This document shows positions 1 through 64,000 of a DNA stretch of 64,000 nt, in pieces. The stretch is from Alphaproteobacteria bacterium (GTDB lineage Bacteria > Pseudomonadota > Alphaproteobacteria > Rhodobacterales > Rhodobacteraceae), in assembly GCA_013151335.1 (NCBI GenBank), contig JAADIJ010000092.1, positions 1-64,000 of the forward strand. Direction: 5' to 3'. The translations under genes and the position numbers were made by a program. The notes under the pieces were generated by a model that worked only from the letters and a program-made list of their open reading frames with translations, ran no database searches and was not told where the DNA came from. The first letter of the stretch is position 1; every line of letters starts with the position of its first letter.

Positions 1-1534
1 CGTGGTGTTTGGCCGCAAGCTCCAGCAAACGCGGCCACTCGCCAAGCTTGCGCACCAGCGCCAACTCCGATGAGTGGGTGATCTCCGAAAGGTCGGCGGT
101 CGCCAGTTTAGCGTGGTCGGTATCGATCCCCGCCGCACGGCCCTTGGTCAGCACAGACGAAATTCGCGCATAGGCATATTGCACATAAAACACCGGATTT
201 TCCTTGGATTGCTCCAGCACTTTGGCGAAATCAAAATCCAGCGGCGCGTCGTTTTTGCGCGTCAGCATAACAAACCGGGTCACGTCGCGACCGGCCTGCT
301 CGACCACATCGCGCAGCAAAACGAAGGTGCCCGCGCGCTTTGACATCTTGAACGGAGCACCATTTTTGAACAAGCGCACCAGTTGCGTCAGCTTGATATC
401 GAGCGGCACCTTGCCATCGGAAAGCGCAGAAACCGCCGCCTTCATACGCTTGACATAGCCGCCATGATCCGCGCCAAAAATGTCGATCAGCCCGTCATAG
501 CCTCGCTCTACCTTGTCAAAATGATAGGCAATGTCCGGCGCGAAATAGGTCCACGAGCCGTCGGATTTTTGCACCGGACGATCCACGTCGTCGCCATGCT
601 CGGTTGACTTGAACAGGGTCTGTTTACGCGGCTCCCAATCATCGGGCTTTTTGCCTTTGGGAGGCTCAAGATAGCCCTCATAAATCAAGCCCTTGGCGTT
701 CAGACTGTCAATCGCCGCCTCGATCTTGCCGGTGCCGTAAAGCGACTTTTCCGAATAGAAATTGTCCATCTCGACCCCGAGCCCCTTAAGGTCGTCGCGG
801 ATCATATCCATCATCGCCTTGGTCGAAAACTCACGCAGATCGGCCAGCCAGTCGGCCTCAGGCCGCCCAACCAGACTGTCGCCATATTTGGCTTTCAAGT
901 CTTGGCCAACCGCGATCAGATAGTCGCCGGGATAGGTGCCTTCGGGGAATTGCACCTTCTGTCCGTTGGCCTCCAGATAGCGCAAATAAACCGAACGCGC
1001 CAACACATCGACCTGCGCACCACCGTCGTTGATGTAGTATTCGCGCGTCACATCATAGCCGGCAAAATCCAACAGCGAGGCCAATGTGTCACCAAAAACC
1101 GCGCCGCGGGTGTGACCTACATGCAAAGGGCCGGTGGGGTTTGCGCTGACAAACTCCACATTGATCCGGCGTCCCTGCCCCATGTTGGAGCGGCCAAAAT
1201 CGCCTCCCTTAACCAAGGTGGTGGAGACAATATCCAGCCACGCTTTGGGGTCTATGGTCAGGTTCAAAAACCCTGGTCCGGCCACATCGGCGGTCATAAT
1301 ACGCGCGTCACGCAGCAATTTTTCGGCCAGAACGGCGGCAATATCGCGAGGTTTAGCCCGCGCCGGTTTTGCCAGCACCATCGCCGCATTGGTCGCCATG
1401 TCGCCATGCAACGCGTCGCGCGGAGGCTCGACCGCGACGGCAGAGAAATCCAGATCAACTGGCAGGGCTCTCTCGCTTTGCATTTCGGTCAAACAGACCA
1501 GAACGAGCGATTTTATATCGGCAAACAGGTTCAT
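1..1534 (-). CDS. argS: Arginyl-tRNA synthetase, 3' end cut by window edge
   Basis: Charges tRNA-Arg with arginine in the cytosol. About 511 N-terminal residues are visible and the C-terminal anticodon-binding part continues beyond base 1. The class I signatures are present: the HIGH-type motif HVGH at residues 138-141, followed by TRGAVFGD, and KMSK at 396-399. The start ATG at 1534 opens with MNLFADIK, as expected for the family. It lies downstream of marC on the same strand with a gap of about 65 bases and may be co-transcribed with marC and dgt. The reading frame is intact throughout the visible part. Confidence 0.97.
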   Translation of the reverse strand, partial: MNLFADIKSLVLVCLTEMQSERALPVDLDFSAVAVEPPRDALHGDMATNAAMVLAKPARAKPRDIAAVLAEKLLRDARIMTADVAGPGFLNLTIDPKAWLDIVSTTLVKGGDFGRSNMGQGRRINVEFVSANPTGPLHVGHTRGAVFGDTLASLLDFAGYDVTREYYINDGGAQVDVLARSVYLRYLEANGQKVQFPEGTYPGDYLIAVGQDLKAKYGDSLVGRPEADWLADLREFSTKAMMDMIRDDLKGLGVEMDNFYSEKSLYGTGKIEAAIDSLNAKGLIYEGYLEPPKGKKPDDWEPRKQTLFKSTEHGDDVDRPVQKSDGSWTYFAPDIAYHFDKVERGYDGLIDIFGADHGGYVKRMKAAVSALSDGKVPLDIKLTQLVRLFKNGAPFKMSKRAGTFVLLRDVVEQAGRDVTRFVMLTRKNDAPLDFDFAKVLEQSKENPVFYVQYAYARISSVLTKGRAAGIDTDHAKLATADLSEITHSSELALVRKLGEWPRLLELAAKHH

Positions 1535-1600
1535 ATTGCTCTTTCGTTTTCAACTGAACGCGCTCTAGCACAGGCGCCCGAAGCTATCCAGTTGAGAATG

Positions 1601-2236
1601 TTAACCGCCCGCCAACATCGGGAACGCACCGCGTATACCCTCAAATATCATGCTCACGGCAATTGCCGCCAAAATCAGCCCCATCAGGCGCGTGACGATA
1701 TTCATGCCCGTCACCCCGACCTCGCGCGCCAGCCAGTTGGCCAGCAAAAGCGTCACCGCGATCAACAAGCCGACCACGGCAATCACCCCGACCGCGATTG
1801 CAAGCCCGGTTCCGCTGGTGGTCTTCTGCCCAAACACAATCACCGTGGTCATCGACCCCGGCCCTGCCATCATCGGGATAGCCAGGGGGTAAAACGCAGG
1901 ATTATCATGGGATTTCCCGTCGGCAGCCTCTTCAGGAACATGGCGCATCCGGCTTGGCGTGGCGCGCAACAAGGCCAAGGCCATGATGAAGATCAAAACG
2001 CCACCAGCGACGCGAAAATCATTGATGGTGATGCCGAAAATATCTAGCAACCGGGTGCCGGTTACCAAAACGACGGCAAGTGTGACAAACATTGCGAAAG
2101 TGGCGGTAACGATCACTTTACGCCGCGCGGCGACCGTATAGCCTTCGGTCAGCGCCAAGAAAATCGGCACCACGGTCAAAGGGTTCATAATCGCTAAGAG
2201 TGCCACAAACAGTTGTAGCGCAGCTTTGGTTTCCAT
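1601..2236 (-). CDS. MarC/NAAT family inner-membrane protein
   Basis: A 211-residue polytopic membrane protein of the MarC family (Pfam PF01914). Hydrophobic segments cover most of the chain, consistent with about six membrane spans, and the early motif MNPLTVVPIFLALT is typical of the family. Family members are annotated as putative small-solute or amino-acid transporters, but the E. coli protein has no firmly established substrate, so none is assigned here. It starts four bases downstream of the dgt stop on the same strand, so the two are probably co-transcribed. Confidence 0.9.
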   Translation of the reverse strand: METKAALQLFVALLAIMNPLTVVPIFLALTEGYTVAARRKVIVTATFAMFVTLAVVLVTGTRLLDIFGITINDFRVAGGVLIFIMALALLRATPSRMRHVPEEAADGKSHDNPAFYPLAIPMMAGPGSMTTVIVFGQKTTSGTGLAIAVGVIAVVGLLIAVTLLLANWLAREVGVTGMNIVTRLMGLILAAIAVSMIFEGIRGAFPMLAGG

Positions 2237-2240
2237 CAGA

Positions 2241-3389
2241 TCAATCCATCGACATTGGGTCAGTTAGCTTTCGGTGCTCATCAAGCGCAAAACGGTCGGT
2301 CATGCCAGCGATATAATCGGCAATGACCCGCGCGCGCTGCGTTTTATCGTCGGTTGTCACCCATTTTTGCCACCCGTCTGGCAGCATGCCGGGGTCTTCA
2401 AAGAAAATCTCGAAAATCTCTTTGACGATCAGCGCGGCCTTGCGCCGCATCCGCCGGACTTTCCAGTGACGATACATGTGCTTGAAGAAAAACGCACGAA
2501 TAACCTTGAGATCCTCGAACATCGGAGCGGAGAACCGGATCATCTGGTGATCGGCGGCGCGTACATCGTTAACGGTTTTGGGCGCGGCTATGCCAATCAG
2601 GCGCTGGCTTTCGGCGATCACGTCTTCGACCATGAAGCCAAACACCCGCCGCAGCGCCTCGTGGCGGCGTTTGATGAAATCAAGCTCGGGATAAAGCGCG
2701 TCAACGCGGTCATAACACGCGCCGATTATCGGCAACGCGCGAATCTGCTCCTCGTTAAACAGGCCCGCGCGCAAACCGTCATCGAGATCGTGGTTGTTAT
2801 AGGCCACATCATCGGCAATCGCGGCAACCTGCGCCTCGAGACTTGCGTAAGTTGCAAGCTCCAAGTCATGCTCGGCGTTATAATCTGCAAGCGCGAGCGG
2901 AACGGTCCCCGTCACCGGCCCATTATGCTTGGCCAACCCCTCCAGCGCCTCCCATGTTAGGTTTAAACCGTTAAAATCTGCATAATGACGCTCAAGCATG
3001 GTGACGATTTTGATCGCCTGCGCATTGTGGTCAAATCCACCGTAAGGCGCCATCGCCTCGGCCAGCGCGTCCTCGCCGGTATGGCCAAACGGGGTGTGGC
3101 CAAGGTCATGGGCCAGTGCAATGGCCTCGGTTAACTCAAGGTTAAGGCCAAGCACGGCCGAGATCGTGCGCGCGACCTGCGCCACCTCGATCGAATGGGT
3201 CAGACGGGTGCGAAAATAATCGCCCTCATGCTCCACAAACACCTGGGTTTTATGTTGAAGTCGTCGAAAAGCGCTGGAGTGTATGATCCGGTCGCGGTCG
3301 CGCTGAAACTCGGACCGATGAGCGCTGTCGCCTTCAAAAAAGAGGCGGCCCCGGCTTTTTTGGGGATCGCACGCATAACTTGCCAACAT
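2241..3389 (-). CDS. dgt: Deoxyguanosinetriphosphate triphosphohydrolase-like protein
   Basis: An HD-superfamily dNTP triphosphohydrolase, which converts dGTP or other dNTPs to the nucleoside and triphosphate. The metal site is visible as H65 in LTHSIEVAQ and H94-D95 in AHDLGHTPFGH. I chose the ATG at 3389 (382 residues, starting MLASYACDPQKSRGR), which fits the family start; the open frame extends upstream to 3494 but the extra residues are not family-like and would overlap the divergent erpA. Its promoter must lie in the roughly 80 bases between it and erpA. Confidence 0.93.
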   Translation of the reverse strand: MLASYACDPQKSRGRLFFEGDSAHRSEFQRDRDRIIHSSAFRRLQHKTQVFVEHEGDYFRTRLTHSIEVAQVARTISAVLGLNLELTEAIALAHDLGHTPFGHTGEDALAEAMAPYGGFDHNAQAIKIVTMLERHYADFNGLNLTWEALEGLAKHNGPVTGTVPLALADYNAEHDLELATYASLEAQVAAIADDVAYNNHDLDDGLRAGLFNEEQIRALPIIGACYDRVDALYPELDFIKRRHEALRRVFGFMVEDVIAESQRLIGIAAPKTVNDVRAADHQMIRFSAPMFEDLKVIRAFFFKHMYRHWKVRRMRRKAALIVKEIFEIFFEDPGMLPDGWQKWVTTDDKTQRARVIADYIAGMTDRFALDEHRKLTDPMSMD

Positions 3390-3471
3390 GATTTTCGCCT
3401 TGTTCTTGTTGCCTGACGCTTGAGCGCCTATATTATCTGACAGTGTAGAACAGAAAGAAGCGCGCGAACAG

Positions 3472-3804
3472 ATGGACCTGACCCTGCCCCCCAAAGTGAC
3501 CGACCGGGCCTTTGCCCAGCTTGCGGCGATTAACGACAGCGCGGATGCGCCCCAACCTTTGCGCGTGGCGGTCGAGGGCGGCGGTTGCTCCGGTTTTCAG
3601 TATGACATCAAGCTTGACGAGGCCACCAGCGACGATCTGGTGTTGGAAAAAGACGGGCAAAAAGTGTTGGTGGACAGCGTGTCCCTGCCGTTTTTGACCG
3701 GAGCGGTAATCGACTATTCAGACGAGCTGATCGGCGCGAAATTCACCATCAACAACCCCAACGCGACCAGCTCTTGCGGGTGCGGGACGTCGTTTTCAAT
3801 CTGA
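3472..3804 (+). CDS. erpA: HesB/IscA-type iron-sulfur carrier, ErpA-like
   Basis: An A-type Fe-S carrier of 110 residues that passes clusters to target apoproteins. The three conserved cysteines are C39 (in GGGCSGFQY), C102 and C104 (in SSCGCGTSF). Length and spacing fit the ErpA/IscA family. No isc or suf operon is next to it, so it is a stand-alone copy. It is divergent from dgt. The symbol erpA is the usual assignment for such isolated copies in alphaproteobacteria; separating ErpA from IscA by sequence alone is not certain. Confidence 0.9.
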   Translation: MDLTLPPKVTDRAFAQLAAINDSADAPQPLRVAVEGGGCSGFQYDIKLDEATSDDLVLEKDGQKVLVDSVSLPFLTGAVIDYSDELIGAKFTINNPNATSSCGCGTSFSI

Positions 3805-3826
3805 AATATTAGGCGGCGCGCTGGCC

Positions 3827-4021
3827 TTAACTTTTCGCGACCAGATCGGCCTCCAGTTTTTGTTCAAGCTCGACCAGATCTTGCGGCAATGGCAAGCCAT
3901 ATCCACGCAGCTCTGACAGCTTTTCGCGCAAAAGCTCCTGCATTTGATGGGCGTCCTCGGGGGTTTCGCTCATCTGATCCATCAGCATCACGATCCCGGC
4001 TTTCAGGTTTTCAAATGACAT
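3827..4021 (-). CDS. Small conserved hypothetical protein, 64 residues
   Basis: A short acidic, probably helical protein of 64 residues. I place the start at the ATG at 4021 because a good ribosome-binding sequence (GAGAGG) lies about six bases upstream; the open frame reaches 4054. There is no signal peptide or membrane segment, and the heptad-like spacing of Leu and Met suggests a helical hairpin. It is convergent with erpA. I recall similar small proteins in other Rhodobacteraceae but know no function. Confidence 0.65.
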   Translation of the reverse strand: MSFENLKAGIVMLMDQMSETPEDAHQMQELLREKLSELRGYGLPLPQDLVELEQKLEADLVAKS

Positions 4022-4111
4022 CTGTGTTCCTCTCAATCTGGCTTGGAACATCATTGTTCAAAATCACCATGCACGAAGGCCCCGCGAGGCGCAAATCAAT
4101 TGCCGGGCCTT

Positions 4112-4432
4112 TCAGGTCGGGCAGAAAGTCGCATGGAGGTTTTTGATCACCGAAATCACCCGATCATCAGCCAGGCTGTAATAGATCGTGCGCCCGTCTC
4201 GGCGCGCCTGCACATAGCCCTCCATCCGCAACCGCGCCAATTGTTGCGAGACATTCGGCTGCTTGGTATTGAGGTTTTTTTCCAGCGCAGCGACGGAATG
4301 TTCGCCGCCAACCAACTGGCACAGAATCATCAGTCGGGCCTGATTGGACAGCGACTTCATCAATGCAGCCGCCTCGCCGGCCATGAGGCGCATGTCGTCG
4401 GTGAAATGATCGATCTTCATATCTTCTGTCAT
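4112..4432 (-). CDS. bigR: ArsR-family repressor, BigR-like persulfide sensor
   Basis: A winged-helix ArsR/SmtB regulator of 106 residues from the ATG at 4432; a GTG at 4441 is a possible but less supported start. The recognition region is TKQPNVSQQLARLRMEGYV. It lacks the metal-binding cysteine box but has two cysteines, C38 and C104, 66 residues apart. This is the spacing of C42 and C108 of BigR, whose oxidation or persulfidation releases DNA. It is divergent from a persulfide dioxygenase-like gene, the classical BigR target, with a palindromic operator between them. Function as a reactive-sulfur repressor is inferred from these features. Confidence 0.85.
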   Translation of the reverse strand: MTEDMKIDHFTDDMRLMAGEAAALMKSLSNQARLMILCQLVGGEHSVAALEKNLNTKQPNVSQQLARLRMEGYVQARRDGRTIYYSLADDRVISVIKNLHATFCPT

Positions 4433-4502
4433 TTCAAACACCTATACTGTTTTCGGGGGCTATTTCCGGCGACCTGTGTCACTCTGCCATACATGGGTAA
4501 AT

Positions 4503-4518
4503 ATATCAATATTGATAT
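4503..4518. promoter_or_regulatory. Palindromic operator, probable BigR site
   Basis: A perfect 16-base palindrome, ATATCAATATTGATAT, lies between the divergent bigR and MBL genes and overlaps the -35 element of the MBL promoter. ArsR-type dimers bind AT-rich inverted repeats of this kind. The assignment to BigR comes from position and symmetry. Confidence 0.75.
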
Positions 4519-4539
4519 GTGTAATAGAACCCCTATATT
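4512..4539 (+). promoter_or_regulatory. Sigma-70-type promoter of the persulfide dioxygenase operon
   Basis: TTGATA at 4512-4517 and TATATT at 4534-4539 are separated by 16 bases. The -35 lies inside the palindrome at 4503-4518, so a bound repressor would block RNA polymerase. The ribosome-binding sequence AAGGAG and the ATG at 4569 follow. Confidence 0.65.
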
Positions 4540-4568
4540 CAGGAAAACCCGCAACAAGGAGTTCCCAG

Positions 4569-5438
4569 ATGCGCCCCCAAATTCAGGCTTTTTTCGACCA
4601 ACCGACCAACACCATTTCCTATGTTGTCAGCGATCCCAACGGCCAGAAATGCGCCGTCATCGACTCGGTTCTGGATTTTGATTACGCCTCTGGCCAAACC
4701 GACACCCGCGCAGCGGACGCCATCATTGCCCATATCGCGACCGAAAAACTGGAGGTCGAGTGGATACTGGAATCCCACGTTCACGCCGATCATTTGAGCG
4801 CGGCTCCCTACATCCAAGAGCAGCTCGGCGGCAAGATCGGTATTGGCGATCAGATCATCGTGGTTCAGGAAACCTTCGGCAAAATCTTCAACGAAGGCAC
4901 GAGATTTCAACGTGACGGCTCGCAATTTGACAAGCTGTTCAAGGATGGCGACACCATCCATATCGGCCAGATGCGCTGTGACGTGATGCACACGCCGGGG
5001 CATACGCCCGCCTGCATGACCTATGTGATTGATGACGCGGCCTTTGTCGGCGACACGTTGTTTATGCCTGATTTTGGCACTGCGCGCGCTGACTTTCCCG
5101 GCGGCTCGGCGGAGGAGCTTTATCGCTCGATCCAAAAGATACTGACCCTGCCAGAGGAAACGCGAATTTTCGTAGGCCATGACTACAAGGCCCCGGGGCG
5201 CGACGAATTTGCGTGGGAGACCACCGTTGGCGAGCAAAAAGCGCTGAACGTTCATATCGGCTCCGGCGCGAGCAAAGAAAGTTTCGTCAAAACCCGCAAC
5301 GCCCGCGACGCACAACTGGCCGTGCCGAGGCTGATCATCCCGTCCTTGCAGGTCAACATGCGCGCAGGCCACATGCCGGAGCCGGAAGATGACGGCAAAT
5401 CCTATCTCAAAGTTCCGATCAATGGGCTGAAAAAATGA
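4569..5438 (+). CDS. blh: MBL-fold persulfide dioxygenase-like hydrolase (Blh/ETHE1 type)
   Basis: A 289-residue metallo-beta-lactamase-fold enzyme. The metal ligands are visible: H70-x-H72-x-D74-H75, H145 in HTPGHTP, D162 in VGDTLF and H204 in VGHDYKAPG. This arrangement matches the ETHE1/Blh group, non-haem iron enzymes that oxidise glutathione persulfide to sulfite and glutathione. The ATG at 4569 follows an AAGGAG ribosome-binding site; the longer open frame from 4476 would run over the promoter and operator. The gene overlaps the next one by four bases (ATGA), so translation is probably coupled. Glyoxalase II is the main alternative, but the BigR context favours sulfur chemistry. Confidence 0.88.
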   Translation: MRPQIQAFFDQPTNTISYVVSDPNGQKCAVIDSVLDFDYASGQTDTRAADAIIAHIATEKLEVEWILESHVHADHLSAAPYIQEQLGGKIGIGDQIIVVQETFGKIFNEGTRFQRDGSQFDKLFKDGDTIHIGQMRCDVMHTPGHTPACMTYVIDDAAFVGDTLFMPDFGTARADFPGGSAEELYRSIQKILTLPEETRIFVGHDYKAPGRDEFAWETTVGEQKALNVHIGSGASKESFVKTRNARDAQLAVPRLIIPSLQVNMRAGHMPEPEDDGKSYLKVPINGLKK

Positions 5439-5857
5439 ACATCCAGAGGCTCTCTGAAACTTACAGTGTTGGCGGCCAAATCTCGGAGCAGGATTTTGCC
5501 ACTTTGGCGCAGGCCGGATATACTCAGGTGATTTGTAATCGCCCCGACAGCGAAGTAGAGGCGCATTTTCACGCCAAACAAATGCGCGTTCTCGCCGAAG
5601 CCAACGGGCTGGATTTCGCCTATAATCCTATAGCACATACAGGGATGACGATTAAAAATATCGAGAGCCAGCGCGCGTTGCTGAGCCAAGCCTCCGGTCC
5701 GGTATTTGCCTATTGCCGCTCGGGTCGACGCTCAACAATGTGCTGGTCGTTTGCGATGGCAGGACAAGTACCGACCGATATTATTCTCTCTGCCACCGCA
5801 AACGCGGGGTATCGGTTTGAGGGTCTGCGCGACCAGTTGGAGGCGATGGCCGGCTAA
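5435..5857 (+). CDS. DUF442 / TIGR01244 family sulfurtransferase or phosphatase-like protein
   Basis: A 140-residue protein of the DUF442 family, with a rhodanese or dual-specificity-phosphatase-like active loop C94-RSGRR-S100 in FAYCRSGRRS. In Agrobacterium and relatives this domain is fused to the MBL dioxygenase in the protein Blh; here it is a separate, translationally coupled gene. It probably handles persulfide sulfur together with the dioxygenase. Substrate and exact reaction cannot be read from the sequence. Confidence 0.85.
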   Translation: MNIQRLSETYSVGGQISEQDFATLAQAGYTQVICNRPDSEVEAHFHAKQMRVLAEANGLDFAYNPIAHTGMTIKNIESQRALLSQASGPVFAYCRSGRRSTMCWSFAMAGQVPTDIILSATANAGYRFEGLRDQLEAMAG

Positions 5858-6099
5858 ATTCCAGCCCCCCCTTCGACAAATTTATTCGGCTGCCGTCCCT
5901 GAGATAATCCGCGATAACATAATCCCGCGATAGATCCGGCCCTGCACAATCGATTCAAATAAGGTCTAAAAATTACCTTCGCCAAAGCCGATTCGCCGCC
6001 ACGCTTTAAAAAACGTAGCGTCGCTCGCCTCTTGGTCCGCTTCGGCTGGCGGCCAATTTGTGGTAAACTGCGCGCAGCTTCACAGTTGGAGAGGTCGCC

Positions 6100-7722
6100 A
6101 TGACACCCCTAAACCCCCAAACCGTACTTGAAACCCACGAGGTCACCAACCAGCCCGACGGGCGCGGCGACCTTGATCTGTGGGCCGATGACAAAATCCT
6201 GCGCCACTATGCCGGGATCATGGGCGCTGATCAGGATGATCTGGCCCCGTACGGCCACATTCTTGGCCGCGAACAAACCCGCGACGCGGGCCGCATCGCC
6301 AATCGGGTTTTGCCCGAATTACAGATTTTTGATCGCTCTGGCCGCCGCATCGACGAGGTCACGTTTCATCCGGCCTATCACCAATTGATGAATATAGGCT
6401 TAACCGCTGGCTACGCTGCCCGCCCGTGGGAGGAAAAATCCGGCGGACATGCCACCCACGCCGCGATGGTGATTTTGCAAAATCAGGTCGAACCGGGGGT
6501 CTCTTGCCCCATGACCATGAGCTACGCCGCCATCCCCGCGCTCAAAGCCAACCCCGATATTGCCGCCGAATGGGTGCCGCGCGTGATGTCGCGCAAATAT
6601 GATCCAGCCTCAAAACCGGCAAGCCAGAAATCGGGCGCGACAATCGGCATGGCGATGACCGAAAAGCAAGGCGGCTCGGATGTGCGCGCCAACTCCACCG
6701 TCGCCACACGCGACGGCGAGAATTACCGTTTGCGCGGCCATAAGTGGTTCTGCTCGGCCCCCATGTGCGACGCTTTTTTGACGCTGGCACAGGCCAAAGA
6801 CGGGCTGACTTGTTTCCTCGTGCCGCGCTGGAAACCGGACGGTTCACGCAACACATTGCAGGTGATGCGCCTGAAGGACAAGCTTGGGAACAAGGCCAAT
6901 GCCAGCTCGGAAATCGAGTATCACGACACGTTCGCCTGGCGTCTGGGGGACGAGGGCAAGGGCGTCAAAACCATCGTTCAGATGGTCCACCACACGCGGC
7001 TTGATACCGCGATGGCCCCGGCAGGTTTGATGCGCGCCGCCTTGTCGGAGGCCCATTGGTGGGTGCTTGGGCGCTCGGCTTTTCAGCGCCGCCTGATTGA
7101 TCAGCCGCTGATGCAATCGGTTCTGGCCGATCTTGTGCTTGAATATGAGGCAAGTGTTGCGGTCGGGATGCGGGTTGCAAAAGCGTTTGACGGCACCAGC
7201 GAAAAAGACCGCGCATTTGCCCGAATCGCAGTGGCGCTGGCGAAATTCACCTCAAACAAGCGCTGCCCGAATTTCGTTTACGAGGCGATGGAGATCCTTG
7301 GCGGCGTTGGCTATGTCGAGGAAAGCCCGATGCCGATGCTTTACCGCGAAGCGCCCCTGAATTCGATTTGGGAAGGGTCAGGCAACATCATCTGCCTTGA
7401 TATCCAGCGCACATTGGCCCGCGAGCCTTTGGCGGTCGAGGCCTTGCACGATGAAATCAACCTCTCACTTGGGGCTGATCGCCGGTTTGATCAGGCGGTG
7501 AAAGACTTCAACACCCGCTGGCCCCACGGCGCACCGGAATCCGAGGCGCGCTGGTTCGCCAGCCGCCTTGGTCTCATCCTTGAGGCCGCAGTTCTGCTGC
7601 GCCACGCCCCCGAAGACGTGGCGGATGCGTTCATCGCCACCCGCATTGCAGGCGAGCGCGGCGATGTCCTTGGCGCGATCTCGCTTGGCAATCCTCGTGC
7701 GATCATAGAGCGGATAAGTTAA
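6100..7722 (+). CDS. aidB: Acyl-CoA dehydrogenase, AidB-like
   Basis: A 540-residue acyl-CoA dehydrogenase-family flavoprotein of the AidB/isovaleryl-CoA dehydrogenase-like subgroup. Family features include [15 protein letters not shown] (substrate/FAD-binding segment), [14 protein letters not shown] and the C-terminal [14 protein letters not shown] with NSIWEGSGN. In E. coli, AidB belongs to the Ada adaptive response to alkylation, but its enzymatic role there is uncertain and an ordinary acyl-CoA substrate is possible. The start ATG at 6100 follows a GGAGAGG ribosome-binding site. It overlaps the convergent cobT stop by four bases. Confidence 0.9.
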
Positions 7723-8741
7723 CCATCGCTTACCCCGGCCTCGGCAAATGTGCTCATGCCGGAATGGCAGGCCAGCGCACCTTTAACGACGCCGATTGCC
7801 AGCGCCGCTCCCGAGCCTTCGCCCAGCCGCAAGCCAAGCGAGAGAAGCGGTTTTTTATCCATGTTTTCAAGCACTTTAGCATGCGCCGCTTCTGCGGAAA
7901 CATGTCCGGCGACACAGTGATCAAGTGCTCCGTCAGTGCTTTTTGCCAGAACGGCAGCAGCCGCGCAGCAAATAAACCCATCGAGGATAACCGGAATATT
8001 CTCGGCACGCGCACGCGCGATTGCACCCGCCATCGCGGCTATTTCGCGCCCTCCAAGACACGTTAACACCTGCAACGGGTCGTCCAGAATATCGGCGTGC
8101 AGGGCAAGCCCCTCGCGCACCACACGCAGCTTATTTTGCAGGCCCGCATCATCAATGCCGGTCCCTCGGCCCACCCAGTCGGCGGTATCGCCGCCATATA
8201 GCGCGTTAACGATTGCCGCCGCCGACGTGGTATTTCCGATGCCCATTTCGCCAACGACCAGCAAATCGCTCGCTGTGTTAACCGCGTTCCAGCCGACTGC
8301 GAGGGCCAAAACGACCTCGGCTTCGCTCATCGCGGGGGCTTTGGTGAAGTCTTCGGTCGGGGCATCAAGATCAAGGGCCTTCACGCTTAGCTTGGCACCG
8401 AAACACGCGCTCAACTGGTTGATAGCCGCGCCACCTGCCTGAAAATTAAGGACCATCTGCTCTGTAACTTCGGCAGGAAAAGCAGACACGCCTTGCGCCG
8501 CAACCCCATGATTTCCTGCGAAAATAATCACCTCTGGCTGCATAATTTGCGGCGCAGCATCTTTACGCCAACCAGCGTACCAGATCGCGATCTCCTCAAG
8601 ACGGCCAAGGGCGCCGGGCGGTTTGGTCAGCTCGTTATTTCGCGCGCTCGCCGCTTTTACCGCCGCCTCGTCAATGCCTCCAAATCCCGCGAGCAGGGCG
8701 GCGAATTCCGCTAAATTGGTAAACGGAGCTTGATGTCTCAT
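7719..8741 (-). CDS. cobT: Nicotinate-nucleotide--dimethylbenzimidazole phosphoribosyltransferase
   Basis: Makes alpha-ribazole phosphate from nicotinate mononucleotide and dimethylbenzimidazole for the lower ligand of cobalamin. The 340-residue length and the motifs [39 protein letters not shown] and the C-terminal [13 protein letters not shown], which carries the catalytic glutamate, are typical. I use the ATG at 8741, preceded by AAGGA, rather than the upstream TTG at 8765. It is divergent from cobS, which performs the next condensation. Confidence 0.95.
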
Positions 8742-8831
8742 GTGACTTTTCCTTGAGATTTCCAATTGAATTTACCTCTGTTTAACGCCACTGAATTAGA
8801 AGGAAAGATTAAACACGTTAGGACGGGGACC

Positions 8832-9605
8832 ATGGGCGACTCACTTGCCGAAAAAAACTTCGAGGCTCATGATATTCTGGCGGCATTCGGCGTGCTCAGT
8901 CGCCTGCCATTGACGATCGATCACGCGAGGGCTGGCGCACGCGCGGCGAGGGCGACGTGGGCCTATCCGGTTGTCGGCGCGGGTTTGGGTGCGGTTGCGG
9001 CACTTGCGGCCAAGTTGGCGCTTTTTTTGGGGGTGCCTGCCGGGATTTCAGCCGCAATTGCGCTTGGTGCACTGGTGCTTATGAGTGGCGCGATGCATGA
9101 GGACGGGATTGCCGATTGCGCTGACGGGCTTGGCGGCGGCAACAGCAAGAGCCACCGCCTGGAGATCATGAAGGACAGTCGAATCGGCGCATATGGCGCG
9201 ACGGTGCTTGGCATCGTTTTGATCGCACGATGGTCCGGCATTCAGGGTTTGGCCGAGGCTGATAAGCTGTTTTGGCCGTTGATCGCCATCGGTGCGGCGT
9301 CGCGTTTACCGATGGTTTTGGTGATGTTTTTCATGCCCTCCGCGCGCGAGGATGGCCTGTCGGCCGGGGTCGGCATGCCACCGCCAACCTCTGTCGCCGG
9401 GGCCATTGCCGCGACCGTGTTGCTGAGTATGTTGGCGATGGGCTGGGGCGGAGCTATGGTGATTTTTTGGGGCGTAATAGCGCCTATTCCCCTGTTATTA
9501 TTAGCGAAATCCCTGATCGGCGGACAAACCGGAGACATACTTGGCGCCACGCAGCAACTGGCCGAGATCGCCTGCATCTCGGTCACGGTGGCACTGATCA
9601 CATAA
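8832..9605 (+). CDS. cobS: Adenosylcobinamide-GDP ribazoletransferase (cobalamin synthase)
   Basis: An inner-membrane enzyme of 257 residues that joins adenosylcobinamide-GDP to alpha-ribazole or its phosphate. It has several hydrophobic spans and the family motif MHEDGIADCADGLGGG, an acidic metal-binding segment, followed by KDSRIGAYG. The ATG at 8832 is the likely start; an in-frame TTG at 8766 would add 22 unconserved residues. The 90-base gap to the divergent cobT shows no B12-box or riboswitch that I can recognise. Confidence 0.93.
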   Translation: MGDSLAEKNFEAHDILAAFGVLSRLPLTIDHARAGARAARATWAYPVVGAGLGAVAALAAKLALFLGVPAGISAAIALGALVLMSGAMHEDGIADCADGLGGGNSKSHRLEIMKDSRIGAYGATVLGIVLIARWSGIQGLAEADKLFWPLIAIGAASRLPMVLVMFFMPSAREDGLSAGVGMPPPTSVAGAIAATVLLSMLAMGWGGAMVIFWGVIAPIPLLLLAKSLIGGQTGDILGATQQLAEIACISVTVALIT

Positions 9606-9626
9606 CGACTTGCGCACTCAGACCAG

Positions 9627-10148
9627 CTATGCAGCCGGAACCACGCGCGCCACCAACACGTCAGTGATTTTTTGCTGGGAGATCATTTCATCGGCCCCGT
9701 CAACAGCGGCAACCTCGCGGGTGAGACGCTCCAGAGCGGCCTCGTAAAGCTGGCGTTCGGAATAGGATTGCTCGCGCTGGTCGTCATTGCGGTGCAAGTC
9801 TCGCACGACCTCGGCAATTGAAATCAGATCGCCCGAGTTAATCTTTTGTTCATACTCCTGCGCACGGCGCGACCACATGGCACGTTTAACCCGCGCGCGC
9901 CCTTTGAGCGTGTCCATGGCACGGCTCACCACTTCCGGGCTTGAAAGGCCGCGCATACCAACGGAATCCGCCTTTGCCGTCGGGACTCTGAGGGTCATTT
10001 TATCTTTTTCAAAAGCGATCACGAACAGTTCCAAATGGAAGCCCGCGATTTCCTGTTCTTCAATCGACACGACCTTGCCAACCCCGTGCGAGGGGTAAAC
10101 CACATAGTCGTTGGGGCTGAACTGGGCTGTTTTGCGGGGCTTCGCCAT
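9627..10148 (-). CDS. carD: CarD family transcriptional regulator
   Basis: A 173-residue CarD/CdnL-type protein. The N-terminal RNA-polymerase-interacting Tudor-like domain is visible (FSPNDYVVYPSHGVGKVVSIEEQEIAG), and the helical C-terminal DNA-binding part includes KRAMWSRRAQEYEQKINSGD. CarD binds the RNAP beta subunit and stabilises open complexes, notably at rRNA promoters; this role is known for the family and inferred here. It is monocistronic or the last gene after fdxA, with a terminator-like hairpin between them. Confidence 0.93.
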   Translation of the reverse strand: MAKPRKTAQFSPNDYVVYPSHGVGKVVSIEEQEIAGFHLELFVIAFEKDKMTLRVPTAKADSVGMRGLSSPEVVSRAMDTLKGRARVKRAMWSRRAQEYEQKINSGDLISIAEVVRDLHRNDDQREQSYSERQLYEAALERLTREVAAVDGADEMISQQKITDVLVARVVPAA

Positions 10149-10472
10149 ATATTCAATTTCCTTGCAATGCGGCCATTTGTGGCCAGTTTATCGAGTTTGC
10201 AGCGACAAAACCGCCTGACGGCCTCGTCTTAAGGAGGCCAAAGCGGCTTAGGGCTACATGATTTAGTCGGTCTGCACGGCACTATTGGTGGCGCGTGGGG
10301 TCTGATTTTCCTGTTATTTCGAGGCTGATCATACCACAAACTCAGACGCAACAAAAGTGCCGCAGCGCAGAATGGGATATTTCACCTAATAAAACAGTAG
10401 GTTAAGTCGAATATCTGGCCCAAAAATATCGTAGTAGATGCGCCTAATTATACCCTGAAACGAATCAGCGGA
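10149..10472. other. Intergenic region between fdxA and carD
   Basis: These 324 bases hold no convincing gene. They contain a terminator-like hairpin (10207-10246, minus strand) that separates fdxA from carD. The carD promoter should lie between that hairpin and 10148. The AT-rich part from 10370 to 10460 shows no ORF or RNA structure that I can name. Confidence 0.6.
10207..10246 (-). terminator. Rho-independent terminator after fdxA
   Basis: Read on the minus strand, paired CCGC/GCGG and GGCCTC/GAGGCC arms form a two-part stem that ends in TTTT. It lies downstream of fdxA and about 60 bases upstream of carD, so it should end the fdxA message before carD. Confidence 0.55.
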
Positions 10473-10811
10473 TCAGCCGCCCTCACCGGGTTTCTCGGAG
10501 AAGTATTTCTCGAGCTTTCCAGCCTCACCTTCGCGCTTGGCAGCATCAGGCAGTTCGTCTTTTTTGGTGATAATAACCGGCCACATTTCAGAGTATTTTC
10601 GGTTGAATTCAACCCATTTCTCCATTTCCGGCTCCGTATCGGGGCGGATGGCGTCGGCGGGGCATTCAGGCTCGCACACACCGCAGTCGATGCACTCATC
10701 GGGGTGGATGACCAACATATTTTCGCCCTCGTAAAAGCAATCTACCGGGCAGACTTCAACGCAGTCGGTGTACTTGCAGGCGATGCAGGCGTCGTTGACA
10801 ATATAGGTCAT
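10473..10811 (-). CDS. fdxA: 7Fe ferredoxin FdxA
   Basis: A 112-residue soluble ferredoxin. The cysteine patterns [17 protein letters not shown] and [12 protein letters not shown] fit the [3Fe-4S][4Fe-4S] FdxA family, which has a C-terminal extension like the one here. I chose the ATG at 10811, which gives the normal family start [13 protein letters not shown]; the open frame continues to 10874 but adds unconserved residues. The electron-transfer partner is unknown. The order fdxA, S4 protein, helicase is one I recall as common in Rhodobacteraceae. Confidence 0.95.
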
Positions 10812-10898
10812 ATGCGGGCCTTTGTTTGGCGATTTTTCAGATCGGGTTATGAGCGTTGAGCCCAAACCTCGCAAGTGCTATTAGGCGGGTTCGCGCAA

Positions 10899-11287
10899 TC
10901 ATTCAAGAGGTTGGCCGCGAAATGGGCCCATGACGCGACGTGCCTTTTTGGTCGGGCGACCGCCCTTGCGATCATGTCCCGGCGCGGGCGGGGTTGGCGG
11001 CTCTATCGGCGATAAATCCTGATAAAGAGCCTGCGCCTCGCAGGCTGGACCAGGCGCGCACCGAGTTTCACGAGCCGCACCACCTTGATTCTATCGGCCT
11101 GCGCAAATGTCAGCGTGTCCCCGACGGCAATCATCAATGACGGCTTTGACACTTTGGTGCCGTTGACCCGAACATGTCCGCCCCTCACCTGTTTGGCGCT
11201 AAGGGTGCGTGACTTGAAAAACCGCGCCTGCCACAGCCATTTATCAAGCCTGAGAGACGGTTTTTTGTCACCAATAACGGCTGGCAT
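10899..11287 (-). pseudogene. S4-domain RNA-binding protein (HslR-like), one-base frameshift
   Basis: The first 75 or so residues are a clear S4 domain (LRLDKWLWQARFFKSRTLSAKQV, then VNGTKVSKPS), as in HslR, the 50S-binding heat-shock protein. The frame then changes: the frame-0 reading ends in an unlike tail at 11003. The expected HslR-like tail (EAQALYQDLSP ... GHDRKGGRPTKKARR) is encoded in another frame down to a stop at 10899. One base is missing near 11053-11059, in the plus-strand motif GGCGCGC. With one base restored the protein would be about 129 residues, the family length. It may be a real mutation or a sequencing error. Confidence 0.8.
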
Positions 11288-11292
11288 CGGCG

Positions 11293-14009
11293 CTATTTTT
11301 TGTCTTTTAGCGCCAACAAAGCCGCGAACGGATTGTCGGGGTCAATCGGTTTTTCGCGGCGAGGCGGGCGAGACGACGTGGTTTTGGGATGCGCGTCTTT
11401 GGCTCGTTTGGGCTTATTGCGCGCTTTTTGTGGCTTTTGCTGGTTTACTCGCTTTTTAACCGGTGCCCAAGTAAAGGTGTAAAAAACCTCGATCTCGGCG
11501 GCAGCTACAGCTTCATCGCCTTGCTCTGCATCATCAGCTTTGACCACTTCCGCCGATGCCTCAGCACCATCGGCGGGGCCTTCGGCGTCGTCCTTTGACG
11601 GCTCTGCTGGCGCGCCCGCGTCTCGGCTTTGACTTTCTCGCGCTCGCCCTTTTCGGCGTTATAGCCAAGGCCCGTCATCAATTCCGCAAACTGATCCAGC
11701 GTCATGCCGGTGATCGAGAGCATATCGGGCGTGGCCTCAAACCCTGCGCGGCTATCTTGCGAGCGGGTCAAGTCGGCCAGACGCTCCAGCATGTCGATGC
11801 GGATCGCGCGCGGGCCTGCCAGCCGGTATCCGGCCTTTTCGTAATAGCCCTCGGGGGCCTCGATCATGGCAGGAACCGTCACCAGACCGGGGGGCGGAGC
11901 CTCGGGGAACTCGGTTAAATCCTTGGCGAGCGACCATAAAACCAAGCGCAGGCGGGTCGGCGCGGGCTTTAGCATCAGCTGTTGGAAAATGGTGTATTGG
12001 CCAAAACGGATGCCGTGTTTACGCAACAATCCGCGCGCCTCTTGATCGAGATCCTTGATTTCATTTGCCACAGCCGCGCGCGGCAAAACGCCCAACTCCT
12101 CGACAACGCGAAAGCCGACGCCGCGCGCCATACCCGTGACGGTTTCGTCGTTTTTCAGACCAAGTAGCGGCTCAAACAAGGCGGCGATTTTACGCTCAAC
12201 AAAGTGACCAAGACGGCGGCGAACCTTTTCGGCGACGTCAGGGCCAGCCTCGTCATCGACGAAAACCTCGACCTTTGGCGCGAGGATATCGTCGCCCTTC
12301 ACCAGTTTGCCGACGGCGGCATTGCCCCACATCAACCCACCTTGTTCGGTGAAGTCGATCTCGGTGTCGGGCGCGTTATAAAACCGATCAGAGCGCAGGT
12401 TGAACTCTGGCATCAGGGCGGCAATTCCGGCCGCGCGCAGGGTTTTGGCCTCCTCTGGGGTGGCATTTCTGTCTTGCTGAAAGCGAAATCCGCTCAGGCG
12501 GCCCACGAACTGATCCTCGACCAGCACGTCACCTTTGTCGTTTACTTGCGCCACCAGGCTCTCCTTTTGTTTCAACCGCCGCAGCAAAACACTGGTGCGC
12601 CGGTCGACAAATCTTTGCGTCAGCCGCGCGTGGAGCGCATCCGACAGTCGGTCTTCTACCGCGCGGGTTTCGCCCCGCCAATGGTTTTCGTCATTTACCC
12701 AGTTTTTTCGTTGCGAAACATAGGTCCAAGTGCGGATATAGGCCAATCTTTTAGAGAGTGTGTCAATGTCGCCATCAACACGGTCAATTCGCGCGATCTG
12801 AGCGGCCAGCCAGTCGTCGGGCAGTTGCGCCTTGTCGGCCAGAAAGCCAAAAACCCGCGACAGCAAGGCCACATGTTCGCCGGGTGAAATATTGCGAAAA
12901 TCCGGGAGCTGGCATACATCCCACAGCAGCTTGACATCGCGCGCGGAATTCATACGCCCCGAGATATCCGGTATTTCAGCGAGGGTTTTCAAGGCGATAA
13001 GATCGTCTGGGTCGCGCGTGCGCATCAGTCGCTCGTGGTCGCTGGTCCGTTCAAGCGAGGCGATCAGAGCGGATAATGTGCCAAATTCAAGCCTCCGGTT
13101 GCGCCATTGCAAAGCCTTGATTGGCGAGAACCGATGGGTCTCGATTGCCGCGACCACCTCGGGGCTGAGCGTCCCCGCCTCGCCCGTCGTGCCAAACGAG
13201 CCGGGATTGAGGTATCGGCCTGCCCGCCCGGCAATCTGGCCAAGCTCGTTTGGTTGTAGTGCGCGCATGCGGCGACCGTCGAATTTCGCGAGCGCCGAAA
13301 ATGCCACATGGTCAATATCAAGGTTCAGCCCCATGCCAATCGCATCGGTGGCGACCAGATGATCGACCTCGCCGTTTTGATAAAGCGCCACCTGCGCGTT
13401 GCGCGTGCGCGGACTGAGCGCGCCAAGAACCACCGCTGCGCCACCTTTTTGACGCCGCAAAAGCTCGGCAATGGCATAAACATTATCGACCGAAAACCCG
13501 ACAATGGCGGAGCGCGCAGGCATTCTGGAGATTTTCTTTGGCCCACTATAGCTGAGGGTCGAGAACCGCTCGCGGCGCGAAAAGCTGACCTTTGGCACCA
13601 GCGCATTGATGGCTCCGCGCATGGAATCACTGCCCAAAAACAGCGTCTCGTGGGTGCCGCGCGCGTTGAGCAGCCGGTCGGTAAACACGTGGCCGCGTTC
13701 AGGGTCAGCGCAAAGCTGGATCTCGTCAATCGCGAGAAAATCAGTGCCAAGCCCGGTCGGCATCGCCTCAACCGTCGCCACCCAATATTGGGCGCGCGCC
13801 GGCACGATCCGCTCTTCGCCAGTCACCAGCGCCACCACCGAGGGGCCGCGCAAACCGACGATACGGTCATAAACCTCGCGCGCAAGCAGGCGCAGCGGCA
13901 GGCCAATCACGCCGGTTTTATAGCTGAGCATCCGCTCAATCGCATAATGGGTTTTGCCGGTATTTGTCGGCCCGAGAACCGCCGTGACCCGCCCCAAAGT
14001 TTGGCTCAT
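11293..14009 (-). pseudogene. Suv3-like DExH helicase with one-base frameshift near the C-terminus
   Basis: A superfamily 2 helicase of the Suv3/mgpS-like type. Walker A GPTNTGKT is at residues 13-20, the DEIQ box at 95-98, and motif VI appears as QIAGRAGRY. The frame is open for 834 residues and then ends in an unlike basic tail. The normal acidic linker and conserved C-terminus (EIEVFYTFTWAP ... IDPDNPFAALLALKDKK) follow in another frame down to a stop at 11293. One base is missing near 11609-11615. The helicase core is intact, so a protein lacking only the extreme C-terminus could work. Role: probably RNA helicase, inferred. Confidence 0.85.
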
Positions 14010-14054
14010 CGCCCTGCCCCAACACCTGTAGCCACCGCAACCGGGGTGCCTAAC

Positions 14055-14648
14055 CTAAAGCTCGACGCCTTGGGTCTCGTCTTCCAGCCGCTTGATGGCT
14101 TTTAGTATGTCGGGTCGCAGCGGATGTATAGAGTGGGCCTTGCGATAGACTTCCAGAGCTTTTTTTGGCTGATCGAGCCGCTCAAATATCATGGCAAGGC
14201 CGGACATGGCCCCGAAATGGCGCGGATTAAGCGCGAGGGTTCTTTGGATATCGGCAATCGCGAGACCATATTTATCCATCATGAAATAAACCGTGGCGCG
14301 CGCGTTCCAGCCCTCGGCAAATTCGGGCGCGTGGTCTGTTAATGCGGTCAAATGCTCGACCGCTTTTTCAAAATCCCCGGCTCGCGTCGCGTCGCGCCCC
14401 CGTTCCAGCAAAAAGTCCATTGAGGCAGAGCCGGAATGAGACCAAACCCGCCAAATCCGGTTCTCGACCGAGCGCCAATCTCCATCGAGGGGCTGCTTTA
14501 GCTCGGCAAACAGCGCGTCCAAATCCTCGGCCGGGGTGACGGTTTGGTCGCTGGTTTGGGCGAATACTGGCCCGGCAAGTGGAAAAAATGCCACAATAAG
14601 CGCAATTGCCGCCACGGCAGGGGTGAATTTATGTTTCATGAGTATCAT
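14055..14648 (-). CDS. Periplasmic TPR-repeat protein
   Basis: A protein of 197 residues from the ATG at 14648; an ATG nine bases later is equally possible. The N-terminus is a signal peptide (KFTPAVAAIALIVAFFPLAGPVFAQ), so it is exported. The C-terminal half has tandem TPR motifs, such as FAEGWNARATVYFMMDKYGLAIADI and FGAMSGLAMIFERLDQPKKALEVY. TPRs mediate protein contacts; no partner is evident. The upstream part of the open frame, to 14849, overlaps the divergent SCP2 gene and is not used. Confidence 0.8.
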   Translation of the reverse strand: MILMKHKFTPAVAAIALIVAFFPLAGPVFAQTSDQTVTPAEDLDALFAELKQPLDGDWRSVENRIWRVWSHSGSASMDFLLERGRDATRAGDFEKAVEHLTALTDHAPEFAEGWNARATVYFMMDKYGLAIADIQRTLALNPRHFGAMSGLAMIFERLDQPKKALEVYRKAHSIHPLRPDILKAIKRLEDETQGVEL

Positions 14649-14720
14649 ATCGGATTTAATGGTAACCTGAACAACCTGAAAAGCGAGTAAAACTCGCGTG
14701 TAAACACCGGAGGATAACGT

Positions 14721-15011
14721 ATGAGTGACGTGATTGATGGAGCCGTGAAGGCCCTGCAAGCAAAATTGGGCGATGGCGGCATTGAGTCGGTCGTGAAGTT
14801 TATGATTGAAGGCGAAGGCTCGGTCATGATTGACGCCAACGGGGCGCATGCAGGCGACGAGGATGCCGACTGCACATTGACCGCTGACAGCGACACATTT
14901 CAGGCGATCATGGATGGCAGCCTGAACGCAACAGCCGCGTTTATGACCGGGCGTTTGTCGGTCGATGGCGATATGGGCGTGGCGATGAAGTTGGGATCGG
15001 TGCTCGCCTGA
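14721..15011 (+). CDS. SCP2 sterol-carrier domain protein
   Basis: A 96-residue protein consisting of a single SCP2 lipid-binding domain. The family-like segments are KFMIEGEGSVMIDANGAH, DCTLTADSDTFQAIMDGSLNATAAFMTGRLSVDGDMGVAMKLGSVL. Such free-standing domains bind fatty acyl or sterol-like ligands; the ligand here is unknown. It is followed one base later by a lysophospholipase-like gene, suggesting a joint role in lipid handling. Confidence 0.9.
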   Translation: MSDVIDGAVKALQAKLGDGGIESVVKFMIEGEGSVMIDANGAHAGDEDADCTLTADSDTFQAIMDGSLNATAAFMTGRLSVDGDMGVAMKLGSVLA

Positions 15012-15012
15012 T

Positions 15013-15939
15013 ATGACCCAAGCTCCCTTTTACGTTGAACATGCCGAAGCTCCGCCAGACGGGAAAGCCTGCTGGATCAAGGCCTCTGACGGGGTACGCC
15101 TGCGGATGGTCTACTGGAGCAAGGGCGAAAAAGGCACGGTGCTGATATTTCCGGGGCGAACCGAGTTTGTCGAGAAATACGGGCGTACAGCGGCGACGTT
15201 TCAGGCGCTTGGTTATGGCGTCGCGGTGATTGACTGGCGTGGCCAGGGGCTGAGCGACCGGCTCGCGCCCAATCGAAAACTTGGTCATGTGGGCGAGTTT
15301 GGCGACTATCAATTGGACGTCGAAGCGATGATGGGCGAGATCGTGGCTCTTGAAATGCCCAAGCCGTATTTCTTGTGCTCGCACTCGATGGGCGGGGCGA
15401 TTGCGTTGCGGGCGCTGCAAAACGGGCTCGCCGTTAAGCGGCCCGTATTTATCGCGCCCATGTGGGGTTTGACGATTGATCCCTTGTGGCGACCGCTCGT
15501 GCAGGCGCTGTCGGCGGGGAGCAAAACTGTCGGATTGGGGGCGGAATTTGCGCCGGGAACCAGCCCTAAGAACTATCTTAACACCAGCAAATATCCCGAT
15601 AATGTCCTGACCTCCAGCGAGGATACCTGGGATTATCTGGTTAGAATGACCAAGGCGCATGCCGGGCTGGAAATCGGCGGGCCGAGCATTCAGTGGCTTT
15701 ACGAGGCCCTGACCGAAACCAAGGAATTATCGGGGATGGAGCCGCCGGATTACGAGGTTTTTTGCTTTATCGGTAGCGACGAAAAAGTGGTCAACCGGCG
15801 CGATGTGTTTGATTACGCAGCCAAATGGAGCGGGGCGCAGGTGGTGGTTATGACCGGTGCGCGCCACGAAATTTTGATGGAGACGCCGGAAATTCAGGCG
15901 CGCGCTTTTCGGTTGATCGACGGGTATTTCACCAGCTAG
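15013..15939 (+). CDS. Alpha/beta hydrolase, lysophospholipase-like
   Basis: A 308-residue serine hydrolase of the monoglyceride lipase/lysophospholipase (PldB-like) group. The nucleophile elbow is SHSMGG, and an Asp in CFIGSDEKVV and His in GARHEILME complete the likely triad. There is no signal peptide, so it is probably cytoplasmic or membrane-associated. It forms a two-gene unit with the SCP2 protein, starting one base after that gene's stop. PldB is the nearest named family; substrate specificity is unproven. Confidence 0.88.
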   Translation: MTQAPFYVEHAEAPPDGKACWIKASDGVRLRMVYWSKGEKGTVLIFPGRTEFVEKYGRTAATFQALGYGVAVIDWRGQGLSDRLAPNRKLGHVGEFGDYQLDVEAMMGEIVALEMPKPYFLCSHSMGGAIALRALQNGLAVKRPVFIAPMWGLTIDPLWRPLVQALSAGSKTVGLGAEFAPGTSPKNYLNTSKYPDNVLTSSEDTWDYLVRMTKAHAGLEIGGPSIQWLYEALTETKELSGMEPPDYEVFCFIGSDEKVVNRRDVFDYAAKWSGAQVVVMTGARHEILMETPEIQARAFRLIDGYFTS

Positions 15940-15967
15940 GGCGCGCTGATATTTGCTATTATCCTTA

Positions 15968-16777
15968 TTAACCTATTGTTTTTATGAGAACTTCAAGCGC
16001 CATCGCATGAAGCTCCTTTGAGCCAGCAGCAACCGCACGACCACCGTCATGGGCCGGGCGACCTTGCCAGTCGGTGATGGTGCCACCTGCCGCCTCGACC
16101 ACCGCAATCGGCGCTTGAATGTCATATGAACTAAGCCCCGCCTCGACCACCAGATCAACCTGACCAAGCGCGAGCAAGGCGTAAGCATAGCAATCCATGC
16201 CATAGCGCGTGAGCTTGGTTTGTCGCGCCAGATCGTGAAAGGCCTGCCCCTCAACCTCGGTTCCAACTTCGGGAAACGTGGTGAAAATCACCGCCTCGGC
16301 AAGCGCATTCACCGAACGGGTGTGCAGCGGTTTCTTCCCATGCGGGCCGATCAACTCCGCCACGCCAAAGCCACCTGCGAACCGCTCTTGAACATAGGGC
16401 TGATCGATCAGGCCAAACAGCGGCCCTGCGCCCGCATTCACTGCAATCAGCACACCCCAAGTTGGCGTGCCGCTGATATATCCGCGCGTGCCATCAATCG
16501 GATCGAGAACCCAAGTGTATCCGCTGCTGCCCGTAGTTTCGCCAAACTCTTCACCGACAATTCCGTCGTCGGGGCGCAGTTTGGCCAGCGTCTCGCGCAT
16601 GATCAGCTCTGATTGCCGGTCAGCCACGGTGACCGGATCAAAGCCAGCGCTTTGTTTGTTATCCGCCATCAAAGATGATGTGCGAAAATATTCAAGCGTG
16701 ACCGGACGGGCCGCATCCGCCAAGGCATGTGCGGTTGCAATCAGTTCATTCTTTAGTTTCTGGTCGATATTAGGCAT
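15968..16777 (-). CDS. hisN: Histidinol-phosphatase, inositol-monophosphatase family
   Basis: A 269-residue Mg-dependent phosphatase of the IMPase fold. The metal motifs are GEEFG at 75-79, DPIDGT at 92-97 and the later SYDIQAPIAVVEAAGG. The extended DPIDGTRGYISGTPTWG is typical of the HisN subgroup, which dephosphorylates histidinol phosphate in histidine synthesis in alphaproteobacteria lacking HisB-type phosphatase. The ATG at 16777 lies directly after a terminator-like hairpin whose 3' arm supplies the only GGGG-type ribosome-binding sequence, so expression may be controlled there. Confidence 0.9.
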   Translation of the reverse strand: MPNIDQKLKNELIATAHALADAARPVTLEYFRTSSLMADNKQSAGFDPVTVADRQSELIMRETLAKLRPDDGIVGEEFGETTGSSGYTWVLDPIDGTRGYISGTPTWGVLIAVNAGAGPLFGLIDQPYVQERFAGGFGVAELIGPHGKKPLHTRSVNALAEAVIFTTFPEVGTEVEGQAFHDLARQTKLTRYGMDCYAYALLALGQVDLVVEAGLSSYDIQAPIAVVEAAGGTITDWQGRPAHDGGRAVAAGSKELHAMALEVLIKTIG

Positions 16778-16778
16778 G

Positions 16779-16819
16779 AAAAAACCCCGCTGAGCCGGTC
16801 AATATCCGGTTTAGCGGGG
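16779..16819 (-). terminator. Terminator-like hairpin abutting the hisN start codon
   Basis: On the minus strand a 14-base stem (arms 16785-16798 and 16806-16819, with two G-U wobbles) is followed by six T residues and then, one base later, the hisN ATG. It should end transcription of the upstream XRE gene. Its 3' arm also holds the likely hisN ribosome-binding sequence GCGGGG. Confidence 0.8.
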
Positions 16820-16864
16820 AATTCAAACATAAAACAGCGTCAGGTCGGCGCTGCCGGTGCGTGG

Positions 16865-17236
16865 TTAAGCCGCGTCGCTCAACACCCGCGCCAGATCAAA
16901 CAAGCGTTTGCGCTGGTTTTCGGGGATCGCGTAATAGGAGCGCACCAGTTCCAGCGCCTCTTTGTCTGCCAACAGATCGCCAAGCGCGGTTTCCCCCTTG
17001 GCGGCCTCGGCACTATCGCCTTCCAGACCTTCAAAGAAAAAGCTGATCGGAACATCCATCGCGTGGGCGATATCCCAAAGGCGCGACGCGCTGACGCGAT
17101 TCATTCCGGTCTCGTATTTCTGGATTTGCTGGAACTTAATTCCAACGGCCTCGCCAAGCTGTTGTTGGGTCATGCCGACCATCCAACGCCGGTGGCGAAC
17201 CCTTTTCCCTACATGTACATCTACTGGGTGCTTCAT
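16865..17236 (-). CDS. XRE-family helix-turn-helix regulator
   Basis: A 123-residue cytoplasmic regulator. The Cro/C1-type HTH spans about residues 8-65 (VGKRVRHRRWMVGMTQQQLGEAVGIKFQQIQKYETG), and the C-terminal half is helical and probably mediates dimerisation. I chose the ATG at 17236, which has an AAGGAG ribosome-binding site; the open frame continues to 17275. It resembles the HTH proteins common in Rhodobacteraceae and Rhizobiales core genomes, whose targets are mostly unknown. A terminator separates it from hisN. Confidence 0.88.
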   Translation of the reverse strand: MKHPVDVHVGKRVRHRRWMVGMTQQQLGEAVGIKFQQIQKYETGMNRVSASRLWDIAHAMDVPISFFFEGLEGDSAEAAKGETALGDLLADKEALELVRSYYAIPENQRKRLFDLARVLSDAA

Positions 17237-17427
17237 TACTCTACTCCTTGGTTCCCTCAATAGTATATAAAGCAATTACCGTGCCAATATAGCACATATT
17301 ACCCGCCGGAAGGCAAATTTCTTGTGCTTTCCTTGTTATACCCTAATAAAAACAGTATTTTTTATCATTATCACAGCCACGTGTTACCACAATACTAAGT
17401 GTAGCGTGCGATATATTCAGTCAATCT

Positions 17428-17470
17428 TAAGGTGTCTCGCAAATTGCATTGCAAAATGCAAAACACCTTA
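17428..17470 (-). terminator. Hairpin just downstream of typA
   Basis: Eight-base arms TAAGGTGT (17428-17435) and ACACCTTA (17463-17470) flank an AT-rich loop with secondary pairing, five bases after the typA stop. No T-run follows on the minus strand, so it may be a 3'-end stabiliser or a weak terminator. Confidence 0.45.
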
Positions 17471-17474
17471 TGGT

Positions 17475-19295
17475 TTATTCACTCATTTTGCGACTCTCAC
17501 GCTTGCGCTCGTGTGGGTCAAGATGGCGCTTGCGCAAACGAATCGCTTTGGGCGTGACCTCTACCAGCTCGTCTGTATCCACATAGGCGATGGCCTGCTC
17601 CAGCGACAAACGTATCGGCGTGGTCAGTCGAACCGCTTCATCGGTACCGCTGGCGCGCACATTGGTCAGCTTCTTGCCCTTGAGCGGATTGACCTCAAGA
17701 TCATTGCCGCGCGAATGCTCGCCGATGATCATGCCTTGATAGACCTGAACCTGCGCGCCGATGAACATCCTGCCGCGATCCTCGAGGTTAAAGAGAGCGT
17801 AGGCCACGGATGTCCCCCCCTCCATCGAGATCAGCACCCCAGAGCGACGACCGGGGATGGCGCCCTTGAACGGCGCCCATTCGTGAAACACCCGGTTGAG
17901 AACGCCGGTGCCGCGTGTGTCGGTCAAAAACTCGCCATGATAGCCGATCAGGCCGCGCGACGGCACATGGGCGATGATGCGGGTTTTGCCCACACCAGCG
18001 GGGCGCATCTCGACAACCTCGCCTTTACGACCGGCGAGTTTCTCAATCACGGCGCCTGAATATTCGTCGTCAACGTCGATGGTGACTTCTTCAATCGGCT
18101 CAAGACGCTCGCCGTTTTCTTCGCGAAACAGCACCTGCGGACGCGAAATTGACAGCTCAAAGCCCTCGCGGCGCATGTTTTCAATCAGCACGCCCATCTG
18201 CAATTCGCCACGACCGGCGACCTCGAACGCGTCACCGCCCGGCGTGTCGGTCACGCGAATAGCCACATTGCTTTCGGCCTCGCGCATCAGACGCGCGCGG
18301 ATCACCCGGCTTTGGACCTTGTCGCCATCGCGACCGGCAAGCGGGCTGTCATTGATGCCAAACGTCACGGAAATTGTCGGCGGATCAATCGGCTGGGCGT
18401 GGATACCCTCGGTCACCTCGATCGCGCAAAGCGTGTCGGCAACGGTGGATTTGCTCATCCCGGCAATGGACACGATGTCACCGGCCTCGGCCACGTCAAT
18501 CGGCTGCTGGACCAAGCCGCGAAAGGCGAGAATTTTGGTGACGCGAAAGTTCTCGATCAGCGCGCCGTCCTGGGTAATTGCCTTGATCGACGTACCCGCC
18601 TTAAGCGTGCCATTTTCAACCCGTCCGGTCAGAATTCGGCCAAGATATGGGTCACCGCCAAGCGTGGTTGCCAACATACGAAACGGCTCGTCGCGATGCT
18701 CGGCCTGAGCGGGGGCTGGCACATGGGCGACAATCAGATCAAACAATGCGTCCAGATCCTTGCGCGGACCGTCAAGCTCTTCATCGGCCCAGCCGGAGCG
18801 GCCAGAGGCATAAAGCGTCGGGAAATCCAGCTGCTCGTCGGTGGCATCAAGATTGGCGAACAGATCAAAACATTCATCCAGCGCGCGATCCGGCTCGCCG
18901 TCGGACTTGTCGACTTTGTTAAGCACAACAATCGGGCGCAACCCTTGGGCCAGCGCCTTGGAGGTCACAAACTTGGTCTGCGGCATCGGGCCTTCGGCGG
19001 CATCAACCAACAGCACCACGCCATCGACCATCGACAAAATCCGCTCGACCTCACCACCAAAATCGGCGTGACCGGGGGTGTCGACGACATTGATACGCAC
19101 GCCTTTCCACACCACACTGGTGGCCTTGGCGAGAATGGTGATCCCGCGCTCGCGCTCCAGATCATTGGAGTCCATAGCTCGCTCGACGGTCTTCTCGTTT
19201 TTGCGGTAATTGCCCGATTGCTTCAGCATTTCGTCAACGAGCGTGGTCTTGCCGTGGTCAACATGCGCAATGATTGCGATATTGCGAAGTTCCAT
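17475..19295 (-). CDS. typA: Ribosome-associated GTPase TypA/BipA
   Basis: A translational GTPase of 606 residues that acts on the ribosome under stress and in 50S assembly. The G1 motif AHVDHGKT lies near the N-terminus, followed by DTPGHADF (G3) and NKVDKSD (G4). The elongation-factor-like domains II, III and V and the BipA-specific C-terminal domain follow at full length. It is a single-gene unit with a large upstream gap (19296-19549) and a hairpin after the stop. Confidence 0.96.
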
Positions 19296-19549
19296 CCGCC
19301 AGATCCTTTTGGTTTTTTTTAGAAGGTAGAGTTCCGCGCGGCATTACATCAGCGTGACCCCCTTGACCAGAGGCAATCGGAAACCTGCGTTCGGCGGCCA
19401 GAACTTGGGTATAAAAAACGCACCCGAAGTTTGGCGTTTCACGGCCACCGCGTGGCGATGCCGTGACGACATATATCCACAGGACTTGAGTTGGCAATCC
19501 TGACCTGTCACCTTTACCGCCAACAGCCCACCCAAGCGGAGAAACCACT

Positions 19550-20512
19550 ATGCGCGCCATGCAGGTTACTGAATACGGCCACCCCCTTCAATTGCAGCAG
19601 ATCGACAAGCCAAGCCCGCAAGCTGGCGAGATTTTGCTGAAAATTCACTGCGTGGGCATGAATTTCGCCGACACATTATTGATCAAAGGCACTTATCAGG
19701 AAAAGCCCCCCCTGCCCTTCACCATGGGCATGGAAATCTGCGGCACGATTGAAGAGACTGGCAGCGAGGTTACGCATCTGTCGGTTGGCCAGCGGGTTGC
19801 GGTCTTTGCCGGCTTGGGTGGTCTGGCGGAGTATGGCTGCTTTAACGCGCAGTCCTGCGTTCCCATTCCCGACGTCATGCCCGCGCCGGATGCAGCCGCA
19901 TTTCTGATCGCTTACGGCACGTCGCATGTGGCGCTTGACTATAAAGCCAACCTCAAAGCGGGCGAGCGTCTGTTGGTGCTTGGCGCATCGGGGGGCATCG
20001 GGCTGACGGCGATCGAGCTTGGCAAATTGATCGGGGCCGAGGTGATTGCGGTGGCGCGCGGCGACGAAAAGCTCAAGATCGCCAAGGCCAAGGGGGCGGA
20101 TCATCTGATCAACTCGGAAACCGACGACATACGCGAGTTGGTGAAATCGCTGGGCGGGGCTGACGTGGTTTACGATCCGGTTGGGGGCGATCAATTCAAG
20201 GCCGCCATGCGCGCCTGCAACCCCGAAGCGCGGCTGATCCCGCTTGGCTTTGCCTCAGGCGAGGTGCCACAAATCCCCGCCAACATCCTTTTGGTCAAGA
20301 ACCTGACCGTGATCGGCCTTTATTGGGGCGGCTATGCCAAGTTCAAGCCAAGCGTGCTGCGCGACAGCTTCACCCAGCTATTTAAGTGGTATGGCGAGGG
20401 GCGGCTGAAACCGCATATCAGCCACATGTTGCCGCTTGAGCGTGCCAACGAGGCGCTGGAGTTGCTCACATCGCGCAAATCGACAGGCAAAGTCGTGGTG
20501 AATATCGGCTGA
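19550..20512 (+). CDS. NADPH:quinone oxidoreductase-like zinc-independent MDR protein
   Basis: A medium-chain dehydrogenase/reductase of 320 residues in the quinone oxidoreductase/crotonyl-CoA reductase-like group. It has an N-terminal GroES-like fold and a Rossmann fold with LVLGASGGIGLTAIELGKLIGAEVIAVAR. The catalytic zinc ligands of alcohol dehydrogenases are absent. Substrate is not determinable; quinones or enoyl compounds are typical. It is convergent with the LysR gene. The ATG at 19550 is followed three codons later by a second ATG that could also serve. Confidence 0.87.
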   Translation: MRAMQVTEYGHPLQLQQIDKPSPQAGEILLKIHCVGMNFADTLLIKGTYQEKPPLPFTMGMEICGTIEETGSEVTHLSVGQRVAVFAGLGGLAEYGCFNAQSCVPIPDVMPAPDAAAFLIAYGTSHVALDYKANLKAGERLLVLGASGGIGLTAIELGKLIGAEVIAVARGDEKLKIAKAKGADHLINSETDDIRELVKSLGGADVVYDPVGGDQFKAAMRACNPEARLIPLGFASGEVPQIPANILLVKNLTVIGLYWGGYAKFKPSVLRDSFTQLFKWYGEGRLKPHISHMLPLERANEALELLTSRKSTGKVVVNIG

Positions 20513-20543
20513 TCGGCACCTATACCAACGCTTATATCGGCGC

Positions 20544-21398
20544 CTATTTAGAGCGGTAAGCTTGGCGCACAAGAGCGGCCAGTTCAGCCGCCAACGGCGA
20601 TTGGGTGCGCTCTGCCATATACATATTGATGCGAATTTTCGACAATTCCGGCAGGTGACCGCCATGGTCGATATCCTCAAGATACTCGGGACGAGAGCCT
20701 TCTATGCAAGCGTGAACCGCCAGATCGGCGGCGACACTGGCCTCGATGGTGCGGGTGGAATCGCTCTCGACCGCCATCTCCCAGTCGATACCAGCGCGAT
20801 CAAGCGCCTCTTGCACGCCGCCGCGAAACAGGCAGTTATGCTCAAACGCCAAGCGCAGCGGTCGTATCTTCCAGACCGAGCCACCGGGCGCGCCGATCCA
20901 CACCAAGGGTAGCGTCACCAGCGTCTCGCCGCCATCGTCAATCCCGGCCTCGGTGGTCAGGATCAGATCGCACTCTCCGCGCTCAAACTTGCGTTTCAGC
21001 CCTTTGGTGTAGGACGAAATCAAATGGACACGAACGCGCGGATACATCTCGGCGAAATGTTTCAGCACGCCGGGAATATAGGGGTAAACGATGTCCGAGG
21101 GCACCCCGAGCGCGATCTCGCCCTCAAATGACTGGCCGGTCAGACGCCCGTAAACCTCGTCATTCAGCGCAAGCATCCGGCGGCCATAGCCGAGCAATTG
21201 TTCGCCCTGCGCGGTGAGGCCGATGCGACGTGCGGAGCGGTCAAGCAGCGATTGCCCGAGGCTCTCCTCCAGCCGTTTGAGCTGCATGGAAACCGCCGAT
21301 TGTGTCAGGTTCAAAAACCCGGCGGCGCGGGTGACACCACCTGATTCAGCTACCGCCACGAACGACCTGAGCGCTGTCATATCCAGATTTCGCGCCAT
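20544..21398 (-). CDS. LysR-family transcriptional regulator
   Basis: A LysR-type regulator of 284 residues. The N-terminal winged HTH covers MTALRSFVAVAESGGVTRAAGFLNLTQSAVSMQLKRLEESLGQ, followed by the linker helix and a periplasmic-binding-protein-like effector domain. The effector is unknown. It is divergent from a DUF1127 gene, an arrangement I recall as frequent in Rhodobacteraceae, so the shared 123-base region probably holds its own binding site. Confidence 0.92.
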   Translation of the reverse strand: MARNLDMTALRSFVAVAESGGVTRAAGFLNLTQSAVSMQLKRLEESLGQSLLDRSARRIGLTAQGEQLLGYGRRMLALNDEVYGRLTGQSFEGEIALGVPSDIVYPYIPGVLKHFAEMYPRVRVHLISSYTKGLKRKFERGECDLILTTEAGIDDGGETLVTLPLVWIGAPGGSVWKIRPLRLAFEHNCLFRGGVQEALDRAGIDWEMAVESDSTRTIEASVAADLAVHACIEGSRPEYLEDIDHGGHLPELSKIRINMYMAERTQSPLAAELAALVRQAYRSK

Positions 21399-21521
21399 AT
21401 CACAATTCCTTATGCTTCACACAATAAACATTCATTTTCATTATAGATCAGATTGCAGCATTAATATCAAGTATCTTGATGGTTCATCCGAATCACATCA
21501 GCAAACCGAAAGGAACAAACA

Positions 21522-21746
21522 ATGGCAACGATCGCAACCCTCCCCCGCATGGCCCCAACCCTTGGCGTAGCGGCCCTGTTCCGTGCCGTTTCGGGCAGGA
21601 TCAGCTTGCGCAACCAGCGCGCTCGATTGATCACACTGGATGACCAGCAACTGCGCGATATCGGCGTGACCTACATACAAGCGCTCAAAGAATCGCGCCG
21701 CCCCGTGTGGAATGTTCCCTCCAACTGGCTGCGACCAAGTAGCTGA
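21522..21746 (+). CDS. DUF1127 domain small protein
   Basis: A 74-residue protein with the DUF1127 core near the C-terminal half (LITLDDQQLRDIGVTYIQALKESRRPVW). Short arginine-rich DUF1127 proteins in alphaproteobacteria have been linked to RNA metabolism and phosphate or stress responses, but no role can be assigned here. The gene is divergent from a LysR regulator that may control it. Confidence 0.85.
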   Translation: MATIATLPRMAPTLGVAALFRAVSGRISLRNQRARLITLDDQQLRDIGVTYIQALKESRRPVWNVPSNWLRPSS

Positions 21747-21750
21747 TACC

Positions 21751-21772
21751 GGCAGAATACTGGCAGAATACT
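21751..21772. repeat. Two tandem copies of an 11-base unit
   Basis: The unit GGCAGAATACT occurs twice head to tail, followed by a partial third copy (GGCA). It lies immediately after the DUF1127 stop, about 140 bases upstream of the Bax-inhibitor gene. Confidence 0.7.
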
Positions 21773-21844
21773 GGCAAAAATCGGCCGATTTTGGTCCTCT
21801 AAACCTTGAAAAATGACTGAAACTGGCCGATATAGCGGTGTATG

Positions 21845-21867
21845 GGGTGGTCCGTCTTGGACCGCCC
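21845..21867. terminator. Hairpin between DUF1127 and Bax-inhibitor genes
   Basis: Nine-base arms GGGTGGTCC and GGACCGCCC (one G-U pair) with a five-base loop. No immediate T-run follows, so this is either a weak terminator or a 5' leader structure of the next gene. Confidence 0.4.
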
Positions 21868-21907
21868 ACAACAGTGAGCAGAGTTTTTCAACCAAAAGGA
21901 GGGCCAA

Positions 21908-22648
21908 ATGGCCGAACATGACACAATAAGGCGCACGGGCGCAGGTGTTCGCACAACGGAGATCGACGAGGGCCTTCGCGCGCATATGAACAAGGTCTAC
22001 GGGACCATGTCAGTCGGTCTTTTGTTAACCGCCGGCGTGGCTTGGTCAGTTGGCTCAAACCCGGCGCTGTTATCGCTCCTGCGCAATCCGACGACCTTAT
22101 CGCCAAATATCCTCGGCTATGTGGTTATGTTTGCACCGCTGATCATGGTTTTTGCCTTTGGCGCAATGATCAACCGGCTGTCGGCTGCGGGCGCGCAATT
22201 GTTCTTTTACACGTTTGCGGCACTCATGGGCCTGTCCCTGAGCTGGATTTTCGCGGCCTATACCGGATTATCAATCGCGCAAACGTTCCTTGTCACCTCG
22301 ATCTCGTTCGCGGGGCTGAGCCTGTGGGGCTATACCACCAAGAAGGATATCTCCGGTTGGGGCTCGTTCCTGATCATGGGCGTAATCGGTCTGTTGGTAG
22401 CCTCTGTGGTCAACATCTTCTTGGCGTCTCCCGCCATCATGTTTGCGATCTCGGCCATAGGTGTTCTGATTTTTGCCGGGCTCACGGCCTATGACACGCA
22501 GAAAATCAAGACCATGTATCTGCAACACGCACATTCCATGGATCAGGAATGGTTGGGGAAATCGGCGATAATGGGGGCCTTGAACCTCTATCTCGACTTT
22601 ATCAACCTGTTCATGTTCATGCTGCAATTCATGGGCAACCGGAACTAA
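21908..22648 (+). CDS. Bax inhibitor-1/YccA family membrane protein
   Basis: A polytopic membrane protein of 246 residues with about seven hydrophobic spans. The C-terminal motif includes AYDTQKIKTMYLQHA and GALNLYLDFINLFMFMLQFMG, characteristic of the BI-1 (UPF0005) family. Bacterial homologues include YccA, a modulator of FtsH, and YetJ, a pH-sensitive calcium leak channel; which role applies here is unknown. It has an AGGAGGG ribosome-binding site and a terminator after the stop. Confidence 0.92.
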   Translation: MAEHDTIRRTGAGVRTTEIDEGLRAHMNKVYGTMSVGLLLTAGVAWSVGSNPALLSLLRNPTTLSPNILGYVVMFAPLIMVFAFGAMINRLSAAGAQLFFYTFAALMGLSLSWIFAAYTGLSIAQTFLVTSISFAGLSLWGYTTKKDISGWGSFLIMGVIGLLVASVVNIFLASPAIMFAISAIGVLIFAGLTAYDTQKIKTMYLQHAHSMDQEWLGKSAIMGALNLYLDFINLFMFMLQFMGNRN

Positions 22649-22689
22649 GTATTGGTGCAGTCAGCCCGTGAGGCTGGCGATAAAACGAC

Positions 22690-22717
22690 AAAAGGCGGTC
22701 TTTGCGGACCGCCTTTT
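22690..22717. terminator. Bidirectional rho-independent terminator
   Basis: Ten-base perfect arms AAAGGCGGTC and GACCGCCTTT around a short loop, with T-rich sequence on both strands. It lies between the convergent Bax-inhibitor gene and rpmG and should serve both. Confidence 0.85.
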
Positions 22718-22740
22718 CTATTTGGTAGTTCAGGTAAGAT

Positions 22741-22908
22741 TTATTTAATCTTGCCTTCTCTATACTCAACATGCTTGCGCACAACCGGGTCATATTTGCG
22801 AACGACCATTTTCTCGGTCATGGTGCGGGCGTTCTTTTTAGCCACATAGAAGTGGCCAGTATCCGCGGTCGAGTTCAGGCGGATTTTAATTGTGGTTGGC
22901 TTCGCCAT
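22741..22908 (-). CDS. rpmG: 50S ribosomal protein L33
   Basis: A 55-residue ribosomal protein ([26 protein letters not shown]...). It lacks the zinc-binding CxxC pairs, so it is the cysteine-free type of L33. The start ATG at 22908 follows an AGGAG site; the open frame upstream to 22965 is not part of the family. It is a single-gene unit. Confidence 0.97.
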
Positions 22909-23080
22909 TTTAAGTCTCCTACCGCGGGATTGCCGCGCGTGTGGGGCGACTCGTGCGTCGCTCATGAAATCTGAACCTGCCTTTTATACGGCCCTGTGGT
23001 GCAGTCAAGGCTATATATAAGCGCACGGAAGCGAATTTTGAGATCAAAATTTGCGCAGCATGCGCGTAAAATCAAAGGCT

Positions 23081-23121
23081 TATAGCCAAACTCAACCTCA
23101 TAACAAAGTCGTTTGGCTATA
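23081..23121 (-). terminator. Inverted repeat at the 3' end of the RNase P RNA
   Basis: Perfect 11-base arms TATAGCCAAAC (23081-23091) and GTTTGGCTATA (23111-23121) with a 19-base spacer begin about four bases beyond the predicted mature 3' end of rnpB. A weak T-rich stretch follows on the minus strand. It is probably the rnpB terminator or a processing signal. Confidence 0.55.
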
Positions 23122-23124
23122 TAT

Positions 23125-23521
23125 GCGCGGATGGCCTGTAAGCCGGATTCTGTCCAAGAGGCCAAAGCCCCTGTGGATGACCATTCATCTGGCCCTACGA
23201 TTGCTCGCAGGATCAAGCTGCCGACCCGGACCTCTGGGCTGAAGAAACCGTGGCGCGAGCGCCGCGAGGTCCCTATTTGGCATTGCTCCGGGTGGGGCTT
23301 GCCGTGCGGGGCCTGTTGCCAGCCCCCCGGTGGGCTCTTACCCCACCTTTTCACCGTTACCTCAGGATTTTCAGGCGGACCTGACACCCAAAGGCAGTCT
23401 CATCTCTGTGGCGCTTTCCCTCGGGTTACCCCGGCCGGGCGTTACCCGGCACCCTATCTTCATGGAGTCCGGACTTTCCTCGCACAGCTTTCGCTGCACG
23501 CGGCCATCCAGCCATCCGCGC
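23125..23521 (-). ncRNA. rnpB: RNase P RNA, bacterial class A
   Basis: The catalytic RNA that trims the 5' ends of tRNA precursors. The minus strand contains the universal GAGGAAAGTCCGGACTCC segment (rc of 23465-23482) and its 3' partner ACAGAATCCGGCTTAC, which form the P4 pseudoknot. The ends pair perfectly: GCGCGGATGGC at the 5' end (23511-23521) with GCCATCCGCGC at the 3' end (23125-23135), giving helix P1. I use these to set the limits to within a few bases. It starts about ten bases after the amidase stop, so its promoter must lie in that coding sequence or further upstream. Confidence 0.95.
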
Positions 23522-23530
23522 CTTCTGCGT

Positions 23531-24238
23531 TTAGGTGGTGAGGATCAACGCGTCAACGGGGAAACGACGCCCCAGATCATGCGCCATCGCCATGTCGGTT
23601 TGGTCAAGCAGGCCTTTAACGTTGGCACGAAACCGCAGTCGAAATGCCGCCAGCAATTGCGCATCGCCAACATCGCAGGGGTAGCCAAACGCCGTGCAAT
23701 CGGCGCGAAAAGCCCCGAAGTTTGGCTCTTGCCCTTCATCAACCTTAGGCCAGACCGACAGGTTTTGCCGCGCCAGTCGCCGCCAATCAAACTTTGCTCC
23801 GGGATCAAATTTGCGCAACGGGGCCATGTCGGAATGGGCAATCACCCGCTCGCGCGGGATGGTCCAGCGCGCAAGAATGGCGGTTAACAGGTGTTCTAAT
23901 GCGGCCATCTGCGGCTCTGGAAACGGACTAAATCCGGTTTGCGGGCCACCATTGGCCAGCTCAATGCCGACCGAATGGGAATTGACGTCCTGCATCTCTC
24001 CCCAACAGCCCGTGCCTGCGTGCCATGCGCGCATCTCCTCATGGACCAGATGGAATATAACGCCGGTCTCCGAGATCAGATAATGGGCGGAAACCTCGGT
24101 GATGGGATCGCATAAGCGCGACAGCGCCGCCTCACAACTGGCCATCGCGGTGTGGTGCAACACCACCATATCCGGTGGCTTGCCATGTCTGCGCGGTCCG
24201 AAATTCGGCGATGGGTGCCAGATATGCTCGGCGCTCAC
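23531..24238 (-). CDS. N-acetylmuramoyl-L-alanine amidase, AmpD-like
   Basis: A zinc amidase of 235 residues that cleaves the bond between N-acetylmuramic acid and the peptide stem. Family features are VVLHHTAMAS (first zinc ligand), VSAHYLISETGVIFHLV, AWHAGTGCW, NSHSVGIELANGG and VIAHSDMAPLRKFDPGAKFDW. There is no signal peptide, so it is probably the cytoplasmic AmpD-type enzyme of cell-wall recycling. Its 3' end must also hold the rnpB promoter. Confidence 0.93.
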   Translation of the reverse strand: MSAEHIWHPSPNFGPRRHGKPPDMVVLHHTAMASCEAALSRLCDPITEVSAHYLISETGVIFHLVHEEMRAWHAGTGCWGEMQDVNSHSVGIELANGGPQTGFSPFPEPQMAALEHLLTAILARWTIPRERVIAHSDMAPLRKFDPGAKFDWRRLARQNLSVWPKVDEGQEPNFGAFRADCTAFGYPCDVGDAQLLAAFRLRFRANVKGLLDQTDMAMAHDLGRRFPVDALILTT

Positions 24239-24250
24239 CCCGCCGCTCGT

Positions 24251-24847
24251 TTACTGAACCAGTTTGCGGTAGGCGTCGGGGGACCAGTCGCAAGCAAAGC
24301 CGTCGCCGTCAGGGTCAAGGTTTTTGGAGTCGCGCTTGGGTCCGCCAGCTTGCAAAAAGGCCACCTGAGCATCGTCGGAGCTGCTGAACTTAGCGCAATT
24401 GCGCGCAGAGGCGGTTTTGCCGCCGCCAAAGCCGCGCGTGTATTTCTTTTCGCCAACCGCATTGGTCGAGTTCAGCGCGTATTGGACGACGCTCACGGTT
24501 TTTTTGCTGCGCGTGGGCAAAGCGGTTGGGGCGATGATGGCGAATTTCTTCTTTTGAGCCTCCAGACGCGCCTTGTCAGCCTCGGCCGTTGCCTGCTCGG
24601 TCACCGCCTCAAAATTTTGCGAGTTGGAAATCAGAGGGTTATCATTATTGATAACGATAACAGCGTTGGCTGGTGCATCCGCAGGAGCTGTAGTCCCGTC
24701 GGTTGTTGCCGACGCGGTATCAGTGGCCGGTGTGGTGGGAGCCGCCGCGACGGGCTTTATCTTTTGCTCCACCGCGCCACCGCCCACAGTCAGGTCGTTG
24801 CAGGCTGCCAGAACCAGCAGGGCCAGAAAACTAATCGCTAATCGCAT
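24251..24847 (-). CDS. Lipoprotein with C-terminal Excalibur calcium-binding domain
   Basis: A protein of 198 residues. The N-terminus is a lipoprotein signal with lipobox LVLAAC (lipidated Cys around residue 16). A long low-complexity Thr/Ala/Pro linker follows, and then a C-terminal Excalibur module with DPDGDGFACDW, an EF-hand-like calcium loop. The ATG at 24847 has an AAAGGA site; the TTG at 24853 is an alternative. It lies just upstream of the amidase on the same strand (12-base gap), suggesting an envelope role. No function is established. Confidence 0.8.
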   Translation of the reverse strand: MRLAISFLALLVLAACNDLTVGGGAVEQKIKPVAAAPTTPATDTASATTDGTTAPADAPANAVIVINNDNPLISNSQNFEAVTEQATAEADKARLEAQKKKFAIIAPTALPTRSKKTVSVVQYALNSTNAVGEKKYTRGFGGGKTASARNCAKFSSSDDAQVAFLQAGGPKRDSKNLDPDGDGFACDWSPDAYRKLVQ

Positions 24848-24885
24848 CTTCAATCCTTTGACAGAAATTTCCGCTTTTCAACCTC

Positions 24886-26373
24886 TTACCACCATCGATC
24901 CGGTTTTGAAACAAATCCGGCGGCACTTTCCAATGCGTAGGCGGAATTCAGCAAATCAGCCTCTTCCCAAGGGCGTCCGATCAGTTGCAAGCCAAGCGGC
25001 AGGCCGTCTTTGTCCAGACCGGTTGGAACCGAAATTCCCGGTAAACCAGCGAGGTTAACGGTGACGGTAAACACGTCGTTCAGGTACATCTGCACCGGAT
25101 CCACATCGGCCATCTCGCCCAGGCCGAAAGCAGCAGAGGGGGTGGTTGGCGTCAGGATCGCGTCGATACCGGCTTGGAATACCTGCTCAAAATCCTGCTT
25201 GATCAGGGTGCGAACCCGCTGGGCACGGCGATAATAAGCGTCGTAAAAACCCGCCGACAGAACATAGGTGCCGATCATCACGCGGCGTTGAACCTCGTGG
25301 CCAAAGCCTTGCGCGCGGGTGCGCGAATACATCTCGTCAATGCCGTCGCCATCTTGCAATTGCGCGCGCCGCCCATAGCGCACGCCGTCATAGCGCGCGA
25401 GGTTGCTGGAGGCCTCGGCGGGAGCGATTACATAATAGGCTGGCAGCGCATATTTGGTGTGCGGCAGGCTGATATCGACGATTTCAGCGCCCGCATCGCG
25501 CAGCATATCGCGCCCTTCGGCCCAAAGCTTTTCGATCTCGTCTGGCATGCCGTCGAGGCGGTATTCCTTGGGGATACCGATCTTTTTACCTTTGATATCA
25601 CCGCTTAATGCGGCCTCGAAATTGGGCACGGCCAAGTCTGCCGAGGTACTGTCTTTTGGATCATGGCCGCACATGGCCTCAAGCAAAATCGCAGCGTCAC
25701 GCACCGATTTGGTCATGGGTCCGGCTTGATCGAGCGAGGATGCAAACGCCACCACGCCCCAGCGCGAGCAGCGCCCGTAGGTGGGTTTGATGCCGACAAT
25801 TCCGGTAAATGCCGCCGGTTGACGGATCGAGCCGCCAGTGTCGGTGCCAAGTGCGCCCAGCGCCAAATCGGCGGCAACAGACGCAGCCGAGCCGCCGGAA
25901 GAGCCGCCGGGGGTCAGCTCTTTGGTCGATCCTGCGCGACGCCACGGGCTGACCACGGGGCCATAAACCGAGGTCTCGTTAGAGGAACCCATGGCAAACT
26001 CGTCCATGTTCATTTTGCCGAGCATAACCGCTCCGCGATCCCACAAACCCTGGGTGATGGTGCTTTCATATTCCGGTTTGAACCCGTCCAGAATGTTGGA
26101 GGCGGCCTGCGAAGCTACACCTTTGGTGCAGAATAAATCCTTAATTCCCAAAGGGATACCGCATAAATCCGGCGCATCACCTTTGGCAATACGAGTATCG
26201 GCAGCGCTGGCTTGCGCGCGCGCGGCGTCAAATGTCTTGGTGCTATAAGCGTTCAAAACATCGGCCGTTTCAATTGCATCAATGCAGTCTTGCGTCACCT
26301 CAAGCGAGGTCACTTCGCCTGCGCGCATTTTGTCACGCGCCTCAGCGATCGTCAGTTTGCTCAGCTCGGCCAT
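24886..26373 (-). CDS. gatA: Aspartyl/glutamyl-tRNA amidotransferase subunit A
   Basis: The amidase subunit of GatCAB, which converts Glu-tRNA-Gln (and often Asp-tRNA-Asn) to the correct amidated form. Its 495 residues carry the amidase signature with the catalytic lysine in PLGIKDLF and the serines in [21 protein letters not shown]. It begins two bases after gatC ends and the two form an operon. gatB is not in the window. Confidence 0.97.
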
Positions 26374-26374
26374 G

Positions 26375-26662
26375 TTACTCTACCACCTTGGGAACCGCGA
26401 AAAATCCCTCGCGGGAGTCCGGTGCGTTTGAAAGGATTTTATCGGCGTAGCCGCCATCGGTCACAACATCGGCGCGGCGTTTCAGCTCCATCGGGGTGAC
26501 GGAGGTCATTGGCGTGACGCCCTCTACATCAACCTCGTTGAGCTGCTCCATGAAGCCTAAAATATTGCTCAATTCACCGGCCAGTGTTTCCAGTTCGGCC
26601 TCTGGCACCTCTATGCGGGCCAGATGCGCCACCCGACGCGCCGTGTCCTTGTCAATCGACAT
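26375..26662 (-). CDS. gatC: Aspartyl/glutamyl-tRNA amidotransferase subunit C
   Basis: The small GatCAB subunit of 95 residues that stabilises GatA. Typical features are the start [19 protein letters not shown], the helix [17 protein letters not shown] and the C-terminal [16 protein letters not shown]. It lies immediately upstream of gatA; the promoter should be in 26663-26844, shared with the divergent MBL gene. Confidence 0.96.
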
Positions 26663-26844
26663 CGCTCATTCCTTTAAATCTTGCCGAGACCGTTTAACCC
26701 TGTGGGCAGGCGCGTGCAAGCGCCGCAAACCGATAGCGCGCTGTTTTAATTATTGACACGCCCGCTGAAGAGCAGAGACTTTCGGGCCTTCGGCGAGGAT
26801 ATTTTTACCATGCAGAATGACGAGCAAAATAGGAGGATGAGAGC

Positions 26845-27537
26845 ATGAAAATCATTTGGTTGGGGCATTCGAGTTTTCGCATTGAAATCGGTGATCAGGT
26901 GTTGCTGGTTGACCCGTGGCTGACCGGAAATCCGATGTTTCCTCAGGATCGGCGGGGCGAGGCCATTGCCGGGGCGATGCATATTTTGGTGTCTCATGGT
27001 CATGGGGATCATTCCGCCGACACAGTTGGTCTCGCGCGCGAGTTGGGCATTCCGGCGGTCGGGATTTACGATTTGATGAACTGGTGGGAGACCAGCGAAA
27101 ATATTTCGGTTGTTGGTTTTAACAAAGGCGGCACGGTTGCGTTGGGGGATGTGAATGTGACTTTGGTGCGCGCGGAACATTCCTCGTCGCTGGAGGGGGT
27201 GAACGGGCCGATCTATGCGGGTAGCGAGGCTGGGTTCATGATCGAGCATGGGGGGCGCACTATTTATTTCTCGGGCGACACTGATGTGATGGCCGATATG
27301 GCGTTTTTTGAGGATTTGCATCATCCCGAAGTGGGGATATTGTCGGCGGGTGGACATTTCACCATGGATATGACCCGTGCGGCCTATGCTGCGGCCAAGT
27401 TTTTCAACTTTAAAACCGTTATTCCCTGTCATTACCGCACGTTTCCATTGTTGGAACAGTCGGCGGAAAAGCTGCAAGCCGCCCTGCCCGGCGTTGATGT
27501 AATCGAGCCTGAGGTTTTGCAGCCGATCACGCTTTAG
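26845..27537 (+). CDS. Metal-dependent hydrolase, UPF0173/UlaG-like MBL fold
   Basis: An MBL-fold protein of 230 residues. The metal motif is SHGHGDHSADT, with later ligands in HSSSLEG and YFSGDTDVM, and a C-terminal VIPCHYRTFP. It belongs to the UPF0173 group, whose substrates are unknown. The ATG follows an AGGAGG site. It ends convergently with tadA with a four-base overlap. Confidence 0.9.
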   Translation: MKIIWLGHSSFRIEIGDQVLLVDPWLTGNPMFPQDRRGEAIAGAMHILVSHGHGDHSADTVGLARELGIPAVGIYDLMNWWETSENISVVGFNKGGTVALGDVNVTLVRAEHSSSLEGVNGPIYAGSEAGFMIEHGGRTIYFSGDTDVMADMAFFEDLHHPEVGILSAGGHFTMDMTRAAYAAAKFFNFKTVIPCHYRTFPLLEQSAEKLQAALPGVDVIEPEVLQPITL

Positions 27538-27989
27538 GCGCGTTTTGGTTGGAAGAACTCGCGCAACAGGCACGCAGATTCGGCTTCGGCGATACCCGGA
27601 TAAATCTCGGGCTTATGGTGGGTTTGCGGGTGGGTAAAAAGCCGCGCGCCTTGCTCTATTGCGCCGGATTTGGGGTCGCTCGCGCCATAATAAAGGCGCT
27701 CGATGCGCGCAAAAGAGATGGCGGCGGCGCACATAGGGCAAGGCTCCAGCGTGACGTAAAGGTCAAATCCGTTCAAGCGCTCGCGTTTTAATGCGCGGCA
27801 GGCTTCGCGGATCACCAGAATTTCCGCATGTGCGGTCGGGTCGTTCAATTGCCGGGTTTGATTGGCAGCACGCGCGACGATTTCGCCGCTTGGGGAGACC
27901 AGAACCGCGCCAACCGGCACCTCTCCTGCAAGAGCGGCGATGCGCGCCTCGCTCAGGGCGCTCTCCATGAAGGTTTTGAAACGGCTCAT
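27534..27989 (-). CDS. tadA: tRNA-specific adenosine deaminase
   Basis: Deaminates A34 to inosine in tRNA-Arg(ACG), needed for wobble decoding. Its 151 residues include the zinc/catalytic motif HAEILVIREA and the second zinc motif PCPMCAAAI. Length and order are normal. It may also be numbered from a slightly upstream start at 27999 in another frame, but that frame is not conserved. It is divergent from rluB. Confidence 0.95.
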   Translation of the reverse strand: MSRFKTFMESALSEARIAALAGEVPVGAVLVSPSGEIVARAANQTRQLNDPTAHAEILVIREACRALKRERLNGFDLYVTLEPCPMCAAAISFARIERLYYGASDPKSGAIEQGARLFTHPQTHHKPEIYPGIAEAESACLLREFFQPKRA

Positions 27990-28071
27990 GGGGTTTCATG
28001 GCCCAAAACGTGCCAGCTTTTCAAGCAATCTTTCCCTTTGCCCCCGCCTCTATTGCCTGTAAGGCGGGGGC

Positions 28072-28917
28072 ATGGAAGCAAGTACCCCCCAAGGCGACCG
28101 GATCGCCAAAGTTTTGGCGCGCGCTGGCGTTGCCTCTCGGCGCGATGCCGAACGGATGATCGCGGCTCGGCGGATCAGCGTTAACGGCGCGATTATTGAC
28201 AGTCCTGCGCTTAATGTTACCGAGCGCGACGTTATTTTGGTTGACGGCAAGCCGCTTGCAAAGCCGGATCAGCCGCGCCTTTGGCGGTATTATAAGCCGA
28301 TCGGGCTGGTGACCACTAACCGTGATGAAAAGGGGCGGCGGACGGTTTTTCAGTCGCTGCCGGAGGATTTGCCGCGCGTGAACAGTGTCGGGCGGCTTGA
28401 TATCAACTCTGAAGGGTTGCTGCTTTTGACCAATGACGGCGAGCTAAAGCGCAAGCTTGAGCTGCCCTCGACCGGATGGGTGCGCAAATATCGGGTGCGG
28501 GTCAATGGCACGCCGACCGACGAGATGCTAGCCCCTTTGCGCAAAGGGATCATCTCTGAGGGGCAGCGATTTCAGGCGATGCAGGTGTCGATTGATCGCC
28601 AGCAAGGGGCTAATGCATGGCTGACGATTGGCCTGCGCGAGGGTAAAAACCGCGAAATTCGCCGGGCGATGGATCAGGTGGGTCTCAAGGTTAACCGCTT
28701 GATCCGGGTCTCTTACGGCCCGTTCCAACTGGGAGATCTCAAACCCGGAGATGTCGAGGAAGTTCGTGCCAAAGCCCTGCGCGATCAGCTTGGCATTGAG
28801 CAGCCCGAAGGCACCGCGCGCAAAAAGCAACCGCAACAAACAAAGACCCAGCGCACACGAAATGCCCGTGCGCTTGATCCGTCTAAACCTCTTCGACGCA
28901 AGCCCCGAAAGCCCTGA
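28072..28917 (+). CDS. rluB: 23S rRNA pseudouridine synthase RluB-like
   Basis: A protein of 281 residues with an N-terminal S4 domain (DRIAKVLARAGVASRRDAERMI) and an RsuA/RluB/E/F catalytic domain with GRLDINSEGLLLLTNDG, which carries the catalytic Asp, and REGKNREIRRAMD. RluB makes pseudouridine 2605 in E. coli 23S rRNA. The C-terminus is a Lys/Arg-rich basic tail. A hairpin (arms at 28903-28914 and 28930-28940) spans its stop codon and may help end both this and the convergent csp message. Confidence 0.92.
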   Translation: MEASTPQGDRIAKVLARAGVASRRDAERMIAARRISVNGAIIDSPALNVTERDVILVDGKPLAKPDQPRLWRYYKPIGLVTTNRDEKGRRTVFQSLPEDLPRVNSVGRLDINSEGLLLLTNDGELKRKLELPSTGWVRKYRVRVNGTPTDEMLAPLRKGIISEGQRFQAMQVSIDRQQGANAWLTIGLREGKNREIRRAMDQVGLKVNRLIRVSYGPFQLGDLKPGDVEEVRAKALRDQLGIEQPEGTARKKQPQQTKTQRTRNARALDPSKPLRRKPRKP

Positions 28918-28949
28918 CCACGAAGGGCCGGGCTTTGGGGAAAACCGGC

Positions 28950-29156
28950 TCAGGAAACCTTCAGGTCGCCCGCGCTTTTTCTTCCGTCGCGACCATCTAT
29001 CAGTTCATATTCCACCGCCTGATTGTCCTCAAGACCGGTCAAACCGGCCTCTTGAACGGCCGTGATATGCACAAACACATCGCCGTCACCCTCTTCGGGT
29101 TGGATAAATCCATAGCCCTTGGCGGAGTTGAACCATTTTACAGTGCCTTTAGCCAT
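28950..29156 (-). CDS. Cold-shock domain protein
   Basis: A protein of 68 residues with an OB-fold cold-shock domain. RNP1 is KGYGFIQPE and RNP2 is VFVHITAVQ. Such proteins bind single-stranded nucleic acid and act as RNA chaperones. The 271-base gap upstream, shared with the divergent terC-like gene, leaves room for a long 5' leader, as is common for cold-shock genes, but no specific structure is identified. Confidence 0.95.
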   Translation of the reverse strand: MAKGTVKWFNSAKGYGFIQPEEGDGDVFVHITAVQEAGLTGLEDNQAVEYELIDGRDGRKSAGDLKVS

Positions 29157-29427
29157 TTCAGACTATCCCCCAGTATGAGCGGGCACGATTTTGCACCCGC
29201 TTTCAACGTCGTCGCGTGCCACACGAGCAGGGGCAAAAGCCAAAGCGGTAGTGTTGGTCATCGTAACTTCGCAACCTGAACTCTAGCGCAAAAATAAAAA
29301 AACTCAAACACTCTGACGATGACGGGTCATCAACTGGGAGTTATCTCGCGCTTTACCATCCCTTGCGACCATATTTTTGCCACGGTAAGCTGTGGCCCTC
29401 AGGCGCTGGATTAACAGGATATTAAAT

Positions 29428-30243
29428 ATGGCTGACTTGCTGACAATTACCAATTTCAGCAATTTGCTGGTGCTGATTTTCTTACAGGCGGTGCTGGGGT
29501 TTGATAACCTGCTTTACGTCTCGATAGAGAGCCAGCGCGCGCCGGAACAAAGCCAGCATCGGGTGCGGTTTTGGGGCATCATAATTGCCGTGGCGCTGCG
29601 TATCGTCCTGCTGTTTGTCATGTTCAAGCTGATCGAAACCCTGAAAACGCCGTTTTTCATTTTTGACTGGGCCGGGATCATTGAGGGGGGCGTAAATTTC
29701 TCCTCCGTGGTTTTCCTGCTCGGCGGCGGGTTTCTCATGTATACGGCCGTGCGGGAAATTTCACACTTGCTGATGATCGAGGAACTCGGGGCCGATAACG
29801 TCAACCAGAAAAAGGATTCCGCCGCGCGAGTAATCACCATGATCGTGCTGATGAACCTCGTGTTTAGTTTTGATTCGATCCTCTCGGCCATTGCCATCAC
29901 CAAGGTTTTCACCATTCAGGCCATCGCGATTGTGATCTCGGGGATTGCCATGCTGGCGCTGGCCGACGGGGTGACGGCGTTTTTGAAGAAAAACCGTATG
30001 TATGAGGTGTTGGGCCTGTTCATTCTGCTGATCGTCGGGGTGGTTTTGTTGGGCGAGGCCGGAACCGCCGCCGCCCATGCCATGCAGCAAGATGATTTGC
30101 AAATCCGGATATTCGGTCATGCGCTGGAGCCGATATCAAAATCGACCTTCTACTTCTCGGTGATCGTGCTGGTTTTGGTTGAAGTTATCCAGACCGGATA
30201 TCAGCGAAAGCTGGCGGCCCAGCGGGCAGATAAGGAACAGTAA
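29428..30243 (+). CDS. TerC family integral membrane protein
   Basis: A polytopic membrane protein of 271 residues with about seven to eight spans. TerC signatures include the acidic intramembrane VLGFDNLLYVS and VFSFDSILSAIAITK. Family members are linked to tellurite resistance and to metal (Mn2+) export. I use the ATG at 29428, with AGGA upstream, rather than 29392. No ter operon is nearby, so a metal-homeostasis role is more likely than tellurite resistance. Confidence 0.88.
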   Translation: MADLLTITNFSNLLVLIFLQAVLGFDNLLYVSIESQRAPEQSQHRVRFWGIIIAVALRIVLLFVMFKLIETLKTPFFIFDWAGIIEGGVNFSSVVFLLGGGFLMYTAVREISHLLMIEELGADNVNQKKDSAARVITMIVLMNLVFSFDSILSAIAITKVFTIQAIAIVISGIAMLALADGVTAFLKKNRMYEVLGLFILLIVGVVLLGEAGTAAAHAMQQDDLQIRIFGHALEPISKSTFYFSVIVLVLVEVIQTGYQRKLAAQRADKEQ

Positions 30244-30379
30244 TAGGGCGGAGTCTTTGACATTTGCACGATAAAAGCGGCAAATACCGATTAGATTACG
30301 TTTATGCACTGGCGGGCCAATCGTCCTGTGAAACTGCAACCGGCGCAAGTATCGCCAATATTGAGAAATATGCGACTTG

Positions 30380-31324
30380 ATGCCTGACCCGCTGCCCCAT
30401 CCCCCAAACCGCTGGCCGAGCGCGCTGACATTTGCGTCGCTCGCCCTGCTGGCGGCCTGCGCGCAAAACCCCAACCTGTCCAAACCCGCGCAAGAAATTG
30501 TCGGTCCAACACGCTCGCTCGAGAGTTTGCGGCTGGAAAAATACTATGCCAGCACGCAAGCACGATTGTTGGCGCAGGGTCTGTTGCGCACCGATGGCGG
30601 GGGGCCTGATACGCCTTTCTCGGCGGCAACGCTGGTTCGTGACTTTGAAAAAGTCGCGCTGTTTGACGAATATGCTCTGCTAAACGGTCGTTTTGTCGCC
30701 AAGCAAACCCCGAGCGCTCTGCGCCGTTGGCAGCAACCTGTGCGGATTGGCATGCTGTTTGACGACCTCATCCCCGAAGAGAAGCGCGTAAAAGATCGCG
30801 CCAATGTGGTCGCTTATGCCAAGCGTCTGGCCAGGCTTACTGGCGTGGATATTCGTGTCACCGACAAGAACCCGAACTTCAACGTGCTGTTTTTATACCG
30901 CGACCGGCAAAAAACCATCGGCCCCGAGCTCATAAAACGTGTGCCCCGCATTGACCCGGTTGTCATAAGGGAAATCGCCAACTCACCGCGCAATACGTTT
31001 TGCGTCGCTTACGCGTTTTCCGACAAATACGGCTCCACTGCTTATTCCTCGGCAATTATTTTGATCAAGGCCGAACATTCCGACCTGATGACGCTTTCGT
31101 GTATTCACGAGGAATTGGCCCAAGCAATGGGCCTTGCAAATGACAGCCCGGATGCTCGGCCTTCGATCTTTAACGATGACGAGGAATTCGCGCTTTTGAC
31201 CCGCCATGACGAGCTGCTGCTGCGGATGCTTTATGATCCGCGCCTGAAACTCGGCATGTCAAATCAGGCGATCCGCGCGATTTTGCCAACCATTGCGCGC
31301 GATGTGCTGAAGGGAAACACCTGA
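30380..31324 (+). CDS. DUF2927 domain lipoprotein
   Basis: A 314-residue protein with an N-terminal signal and lipobox (LALLAAC, Cys near residue 27), so it is a predicted lipoprotein. The rest matches the DUF2927 family known from Rhodobacteraceae: [11 protein letters not shown]-type segment, FNVLFLYRD and a C-terminal [23 protein letters not shown]. The HEELAQ motif resembles a metalloprotease helix (HExx) without the second His, so peptidase activity is speculative. It precedes uvrB on the same strand. Confidence 0.75.
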
Positions 31325-31436
31325 AGAAACGGTGACAGCGCCATGCTTTGTTCCGCCTCTCGCGCGTGCCTTTGAAGACTGGCCCTTGAATAAGAACAAA
31401 AAGGGATCAATCTTAAGGCCAGCAAAGGAATCACCG

Positions 31437-33614
<2,178 letters not shown>

Positions 33615-33695
33615 CGCATAAAATCGCAGGGCTTGCGTCTAATCAACTGAGGGGTATTATCGCGGGATAAGAGTTCTCATTTTCGGCGATTTAAT

Positions 33696-34154
33696 ATGGA
33701 TATGACTGGTGAATATCGCATTGCCGCGACGCGCGATGTGGTTTGGCAGGCGTTAAATGACGCGGAAGTCCTGAAAGCCTGCATTCCCGGATGTGAAGCG
33801 CTTGAGTGGACCTCCGAGACCACGCTGAGCGCGCGGGTTGTGCAGAAAATCGGCCCCGTGAAGGTCAAGTTCAACGGCGAGGTCGAGCTTGTAAACATCA
33901 ACGCGCCGCAGAGCTATACCATTCAGGGCGAGGGCAAAGGCGGTGTCGCCGGGTTTGCCAAAGGCGGGGCCGACGTGGTTTTAACCAAAGATGGCGACGA
34001 GACCATTCTGTCGTTCGCAGCTAAGGCGCAGGTTGGTGGCAAGATCGCGCAATTGGGCAGCCGCCTGATTGACTCGACGGCCAAAAAACTCGCCAACAAA
34101 TTTTTTAGCAATTTTCACGAGTATTTGAGCGATGACGCCCCCGCGGGGGATTAA
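33696..34154 (+). CDS. coxG: CoxG-like SRPBCC protein (CO dehydrogenase subunit G family)
   Basis: A 152-residue protein with an SRPBCC fold. The CoxG-like start YRIAATRDVVWQALNDAEVLKACIPGCEALEW and the glycine-rich middle (GEGKGGVAGFAKGGADVVL) fit the family. In Oligotropha the CoxG protein helps to anchor CO dehydrogenase to the membrane. It is the first gene of a cluster G-S-L-M, 51 bases before coxS. Role here inferred. Confidence 0.88.
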   Translation: MDMTGEYRIAATRDVVWQALNDAEVLKACIPGCEALEWTSETTLSARVVQKIGPVKVKFNGEVELVNINAPQSYTIQGEGKGGVAGFAKGGADVVLTKDGDETILSFAAKAQVGGKIAQLGSRLIDSTAKKLANKFFSNFHEYLSDDAPAGD

Positions 34155-34205
34155 GACTGACAATAAGGGAAAGCCGGGGAAACCCTGCATGTCTGGGAGG
34201 ACCAA

Positions 34206-34676
34206 ATGACAAGTATCAAGATGACAGTAAACGGGAAATCCGTGGAAAAAGAGGTGGCGGATCAAACTCTGCTGTCGGAATTTTTGCGTGAAAACCTGCG
34301 CCTGACCGGCACCCATGTGGGCTGTGACACCAGCCAATGCGGCGCTTGCACGGTGCATGTGAACGGCAAATCGGTGAAATCCTGCACCACGCTGGCGGTG
34401 TCGCTTGACGGGGCCGAAGTGACCACCATCGAGGGCGTTGCCAATGGCGAGTTGCACCCGATGCAGGTCGCTTTCAACGACAATCACGGCCTGCAATGCG
34501 GGTTTTGCACGCCGGGCATGATCATGAGCGGAATTGACATGGTGAACCGCTATAAGGCCTCGGGGCAAGAGCTGACGTCGGACGCGATCCGCCACGAGCT
34601 TGAGGGCAATATTTGCCGCTGCACCGGTTATCATAACATCGTGAAATCCATTCAGGACGCAGCCGCCAAAATGTGA
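34206..34676 (+). CDS. coxS: Molybdenum hydroxylase small subunit, 2x[2Fe-2S] (CoxS-like)
   Basis: An iron-sulfur subunit of 156 residues. The N-terminal plant-type cluster ([21 protein letters not shown]) and the C-terminal cluster (CGFCTPGM and CRCTGY) are both complete. It passes electrons from the Mo-centre in CoxL to FAD in CoxM. It has a GGAGG-type ribosome-binding site and lies 24 bases before coxL. Confidence 0.95.
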
Positions 34677-34700
34677 GCGGCACCAAGGGAGGAACAAAAA

Positions 34701-37064
34701 ATGAGTGAACAAGGTATAGGTGCCCGCGTCAAACGCAAGGAAGACAAGCGTTTCACGACCGGCAAAGGAAAATACACCGATGATGTGCGTCATGAAAATC
34801 AGGCCTATGCGGCCTTCGTGCGCAGCCCTTACGCGCATGCAAATGTAAACGGGATCGACGCCAGCGAGGCCGAGGCCATGGACGGGGTGATCGCGGTTCT
34901 CAATGGTGCGCAACTGACCGGCGATGAGATTGGCAATATTATTTGTGGCTGGGCTGTGAACTCCAAAGATGGCAGCCCGATGAATATGGGCGCGTGGTCG
35001 GCTCTGGCCACCAGCAAGGTGCGCTATCTTGGTGATGCGGTCGCGGTGGTGATCGCGGAGACCCAAGCGCTGGCACGCCAAGCTGCCGAAGCGGTGTTGG
35101 TTGATTACGAGGTGCTGCCCGCCGTGGTTTCGGCGGTTAAAGCGCTGAAAAGCGATGCGCCGCAATTGCATGACAACGCACCCGGCAACCTGATTTTCGA
35201 TTGGGAGATCGGCGAGGAGGCGGCGACGGACGCGGCACTGGCCGGAGCGGCCCACATCACCGAAATGAAGATCGTCAACAACCGTTTGGCCCCAAATCCG
35301 ATGGAGCCGCGCAGCGCCGTTGCCACCTATGACGAGGCCGAAGAGCATTACACGCTTTACACCACCAGCCAAAATCCCCATGTGGCACGGCTGATCCTGT
35401 CGGCGTTTTACAACGTGGCACCAGAGCATAAATTGCGGGTGATCGCGCCGGATGTTGGCGGTGGTTTCGGGGCCAAAATCTATGTCTACCCCGAAGAGAT
35501 CGTCTGCCTCTGGGCCTCGATGAAGACCAACCGCTCGGTCAAATGGACCTCTGATCGCTCCGAAGCATTTGTGACCGATGCCCATGGGCGCGATCATGTC
35601 TCAACCGCCAGAATGGGCTTTGACGAAAACAACAAGATCGTCGGCTTTAAGGTTGATACGGTCGCCAATCTCGGCGCTTATATGTCGCTGTTTTCCAGCG
35701 CTGTTCCGACCTATCTTTACGCGACTTTGCTGAGTGGTCAGTATAATATCGCCAACATCCACTGCAATGTGCGCACGGTTTACACCAACACGGTGCCGGT
35801 CGATGCGTATCGCGGCGCGGGGCGACCCGAGGCGTGCTATCTGGTTGAAAGGATGATGGAAACCGCTGCGCGCGAGCTTGGGGTCGATCCGAGCGAGCTG
35901 CGTCGTGGCAACTTTATCGGCGAGTTTCCCCATCAAACGCCGGTCATCATGGCCTATGATGCGGGCGATTTTGCGGGCAATCTGGACCAGTCAAAAGAGG
36001 CCGCCGATGTGGCCGGATTTGCCGCTCGCAAGGCGGCGTCGGTTGCCAATGGCAAGCTGCGTGGTCTTGGCTATTCTTGCTATATCGAGGCTTGCGGGAT
36101 TGCGCCTTCGGCAGCGGTTGGCTCGCTCGGGGCCGGTGTTGGCCTTTGGGAAAGTGCCGAGGTTCGGGTCAATCCCGTCGGCACAATCGAAGTTCTGACC
36201 GGCAGTCACAGCCACGGTCAGGGGCATGAAACCACGTTTGCGCAGGTGGTTGCCGATCGCTTTGATCTGCCAATTGAAAATATCCAGATCGTGCATGGCG
36301 ATACTGACAAGGTGCAGTTTGGCATGGGCACCTATGGCTCGCGTTCAGCGGCGGTTGGTCTGTCGGCTATCGTCAAGGCCATGGACAAGGTCGAAGCCAA
36401 AGTGAAAAAGATCGCGGCGCATATTCTGGAGGCCAGCGAAGAGGATATCGTCATCGAGGGCGGGCAGGTCAAAGTTGCCGGAACCGACAAGGCGATGGGC
36501 TGGCACGAGGTCGGGCTGACCGCTTATATGGCGCATAATCTGCCCGAAGGGATGGAGCCCGGTCTGAAGGAGGGGGCGTTTTACGATCCTGTCAACTTCA
36601 CCTTCCCGGCTGGCACCTATATTTGCGAGGTCGAAGTTGACCCTGAAACCGGTGTTACTACCATCGAGCGTTTCACTGCCGTTGACGATTTTGGCACCAT
36701 CATTAACCCGATGATCGTTGAAGGCCAGGTTCACGGCGGGCTGGCCCAAGGGATCGGTCAGGCCATGTTGGAGGGGGTCGTTTACGATGATGACGGGCAA
36801 CTTCTGACCGGCTCTTACATGGATTACACCATGCCGCGCGCCGATGATTTGCCGTTTTACAAAGTTCTGCATAACTCGACGGTGTGTCCGAATAATCCGC
36901 TGGGCATCAAGGGCTGTGGCGAGGCCGGAGCGATTGGAGCGCCGCCTGCGGTGATCAACGCCATCACCGACGCTATTGGCAATAATGATTTGGCAATGCC
37001 GGCGACCCCGCAAAATGTCTGGGCCGCCATTCAGGCGTCTGGCAAATCCATCGCAGTACAATAA
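34701..37064 (+). CDS. coxL: Form II CO-dehydrogenase-like large (Mo) subunit
   Basis: The molybdopterin-binding subunit of 787 residues. Motifs typical of the xanthine oxidase family are visible, such as GGGFGAKIYVYPEE and the C-terminal GIKGCGEAGAIGAPPAV with the catalytic Glu. The active-site loop at residues 369-375 reads AYRGAGR, which marks form II; true form I CO dehydrogenase has AYXCSFR. Form II enzymes are common in roseobacters and their physiological substrate is not settled, so CO oxidation should not be assumed. Confidence 0.93.
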   Translation: MSEQGIGARVKRKEDKRFTTGKGKYTDDVRHENQAYAAFVRSPYAHANVNGIDASEAEAMDGVIAVLNGAQLTGDEIGNIICGWAVNSKDGSPMNMGAWSALATSKVRYLGDAVAVVIAETQALARQAAEAVLVDYEVLPAVVSAVKALKSDAPQLHDNAPGNLIFDWEIGEEAATDAALAGAAHITEMKIVNNRLAPNPMEPRSAVATYDEAEEHYTLYTTSQNPHVARLILSAFYNVAPEHKLRVIAPDVGGGFGAKIYVYPEEIVCLWASMKTNRSVKWTSDRSEAFVTDAHGRDHVSTARMGFDENNKIVGFKVDTVANLGAYMSLFSSAVPTYLYATLLSGQYNIANIHCNVRTVYTNTVPVDAYRGAGRPEACYLVERMMETAARELGVDPSELRRGNFIGEFPHQTPVIMAYDAGDFAGNLDQSKEAADVAGFAARKAASVANGKLRGLGYSCYIEACGIAPSAAVGSLGAGVGLWESAEVRVNPVGTIEVLTGSHSHGQGHETTFAQVVADRFDLPIENIQIVHGDTDKVQFGMGTYGSRSAAVGLSAIVKAMDKVEAKVKKIAAHILEASEEDIVIEGGQVKVAGTDKAMGWHEVGLTAYMAHNLPEGMEPGLKEGAFYDPVNFTFPAGTYICEVEVDPETGVTTIERFTAVDDFGTIINPMIVEGQVHGGLAQGIGQAMLEGVVYDDDGQLLTGSYMDYTMPRADDLPFYKVLHNSTVCPNNPLGIKGCGEAGAIGAPPAVINAITDAIGNNDLAMPATPQNVWAAIQASGKSIAVQ

Positions 37065-37077
37065 GGGAGGAAAGATC

Positions 37078-37872
37078 ATGTATTCAACAACTTATCATAA
37101 ACCTGCATCGATTGAAGACGCGATTGCCGCCCTTAATGGCGGCGAGGACACGAAAATTCTGGCCGGAGGGCAGACCCTGATTGCCACGATGAAACAGCAT
37201 CTCGCCGCCCCGAGCGATCTGGTGGATATCCGCGCGATTGGCGGCATGTCCGGCATCTCAGCGGCGGGCGGAGCGTTAACCATTGGTGCCGCAACCACCC
37301 ATGCCGAGGTCGCGAGCAGTGCCGAGGTGAAGAGCCTTTGTTCGGCCCTTTGTGATCTGGCGGGCGGAATCGGCGATCCTGCCGTGCGCCATCAGGGGAC
37401 CATTGGCGGCTCGCTCGCCAATAACGATCCGGCTGCCGATTATCCGGCGGCGATACTGGCCTTGGGGGCGACCATCAAGACCAACACGCGCGAGATCGCG
37501 GCGCTGGATTTCTTTGATGGTTTGTTCACAACTGCGCTTGAGGAAAACGAGATCATCGTCTCGATCAGCATTCCCGTCCCGCAAAAGGCAGCTTACGCGA
37601 AATTCCCGCAACCGGCCTCGCGATTCGCGCTGGTCGGGGTGTTTGTGGCACAAACCGATGATGGCGTTCGCGTGGCCGTAACTGGTGCTGGCGAAGACGG
37701 GGTTTATCGCCATCAAGGTCTGGAGGAAGCACTTGGTTCAAATTGGTCCGCAAGTGCTGCCGCTGGCGTTCCCATATCGCCAGATGGCTTGATGTCGGAC
37801 CTTCACGGCACCGCCGCTTACCGCGCCAACCTCATCGGTGTGATGGCAAAACGTGCGGTTGCCGCGACCTAA
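37078..37872 (+). CDS. coxM: Molybdenum hydroxylase FAD subunit (CoxM-like)
   Basis: The FAD-binding medium subunit of 264 residues. The two FAD motifs are AGGQTLIATMKQHL near residue 32 and TIGGSLANNDPAADYPA near 110. I chose the ATG at 37078, preceded by GGGAGGAAAG; the open frame upstream overlaps coxL. A strong terminator follows 8 bases after the stop, so the cluster ends here, with no cox maturation genes. Confidence 0.94.
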   Translation: MYSTTYHKPASIEDAIAALNGGEDTKILAGGQTLIATMKQHLAAPSDLVDIRAIGGMSGISAAGGALTIGAATTHAEVASSAEVKSLCSALCDLAGGIGDPAVRHQGTIGGSLANNDPAADYPAAILALGATIKTNTREIAALDFFDGLFTTALEENEIIVSISIPVPQKAAYAKFPQPASRFALVGVFVAQTDDGVRVAVTGAGEDGVYRHQGLEEALGSNWSASAAAGVPISPDGLMSDLHGTAAYRANLIGVMAKRAVAAT

Positions 37873-37880
37873 TTACTCTT

Positions 37881-37917
37881 GTCAGACCTGCCATCAACGG
37901 GCGGGTCTGACAGTTTT
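37881..37917 (+). terminator. Rho-independent terminator of the cox cluster
   Basis: Twelve-base arms (GTCAGACCTGCC and GGCGGGTCTGAC, one non-Watson-Crick pair) with a seven-base loop are followed by AG and four T residues, just after coxM. Confidence 0.85.
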
Positions 37918-37927
37918 CGATTTTGGC

Positions 37928-39634
37928 TTAACCGGCGATAAGCCCGAGATTTTCCAGCTTCAAAATGACCTGATGGGCGCAGTTATCCACGTCTTCATGC
38001 TCGGTCTCGATCCTGATTTCAGGCGATACGGGAATATCGTAAGGGTCTGAAATCCCTGTGAATTCCTTGATCTTACCTTCGCGCGCAAGCTTATAAAGGC
38101 CTTTGCGGTCACGGCGTTCACACTCCTCAATCGAGGTTGCAACATGGACTTCGAGAAACGCGCCAAACGCCTCGACATCCTCGCGCACCGCCCGTCGGGT
38201 GGAGGCATAAGGCGCAATTGGCGCGCAGATGGCGATGCCGCCGTTTTTGGTAATTTCGCTGGCGACATAGCCGATGCGGCGAATGTTGAGATCGCGATGT
38301 TCTTTGGAAAAGCCAAGCTCGGAGGACAGGTTTTTGCGCACCACATCCCCATCAAGCAGGGTGACGGGACGCCCGCCCATCTCCATCAACTTCACCATCA
38401 GCGCATTGGCAATGGTGGATTTTCCCGAGCCGGAATAGCCGGTGAAAAACACGGTGAACCCTTGCTTGGCGCGCGCGGGTCGGGTCTTGCGCAGCTCTTC
38501 AACCACAGTCGGAAACGAGAACCATTCGGGAATTTCAAGCCCTTCGCTTAGTCGACGACGAAGCTCGGTGCCGGAGATATTGAGGACAGTTACATCGCCC
38601 TCGATCTCGTCAGCAGGCTCATATTGCGCGCGCTCTTGCACATAGACCATGTGTTTGAAATCGACCATTTCGATGCCCATTTCGTCCTGATGGGCGCGAA
38701 ACAGATCCTGCGCCTCGTAAGGGCCGTAAAAATCCTCGCCCGCCGAGTTTTTGCCCGGTCCGGCGTGGTCGCGACCAACGATGAAATGGGTGCAGCCGTG
38801 GTTTTTGCGAATCAGCCCGTGCCAAACCGCCTCGCGCGGACCACCCATGCGCATGGCCAGATTGAGCAGGCTCATGGCGGTGGTGCTGGACGGGTATTGA
38901 TCCAGAACCGCCTCGTAGCAGCGTACGCGGGTGAAATGGTCGATATCGCCGGGCTTGGTCAGGCCGACAACCGGATGGATCAGCAAGTTTGCCTGCGCTT
39001 CGCGCGCGGCACGAAATGTCAGCTCCTGATGGGCGCGGTGCAGCGGGTTGCGGGTTTGAAACGCCACGATCTTGCGCCAGCCGAGCTTGCGGAAATAAGC
39101 GCGCAGCTCGTTTGGGGTGTCGCGACGGGCGCGAAAATCATAGTGAACCGGCTGCTGAAGCCCGGTGATCGCGCCACCAAGATAGGTGTTGCCAGCGGTG
39201 TTATGCAGATAGTTCACCGACGGATGCGCGCTGTCATCAGAGCCAAACACGCTCGCGGCCTCAAGCGATTTATCCGGCACCCATTTGTCGGAAATGGACA
39301 GGATCGCCAGAATGACGCCCTCGGCATCGCGCAGGGCAATGTCTTGATCGACCTCGATTTCGGCGGCGAATTTATCCGACACATCCAGCGTGATCGGCAT
39401 CGGCCACAGGGTTCCGTCGGCGAGGCGCATATCTTTCACGACGCCCTCATAATCCGCTTGACCAAGGAAGCCTTTCAGCGGGTTGAAACCGCCATTCATA
39501 AGCAGCTCGAGATCGCAAATCTGACGGGCGGTCAGATCCCAGCTCGGGAGCTCCCCCGCCTCTATTTTCAGTTTTTGCGCGCTGTCATAAGAGACATAAA
39601 GTTCGGGGATCGGCATGGTGTTTGAAGTAGGCAT
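37928..39634 (-). CDS. Bifunctional sulfate adenylyltransferase / APS kinase
   Basis: A fusion of 568 residues. The N-terminal ATP-sulfurylase part has QTRNPLHRAHQ and GRDHAGPGKN; the C-terminal APS kinase has Walker A GYSGSGKST at 399-407 and DGDVVRKNL. Together they make PAPS from sulfate in the cytosol for assimilation or sulfonation. This single-chain type occurs in several alphaproteobacteria. I use the ATG at 39634; the ATG at residue 6 or 7 is also possible. A sulfotransferase-like gene lies about 3 kb away. Confidence 0.93.
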   Translation of the reverse strand: MPTSNTMPIPELYVSYDSAQKLKIEAGELPSWDLTARQICDLELLMNGGFNPLKGFLGQADYEGVVKDMRLADGTLWPMPITLDVSDKFAAEIEVDQDIALRDAEGVILAILSISDKWVPDKSLEAASVFGSDDSAHPSVNYLHNTAGNTYLGGAITGLQQPVHYDFRARRDTPNELRAYFRKLGWRKIVAFQTRNPLHRAHQELTFRAAREAQANLLIHPVVGLTKPGDIDHFTRVRCYEAVLDQYPSSTTAMSLLNLAMRMGGPREAVWHGLIRKNHGCTHFIVGRDHAGPGKNSAGEDFYGPYEAQDLFRAHQDEMGIEMVDFKHMVYVQERAQYEPADEIEGDVTVLNISGTELRRRLSEGLEIPEWFSFPTVVEELRKTRPARAKQGFTVFFTGYSGSGKSTIANALMVKLMEMGGRPVTLLDGDVVRKNLSSELGFSKEHRDLNIRRIGYVASEITKNGGIAICAPIAPYASTRRAVREDVEAFGAFLEVHVATSIEECERRDRKGLYKLAREGKIKEFTGISDPYDIPVSPEIRIETEHEDVDNCAHQVILKLENLGLIAG

Positions 39635-39773
39635 TGTTTTCTCATCTAGTTTTTGTCGGACATATATTTTGCTCGGCTTCACCTATAGCAGGCCGGAAAA
39701 TATCCGCAATTGCCCATAGCCAAAAGCCGCTATGCAAATGCGGTAACGCCGGAAACTGTCAAAATAGTGGCGC

Positions 39774-40862
<1,089 letters not shown>

Positions 40863-40930
40863 TTATATTATTGCGAAAACGCGCTGGCCCAGGTAATTTG
40901 CGACACGAAAATACCACTTAGGACATATAA

Positions 40931-41431
40931 ATGCCGATAAGCAAGCTAGACCCGATCGACCGAAAAATATTGTGCGAGCTGCAAGGCGACGGGCGAATGA
41001 CCAATGTAGAGCTGGCCAGACGGGTCGGTATCTCGGCGCCGCCTTGCCTGCGCCGCGTGCGCACGCTGGAGGAAAACGGCTTGATCCGTGGCTATCATGC
41101 CAATGTCAACGCCCGCGCGCTTGGCTTTGAAGTGCAGGTTTTTGCCATGGTCGGGCTGCACAGCCAAGCCGAGGCTGACCTGACGCGCTTTGAGGAGCAG
41201 TGTCGCAGCTGGCCGCTGGTGCGTGAGTGCCACATGCTGAACGGCGAAATCGACTTTATCCTCAAATGCGTGGCACCAGATCTGTCAACTTTTCAGAGTT
41301 TTCTGACTGAAAGCCTGACATCCGCCGACAATGTAGCCAGCGTTAAGACTTCATTGGTGATACGCGGCGCAAAGGACGAGCCGGGGGTTCCGTTTGACGT
41401 GCTGGAAACCCGCGCCGCCGCCGAGGATTGA
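40931..41431 (+). CDS. Lrp/AsnC family transcriptional regulator
   Basis: A regulator of 166 residues. The N-terminal winged HTH (LDPIDRKILCELQGDGRMTNVELARRVG) is followed by an RAM/AsnC effector domain. This type often controls amino-acid metabolism. It is divergent from trxB; the shared 212-base gap may carry both promoters. No effector can be deduced. Confidence 0.93.
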   Translation: MPISKLDPIDRKILCELQGDGRMTNVELARRVGISAPPCLRRVRTLEENGLIRGYHANVNARALGFEVQVFAMVGLHSQAEADLTRFEEQCRSWPLVRECHMLNGEIDFILKCVAPDLSTFQSFLTESLTSADNVASVKTSLVIRGAKDEPGVPFDVLETRAAAED

Positions 41432-41440
41432 GCGGTAGAT

Positions 41441-42310
41441 TTAGCCGACCCGCAGCACTTCTGCCTCGAACCCTCTGAGAATTGGTCGCGCGGTTTTGCC
41501 AAACCCGTTCAAATCTCCGCCGAGATGCGGGAAAATCTGGCGCATTTGCATCTGCATTTCCAGCGACATGGCCGCCACGCCAAAATTGCCGGGATGATAG
41601 CTTTCGGTCTCAAGACCGTTGGCGGTGATGATCTGGTGCTGGTCAAACATCAGATTGTAAAACAGCAGATCAGCCGACGGGCGGACGCGCAAAATCGTGT
41701 CGCCATCCAGTAGATCGACCGCAGGCGCAAGAGTTTCGGGCGAGCCAAACAGCGCAACACAGCTTGGATGATTTGACAAAAGCCGGAACCTCGGAGAAAC
41801 GACGAGGTCCTGCAACGGGCGCAACTCCCCCAGCGCGTCGGCCTTTATTCGGATGGGCCAGCTGGTGTCGTCAACGCCTGTAGCCTCTGACGACAGGCTG
41901 CACGAGCTGATCCAGCGCAGAGGCTGAAAACCGTTATCGCGGGTTTGAATAAAATCGCCGGGGCGTAAATCCTCGACGGCGACACGACCTTGTTGGGTGT
42001 CAATCAGGGCTCCACGACCAAAACAGGCGCAAATATCCTCGAGATAAAGATCAGCGGTGGCGCAATGTTCAAACTCATTGCGCGACCCGTCGTCATGTAG
42101 CGCAGAAATCCAAAATTTCGCGGCGCGCGGTTGGGCATGTCGCCCTGCTTGGGGAAATGACCGGCCTGCCCGGTCGATATTGCGCATGTGATCTTGCTTG
42201 AGAGCAAAAACATCGGTTTCAGCGGCTAAACCCTCTGTTGGAGTTGCCGCCGTCCTCAGCGTCTTCCTCTGACGCTGCGCGCGCCAGTCCGCATCGGGGG
42301 TATAAGTCAT
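41441..42310 (-). CDS. Hint-domain (Hedgehog/intein-type) protein
   Basis: A 289-residue protein with a Hint_2-type domain from about residue 95. The block-A-like CFGRGALIDTQQGRVAVEDLRPGDFIQTRDNGFQPLRWI starts with C96, and the block FDQHQIITANGLETESYHPG is present. The family usually reads SP-x-HR in the middle block, but here it is SPRFR at 172-176, so a catalytic-type histidine is lost. The 90-residue N-terminus is not recognisable. The ATG at 42310 has an AAGGA site. Such proteins are frequent in roseobacters and may be self-cleaving surface proteins; no function is established. Confidence 0.8.
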   Translation of the reverse strand: MTYTPDADWRAQRQRKTLRTAATPTEGLAAETDVFALKQDHMRNIDRAGRSFPQAGRHAQPRAAKFWISALHDDGSRNEFEHCATADLYLEDICACFGRGALIDTQQGRVAVEDLRPGDFIQTRDNGFQPLRWISSCSLSSEATGVDDTSWPIRIKADALGELRPLQDLVVSPRFRLLSNHPSCVALFGSPETLAPAVDLLDGDTILRVRPSADLLFYNLMFDQHQIITANGLETESYHPGNFGVAAMSLEMQMQMRQIFPHLGGDLNGFGKTARPILRGFEAEVLRVG

Positions 42311-42609
42311 GCGATCAGTCCTTTTCGGTCCTGAGTGCACGCCCACATCTACCCACCATAATGTAGATGAACACGATTGAGACCGCAAAACGGCCCCTGC
42401 TACCTCGGTATATTGGCACAAAATACCTTTATAAGTCAATCGATTGTGGCTATTTTGCACCACATGACGACAATGCCGAGAATGACAGCAAATTGTTTCT
42501 ATTTCCTTAAGCAGAATTCAGTTTGTGGCCCGGCTCTGTTGGTTGCACTTCGGGTCGGTTCTATGCAACATGGAAAGCATTGAGAAATTCAGCGGGAAAC
42601 AGGCGCGAT

Positions 42610-43407
42610 ATGAGGCGGCATAGCATTGAAAATACGCCTAATATCAGATCATTAGCCAAGTTTCACTTCATCGCTGGCTTGCCGCGCTCGGGCGTATCCC
42701 TGCTGACAGCCCTGCTCAATCAAAACCCGCGTTTTATGGCCGGAGACAATGACACCGCCGAGGTTACGCTTACCAAGATTGTCGAATCGCTGGCTGATAG
42801 CCGTTCGGGGCTGGAATTGCTGGATCAGGCGCAGAAAATCGCGCTTTTGCGCGGGGTACTTGACGCGGTTTACCATGATCGACCGTTGGGCTCGGTGGTG
42901 TTTGATGCAAATCGCAACTGGCTTGCCCATACCGACCAGCTTGTTGCACTTTTCCCGCTGGCTCGATTTATCATTTGCGTGCGCAATCCGGCCTCGATCG
43001 TCAACTCAATCGAACTATCTGGCCCTCTGAACGGCGACGAGCAGTCGCTGGCCAAATCTGCGACCAAGTTGATGGGCATCAAAGGGGAAATTGGCCGCGA
43101 GATCGATCAGTTGCGCATGGCCCTGTCGGGCCAGCATACCGAGCGCATGTTTGTGCTTGATTACGACCGTCTGACCGATGATCCTGAGGAAGTTATGGAC
43201 GCGCTTTACGATTTTCTGCGCGAACCGGAGTTTGCGCATGACTTTGAAAACCTCGGAGGCCGTACCGCCGGGCTTAGCGGTCCGGTTCATCGCGCACAAA
43301 GGCCGCTGGTGCTGCCGACCCGGTTGATCTTGCAACTGTCAGGTGCCGCGTTTTGGCGCAATTTAAAGCGCACCAGCGCCACGATGATGCTGGGACGCGC
43401 GCGCTGA
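42610..43407 (+). CDS. P-loop sulfotransferase-family protein
   Basis: A 265-residue protein with the 5'-phosphosulfate-binding loop GLPRSGVS at residues 23-30 and a 3'-phosphate-binding-like segment FIICVRNPASIVNSIELS. It would transfer sulfate from PAPS to an unknown acceptor. The start ATG at 42610 has only a weak ribosome-binding site; an in-frame start at 42523 is possible. It is divergent from the Hint-domain gene, and PAPS could come from the sat/APS kinase fusion nearby. Confidence 0.78.
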   Translation: MRRHSIENTPNIRSLAKFHFIAGLPRSGVSLLTALLNQNPRFMAGDNDTAEVTLTKIVESLADSRSGLELLDQAQKIALLRGVLDAVYHDRPLGSVVFDANRNWLAHTDQLVALFPLARFIICVRNPASIVNSIELSGPLNGDEQSLAKSATKLMGIKGEIGREIDQLRMALSGQHTERMFVLDYDRLTDDPEEVMDALYDFLREPEFAHDFENLGGRTAGLSGPVHRAQRPLVLPTRLILQLSGAAFWRNLKRTSATMMLGRAR

Positions 43408-43408
43408 T

Positions 43409-43552
43409 TTACGAGCTGATCGCGCGGAGTTTTTGTTTTTTCAGATGACGGTGCCAAAGCCCGCGCGGCGCGTGACGCGACCACGGAAGAACGGTGTCAA
43501 ACGTCTCGACTTCCTCGAAAACCCATCTCATCCAGCGTCGTTGTTTAGGCAT
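43409..43552 (-). CDS. Small basic protein, 47 residues
   Basis: A short protein (MPKQRRWMRWVFEEVETFD... HLKKQKLRAISS) with Arg/Lys/Trp-rich ends. The ATG at 43552 has an AGGA site six bases upstream, which supports translation. It resembles small basic proteins of Rhodobacteraceae that I recall but cannot name. It is convergent with the sulfotransferase-like gene (stop codons one base apart) and lies downstream of pgeF. Function unknown. Confidence 0.6.
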   Translation of the reverse strand: MPKQRRWMRWVFEEVETFDTVLPWSRHAPRGLWHRHLKKQKLRAISS

Positions 43553-43727
43553 CTGTCCTGCTCCAGTTGAATTGCCGCCGAAGGTACGACAGCCAGCCAA
43601 TCCACCCATATTTCACAGTTGCGAATTTGACGGCGCATTGCGGCAAGTTCATGACCATAACGCGAGGAATTCGCGGCATTATTCACGCCCAACAGGTCAG
43701 ATCCCGTGGAAATATGGCAACAAGATG

Positions 43728-44522
43728 TCATCGCGCGCAGCGAGCGGTCAGACGGCGTGGATTTCGGAGCGAAATTACCGAAATCAAGCGGCCATAATCA
43801 GCCTCGCCCATGTGGCAGGATCGCCGGTAAGAGTAGAATTTCTCCGCGTCGCAATAGGTGCAATGTCCGGTCCAACTGGCGGAATTTACCCCCGCCTCGC
43901 GAAGCCTGAAAAGACCGAATGACGGGAGATCAAACAAAAGCCGATCGCCTTTCCCGTTTGCGAAAAAACTCGCGTAATCAGAGTGTTCAGCGACAAAATG
44001 GTCCATGAATTCCGGGCCGACCTCATAAGCTCGTTGACTGATGCACGGGCCTATAACGGCGGAAATTCGGCGGCGATTGGCACCCAGCGCCTCCATCGCG
44101 TCAAGCGTTGCCTCCAACACGCCACCGAGCGCGCCTTTCCATCCCGCGTGAGCCGCGCCGATCACCCCCGCCTCCGGGTCGCTAAACAGCACGGGCTGGC
44201 AATCTGCGGTCAATATACCGAGCGCAATTCCAGCGACATTCGTAACCATCGCATCGCATTTCGGGCGCGACGTGGGAACCGGGTCAACCACGGTTAATAC
44301 GCGGCTTGAATGGGTTTGATGTAGGCTCGTCAGATGGGTTAACGGGAGGTCGAAAACCGCCGCGACACGGCCTCGATTAGACAGGACCGCGTCGGTTTGA
44401 TCGGAAGAGCCTGCGCCACAATTCAGCCCCTTGAATATGCCGGAAGACACGCCGCCATGTCGGGTAAAAAAGCCATGCTGACGAGGAGTAAGATCGTCGG
44501 AGGTGATAATTTCAAGGGTCAT
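43728..44522 (-). CDS. pgeF: Peptidoglycan editing factor PgeF (YfiH/laccase-domain)
   Basis: A 264-residue protein of the YfiH/multicopper-polyphenol-oxidase-like fold. Family features are FFTRHGGVSSG, LHQTHSSRV, LTADCQPVLF, AAHAGWKGALGGV and the C-terminal HCTYCD with conserved cysteines. In E. coli it removes misincorporated L-Ser muropeptide precursors. It starts just before the midA stop on the same strand, within a lgt-midA-pgeF unit. Confidence 0.93.
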   Translation of the reverse strand: MTLEIITSDDLTPRQHGFFTRHGGVSSGIFKGLNCGAGSSDQTDAVLSNRGRVAAVFDLPLTHLTSLHQTHSSRVLTVVDPVPTSRPKCDAMVTNVAGIALGILTADCQPVLFSDPEAGVIGAAHAGWKGALGGVLEATLDAMEALGANRRRISAVIGPCISQRAYEVGPEFMDHFVAEHSDYASFFANGKGDRLLFDLPSFGLFRLREAGVNSASWTGHCTYCDAEKFYSYRRSCHMGEADYGRLISVISLRNPRRLTARCAR

Positions 44523-45581
44523 TCAGTCAAATCCCGGCGGTGGTGGCGTATTGTTGGCATGAAAGGCGATGGCTTTGAACAGGGCTCCCATCTCATCGGG
44601 ATGAACCAAGCGTCGATGCGCAGCAATATGATTTTCAAGCGCGCGCCCTTGCAGTTTGGTCGCCAACATGCGCGCGCGCTCGGTAATACCTAAACGCTCC
44701 AGCAAAACACCTTGCTCAACCAGTTTGCTGGCACTCGAGCCTGAGGCCGCCGCCGCGAGTGCCAGAAAATCCACATGTGCGGTTAGGTCGGCGTGACCCG
44801 GCGCGCCTAGCGGGTCGGTCTTTTGATGGTTTTGAACGGCCTGAAACGTATCGCCGTGGCTGCCCCAATCACCGTAATCAATCACGATCGCAGCCCCGCC
44901 ATTGCACGCAATAGCAGCGCTAATTTCACCCATTATACTCTGCGCGGCCAAACAGGTCTCGACAATTCCACCGATGGGAACAAGTGTTTTGGACATGCCG
45001 GTGACGTCAGGAATGGGCGCGGCCAAACCAAACACCAGTTTGCCGGCATCAAGTCCAACCATCTGTTCGCACCAACCTTCCTGATCGCGAATAAACTGGC
45101 GGATGGGCAGAGCGTCAAAGAATTCGTTGGCCACCAAGAACAGCGGAGCAGCGGGCAGGTCCGAAACATCGCCGACGAAGCTCACACGATAAGGGGCGAG
45201 GGATTGTTGCTGGATCGCTTGGAAACGCGGACTGGCCTCGACCAACCAGATCTCCGCTGCGTCCCAAAAGCCCGTAACATTGCGGGTCGCGCGCAGAATA
45301 TCGGCCATGAGACTGCCTCGACCCGGCCCGAGTTCGGTCAATAAAAACCGGCTTGGCGCGCCCTGATCCTGCCATGTCTGGGCGAGCGCCAGCCCGAGCA
45401 TCTCGCCAAACATCTGGCTGATCTCGGGGGCTGTGACAAAGTCTCCTTTGGCACCGATAGGATCGCGTGTGGTGTAATATCCGAGGGTCGGATGAAGCAG
45501 GCAAAGCGTCATATACTCGGCAATATTGATCGGGCCAAACCGGGTAATCTGCCGAGAGATCAGATCGCTTAATGCCGTCAT
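44523..45581 (-). CDS. MidA-family SAM-dependent methyltransferase
   Basis: A 352-residue protein of the MidA/NDUFAF7 (DUF185) family. The start region INIAEYMTLCLLHPTLGYYTTRDPIGAKGDFVTAPEISQMFGE and the SAM motif LTELGPGRGSLMADIL are typical. The mitochondrial homologue methylates an Arg of complex I subunit NDUFS2, so a similar role is conceivable here. It overlaps the end of lgt by four bases (45578-45581), so translation is coupled. Confidence 0.93.
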   Translation of the reverse strand: MTALSDLISRQITRFGPINIAEYMTLCLLHPTLGYYTTRDPIGAKGDFVTAPEISQMFGEMLGLALAQTWQDQGAPSRFLLTELGPGRGSLMADILRATRNVTGFWDAAEIWLVEASPRFQAIQQQSLAPYRVSFVGDVSDLPAAPLFLVANEFFDALPIRQFIRDQEGWCEQMVGLDAGKLVFGLAAPIPDVTGMSKTLVPIGGIVETCLAAQSIMGEISAAIACNGGAAIVIDYGDWGSHGDTFQAVQNHQKTDPLGAPGHADLTAHVDFLALAAAASGSSASKLVEQGVLLERLGITERARMLATKLQGRALENHIAAHRRLVHPDEMGALFKAIAFHANNTPPPPGFD

Positions 45582-46489
45582 GCGGCTCGGCGCACATTAC
45601 GGCGCGCAAGCCAGATGATGAACAAGCCAAGCACGATCATTGGCAAACTAAGAACCTGGCCCATCGTCAGCCCCCAACTGTCGATATTCACGCCGAACCG
45701 GATCACATATCCCATCGGGTTGCTGAAGGAGGCAAACTGCGCGTCAGCCTGCCGGAAAAGCTCGACGAAGGAGCGCGCGGCGCCATAAACGATGAACAGC
45801 ATTCCGGTCAGTTGCCCCGGAATTTTCAACCAACCCCGCCGATAGACCAAATAGGCCATGATGAGGCCAAGCAAAATCCCTTCGAGCGCAGCCTCGTAAA
45901 GCTGTGAGGGGTGACGCGAGCAGACCCCGACCCATGTGTCGGAGCAAATATTGGCCAAAGTTCCGGGAAAAACCACAGCCCAAGGGACATCTGTGGGCCG
46001 CCCCCAAAGCTCGCCATTGATGAAATTGGCGATCCGGCCAAGAAACAACCCGATTGCGACGGTGGCGGCAAAGCTGTCGCCAATTCCGGCTATGGACAGC
46101 TTGTATTTGCGCGCAAACAACGTGCCTGCCACAATCACGCCGAGGAATCCGCCGTGGAAGGACATGCCGCCCTGCCAGACCATCGGGATTTCAAGCGGGT
46201 TGGCCCAATAATATGCTGGCTGATAAAACAGCACATACCCCAGTCGCCCACCGAGGATCACCCCGAGGATCACCCATGTCAGGAGGTCCTCCACCTGTTT
46301 GGCGGCGATGGGCGCTTTGTTATCTCTCCATAAATCGGGCCGGTTGACCAGCGCCACGATCCACCGCCACGCCAGTAGCAATCCGGTAATATATGCCAGT
46401 GCATACCAGCGCAGCGCCAAATTAACCGGGCCGAGCGAGATTGAAAATATCTCAGGTGAGATGTCTGGAAACGGGATCAGGGCCTGCAT
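45578..46489 (-). CDS. lgt: Prolipoprotein diacylglyceryl transferase
   Basis: The inner-membrane enzyme of 303 residues that attaches diacylglycerol to the lipobox cysteine of prolipoproteins. It has several membrane spans and family motifs such as GGRLGYVLFYQPAYYW, SFHGGFLG and the Lgt signature GRIANFINGELWGR. It heads the lgt-midA-pgeF set. Lipoproteins in the window (24.8 kb and 30.4 kb) would be its substrates. Confidence 0.96.
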   Translation of the reverse strand: MQALIPFPDISPEIFSISLGPVNLALRWYALAYITGLLLAWRWIVALVNRPDLWRDNKAPIAAKQVEDLLTWVILGVILGGRLGYVLFYQPAYYWANPLEIPMVWQGGMSFHGGFLGVIVAGTLFARKYKLSIAGIGDSFAATVAIGLFLGRIANFINGELWGRPTDVPWAVVFPGTLANICSDTWVGVCSRHPSQLYEAALEGILLGLIMAYLVYRRGWLKIPGQLTGMLFIVYGAARSFVELFRQADAQFASFSNPMGYVIRFGVNIDSWGLTMGQVLSLPMIVLGLFIIWLARRNVRRAA

Positions 46490-46623
46490 GGGAAATCTTT
46501 CTCAAGGGATGATCTCTAAATTCCCTGTCACGGCGGGCATGTCAACCATGCTCCCTTGGCAAATCATCGCGGGAAGGCCATATAGGAGGAAACCCGCGCA
46601 ACGAATGATGACGGAGACTGGAA

Positions 46624-46926
46624 ATGCAAACACGCAACAGAATATTCGACGATTTTTCAAAGCTCATGAACAACGCCGTCGGCGTGGCCCAAGGCGCAAA
46701 AGGCGAGGCAGAAAACGCGATGAAAGGCTGGGTCGACCGCTGGCTTGCTGATCGCGACTTTGTGACGCGCGACGAGTTTGAGGCGGTGCGGGCGATGGCG
46801 CAAAAGGCACGCGAAGAGAACGCGGCCCTGACGGCGCGGCTTGAGGCGATAGAATCAGCACCCAAACCAAAGGCAAACCCTCGCGCTAAGACAACCTCGG
46901 CTGGTCCCAAAAAGAGCAAATCTTAA
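46624..46926 (+). CDS. ubiK: Ubiquinone biosynthesis accessory factor UbiK-like
   Basis: A 100-residue protein of the BMFP/UbiK family, with an N-terminal amphipathic helix, a central VDRWLADRDFVTRDEFEAVRAMAQKAREENAALTARLEAIE coiled-coil segment and a basic low-complexity tail. UbiK binds the Ubi hydroxylase complex. The ATG at 46624 follows a weak GGAGA site. It is divergent from lgt. Confidence 0.82.
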   Translation: MQTRNRIFDDFSKLMNNAVGVAQGAKGEAENAMKGWVDRWLADRDFVTRDEFEAVRAMAQKAREENAALTARLEAIESAPKPKANPRAKTTSAGPKKSKS

Positions 46927-46946
46927 GCCTTGCGCCTGACGTTTCG

Positions 46947-46961
46947 TTAATTAACCATTAA
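46947..46961. promoter_or_regulatory. CtrA-type binding site
   Basis: TTAA-N7-TTAA, the full CtrA consensus; the overlapping TTAACCAT equals the second CtrA-type motif described in Caulobacter. It lies between ubiK and the YbjN gene, 217 bases before the latter start. Confidence 0.6.
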
Positions 46962-46975
46962 CACGGCTTGCCGAA

Positions 46976-47014
46976 CTGTGGATAAGCGCGGTAATTTCGT
47001 CAAGCTATCCACAG
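46976..47014. promoter_or_regulatory. Two DnaA-box-like sites in inverted orientation
   Basis: TGTGGATAA at 46977-46985 is a perfect DnaA box on the minus strand, and CTATCCACA at 47005-47013 is a one-mismatch box on the plus strand. Together they form an inverted repeat CTGTGGATA/TATCCACAG. The site lies just after the CtrA-type site. Confidence 0.5.
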
Positions 47015-47177
47015 ATTTCGCCTGTGCGCGAACTTGATGAAGTTATCGCTTTACAGGACGGGCAATCCCTATCACCATATCTTGTAAGAGGAGTGGGCTG
47101 ATCCACGACCCCTAGTAAGGCACCCAACCTATAGCAGGGAATACCCGGCATAGGACAAGCAGCGAAGGGCGCAGGAT

Positions 47178-47681
47178 ATGGCCAGTCTTGAACACTATCA
47201 AAACAGTATCGAGATCCACCCGATCGACATTGTCGAAACTCTTGCAGAGCGTCACGCTTGGGATTTTGATCGCGTTGCTGATGACCAGATCGCGATGGCA
47301 ATCGAGGGGGCGTGGCGGACTTATTCGATCACGCTTGCCTGGTCCAATAGCGACGAAACCCTGCGTCTTATGTGCTCGTTTGAAATGGACCCACCGAGCG
47401 AAAAACTGCCGTTTCTTTATGATGTGTTAAACAGTGCCAACGACAAATGCTGGACCGGCGCCTTCACGCTGTGGAAAGAGCAGGGGTTGATGGTTTTCAG
47501 ATATGGTCTGGTCCTGACCGGCGGAGAGACCGCGGGGGCTGCCCAAATTAACCAGTTGGTTCAGGCGGCGGTGATCAGTTGCGAGCGGTTTTACCCGGCA
47601 TTCCAGTTGGTTTGCTGGGGCGAAGAACCGCCGGAAGCCGCCATACGCATCGCGATGGACGCAGCTTACGGCACCGCCTGA
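47178..47681 (+). CDS. YbjN domain-containing protein
   Basis: A 167-residue protein of the YbjN family (PF10722). The segments HAWDFDRVADDQIAMAIEGAWRTYSITLAW and CWTGAFTLWKEQGLMVFRYGL match it. Function is not firmly known; E. coli YbjN is a stress-related regulator of motility and biofilm. The upstream region has a CtrA-type and DnaA-type site cluster and a long leader, suggesting cell-cycle-linked expression. Confidence 0.87.
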   Translation: MASLEHYQNSIEIHPIDIVETLAERHAWDFDRVADDQIAMAIEGAWRTYSITLAWSNSDETLRLMCSFEMDPPSEKLPFLYDVLNSANDKCWTGAFTLWKEQGLMVFRYGLVLTGGETAGAAQINQLVQAAVISCERFYPAFQLVCWGEEPPEAAIRIAMDAAYGTA

Positions 47682-47809
47682 TTGGCGGGGAGACCGCGCC
47701 GTTTTCATCTGAAACTGCGCGCGGCATTTATAGACCTGCACCCGAGGTTGAGAGACCGGTTCTTTTCGGGCATGATTGCGAATGTCATCAATAATTTCGG
47801 CCCTTAACC

Positions 47810-48412
47810 ATGAATGACCACCTGCCGTTTGCAACTGTCGGGCAAACCATCGGCTTGCTTGGAGGCTCGTTTGATCCTCCGCATCAGGGGCATCTTCATA
47901 TTTCCCGCCAAGCGCTGCGCCAATTCCGGCTTGATCGCGTGTGGTGGCTGGTGTCGCCCGGTAACCCTTTGAAAAAAGACAGCCCTGCGGATTTTCAACG
48001 CCGCATGGCGGCCTCGCATGCGCTGGTGGATCATCCGAAAATAGCCGTCACCGATATTGAAATGCACCTGAAAACGCGCCGCACCGCCGAAACCCTCGCG
48101 CGGCTGACACCGCGATATCCCGGAGTTCGGTTCGTTTGGTTGATGGGGGCCGACAACTTGGCGGGCTTTCACAAATGGGAAAACTGGCGAGTGATCATGA
48201 CGCAGATGCCCATTGGCGTGCTGGGGCGCCCTGAAAACGGAGTGCGCGCGGGGAGTTCGCCTGCGGCGCGCGCTTTTGCCCAATATCGATTGCCGTCATC
48301 CCTGTCGGTCACGTTGCCATATCAATCTCCTCCTTGTTGGTGCCTAGTAAACGGCCCAACTGTTGATATTTCGTCAACGCAGATCAGAAATAATGGCCAA
48401 TGGGTACGTTAG
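47810..48412 (+). CDS. nadD: Nicotinate-nucleotide adenylyltransferase
   Basis: An NaMN adenylyltransferase of 200 residues in NAD synthesis. The nucleotidyltransferase motif GSFDPPHQGHLHIS lies near the N-terminus and the C-terminal VDISSTQIR is the second signature. Its frame is intact and normal in length. It is upstream of the frameshifted dacB. Confidence 0.94.
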   Translation: MNDHLPFATVGQTIGLLGGSFDPPHQGHLHISRQALRQFRLDRVWWLVSPGNPLKKDSPADFQRRMAASHALVDHPKIAVTDIEMHLKTRRTAETLARLTPRYPGVRFVWLMGADNLAGFHKWENWRVIMTQMPIGVLGRPENGVRAGSSPAARAFAQYRLPSSLSVTLPYQSPPCWCLVNGPTVDISSTQIRNNGQWVR

Positions 48413-48476
48413 TGGTGTTGCTCAAGACCGCCCGACTTTAAGGTTGAAGAATGTCCAGCAATGAAGAAGCAAGAAA

Positions 48477-49974
48477 TTGACCCAGAAAATCAGCCGCCGT
48501 CAGGTGCTCGCCGGGATATTAATGTCCTCAACCAGCGTAATTTTTGCTCCGGCCTTCGCGGGTCCGCCGAAAACTTCGATCTGGCCCAAGCCGCGCAGCC
48601 AGAAAGTACGGATTGACGCAGCCGGGTCGGTTGACGAGATTATCAAGGCTTCCAAGCTCTCTGGCAAAGTCGGATTTGTTGTGGCGGATGCAAAAACCGG
48701 CGAGATTCTGGAGAGCTTTAATCCCCAGCTTTCGCTGCCGCCTGCCAGCGTCGCCAAGACGGTCACGACCCTTTACGGGCTGGAGGCTCTTGGTGTCGCA
48801 TATAAATTCCAGACCCGAATTCTTGCCACCGGCCCTATCGAGAACGGACGGCTGAACGGCGACCTTTATCTGGTCGGCGGCGGTGATCCGACCCTTGACA
48901 CAGACGCTTTGGGGGTGCTGGCCAAGCAACTGAAAGAGGCGGGGTTGCGCGAAATTTCGGGCAACACCTATGTCTATGCAAAGGCCATTCCCTATCAGAA
49001 ATCCATTGACCCGGCTCAGCCAGTCTATCTCGGTTACAACCCGTCACTTTCGGGGATAAACTTGAACTTTAACCGGGTGTTTTTCCAATGGAAGCGGCGC
49101 AAGGGCGGGTATGATATTACCATGGACGCGCGCGGTTTGAAGTTTCGACCGCGTGTGGCAATGGCGACGATGGAGGTGGTTGAGCGGCGCTCGCCAGTGT
49201 TTACGGTCACGAGTTCGCGAAATATGGATCAGTGGACGGTTTCCAAACGCGCACTTGGGCGAAAGGGTGGTCGATGGCTGCCGGTGCGGCGACCCGATTA
49301 TTATGCGGGCGAGGTGCTTCAAAGTATTTCGCGCTCTTACGGGATCGATCTGCCGGCGTTCAAGATCGCGACCAGCGTACCTGAGGGCGCGGTTCTGGCG
49401 AGTTGGTCGAGCAAGAAGCTTGAAGAGGTTCTGCGCAGTATGCTGAAATATTCGACCAACCTGACGGCAGGAGGCGGTCGGCGTGTCGGCCAGTCAAAAA
49501 CGCGGCGGCAATCCGCAGACTTTGCGCGCCTCGGGCAAGCTGATGACCACCTGGATGCGCGCAACAACCGGTGCGACGCGCGCGAATTTTGTGGACCATT
49601 CCGGGCTTGAAGAAGGCTCGCGCATTTCGCCGAGCGACATGGTCAAGGTTCTGACCTATAGCGGTTGGGACGGGCCTTTGCATCGGCTGGTTAAGAAAAT
49701 TCCGCTGCATGACGCCAAGGGCAGGCCGATTAAAAACAGTCCGATCAAGGTGCATGCCAAGACCGGCACGCTGAATTTTGTGTCAGCATTGGCGGGCTAT
49801 ATCGAGACGCCGAGGCAGCAAAACCTGATATTTGCGATTTTTACTGGTGATATGCCCCGGCGCACCAAGATCAAAAAGGCCGACCGCGAGCGGCCCAAGG
49901 GCGCGCGGGCGTGGAACCGGCGCTCTAAACGGCTACAGCAGAAATTGATCGAGCGCTGGTCGGCGACGTTTTAG
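48477..49974 (+). pseudogene. dacB: D-alanyl-D-alanine carboxypeptidase/endopeptidase (PBP4 family), one-base frameshift
   Basis: A PBP4-type penicillin-binding protein that trims peptidoglycan in the periplasm. The N-terminus is a signal peptide with an SRRQVLAG twin-arginine-like start; the likely start is a TTG at 48477. The catalytic box PASVAKTVTT (Ser-x-x-Lys) and the YSTNLTA (Ser-x-Asn) box are in the first frame. After an extra G in GCAGGAGGCG (49467-49476) the frame shifts; the C-terminal half with the HAKTGTL (KTG) box continues in frame +3 relative to base 1 to 49974. Corrected, it would be about 498 residues. As it stands, the KTG box is lost, so the protein should be inactive unless the shift is an error. 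Confidence 0.83.
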
Positions 49975-49994
49975 ACAGTGTTTTGGATTGTATT

Positions 49995-50426
49995 TTAAAG
50001 CGTCAGATGCCGTGCGCGCGCGCCACGTTCAATCGCCGCACCGTGCAGACGGTCGATATTAAGCTCATAGCGGATTTCTTCCAAAAACCGCAGCTCGGTT
50101 TCGCGCAACAAGCCATCGGCGGCGGCCACATCGCAAGCCAATGCATAGGCGGTCTCAAACAGATGTTCGGGCAGCGCGTCGCGCACGAGGCCGAATAAGG
50201 CGTCAATGCCGTCTTCCTCCTCAAACAGCTCAAAAACCACCTGTGACGTGGTTTTAATCCGGTCGGCATCGTAATCGCCAAACACCGGCAAGTGGTTGAC
50301 GATCCGCTCAATCGTCACAAGCTCTGACGTTTTGATGGTTTCATCAGAGACGGAAACCGCAACCATAATGGCTACCAGTGCGTCCTGTGCGGTCATCAGC
50401 GGGGTGAAATTGTCGGGATTGCTCAA
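49995..50426 (-). CDS. TerB-like tellurite-resistance domain protein
   Basis: A 143-residue soluble helical protein. The core LVAIMVAVSVSDETIKTSELVTIERIVNHLPVF and VAAADGLLRETELRFLEEIRYEL fit the TerB/DUF533-like fold, with pairs of acidic residues that may bind metal. No other ter genes are adjacent, apart from a TerC-family protein 20 kb away. Function unknown. It is convergent with dacB. Confidence 0.75.
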   Translation of the reverse strand: MSNPDNFTPLMTAQDALVAIMVAVSVSDETIKTSELVTIERIVNHLPVFGDYDADRIKTTSQVVFELFEEEDGIDALFGLVRDALPEHLFETAYALACDVAAADGLLRETELRFLEEIRYELNIDRLHGAAIERGARARHLTL

Positions 50427-50560
50427 AACATGGCCTCTTTGATTAGGGGATCGAGGGATTTGGGGTGCAGAATATTGACGAAGACGGTCGGGAGCAATAG
50501 GAAGCTGTCGCAGCCGCTCCTTTGTTGGGGTAAATTTCCGAAATTGATTGGAACTTCAAG

Positions 50561-52141
50561 ATGTCCGACATGCGCGACGCCGCACTGAAATCCAAGGCCT
50601 GGCCGTTTGAAGAAGCGCGCAAGCTGGTGAAACGCTATGCAAAATCGGCGCCGAAAAAGGGCTATGTGCTGTTTGAAACCGGCTATGGCCCCTCGGGTCT
50701 GCCGCATATCGGCACCTTTGGCGAGGTTGCGCGAACCACCATGGTGCGGCGCGCATTTGAGGCCATGAGCGATATTCCCACCAAGCTGATCAGTTTCTCC
50801 GACGATCTGGACGGGATGCGCAAAGTCCCCGGTAACGTGCCAAATCCTGAGCGTTTGCAAGAGCATCTGCAACGTCCCCTGTCTGTGGTGCCCGATCCGT
50901 TTGAGGAATATGACAGCTTTGGCGACCATAATAACGCCATGCTGCGGCGGTTTTTGGACACGTTTGGGTTTGATTACGAGTTCTATTCCTCCTCGGTATT
51001 TTACCGCTCGGGCCAGTTTGACGAGGTGCTGCTGCGTTGCGTTCAGAAATACGACGAGATCATGGAGGTGATGCTAAAATCACTGCGTGAAGAGCGACGG
51101 GCGACCTATTCTTGCTTTCTGCCGATCTCGCCCAAATCCGGTCGGGTGCTTTATGTGCCAATGAAGTCTGTTAGCGCCACTGATGGCACGATCACCTTTG
51201 ATGATGATGGCGAGGAGACCACGCTGAGTGTCACCGGCGGGCAGGTCAAGCTGCAATGGAAGCCCGACTTTGGCGCTCGATGGGCCGCGCTTGATGTGGA
51301 TTTTGAGATGTATGGCAAGGACCATTCCACCAACACCCATATTTATGACGAGATTTGCCGTATTCTCGGCGGTCGCGCGCCCGAGCATTTCGTCTATGAG
51401 ATGTTTTTGGACGAGAACGGCGAGAAAATCTCCAAATCCTCGGGCAACGGCATTTCAATCGATCAATGGCTGACCTATGCCAGCGCCGAGAGCCTGTCTT
51501 ATTTCATGTATCAAAAGCCCAGATCGGCCAAGCGGCTGCATTTTGACGTGATCCCAAAGGCGGTTGACGAGTATCATCAGCAGTTGCGGGCCTATCCGGG
51601 CCAAGAGCTTAAGGCGCAGCTCAACAATCCGGTTTGGCATATTCATAATGGCCAGCCTCCGCTCAGCGATATGGTGGTGCCGTTCTCGATGCTGCTCAAT
51701 CTGGCATCGGCCTCCAGTGCGGAAACGCCGGCGCAGATGTGGGGTTTTATCAACAAATATGCCCCTGACGCGACGCCTGCGACCCATCCGGGGCTGGACG
51801 CGGCGGCGGCGCATGCGGTCAGGTATTTCCATGATTTCGTCAAGCCGACCAAGACCTATCGTGCAGCTTCAGACGTGGAAGCCGCCGCACTTGGTGATCT
51901 GCGAAGCCGTCTGTTGGCCTATGATGGCGACACCAGCGCCGAGGGGTTGCAATCCTTGGTGTTTGCGGTTGGAAAAGACCACGGATTTGAGCCGCTGCGT
52001 GACTGGTTCAAAGCCATCTACGAGGTTTTGCTGGGCGCGTCCCAAGGCCCGCGCTTTGGTGGATTTATCGCTCTTTACGGCATTCCCGAGACGGTTGATT
52101 TGATCGAAAAAGGCTTATCTGGCGCGTTTTTAGACACTTAA
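50561..52141 (+). CDS. lysS: Lysyl-tRNA synthetase, class I
   Basis: A class I LysRS of 526 residues, the archaeal-type enzyme found in many alphaproteobacteria in place of class II LysRS. The HIGH-type motif is HIGTFGE and the KMSKS-type is KISKSSG. The N-terminal [11 protein letters not shown] and the C-terminal helical domain are normal. It is upstream of a DUF4864 protein and appears to be transcribed alone or with it. Confidence 0.96.
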
Positions 52142-52207
52142 CCCTGTCAAAACTGTGATTTGAGCGGATGGTATTTGTCCTTACCTGTCTAGCAGGAGGA
52201 CGAAGCC

Positions 52208-52615
52208 ATGAAACATATTCTTGCACTGGTCCTGGCATTAGGACTGGCAACACCGTCGCTGGCGGCGCAACCACGTAGCCTTGAGATAGAGCGCGTTATA
52301 TCCGCTCAATTCCAAGCCTTTCTGAAGGATGATTTTGACACCGCATTTTCTTTTGCCGCCCCATCGATACGGCAGAAATTCGGGACGGCCCAGCGGTTTG
52401 GGCAAATCCTAACCAAAGCGTTTCCGATGGTGGTTAACCCCTCGCGGGTTCAGTTCCTGTCGCTGGAAACCGTCAATGGGCAGCTTGTTCAGCGGGTCTT
52501 GATCGAAGATGAAAAAGGCGTCTGTTATTTTGCTGCCTACACCATGATCGACACGAGCGATGGCTGGCAAATTCGCGCCATTGAGCTCGCGGTTGTGAAC
52601 CAGATGTGGGTTTAG
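52208..52615 (+). CDS. DUF4864 exported protein
   Basis: A 135-residue protein with an N-terminal signal peptide (MKHILALVLALGLATPSLAA) cleaved after AQ or SLAA. The rest, including EIERVISAQFQAFLKDDFDTAFSFAAPSIRQKFG, belongs to DUF4864. It is probably periplasmic with an NTF2-like fold; function unknown. It has a GGAGG site. A hairpin follows the stop. Confidence 0.85.
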   Translation: MKHILALVLALGLATPSLAAQPRSLEIERVISAQFQAFLKDDFDTAFSFAAPSIRQKFGTAQRFGQILTKAFPMVVNPSRVQFLSLETVNGQLVQRVLIEDEKGVCYFAAYTMIDTSDGWQIRAIELAVVNQMWV

Positions 52616-52628
52616 CGGCGAACACGCT

Positions 52629-52662
52629 CTGGCGGATCGAACCGTTGATTTTGATCCGCCAG
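52629..52662. terminator. Hairpin between convergent genes
   Basis: Perfect ten-base arms CTGGCGGATC and GATCCGCCAG with a 14-base loop lie between the DUF4864 gene and the membrane-protein gene, which converge. No strong T-run, so it may act in either direction. Confidence 0.6.
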
Positions 52663-52687
52663 TGCCGCTCGGTTCATTTGGGTCGCG

Positions 52688-53104
52688 CTAGGTGTACGCG
52701 ATAACGGCCATGGTGACGACCAAAAAACCCGTCAAACCCATGGTCATTCCCATCCGTTTGGCAAATATCGGGTTGATCGGAGCGCCCCCGCGCGCAAAGA
52801 TTATACCTTTGACGGTCATGGTCAGCGATAACACGGTTAGCAGGACGACAAACAGGATTTTTGCGGTAAATGAGGGGCTGGTTGCGCCGCCCTGATAGGC
52901 TTGCCACATCCAAATTCCGGTGATCCACAGCAGGATGATCGCGCCAAACGCCACCCGACCCAACACGCCTTGTGCGCTGCGCAACGCGCCAATTGCCGGG
53001 CCTTCGGATCTGGCGGCTCTTATTCCCAAAATCATGCTGGAAATGCCGATCCCGATCCCTGCAGCCAGGCTCATAAAATGAATAATCTTCAACGCAATAA
53101 GCAT
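52688..53104 (-). CDS. Conserved integral membrane protein, 138 residues
   Basis: A protein of 138 residues with about four hydrophobic spans (LIALKIIHFMSLAAGIGIGISSMILGI, VLGRVAFGAIILLWITGIWMW, ILFVVLLTVLSLTMTVKGIIF, MTMGLTGFLVVTMAVIAY). I use the ATG at 53104, preceded by GAGGGG; the open frame reaches 53248. The layout is like small copper-resistance-type or DUF2269-like membrane proteins but no family can be assigned with confidence. Confidence 0.7.
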   Translation of the reverse strand: MLIALKIIHFMSLAAGIGIGISSMILGIRAARSEGPAIGALRSAQGVLGRVAFGAIILLWITGIWMWQAYQGGATSPSFTAKILFVVLLTVLSLTMTVKGIIFARGGAPINPIFAKRMGMTMGLTGFLVVTMAVIAYT

Positions 53105-53337
53105 TGTTTCCCCTCTTCTTTCCTGTTCGCAGCCATCCTCGCCTAAGAGTTGCGCTCTGTCAAACGGGGGAAATTCGGGGAAATTAACCAAACATTCATT
53201 CTTTTTTGCTAATGAATTTGCCACCGGCTTGGCTGTTCGGTTTTCCATATTGAGTATTTTCGACCAATGACCCCGTTTTTCGGCGTGGCGGAGGCATTTT
53301 TCCGCCGATAACTATTTGAACTTAAAGGGATTTTCCA

Positions 53338-55632
53338 ATGAACAAAGCGATTACCGACGGCGTAGTCTTTATGCCCACTGCTTTTTCCGCGGGGCTGGCG
53401 CTCTGGTCCAATCAGGATGGCACGCCGGGCTCGACCAATTACACCGGAGTTCCCGGCGCCTCGGTGATCACCGCCGACAGCGATTTCGGCACCTGTCTGG
53501 AAATAATCAAAGCCTCCGCCACGCAAAAACTGCGCTATATGGTGCAAACTCCGCTGCTGCCGGGCTGCTATATAAAGGTGTCGGCGCGCGTCAAAGCCGT
53601 CAGCGGCAACCTGCCCTCGGTGCAAATCGCGGGCTGGGCCGGAGACGCGGCGGGCGCGCATGTTCCCGGCGTGGTTGAGACCGGCTCATCGACCTTGATT
53701 ACGGCTTACGGCGAGGTTCTGGAGGTTTGGGCCATCATCGGCGCGGGCAATCGCACGGGCGTTGATATGGTCTGGGGGTCTGGCGCGACCTTCGGGCATT
53801 TCGGCCTTGATTTCACCGGCGCAAATGGCGGGATCATTCGCATAGAGGACGTGCGGATCGAGGATGCGACCAACGTGTTTTACCGCAAGCTGATGGACTG
53901 GGTGGATGTGTGCGATTACGGTGCAATCGGCGATGGGGTTACTGATGATAGCCTTGCTTTTGAGGCCGCCGATCTGGATGCCAAAGGCCGCGATGTGCTG
54001 GTGTCGGACGGGGTTTACCACCTCGCCAATCACGTTACATTCGAGAGCAGGGTGCGGTTTGAAGGGACCGTCACCATGCCGACCAACATGCGTCTGGCCC
54101 TGACCAAGAACTATGATCTGCCAACCTATATCGACGCCTTTGTCGACCCCGAGCTGGCGCTACAAAAAGCGCTGCAAACCTTGATGAATTTCAGCGATCA
54201 CGACAGTCTGGACATGTGCGGACGCCGAATTTTGCTGACCAAGCCGCTTGACGTTCACGCGGCAGTCGTCAACCGCGAAACATTCGCCACAAGGCGGGTT
54301 TTGCGAAACGGGCAGTTGCGATCTGATGGCAGTGCCGCGTGGAATACCGAGACGTTTACCTCGCTTGCCAACTATAATGCCGCCCTCAAAACCGAGCTGA
54401 GCAACGTGGCCAATATCTCGCAGATCCCCGTCGGCTCGCTGGTTGAAGGCACGGGCGTCGGGCGCGAGATCTATGTGAAATCGGTCAATATCGCGGCCGG
54501 AACATTGCAGTTGAACCTGCCGCTTTTCGGTGCTCCCGCGCAGCAAACCTACACGTTCAAGCGCTTCAAATATCTGCTGGACTTCAGTGGATTTACGTCG
54601 CTGCATCGCTTCACTCTCGCTAATATCGATTTCTTCTGCGAGGGGCAGTCCAACGGTGTCATGCTGGCAAAAGACGGGCTGACATTTTTGGTTAAGGATT
54701 GCTATTTTACCCGCCCTCGCGAGCGGGGGATCACCTCAATTGGCGGGGGCTGCTCGGGGATGCAGCTTGATCGCAACCAGTTTATCTCAAACGAGCAGAC
54801 GCTAAATGCGGATGCGCGGATTTCCATCGGCTTCAACGTCAACGCAAATGATGTTAAAATCCGTGATAATCGCGGTGTCAGGTTCCGCCATTTCGGGGTA
54901 ATTCACGGCACCGGGCAGATGATTGAGGGCAATCACTTTTACCAAGGCGATAACGTGGCCAATGGGTTGCGCACGGCAGGGATTGTGATGACCTCGACCA
55001 ATCCGAAATCGGTCATTAACGGAAATTACATCGATAATTGCTTTGTCTCATGGTCCAACGAGCATGACGAAACGCCTGACGCGGCGGGGACGTTCTCTTT
55101 TGGCAGCCTGTCGATTATTGGCAATATTTTCATGTCAAACGGCTCTGCCTCATGGTTCCGGTTCATCCAGATCAAGCCCCACGGCGTCGGCCATTTCATT
55201 AACGGGCTGAACGTCTCTGGCAATACGTTCAAGCATATTAACGGCGGAACTATTGACCGTGTGGAGGCGGTTGATGCGTCAATTGCCCCCATGGATGCCA
55301 GTAAATTTCGCAATCTGATCTGGGAGGGCAACACCTATAATAACGTGGTTAACCGGACCTTCAATCCGGTGACGATCCCGATGGAGGAACTGACGACGAC
55401 GCAGACATGGCCTGCCAATCTGTCCGCGTATCTGCCTTTCGGCGGCAAGGCCCGCCATGTGGTTTCGGTGATGGCAGAAAACAAGATCAAAACGGCGGCG
55501 AATCTCGGGGTTTATACGGTGCCATATGCGGTCACGCGGCTGGGCGCGACCGGTTCGGAGATCATGCTACACTGGTCAGAGCCGGTGAAGGGCAAGGTTT
55601 ACACCACTGTTCGGGTTGATAATCCGGTGTAA
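53338..55632 (+). CDS. Large parallel beta-helix protein, pectate-lyase/tailspike-like
   Basis: A 764-residue protein. An N-terminal domain of about 185 residues resembles a carbohydrate-binding jelly roll. It is followed by the pectate-lyase_3 motif DYGAIGDGVTDD at 193-204, then a long right-handed beta-helix with repeated Asn/Gly turns such as MIEGNHFYQGDNVANGL, VINGNYIDNCF and LSIIGNIFMS, and a short C-terminal beta-rich domain. No signal peptide or membrane span is visible. It is probably a polysaccharide-binding or -cleaving protein. Similar proteins occur in Rhodobacteraceae as glycosyl hydrolase 28-related proteins. It is monocistronic, with a strong terminator. Confidence 0.82.
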   Translation: MNKAITDGVVFMPTAFSAGLALWSNQDGTPGSTNYTGVPGASVITADSDFGTCLEIIKASATQKLRYMVQTPLLPGCYIKVSARVKAVSGNLPSVQIAGWAGDAAGAHVPGVVETGSSTLITAYGEVLEVWAIIGAGNRTGVDMVWGSGATFGHFGLDFTGANGGIIRIEDVRIEDATNVFYRKLMDWVDVCDYGAIGDGVTDDSLAFEAADLDAKGRDVLVSDGVYHLANHVTFESRVRFEGTVTMPTNMRLALTKNYDLPTYIDAFVDPELALQKALQTLMNFSDHDSLDMCGRRILLTKPLDVHAAVVNRETFATRRVLRNGQLRSDGSAAWNTETFTSLANYNAALKTELSNVANISQIPVGSLVEGTGVGREIYVKSVNIAAGTLQLNLPLFGAPAQQTYTFKRFKYLLDFSGFTSLHRFTLANIDFFCEGQSNGVMLAKDGLTFLVKDCYFTRPRERGITSIGGGCSGMQLDRNQFISNEQTLNADARISIGFNVNANDVKIRDNRGVRFRHFGVIHGTGQMIEGNHFYQGDNVANGLRTAGIVMTSTNPKSVINGNYIDNCFVSWSNEHDETPDAAGTFSFGSLSIIGNIFMSNGSASWFRFIQIKPHGVGHFINGLNVSGNTFKHINGGTIDRVEAVDASIAPMDASKFRNLIWEGNTYNNVVNRTFNPVTIPMEELTTTQTWPANLSAYLPFGGKARHVVSVMAENKIKTAANLGVYTVPYAVTRLGATGSEIMLHWSEPVKGKVYTTVRVDNPV

Positions 55633-55664
55633 AATACCGCGACCTCCTCTTGTTGAGCTTCCTC

Positions 55665-55694
55665 AAACGCGCCGCGATACCTGCGGCGCGTTTT
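55665..55694 (+). terminator. Rho-independent terminator after the beta-helix gene
   Basis: Perfect 11-base arms AAACGCGCCGC and GCGGCGCGTTT with a seven-base loop and a TTTT tail, 33 bases after the stop. It separates this gene from the TIM-barrel gene. Confidence 0.88.
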
Positions 55695-55767
55695 ATGCGC
55701 TTGCCTGCGTGGATTTGCTATCGCAAACTTGCCAGCGAGCAATTTTTCACAAGGCGGAGACTTTCAT

Positions 55768-56589
55768 ATGGCGCGAACACCTCCGACAATTGGCGCGGCT
55801 CTCAGCATATTGGACCTCGCGAAATTTCGGCCTTGGTTGCTGGAGGGGCAACGCGATCTGGAGCTTCAGGATTTCTGCTTTGCCAGCGTGCTTAACGGCG
55901 ACTGGAAGACGTTCTGCGATCTGGCCAAAGGCATGCTCGACGGATATTCTGGGCGGCTGGGCATTCACGGGCCTTTCTCGGGGTTCGAGATCGACACGAG
56001 AGACCCCGACGTGCGCGAAATCGTCGTCAAACGCATGGATCAAGGCTTGGATGTTTGCGCTGAACTTGGCGCCGTGCAGATGGTCATCCATTCGCCTTAC
56101 AAGACGTGGGATCACAACAATCTGGACCTGAAACCCCGCGCGCGCGCCGCTAAAATCGAGGCCGTGCATCACTGCCTGTCCGGGGCGGTGAAACGGGCCG
56201 AAAACCAAGGTGTGACGCTGGTGATCGAGAACATTCAGGATATCGATCCGCTGGATCGTTTGCGCCTCGCCCAAAGCTTTGATAGCCCCGCCGTCAAGTT
56301 GTCGGTCGATACCGGCCACGCTTATTATGCCCACGGGGTCACCGGCGCGGTTGCGGTGGATCAGTTCATCCGCATGGCGGGCGATATGCTGGCGCATGTG
56401 CATATTCAGGACGCAGACGGCTACGCTGATCGCCACTGGCAGATCGGCGCCGGCACTATCTGCTGGAGAAGCGTTTTTGACGCCATCGCCGCCCTGCCCG
56501 CCAAGCCGCATTTGGTTTTGGAGCTGAATGATAGTGGCCAAATTCCCGCGTCGATTACCTATCTCAGCAATCTTGGGCTTGGGCTTTAA
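55768..56589 (+). CDS. TIM-barrel sugar-phosphate isomerase/epimerase-like protein
   Basis: A protein of 273 residues of the AP_endonuc_2/xylose-isomerase-like TIM-barrel family. Metal-type residues are visible in GIHGPFSG, MVIHSPYKTWDH, LVIENIQD, LSVDTGHAYY and HVHIQDADGY, and in LVLELND. This group includes sugar isomerases and epimerases; the substrate is unknown. The ATG at 55768 follows AAGGCGGAG. It lies after the beta-helix gene but behind a terminator, so it is probably a separate unit. Confidence 0.8.
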   Translation: MARTPPTIGAALSILDLAKFRPWLLEGQRDLELQDFCFASVLNGDWKTFCDLAKGMLDGYSGRLGIHGPFSGFEIDTRDPDVREIVVKRMDQGLDVCAELGAVQMVIHSPYKTWDHNNLDLKPRARAAKIEAVHHCLSGAVKRAENQGVTLVIENIQDIDPLDRLRLAQSFDSPAVKLSVDTGHAYYAHGVTGAVAVDQFIRMAGDMLAHVHIQDADGYADRHWQIGAGTICWRSVFDAIAALPAKPHLVLELNDSGQIPASITYLSNLGLGL

Positions 56590-56867
56590 AGCCTTAATGC
56601 ACCAGATTTCGGCCTGCGGATCCTCCCGACTGGGGCCGGTTCAGGATCGACATAGCTCCCCTAAGCCTACATGATCTGCCCACGGTTCTATTGCATCTTA
56701 AATGTTATAATTATCATCCCCTCACTTGATGTAATCAGTTTATCGACTGCAAAATGCTCGTATTAACATTTCAAATATAATCTCATAAAACCCACCTTGA
56801 TTTTAAAAACCGGCACAGCAATTTCAATTTGGTTCCCCTTGGCCGCTGATTGATCTATAGCCACCGA

Positions 56868-58235
56868 ATGAGTCAAAACCCGCCCAATCTGCGCCCCGAT
56901 ATCGCCCGCGCCCGTGTCCCCGACGCTCCCCGTCCCGGTCAGCCGACCATTGGCATGGTGTCGTTGGGCTGCCCCAAAGCGCTGGTTGACAGCGAGCGCA
57001 TCCTGACCCGCCTGCGCGCCGAGGGCTATGCAGTTTCGCCCGATTACGCTGGTGCTGACGCGGTGATCGTCAATACTTGTGGCTTTCTCGACAGCGCCAA
57101 AGCCGAAAGCCTTGAGGCGATTGGCGAGGCCCTCACCGAGAATGGTCGCGTTATTGTCACCGGCTGTCTTGGGGCCGAGCCGGATTATATTCGCGCCCAC
57201 CACCCCAAAATCCTCGCCGTGACCGGCCCGCATCAATATGAGCAGGTGCTTGACGCGGTTCATATCGCGGTGCCGCCCGACCCCGACCCGTTTGTCGATC
57301 TGCTGCCTGCCTCGGGCGTCAGCCTGACACCAAGACATTACAGTTATCTTAAGATTTCCGAGGGTTGTAACCATAAATGCAAGTTTTGCATCATCCCCGA
57401 CATGCGCGGTCGTTTGCAAAGCCGACCGGCCCATGCGGTATTGCGCGAGGCGGAAAAGCTGGTTGAAAACGGCGTTAAGGAGCTGTTGGTGATCAGTCAG
57501 GATACCTCCGCTTACGGGGTTGATATTGGCCATGCCGAGGAGCGGGGTCACCGCGCGCATATCACTGATCTTGCACGAGATTTAGGCGCGCTCGGGGTGT
57601 GGACGCGCCTTCATTACGTCTATCCCTACCCCCATGTGCGCGACCTTATTCCGCTGATGGCCGACGGGTTAATCCTGCCTTATCTCGACATTCCATTTCA
57701 GCACAGCCACCCCGATATTCTGCGCCGCATGGCCCGCCCCGCCGCCAGTGCGCGCACCTTGGACGAGATCGCCCGCTGGCGCGCAATCTGCCCCGACATC
57801 ACCCTCAGAAGCACGTTTATCGTCGGCTATCCCGGCGAGACCGAGAGCGAATTTCAGCATCTTCTTGACTGGCTTGACGAGGCAAAACTGGATCGTGTCG
57901 GTTGTTTTCAGTATGAAAATGTCACCGGAGCACGGTCGAACGCGCTCCCGGATCATGTGCCAAGCGCGCTTAAACAAGAGCGCTGGAATCGGTTCATGGA
58001 AAAATCCCAAGCGATCTCAGAGGCAAAACTCGCCGCCAAAATCGGAACGCTTCAGGAGGTCATCGTCGATGCGATTGACGATCAGGGAGCCACCTGCCGC
58101 ACCAAGGCCGACGCGCCAGAGATCGACGGCAATTTGTTTATCGACGAAGGGTTCGAGCATCTGAAGCTCGGAGAAATTGTCACGGTCGAGGTTGATGAGG
58201 CCACGGAATACGACCTATGGGGCGAGCTGAAATAA
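56868..58235 (+). CDS. rimO: Ribosomal protein S12 methylthiotransferase
   Basis: A radical-SAM enzyme of 455 residues that adds a methylthio group to Asp88 of ribosomal protein S12. The UPF0004 cysteines C35, C71 and C100 and the radical-SAM triad C167-x3-C171-x2-C174 are all present, followed by the TRAM domain ([10 protein letters not shown]...). The ATG at 56868 is the likely start. The 278 bases upstream are AT-rich and hold nothing else I recognise. Confidence 0.96.
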
Positions 58236-58306
58236 CGACGACCGGAGGCACCCTGAGCCGCGTGCGCTCCATTGCGCTCTTACGATCAAGGCGCTAATCT
58301 CGGTGC

Positions 58307-58543
58307 ATGTTTACCATCGAACACGAGTTTGACGCCACAATCGTAACCCTGATTGACGACGGGGAAATACCTTTACAAGAGGACGTCACCCTATCCGCAT
58401 TTGCCTCCTGCGTCACAGTCGAGCAATATGACGAGCGGAGCGATCAGGTTCAAAAGATCACGTTTTCCATGGCGCAATTGCGCGATTTGCAGGCCGCACT
58501 CGATCTGCCCGAGGGCAGTTACCAGTTTCGCCGAGAAGATTAA
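58307..58543 (+). CDS. Conserved hypothetical protein, 78 residues
   Basis: A small acidic protein (MFTIEHEFDATIVTLIDDG... MAQLRDLQAALDLPEGSYQFR). I recall similar proteins in other Rhodobacteraceae, with the same start and end. No domain or function can be assigned. It lies between rimO and an insertion-sequence remnant and is probably monocistronic. Confidence 0.7.
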   Translation: MFTIEHEFDATIVTLIDDGEIPLQEDVTLSAFASCVTVEQYDERSDQVQKITFSMAQLRDLQAALDLPEGSYQFRRED

Positions 58544-58555
58544 AGCATTTTGCCT

Positions 58556-59160
58556 TTAATCTGAGGCATATCCTGCAGCCTTTAAGAAGTTCCAGCATTC
58601 GTCCGGGTCGAACAGGTCACAAATGTCGCCGAGGGCCTGAAAGAGAGCGTCGAAGGTTCTTGCTCCAATCCTGCGCAGGTGGGCTTTTAGCTTTGTGAAC
58701 GCCATCTCGATCGGGTTGCGGTCGGGGAACAGGGCGGCAGGAACAGGAACCAGCACCCCTTGTCCTTCTGGCTTGCGCGGCGCGGGGGCTTTTGTGGGTT
58801 GAAAGATTGTCAAGGATCACCACCGTTCCGGGCTCCAGCACGGGTGCAAGCCGAGTTTACACATAAGTCTCAAAGGCAAGCCCGTCCATTACGCCGCTGA
58901 TCACCCATGGCGCAATCAGTGCCTCTTGGGTCAGTCTGGCGATGAGGGTCTGTGTGCCCCATTTCCCAAAGCGCGCGGGGTCATAGAGCCGTTCGCCCTT
59001 GAGGCTTCTGCCGCGCAACCGGGTGAGGTCGGTTTTGACGGCTGGTTTTGTTGGCGGTTTCGTCGATGAAAACCAGTCTGTGCTGCTTCTAGTGGATTGT
59101 AGGTGCGCTCCTCCCCAGCCTGCTTCCTCGCCAGGAAACAGGTTGGGGATAAATTAGCAT
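58556..59160 (-). mobile_element. Decayed IS630-family transposase remnant
   Basis: The minus strand encodes parts of an IS630 transposase spread over three frames. The C-terminal NPIEMAFTKLKAHLRRIGARTFDALF with the DDE catalytic Glu, and the middle VVILDNLSTHKSP with the second catalytic Asp, are clear, but in different frames; an upstream part (GERLYDPARFGKWGTQTLIARLTQEALIAPWVISGVMDG) ends in an internal TAA stop near 58859. The N-terminal third is missing. I could not find terminal inverted repeats, so the limits are approximate. Confidence 0.85.
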
Positions 59161-59188
59161 AGATGAGATACATAAGGGTCAGGATCCG

Positions 59189-59737
59189 TCAATCCTCCCG
59201 CCATTCTCCGCTGTTCAACCCCTCAATCGACCAATCGCCAACCCGCGCGCGGATCAGGCGCAAAGTGGGCAGACCGACGGCAGCAGTCATGCGCCTAACC
59301 TGCCGGTTTCGCCCCTCTGATATGGTCAGCTCGAGCCAGCCATCAGGCACGGTTTTGCGAAACCTGACTGGCGGCGTGCGCGGCCACAGAGCAGGCGGAG
59401 GATCAATCGCGCGGGTCTTGGCGGGGCGGGTTTTGCCGTCCTTCAAGTCCACCCCATCGGCAAGCGCGCCCAAGGCCGCCTCGCTCACCACACCTTCGAC
59501 CTGCACCCAATAAGTTTTGGGCGTCTTGTGCTTTGGATTGGCTATTTTTGCCTGTAATTTCCCGTCATCGGTCAGCACCAGCAAACCTTCGCTGTCTTTG
59601 TCCAGACGCCCGGCCGCATAAACGCCGGGCAGGTCAATGAAATCAGACAAGGTCGGGCGCAGACTGCCCGCGACCCCGCGATCGGTGAATTGGGACAACA
59701 CGCCGAACGGCTTGTTAAACAGGATAACCCGCGTCAT
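59189..59737 (-). CDS. rluE: rRNA pseudouridine synthase, RluE-like
   Basis: A 182-residue pseudouridine synthase of the RsuA/RluB/E/F family without an S4 domain, as in RluE. The catalytic motif is [18 protein letters not shown] and the C-terminal [25 protein letters not shown] is typical. RluE modifies U2457 of 23S rRNA in E. coli. It overlaps the DUF3422 gene by four bases and lies next to the insertion-sequence remnant. Confidence 0.92.
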
Positions 59738-61032
59738 TCATCACCGCCGACGCGCGCCTTGATACGCCGCACAAGCAGCCACACTGCCAGCATGACGGGC
59801 GGCACAAACGCCGCCGCCAGATAGGTCTTTTCAACCGCATAAACCTTGGCCAGCGGCCCGGTCAGATAGACCAAAAGATTAACCGCGTAATAGCTGACGG
59901 CGACCACCGACAGGCCTTCTACCGTCTCTTGCAACCGCATCTGCAGAGCGGCTCTTTTGTTCATGCTTTCAAGTAGTTGCCGGTTTTGTTCGGTGGTGGC
60001 AACATTGACCCGCGTGCCCAACAGCTCGGAGGCGCGCGCCGCCTGTTTTGACAACCCATCAAGCCGCCTTTCCGCCGCCTTACAGGTGCGCATGGCCGGA
60101 TCAAACCGACGCATCATAAACTCTGAAAACAGCTGGCGATCATTGATACGTTGTTCGCGCAGCACCGAAATCCGCTGATCCACCAGCGCGCGATAGGCGC
60201 GACCGGCCCCAAAGCGAAACGCCGAAGTCGAGGACAAAACTTCGATCTCGGCGGAGACGTCCAGCAACTGCTCAAGCATGGGTGCGGGGTCTTCCGTACG
60301 GTTGGTCATCTGCTCCATAATCTTTGACAATTGCGCGTCCAGCGGCCCGGCTTTGGCAAACACATTTCGCGCCACCGGCAGGGTCAGCATCGCCATGGTT
60401 TTGTAGGTTTCGATCTCCAGCAGACGCTGCACGATACGGCCCATACGCCGCACGCTAACCTCGCCAACACCGATCACCGCAAAGCGGATATTACCGCTCT
60501 CATCAATGCGAAAATCCCCTGCGACCACCACATTTCGATCAAGTGTATAGGCCGCAGCAAGGCTTGAGCCGACAAACCAGTTGCGAATTTCGCCGTCGAC
60601 GCGCTGTTCCACATCGGCCTCGGTCTGTTCCATTTCAACGCGTACATGGGCCGAGGTGATAATGCCGCCCTTAACCGATGCACGCCAATCCTCGGGAAAG
60701 TTCTGCATGGGATTGCCGTCAAACCCCTTGTCGTCGCCCACCTCGCCATGGCCGTCGATAAACAGCGTGTAGGTGGCAAATTCCGAATGCATTTCCCATT
60801 TCAGTTTATGACGCCCGAGGCTGCCGTAATAATGGTTGGCCTCACCTGATGGGCGGGTTTCTCCATATTTATCAAGCAGTTCTTCCAGCTTATTCCGGGC
60901 CGCATCAGGACCATCATCGGCACTGATAGCGAAATAAATCACCTGACCAGCCCCGGAGATTTCGGGCGAGGGCCGAGCGTGCAACTCGTTTGACAAGTCG
61001 TATCGCAACGGGTGATCTTTTAGAATACGCAT
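59734..61032 (-). CDS. DUF3422 membrane protein
   Basis: A protein of 432 residues of the DUF3422 family. The start [22 protein letters not shown] and [10 protein letters not shown] are characteristic. The C-terminal end has two hydrophobic spans ([24 protein letters not shown] and [20 protein letters not shown]). The large N-terminal part should be cytoplasmic. No function is known. It is followed by rluE with an overlap. Confidence 0.9.
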
Positions 61033-61076
61033 GATTTTTCCTGTCTAAATACTGCGTTCATCGCACATGATCGACC

Positions 61077-62234
61077 TCACTTCGGGGTCAGGCGAACCAC
61101 ATCGCCACCGCTGATTTCGGGGGTATCCTCAAAGTCAAAACTGTCAAGCCGGCGCGCGCGATTGCCAGCCTTGGTCGCCGATATCTTGATCTCCTCAACG
61201 TCCTTGACCGCCTGAGAGAAATGCCGGTCAAGATTGCCGACGCGATCCCCCAACCGCTCCACATCCTTATAAAGCGCGCCAAGTTCGCGGCGAATTGCGC
61301 CCGCTTGTTCGCGCATCCGTGCGTCCTTCAAAATGGCGCGCATGGTGTTTAACGTGGCCATGCAGGTGGTCGGCGAGACGATCCAAACGCGAGCATCAAA
61401 CCCCTCGCGCACCACTTCGGCAAAGCTCGCATGAAGCTCGGCATAGACGGCTTCGGAGGGCAAAAACATCAACGCGCCATCGGCGGTTTCACCCTCGATA
61501 ATATATTTGTCGGAAATATCCTTAATATGCTTGCGCACAGAGGTTTTAAAGGCGCGCTCGGCCACGATTTTTTCGGCCTTGTTGTCGGCGCGGTGCAAAT
61601 TCTCATAGGCTTCGAGCGGGAATTTACTGTCAATCACGATCGGTCCCGGCGGGTTGGGAAGATGGATCAGACAGTCGGCGCGCTTGTTGTTAGAGAGCGT
61701 GGCTTGCCAGGTATAAGCATCCGGCGGCAGGGCTTTTCCGACGATATCTTTGAGCTGAATTTCACCAAATGCACCGCGCGTTTGCTTGTTGGACAGGATG
61801 TCCTGAAGGCTGAGCACATCGCCGGAAAGCTTCTCGATATTGCTTTGCGCCTTGTCGATAACGGCCAGACGCTCCTCAAGCCCCGCCAATGATCGGGTGG
61901 TTCTCACCGCTGAACCATGAAGGCTCTCGCCCATAAAATGTTGAACCTCGGCCAGTCGGGTTTCGACGGTCTGGATCATTTTCGTTTGCGCGTTGGCCTG
62001 TGCTTCGGCGATGGTTTTAAGGCCGCCTGCCAATTGATGCTGGCCGTCAGACAGGCCTTGAACCGTGCGCCCCAGATCGTCCATCTGACGCAAAAGCGGC
62101 GACGGAACCGTGTCGCGACGACCACCAAGGCGCAAGACCGCCAGCAGCAAAACCAGCAGCAGAGCGGCGACGACCGCCAGCCCCAACATCAAAGGATCGC
62201 TGAAATCCAGTTGCGTTTCCCCGATTTTAATCAT
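61077..62234 (-). CDS. rmuC: DNA recombination protein RmuC
   Basis: A 385-residue RmuC-family protein with one N-terminal membrane span (LMLGLAVVAALLLVLLLAVLRL), a coiled coil and a C-terminal nuclease-like domain (GAFGEIQLKDIVGKALPPDAYTW, CLIHLPNPPGPIVIDSKFPLEAYENL). RmuC limits DNA inversions and has recently been tied to restricting foreign DNA. The first four bases overlap mutL (ATGA), so they are co-translated. Confidence 0.94.
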   Translation of the reverse strand: MIKIGETQLDFSDPLMLGLAVVAALLLVLLLAVLRLGGRRDTVPSPLLRQMDDLGRTVQGLSDGQHQLAGGLKTIAEAQANAQTKMIQTVETRLAEVQHFMGESLHGSAVRTTRSLAGLEERLAVIDKAQSNIEKLSGDVLSLQDILSNKQTRGAFGEIQLKDIVGKALPPDAYTWQATLSNNKRADCLIHLPNPPGPIVIDSKFPLEAYENLHRADNKAEKIVAERAFKTSVRKHIKDISDKYIIEGETADGALMFLPSEAVYAELHASFAEVVREGFDARVWIVSPTTCMATLNTMRAILKDARMREQAGAIRRELGALYKDVERLGDRVGNLDRHFSQAVKDVEEIKISATKAGNRARRLDSFDFEDTPEISGGDVVRLTPK

Positions 62235-64000
62235 GTGCGCCCAAACAGCCTTTCGATATCACTCAGCTTTAATTCCACATAGGTTGGACGCCCGTGATTG
62301 CACTGGCCAGAGCTTGGCGTCGCCTCCATTTCGCGCAACAACGCGTTCATCTCATCGGCCTGCATGCGGCGACCCGAGCGGATCGAGCCATGACAGGCGA
62401 CGCGGCTGAGAATGGCGTTAAGGCGCTCGCTGACAAGGCTGGTTTCGCCTTGGTCGTCCAACTCGTCAAGTATATCGCGCAGCATGTTTTCGCCGTTGAT
62501 CCGGCCCAGTATTGCGGGTGTTTCGCGGATGCACACAGCACTACCGCCGAACGGTTCCAATGTTAGGCCGAGCTTGGTCAACTCTGGGGCCACGGCCAGC
62601 AAGCGCGCGCAATCATTGGCGGAAAACTCAATGATTTCAGGGATTAGCAGGGCTTGCGCGCGCACCCCACTCGCCTCCATCTGTGCCTTGAGACGCTCAT
62701 AAACCAGACGTTCATGCGCAGCATGTTGATCAACAATCACGATGCCATCCACTGTTTGCGCGATGATATAATTTTCATGAAGCTGCGCACGCGCCGCGCC
62801 CAAAGGATGGGATTGCTCCACTGAAATCTGCTCAGGATCGTCGGGTTCAACCCGGCCATATTGGGCCTGAATTTCCGCAAATCCGGGCGCTTGGGAGGAA
62901 GGGCGGATGATGTTGCCACCCGACTGCCGGTCCATTTGATAGATCGGCGCACCTCCCGAAGGCTCGGGCTGAAATGCGCCAAGAGTTGCAGTTGCAACCG
63001 TAGTTGAGGCGCGATGTCCCGCCTCCGCAAGCGCGTGGCGAAGGGCTGACACGATCAGACCGCGCGCCATTCCGGGATCACGAAACCGCACTTCGGCCTT
63101 GGCGGGGTGAACATTAACGTCCACCAGTTCAGGGGCGCATTCCAGAAAAAGCGCAACCGCCGGGTGGCGATCGCGGCTGAGAAAATCAGCGTAAGCCCCG
63201 CGTAATGCACCCACCAGCAGCTTGTCGCGCACGGGTCGTCCGTTCACAAACAGGAATTGCGCGACTGCGGCCCCGCGCGAATAAGTCGGCAAAGCGGCAT
63301 ATCCGGTCAGGCTGATCCCCTCGCGCGTCGCGTCGATCAGCAGCGCATTTTCAGCGAACTCTGCCCCCAAAATCTGCCGCAGACGGCCATGAAGCGCGTC
63401 GAATAAATCGCCGGTTTGCGCGTCACTGCGAAACGTAACCCGCCCCACCCCGCCTTTGGAGATATCGCTGAGGGTGAAGCTCACAAACGGTTCGGCCATG
63501 GCCAGACGGCGCACGATATCGCCGATTGCCTGCACTTCGGCGCGGTCGCTGCGCAGAAATTTCAGCCGCGCCGGTGTGGCATAAAAGAGATCGCGCAGCT
63601 CGACCACGGTACCCTGACCAAGCGCTGCTGGTCGCGGTTGGCTCATCTCGCCGCCATTGACCGTGATCATCGCCGCCGCCGTCGCCCCTCGGCTGCGCGA
63701 GGTGATACTCAAACGGCCAACCGCCCCCAGCGAGGGCAGCGCCTCGCCACGAAACCCGAAGGAATGAATGTTGAGCAGATCACTACCGTCGATCTTGGAG
63801 GTCGCGTGCCGCGCCAGCGCCAATTGCAACTGATCCTCAGGGATACCGCAACCGTCATCGGTCACCCGGATCAGGGTTTTGCCGCCATCCGCATAGGCGA
63901 TATCGACTCGGTTGGCACCCGCATCAAGCGCGTTTTCAATCAGTTCTTTGACGGCAGAGGCCGGACGCTCGACCACTTCGCCAGCGGCAATCCGGTTGAC
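62231..64000 (-). CDS. mutL: DNA mismatch repair protein MutL, 5' end cut by window edge
   Basis: The GHKL ATPase MutL, about 590 residues visible. The frame is open to base 64000, where VNRIAAGEVVERPASAVKELIENALDAGA, the start of the ATPase domain, is encoded; about 15-20 residues are missing. GFRGEALPSLGAV and the C-terminal dimerisation part (QHAAHERLVYERL, PSSGQCNHGRPTYVELKL) are present. It forms an operon with rmuC. Confidence 0.97.
   Translation of the reverse strand, partial: VNRIAAGEVVERPASAVKELIENALDAGANRVDIAYADGGKTLIRVTDDGCGIPEDQLQLALARHATSKIDGSDLLNIHSFGFRGEALPSLGAVGRLSITSRSRGATAAAMITVNGGEMSQPRPAALGQGTVVELRDLFYATPARLKFLRSDRAEVQAIGDIVRRLAMAEPFVSFTLSDISKGGVGRVTFRSDAQTGDLFDALHGRLRQILGAEFAENALLIDATREGISLTGYAALPTYSRGAAVAQFLFVNGRPVRDKLLVGALRGAYADFLSRDRHPAVALFLECAPELVDVNVHPAKAEVRFRDPGMARGLIVSALRHALAEAGHRASTTVATATLGAFQPEPSGGAPIYQMDRQSGGNIIRPSSQAPGFAEIQAQYGRVEPDDPEQISVEQSHPLGAARAQLHENYIIAQTVDGIVIVDQHAAHERLVYERLKAQMEASGVRAQALLIPEIIEFSANDCARLLAVAPELTKLGLTLEPFGGSAVCIRETPAILGRINGENMLRDILDELDDQGETSLVSERLNAILSRVACHGSIRSGRRMQADEMNALLREMEATPSSGQCNHGRPTYVELKLSDIERLFGRT

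Follow-up and report, generated by a model that had tools for sequence, protein, structure and literature searches.

We found that the gene for a 764-residue beta-helix protein at positions 53338 to 55632 of the window's forward strand is very probably an ortholog of tspA, and we predict that it encodes a GTA tailspike and biofilm matrix depolymerase that would leave the cell at lysis. Throughout, the window is the whole 64,000-nucleotide stretch of DNA that was analyzed. TspA (Rcc02623) of Rhodobacter capsulatus is a trimeric, biofilm-degrading tailspike of RcGTA (PMC13420450, preprint, July 2026), and, in the literature that we searched, rcc02623 is named by that preprint alone, as is TspA among the papers on these subjects. 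RcTspA was observed on RcGTA particles, is loosely bound to the GTA baseplate, and can detach from it; its gene adjoins lysS and is conserved in Rhodobacterales (PMC13420450). Deletion of tspA reduces transfer to anaerobically grown recipients by 70%, produces no drop in transfer to aerobic recipients, and leaves the gene classified as not essential (PMC13420450). The window gene is an ordinary member of this newly described family, in a genome whose nearest matches place it in Rhodobacteraceae. The features on which the following sections draw are listed below.

50561..52141, forward strand: lysS, class I lysyl-tRNA synthetase (PF01921), conserved syntenic neighbor upstream of tspA
53184..53189, forward strand: TTAACC, putative CtrA-like half-site at −154 from the start codon
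53338..55632, forward strand: very probable tspA ortholog, 764 aa, predicted GTA tailspike/biofilm matrix depolymerase
53338..53877, forward strand: N-terminal beta-sandwich, residues 1 to 180 (boundaries from PMC13420450; model strands)
53878..54345, forward strand: cap and first part of the right-handed beta-helix, residues 181 to 336, including the PF12708 match (boundaries from PMC13420450)
54346..54570, forward strand: insertion domain, residues 337 to 411 (boundaries from PMC13420450; model strands)
54571..55362, forward strand: second part of the beta-helix with the active-site region, residues 412 to 675 (boundaries from PMC13420450 shifted by one for a one-residue insertion)
54850..54852, forward strand: codon of Asp505, inter-subunit cleft, D in 81/81 aligned sequences
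54934..54936, forward strand: codon of His533, catalytic in RcTspA, H in 81/81
55033..55035, forward strand: codon of Asp566, catalytic in RcTspA, D in 81/81
55363..55629, forward strand: C-terminal domain, residues 676 to 764, which in RcGTA serves trimerization and tail-tube contact
about 55665-55693, forward strand: terminator-like hairpin, 12 pairs, U-rich 3′ arm, z of −4.1 versus shuffles

Relatives of the window protein

Relatives were collected by searching genome contigs with six patterns, and at least 580 of them were confirmed. The best 80 of these are all about full length and carry titles of Rhodobacteraceae, Paracoccaceae, Rhodobacterales, genera of that group, or Alphaproteobacteria. 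The TspA alignment (n = 81; 767 columns for 764 residues, near gap-free) is biased toward the window's closest relatives, and its proteins are 760 to 765 aa long and 52 to 65% identical to the window protein.

In Pfam, the pectate-lyase-like family PF12708 matches residues 188 to 249 of the window protein at 19.7 bits, below the cut-off of 27, and it matches a relative on L092, which is about 49% identical, at 40.9 bits, over the cut-off. Given the score in that relative, the cap region is probably indeed related to this clan. The pectate-lyase-like match noted in the first-pass annotation is weak in the window protein itself. Matches in PHROGs are also weak; they are to tail proteins and all fall inside residues 172 to 282 (the cap region). 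NCBIfam holds no family for the window protein even at an E value of 10, and neither 50,697 phage records nor plasmid records gave a match at an E value of 1e−5. A sequence search of the PDB yielded a single match, a weak one of 26 residues to a beta-1,3-glucanase.

The active site is invariant and the calcium sites are less conserved

The AlphaFold2 model of the window protein (mean pLDDT, 92.1; pTM, 0.73) has strands that fit the published domain ranges of RcTspA, with many short strands in succession and a domain of strands at the N terminus. Together with the open frame at 53338 to 55632, the model upholds the first-pass description of a real 764-residue beta-helix ORF. CBM16 chains are among the fold matches of the model, over about 175 columns.

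The active site of RcTspA lies between subunits and has been likened to that of Sf6; the H533 mutant and the D566 mutant are inactive, and E571 is dispensable (PMC13420450). The published RcTspA numbers of D505, H533, and D566 are also the window numbers, and these three residues are invariant in all 81 aligned sequences. Likewise invariant (81/81) are Glu377, Glu575, and the residue that corresponds to Asp645 (residue 646 in the window, owing to the one-residue insertion). Position 571 is Glu in 78 of the 81 sequences and Ser in the window. In RcGTA, the loop of residues 26 to 36 contacts the megatron (PMC13420450); Gly28 and Gly31 of this loop are kept in the window and are invariant in the alignment.

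Calcium ligands are less conserved than the catalytic residues across the 81-sequence alignment. RcTspA binds calcium through E271, D287, R297, and D299 and through D542, D602, and N635 (PMC13420450). With numbering transferred from R. capsulatus, the window keeps three of these seven ligands (D287, R297, and N635) and has P at 271 (with E at 272), L at 299, N at 542, and G at 602. Position 271 is Glu in 80 of the 81 sequences, the window being the sole exception, with Glu272 beside it. The other columns vary more widely: Asp occupies position 542 in 25 sequences and position 602 in 50, and position 299 holds Asp in 11 sequences and Glu in 31. The calcium sites may be re-made by neighboring residues, or they may be less important outside R. 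capsulatus.

A GTA cluster is present in the genome of the window, and TspA is associated with GTA_TIM across the family

Genes of RcGTA type lie on two other contigs of the window's genome, C1 and C189, which may hold parts of a single cluster. Nine of the 10 ORFs tested on C1 match Pfam families, namely, terminase, portal, prohead protease, capsid, connector, head completion, tail completion, tail tube, and PF11836 (“GTA-gp10”); the tenth ORF, near the contig end, has no Pfam match. C189 starts inside a gene for DUF2460, which we take to be the distal tail protein of RcGTA, and continues with genes for the baseplate hub, NlpC/P60, and the megatron, the last being an open frame of 1211 aa with GTA_TIM, Phage-tail_3, and Rcc01698_C domains.

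Co-occurrence was examined in 199 genomes of the family, nearly one per genus, with GTA_TIM as the sole GTA marker, a domain that phages with a baseplate of this type may also carry. Of these genomes, 171 have GTA_TIM and 159 had a TspA match before pruning. The matches in three genomes (G043, G079, and G156) were spurious, consisting of a cap-like or C-terminal stretch only, and were dropped. After pruning, 144 genomes have both, 27 have GTA_TIM only, 12 have TspA only, and 16 have neither (Fisher's exact test, P = 8e−6); the corresponding counts before pruning are 147, 24, 12, and 16 (P = 2.4e−6). Both sets of counts treat fragmented, frame-shifted, or contig-split TspA matches in certain GTA_TIM-positive genomes as present. 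Given that 27 of the 171 GTA_TIM-positive genomes are without a convincing TspA and eight GTA_TIM-negative genomes have a full-length one, TspA and GTA_TIM do not always go together. Among 192 genomes sampled across the class and resolved by family, full-length TspA was found in three, all from the window's family; 18 further matches are confined to residues 174 to 244 of the cap region, and the 20 GTA_TIM-positive genomes of other families in this sample have no full-length TspA. This spread agrees with the restriction to Rhodobacterales described in the preprint.

Intact frames of 760 to 764 aa are held by eight of the 12 family genomes with TspA and without GTA_TIM, and all eight have a CtrA-like half-site within 200 bp upstream. 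Catalytic motifs were found in seven of these copies, and the alignment places the catalytic residues in three, including the eighth. Among the remaining copies, those in G040 and G111 (single-contig) are frame-shifted, and two more are split over contigs. The shifted frame in G040 contains no stops, and a sequencing error is therefore possible there; that of G111 has four stops. In at least one genome, the gene appears to be undergoing decay. Because tspA is intact in eight genomes in which no megatron was detected, it can exist without the megatron. We regard it as unlikely that in some Rhodobacteraceae TspA is a GTA-independent matrix enzyme and not only a GTA part; if this were true, tspA would serve biofilm dispersal as a public good and persist after the particle is gone.

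For the window protein, a related possibility is that it derives from a GTA, has lost its particle role here, and now works solely as a free enzyme on the matrix after release by lysis. The diverged calcium ligands and position 571 of the window, as well as the full-length genes kept in eight GTA_TIM-negative genomes, would fit such a history. However, the GTA cluster in the genome of the window includes a megatron gene whose frame is open over 1211 aa, and the glycines of the megatron-contacting loop are retained; we consider the loss improbable and favor a protein that would still serve as a tailspike.

The protein is without an export signal, and its fold is shared with tailspikes and free enzymes

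The stop-to-stop frame of the window gene has 768 codons, with four open codons 5′ of the ATG. With only these four codons available, a hidden signal peptide is impossible. All 81 sequences have ATG at the aligned start, and the N-terminal sequence MNKAITDG is invariant among them, an invariance that is partly due to selection because MNKAITDG is one of the six search patterns; MNKAITEG exists in certain relatives. No signal-like hydrophobic stretch was found in residues 1 to 50 (Kyte-Doolittle, best 19-residue mean of 1.43). Frame length, start, and hydropathy therefore agree with the first-pass claim that the protein has no export signal, and a missed upstream start with a signal peptide, against which that annotation had cautioned, was looked for and is not there.

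RTX substrates of type I secretion carry GGxGxD nonapeptide repeats. Such repeats number zero in 81 TspA-like proteins, which argues against type I secretion, one of the three export routes that had been proposed. A phage-derived route, another of the three, fits orthology to a GTA tailspike.

Foldseek placed a Klebsiella phage depolymerase and the Sf6, HK620, and LKA1 tailspikes near the top of its matches to the window model, and a GH87 glucanase as well. In VIA-align, the adhesin PfbA came first (Z of 25.3), RbmB had a Z of 24.2, and HK620 one of about 23.5; the best rows are free or surface proteins together with tailspikes, spread over about 2 Z units. Since tailspikes, an adhesin, and enzymes are tied in Z, the fold says beta-helix and no more, and by itself it cannot choose among them.

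Is the protein, then, the cell's own pectate-lyase-like lyase or hydrolase, exported by another route and unrelated to GTAs? The PF12708 match (weak in the window, 40.9 bits in the relative on L092), the resemblance in fold to RbmB, polygalacturonases, and other free enzymes, and the full-length tspA in eight GTA_TIM-negative genomes would all fit such an enzyme. Against them stand the lack of room for a signal peptide, the lack of RTX repeats, the association of TspA with GTA_TIM (P = 8e−6), and the observation of the R. capsulatus ortholog on particles (PMC13420450). In view of these, we judge an origin apart from GTAs to be highly improbable and retain the GTA tailspike as the identity of the protein.

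The locus is conserved with lysS and is very unlikely to be a prophage

Two small ORFs separate lysS and tspA in the window. The gene is flanked by a divergent minus-strand ORF on one side and a same-strand xylose-isomerase-like gene on the other, and the six neighboring ORFs at 49995 to 58235 are TerB-like, LysRS, DUF4864, one without a match, xylose-isomerase-like, and Radical SAM/TRAM. The synteny check proposed in the first-pass annotation, which we ran on 63 tspA loci with at least 5 kb of upstream sequence, revealed a conserved LysRS upstream in 60 of 63, on the same strand as tspA in 58. A TerB-like gene is also present in 60 of these loci and DUF4864 in 35. The window's small minus-strand ORF beside tspA was found at none of the 63 loci, and the window's downstream genes were found at none of 55. 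Divergence of TspA is only moderately correlated with that of LysRS (Mantel r = 0.41; 0 of 999 permutations reached this r), and the GC content of the tspA region is inside the range of the window.

The first-pass annotation had also described the gene as standing alone with its own terminator. The terminator is supported by the hairpin behind the gene (z of −4.1), which falls inside the interval of the first-pass annotation because that interval runs to 55694, but a simple terminator scan did not list this hairpin. Isolation holds locally; nonetheless, an RcGTA-type cluster lies elsewhere in the genome, and several RcGTA components are known to be encoded at scattered loci (PMC13420450).

In IMG/VR, a TspA relative turned up on two contigs, each with tspA at the contig edge and a converging tyrosine integrase gene about 110 bp past its stop. 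The two integrases are 79 to 81% identical; the L091 integrase matches Pfam Phage_integrase, and phage-like genes lie beyond, as judged by eye. We set aside a phage-encoded tspA on these contigs, which seem rather to show a host tspA followed by an inserted prophage. Insertion of a prophage at the 3′ end of a host tspA is the simplest reading of contigs whose host flank and far borders lie outside the view, and no att repeat was found in either contig. A related integrase (E value of 1e−60 or better) is encoded in 14 of the 199 family genomes, 12 with a TspA match and two without, and among those 12 genomes no listed pair of integrase and TspA places is adjacent. Several related integrases lie beside tRNA-like sequences, as seen by eye. 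The 394 family genomes searched contain no close copy of the L090 gene (best DNA identity, 77%).

A tailspike from a prophage, whole or remnant, residing at this locus, to which the tailspike-like fold, the weak matches of the cap region to PHROG tail proteins, and the two IMG/VR prophage contigs with a relative beside an integrase might point, is exceedingly improbable in the face of named neighbors at 49995 to 58235 that are not phage genes, zero matches in 50,697 phage records at an E value of 1e−5, LysRS synteny at 60 of 63 loci, and a regional GC content inside the window range. The alternative of a prophage gene, which the first-pass annotation had named, proved half right: by homology, the gene would belong to a domesticated prophage, the GTA, and not to a prophage at the site.

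Upstream elements of tspA

GafA was bound at the tspA promoter in R. capsulatus (PMC13420450). A CtrA half-site is given as TTAAC or GTTAA (PMC6363796), and three further RcGTA loci among the scattered ones are reported to have putative CtrA half-sites (PMC9638019). Of 80 tspA upstream regions, each 200 bp long, 61 contain TTAAC or GTTAA, and these are not independent because the sequences are related; the shuffle mean is 12.8 (maximum of 23 in 200 rounds), and downstream controls contain the motif in four of 79 cases.

An exact palindrome, CACCGTNACGGTG, is found in 18 of 81 tspA upstream regions, with a single-change version in five more; in 1,620 shuffled regions, it was found zero times exactly and once with a single change. 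It is absent upstream of the window tspA. In 12 genomes picked for having the element, the palindrome followed by 12 to 16 bases and TTAA is found once per genome, at tspA, in all 12. The bare palindrome has 37 places in the same genomes (12 at tspA and 25 elsewhere), and the reversed pattern has 10. We inspected 12 of the 25 places away from tspA: 11 are inside ORFs of at least 140 aa, and the twelfth is about 160 bp from an ORF that is norC-like by eye. The results did not support the idea that the palindrome serves as operator for the GTA regulon as a whole, the form with spacer and TTAA being restricted to tspA in these 12 genomes. By eye, the region upstream of the window's GTA cluster has no resemblance to the region upstream of its tspA.

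We regard the side results as leads, concerning how tspA is switched, whether it outlives the particle, and the use of its 3′ end as an insertion site by temperate phages.

Proposed route of export and mode of action

Orthology to TspA, synteny, and the GTA cluster in the genome together make lysis with GTA particles the most likely route of export, as far as genome analysis can indicate. Exit at cell burst would explain why TspA has no export signal, as we infer for the window organism.

By analogy with R. capsulatus, TspA would be made without an export signal once GTA production is switched on. It would trimerize via its C-terminal domain, and six trimers would dock loosely around the GTA baseplate; in RcTspA, that domain joins the subunits, and the trimers contact the tail tube, the distal tail protein, and the megatron (PMC13420450). 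Upon lysis of the producer, TspA would exit attached to particles or free, the release of particle-free TspA from lysed cells being a hypothesis of the preprint authors (PMC13420450). The beta-helix would then cut matrix polysaccharide at an active site formed by Asp505 of one subunit and His533 and Asp566 of the next, and the cutting may help GTA particles to reach recipient cells in a biofilm. The export puzzle would thereby be answered, in that a signal-less beta-helix enzyme near lysS is most likely a scattered GTA part. TspA itself links horizontal gene transfer with biofilm life.

Comparison with known systems

The Sf6 and HK620 tailspikes have a right-handed beta-helix in common with the window model (Foldseek E values of about 1e−9 to 1e−6), but the phage collection gives the window protein no sequence match. 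RbmB, the biofilm polysaccharide lyase of Vibrio cholerae (9ozl), is also a beta-helix protein (Z of 24.2, 304 aligned residues, 19% identity); its chain is shorter, however, and it lies within about 1 Z unit of many unrelated beta-helix proteins, which indicates a shared fold only. The GH87 alpha-1,3-glucanase of Streptomyces thermodiastaticus (7c7d) matches the fold at an E value of 5e−8, yet the overall TM-score is low (0.22 to 0.29). The N-terminal domain of RcTspA is unlike phage anchoring domains, in a protein that detaches, and the GH87 glucanase is named as the one beta-helix protein with a similar domain (PMC13420450).

The closest counterpart is RcTspA, whose published domain ranges extend to residue 763 (PMC13420450). 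Several calcium ligands and E571 of RcTspA are not kept in the window protein; in contrast, the two proteins agree in their near-equal length (764 residues in the window), in the numbers of their catalytic residues, in a neighboring lysS, in the presence of a GTA in the genome, and, as far as the predicted model indicates, in the order of their domains.

Retention and apparent decay of tspA in genomes lacking the GTA marker

Eight of the 199 family genomes (G026, G031, G070, G105, G128, G160, G180 and G186) keep a full-length tspA and have no match to GTA_TIM, the domain of the GTA megatron that served as a GTA marker; in the same eight, a CtrA-like half-site lies upstream of the full-length gene. 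The tspA frames are shifted in two single-contig genomes that also have no GTA_TIM match, G040 (C1:2645915-2648196) and G111 (C1:1543973-1546258, with four stops in addition), as if the gene were decaying following GTA loss.

Sequences flanking tspA

An element made up of the palindrome CACCGTNACGGTG, a spacer of 12 to 16 bases and TTAA has a single copy per genome, located at tspA, in 12 of 12 genomes that were chosen because they carry it.

Example positions of the CACCGTNACGGTG and TTAA element upstream of tspA
L010 locus, -148
L069 locus, -130
L072 locus, -96

On two IMG/VR prophage contigs (L090:1-3471 and L091:1-3393), a convergent tyrosine integrase gene is found about 110 bp past the 3' end of the tspA relative, and some temperate phages may integrate at tspA.

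A further GTA_TIM match and capsid gene

On a 3.6-kb contig of the window's own genome (L085, G000:C13), a second match, at 465-617, covers 51 of the 299 GTA_TIM positions and lies near frames that, judged by eye, resemble serine-recombinase fragments. A second HK97-type capsid gene, outside the GTA cluster (G000:C220:9192-10019), possibly belongs to a prophage.

Comparison with R. capsulatus TspA

Seven calcium ligands have been reported in TspA of R. capsulatus. The protein encoded at 53338-55632 of the window lacks four of them (residues 271, 299, 542 and 602), and several of the ligand positions vary across the family.
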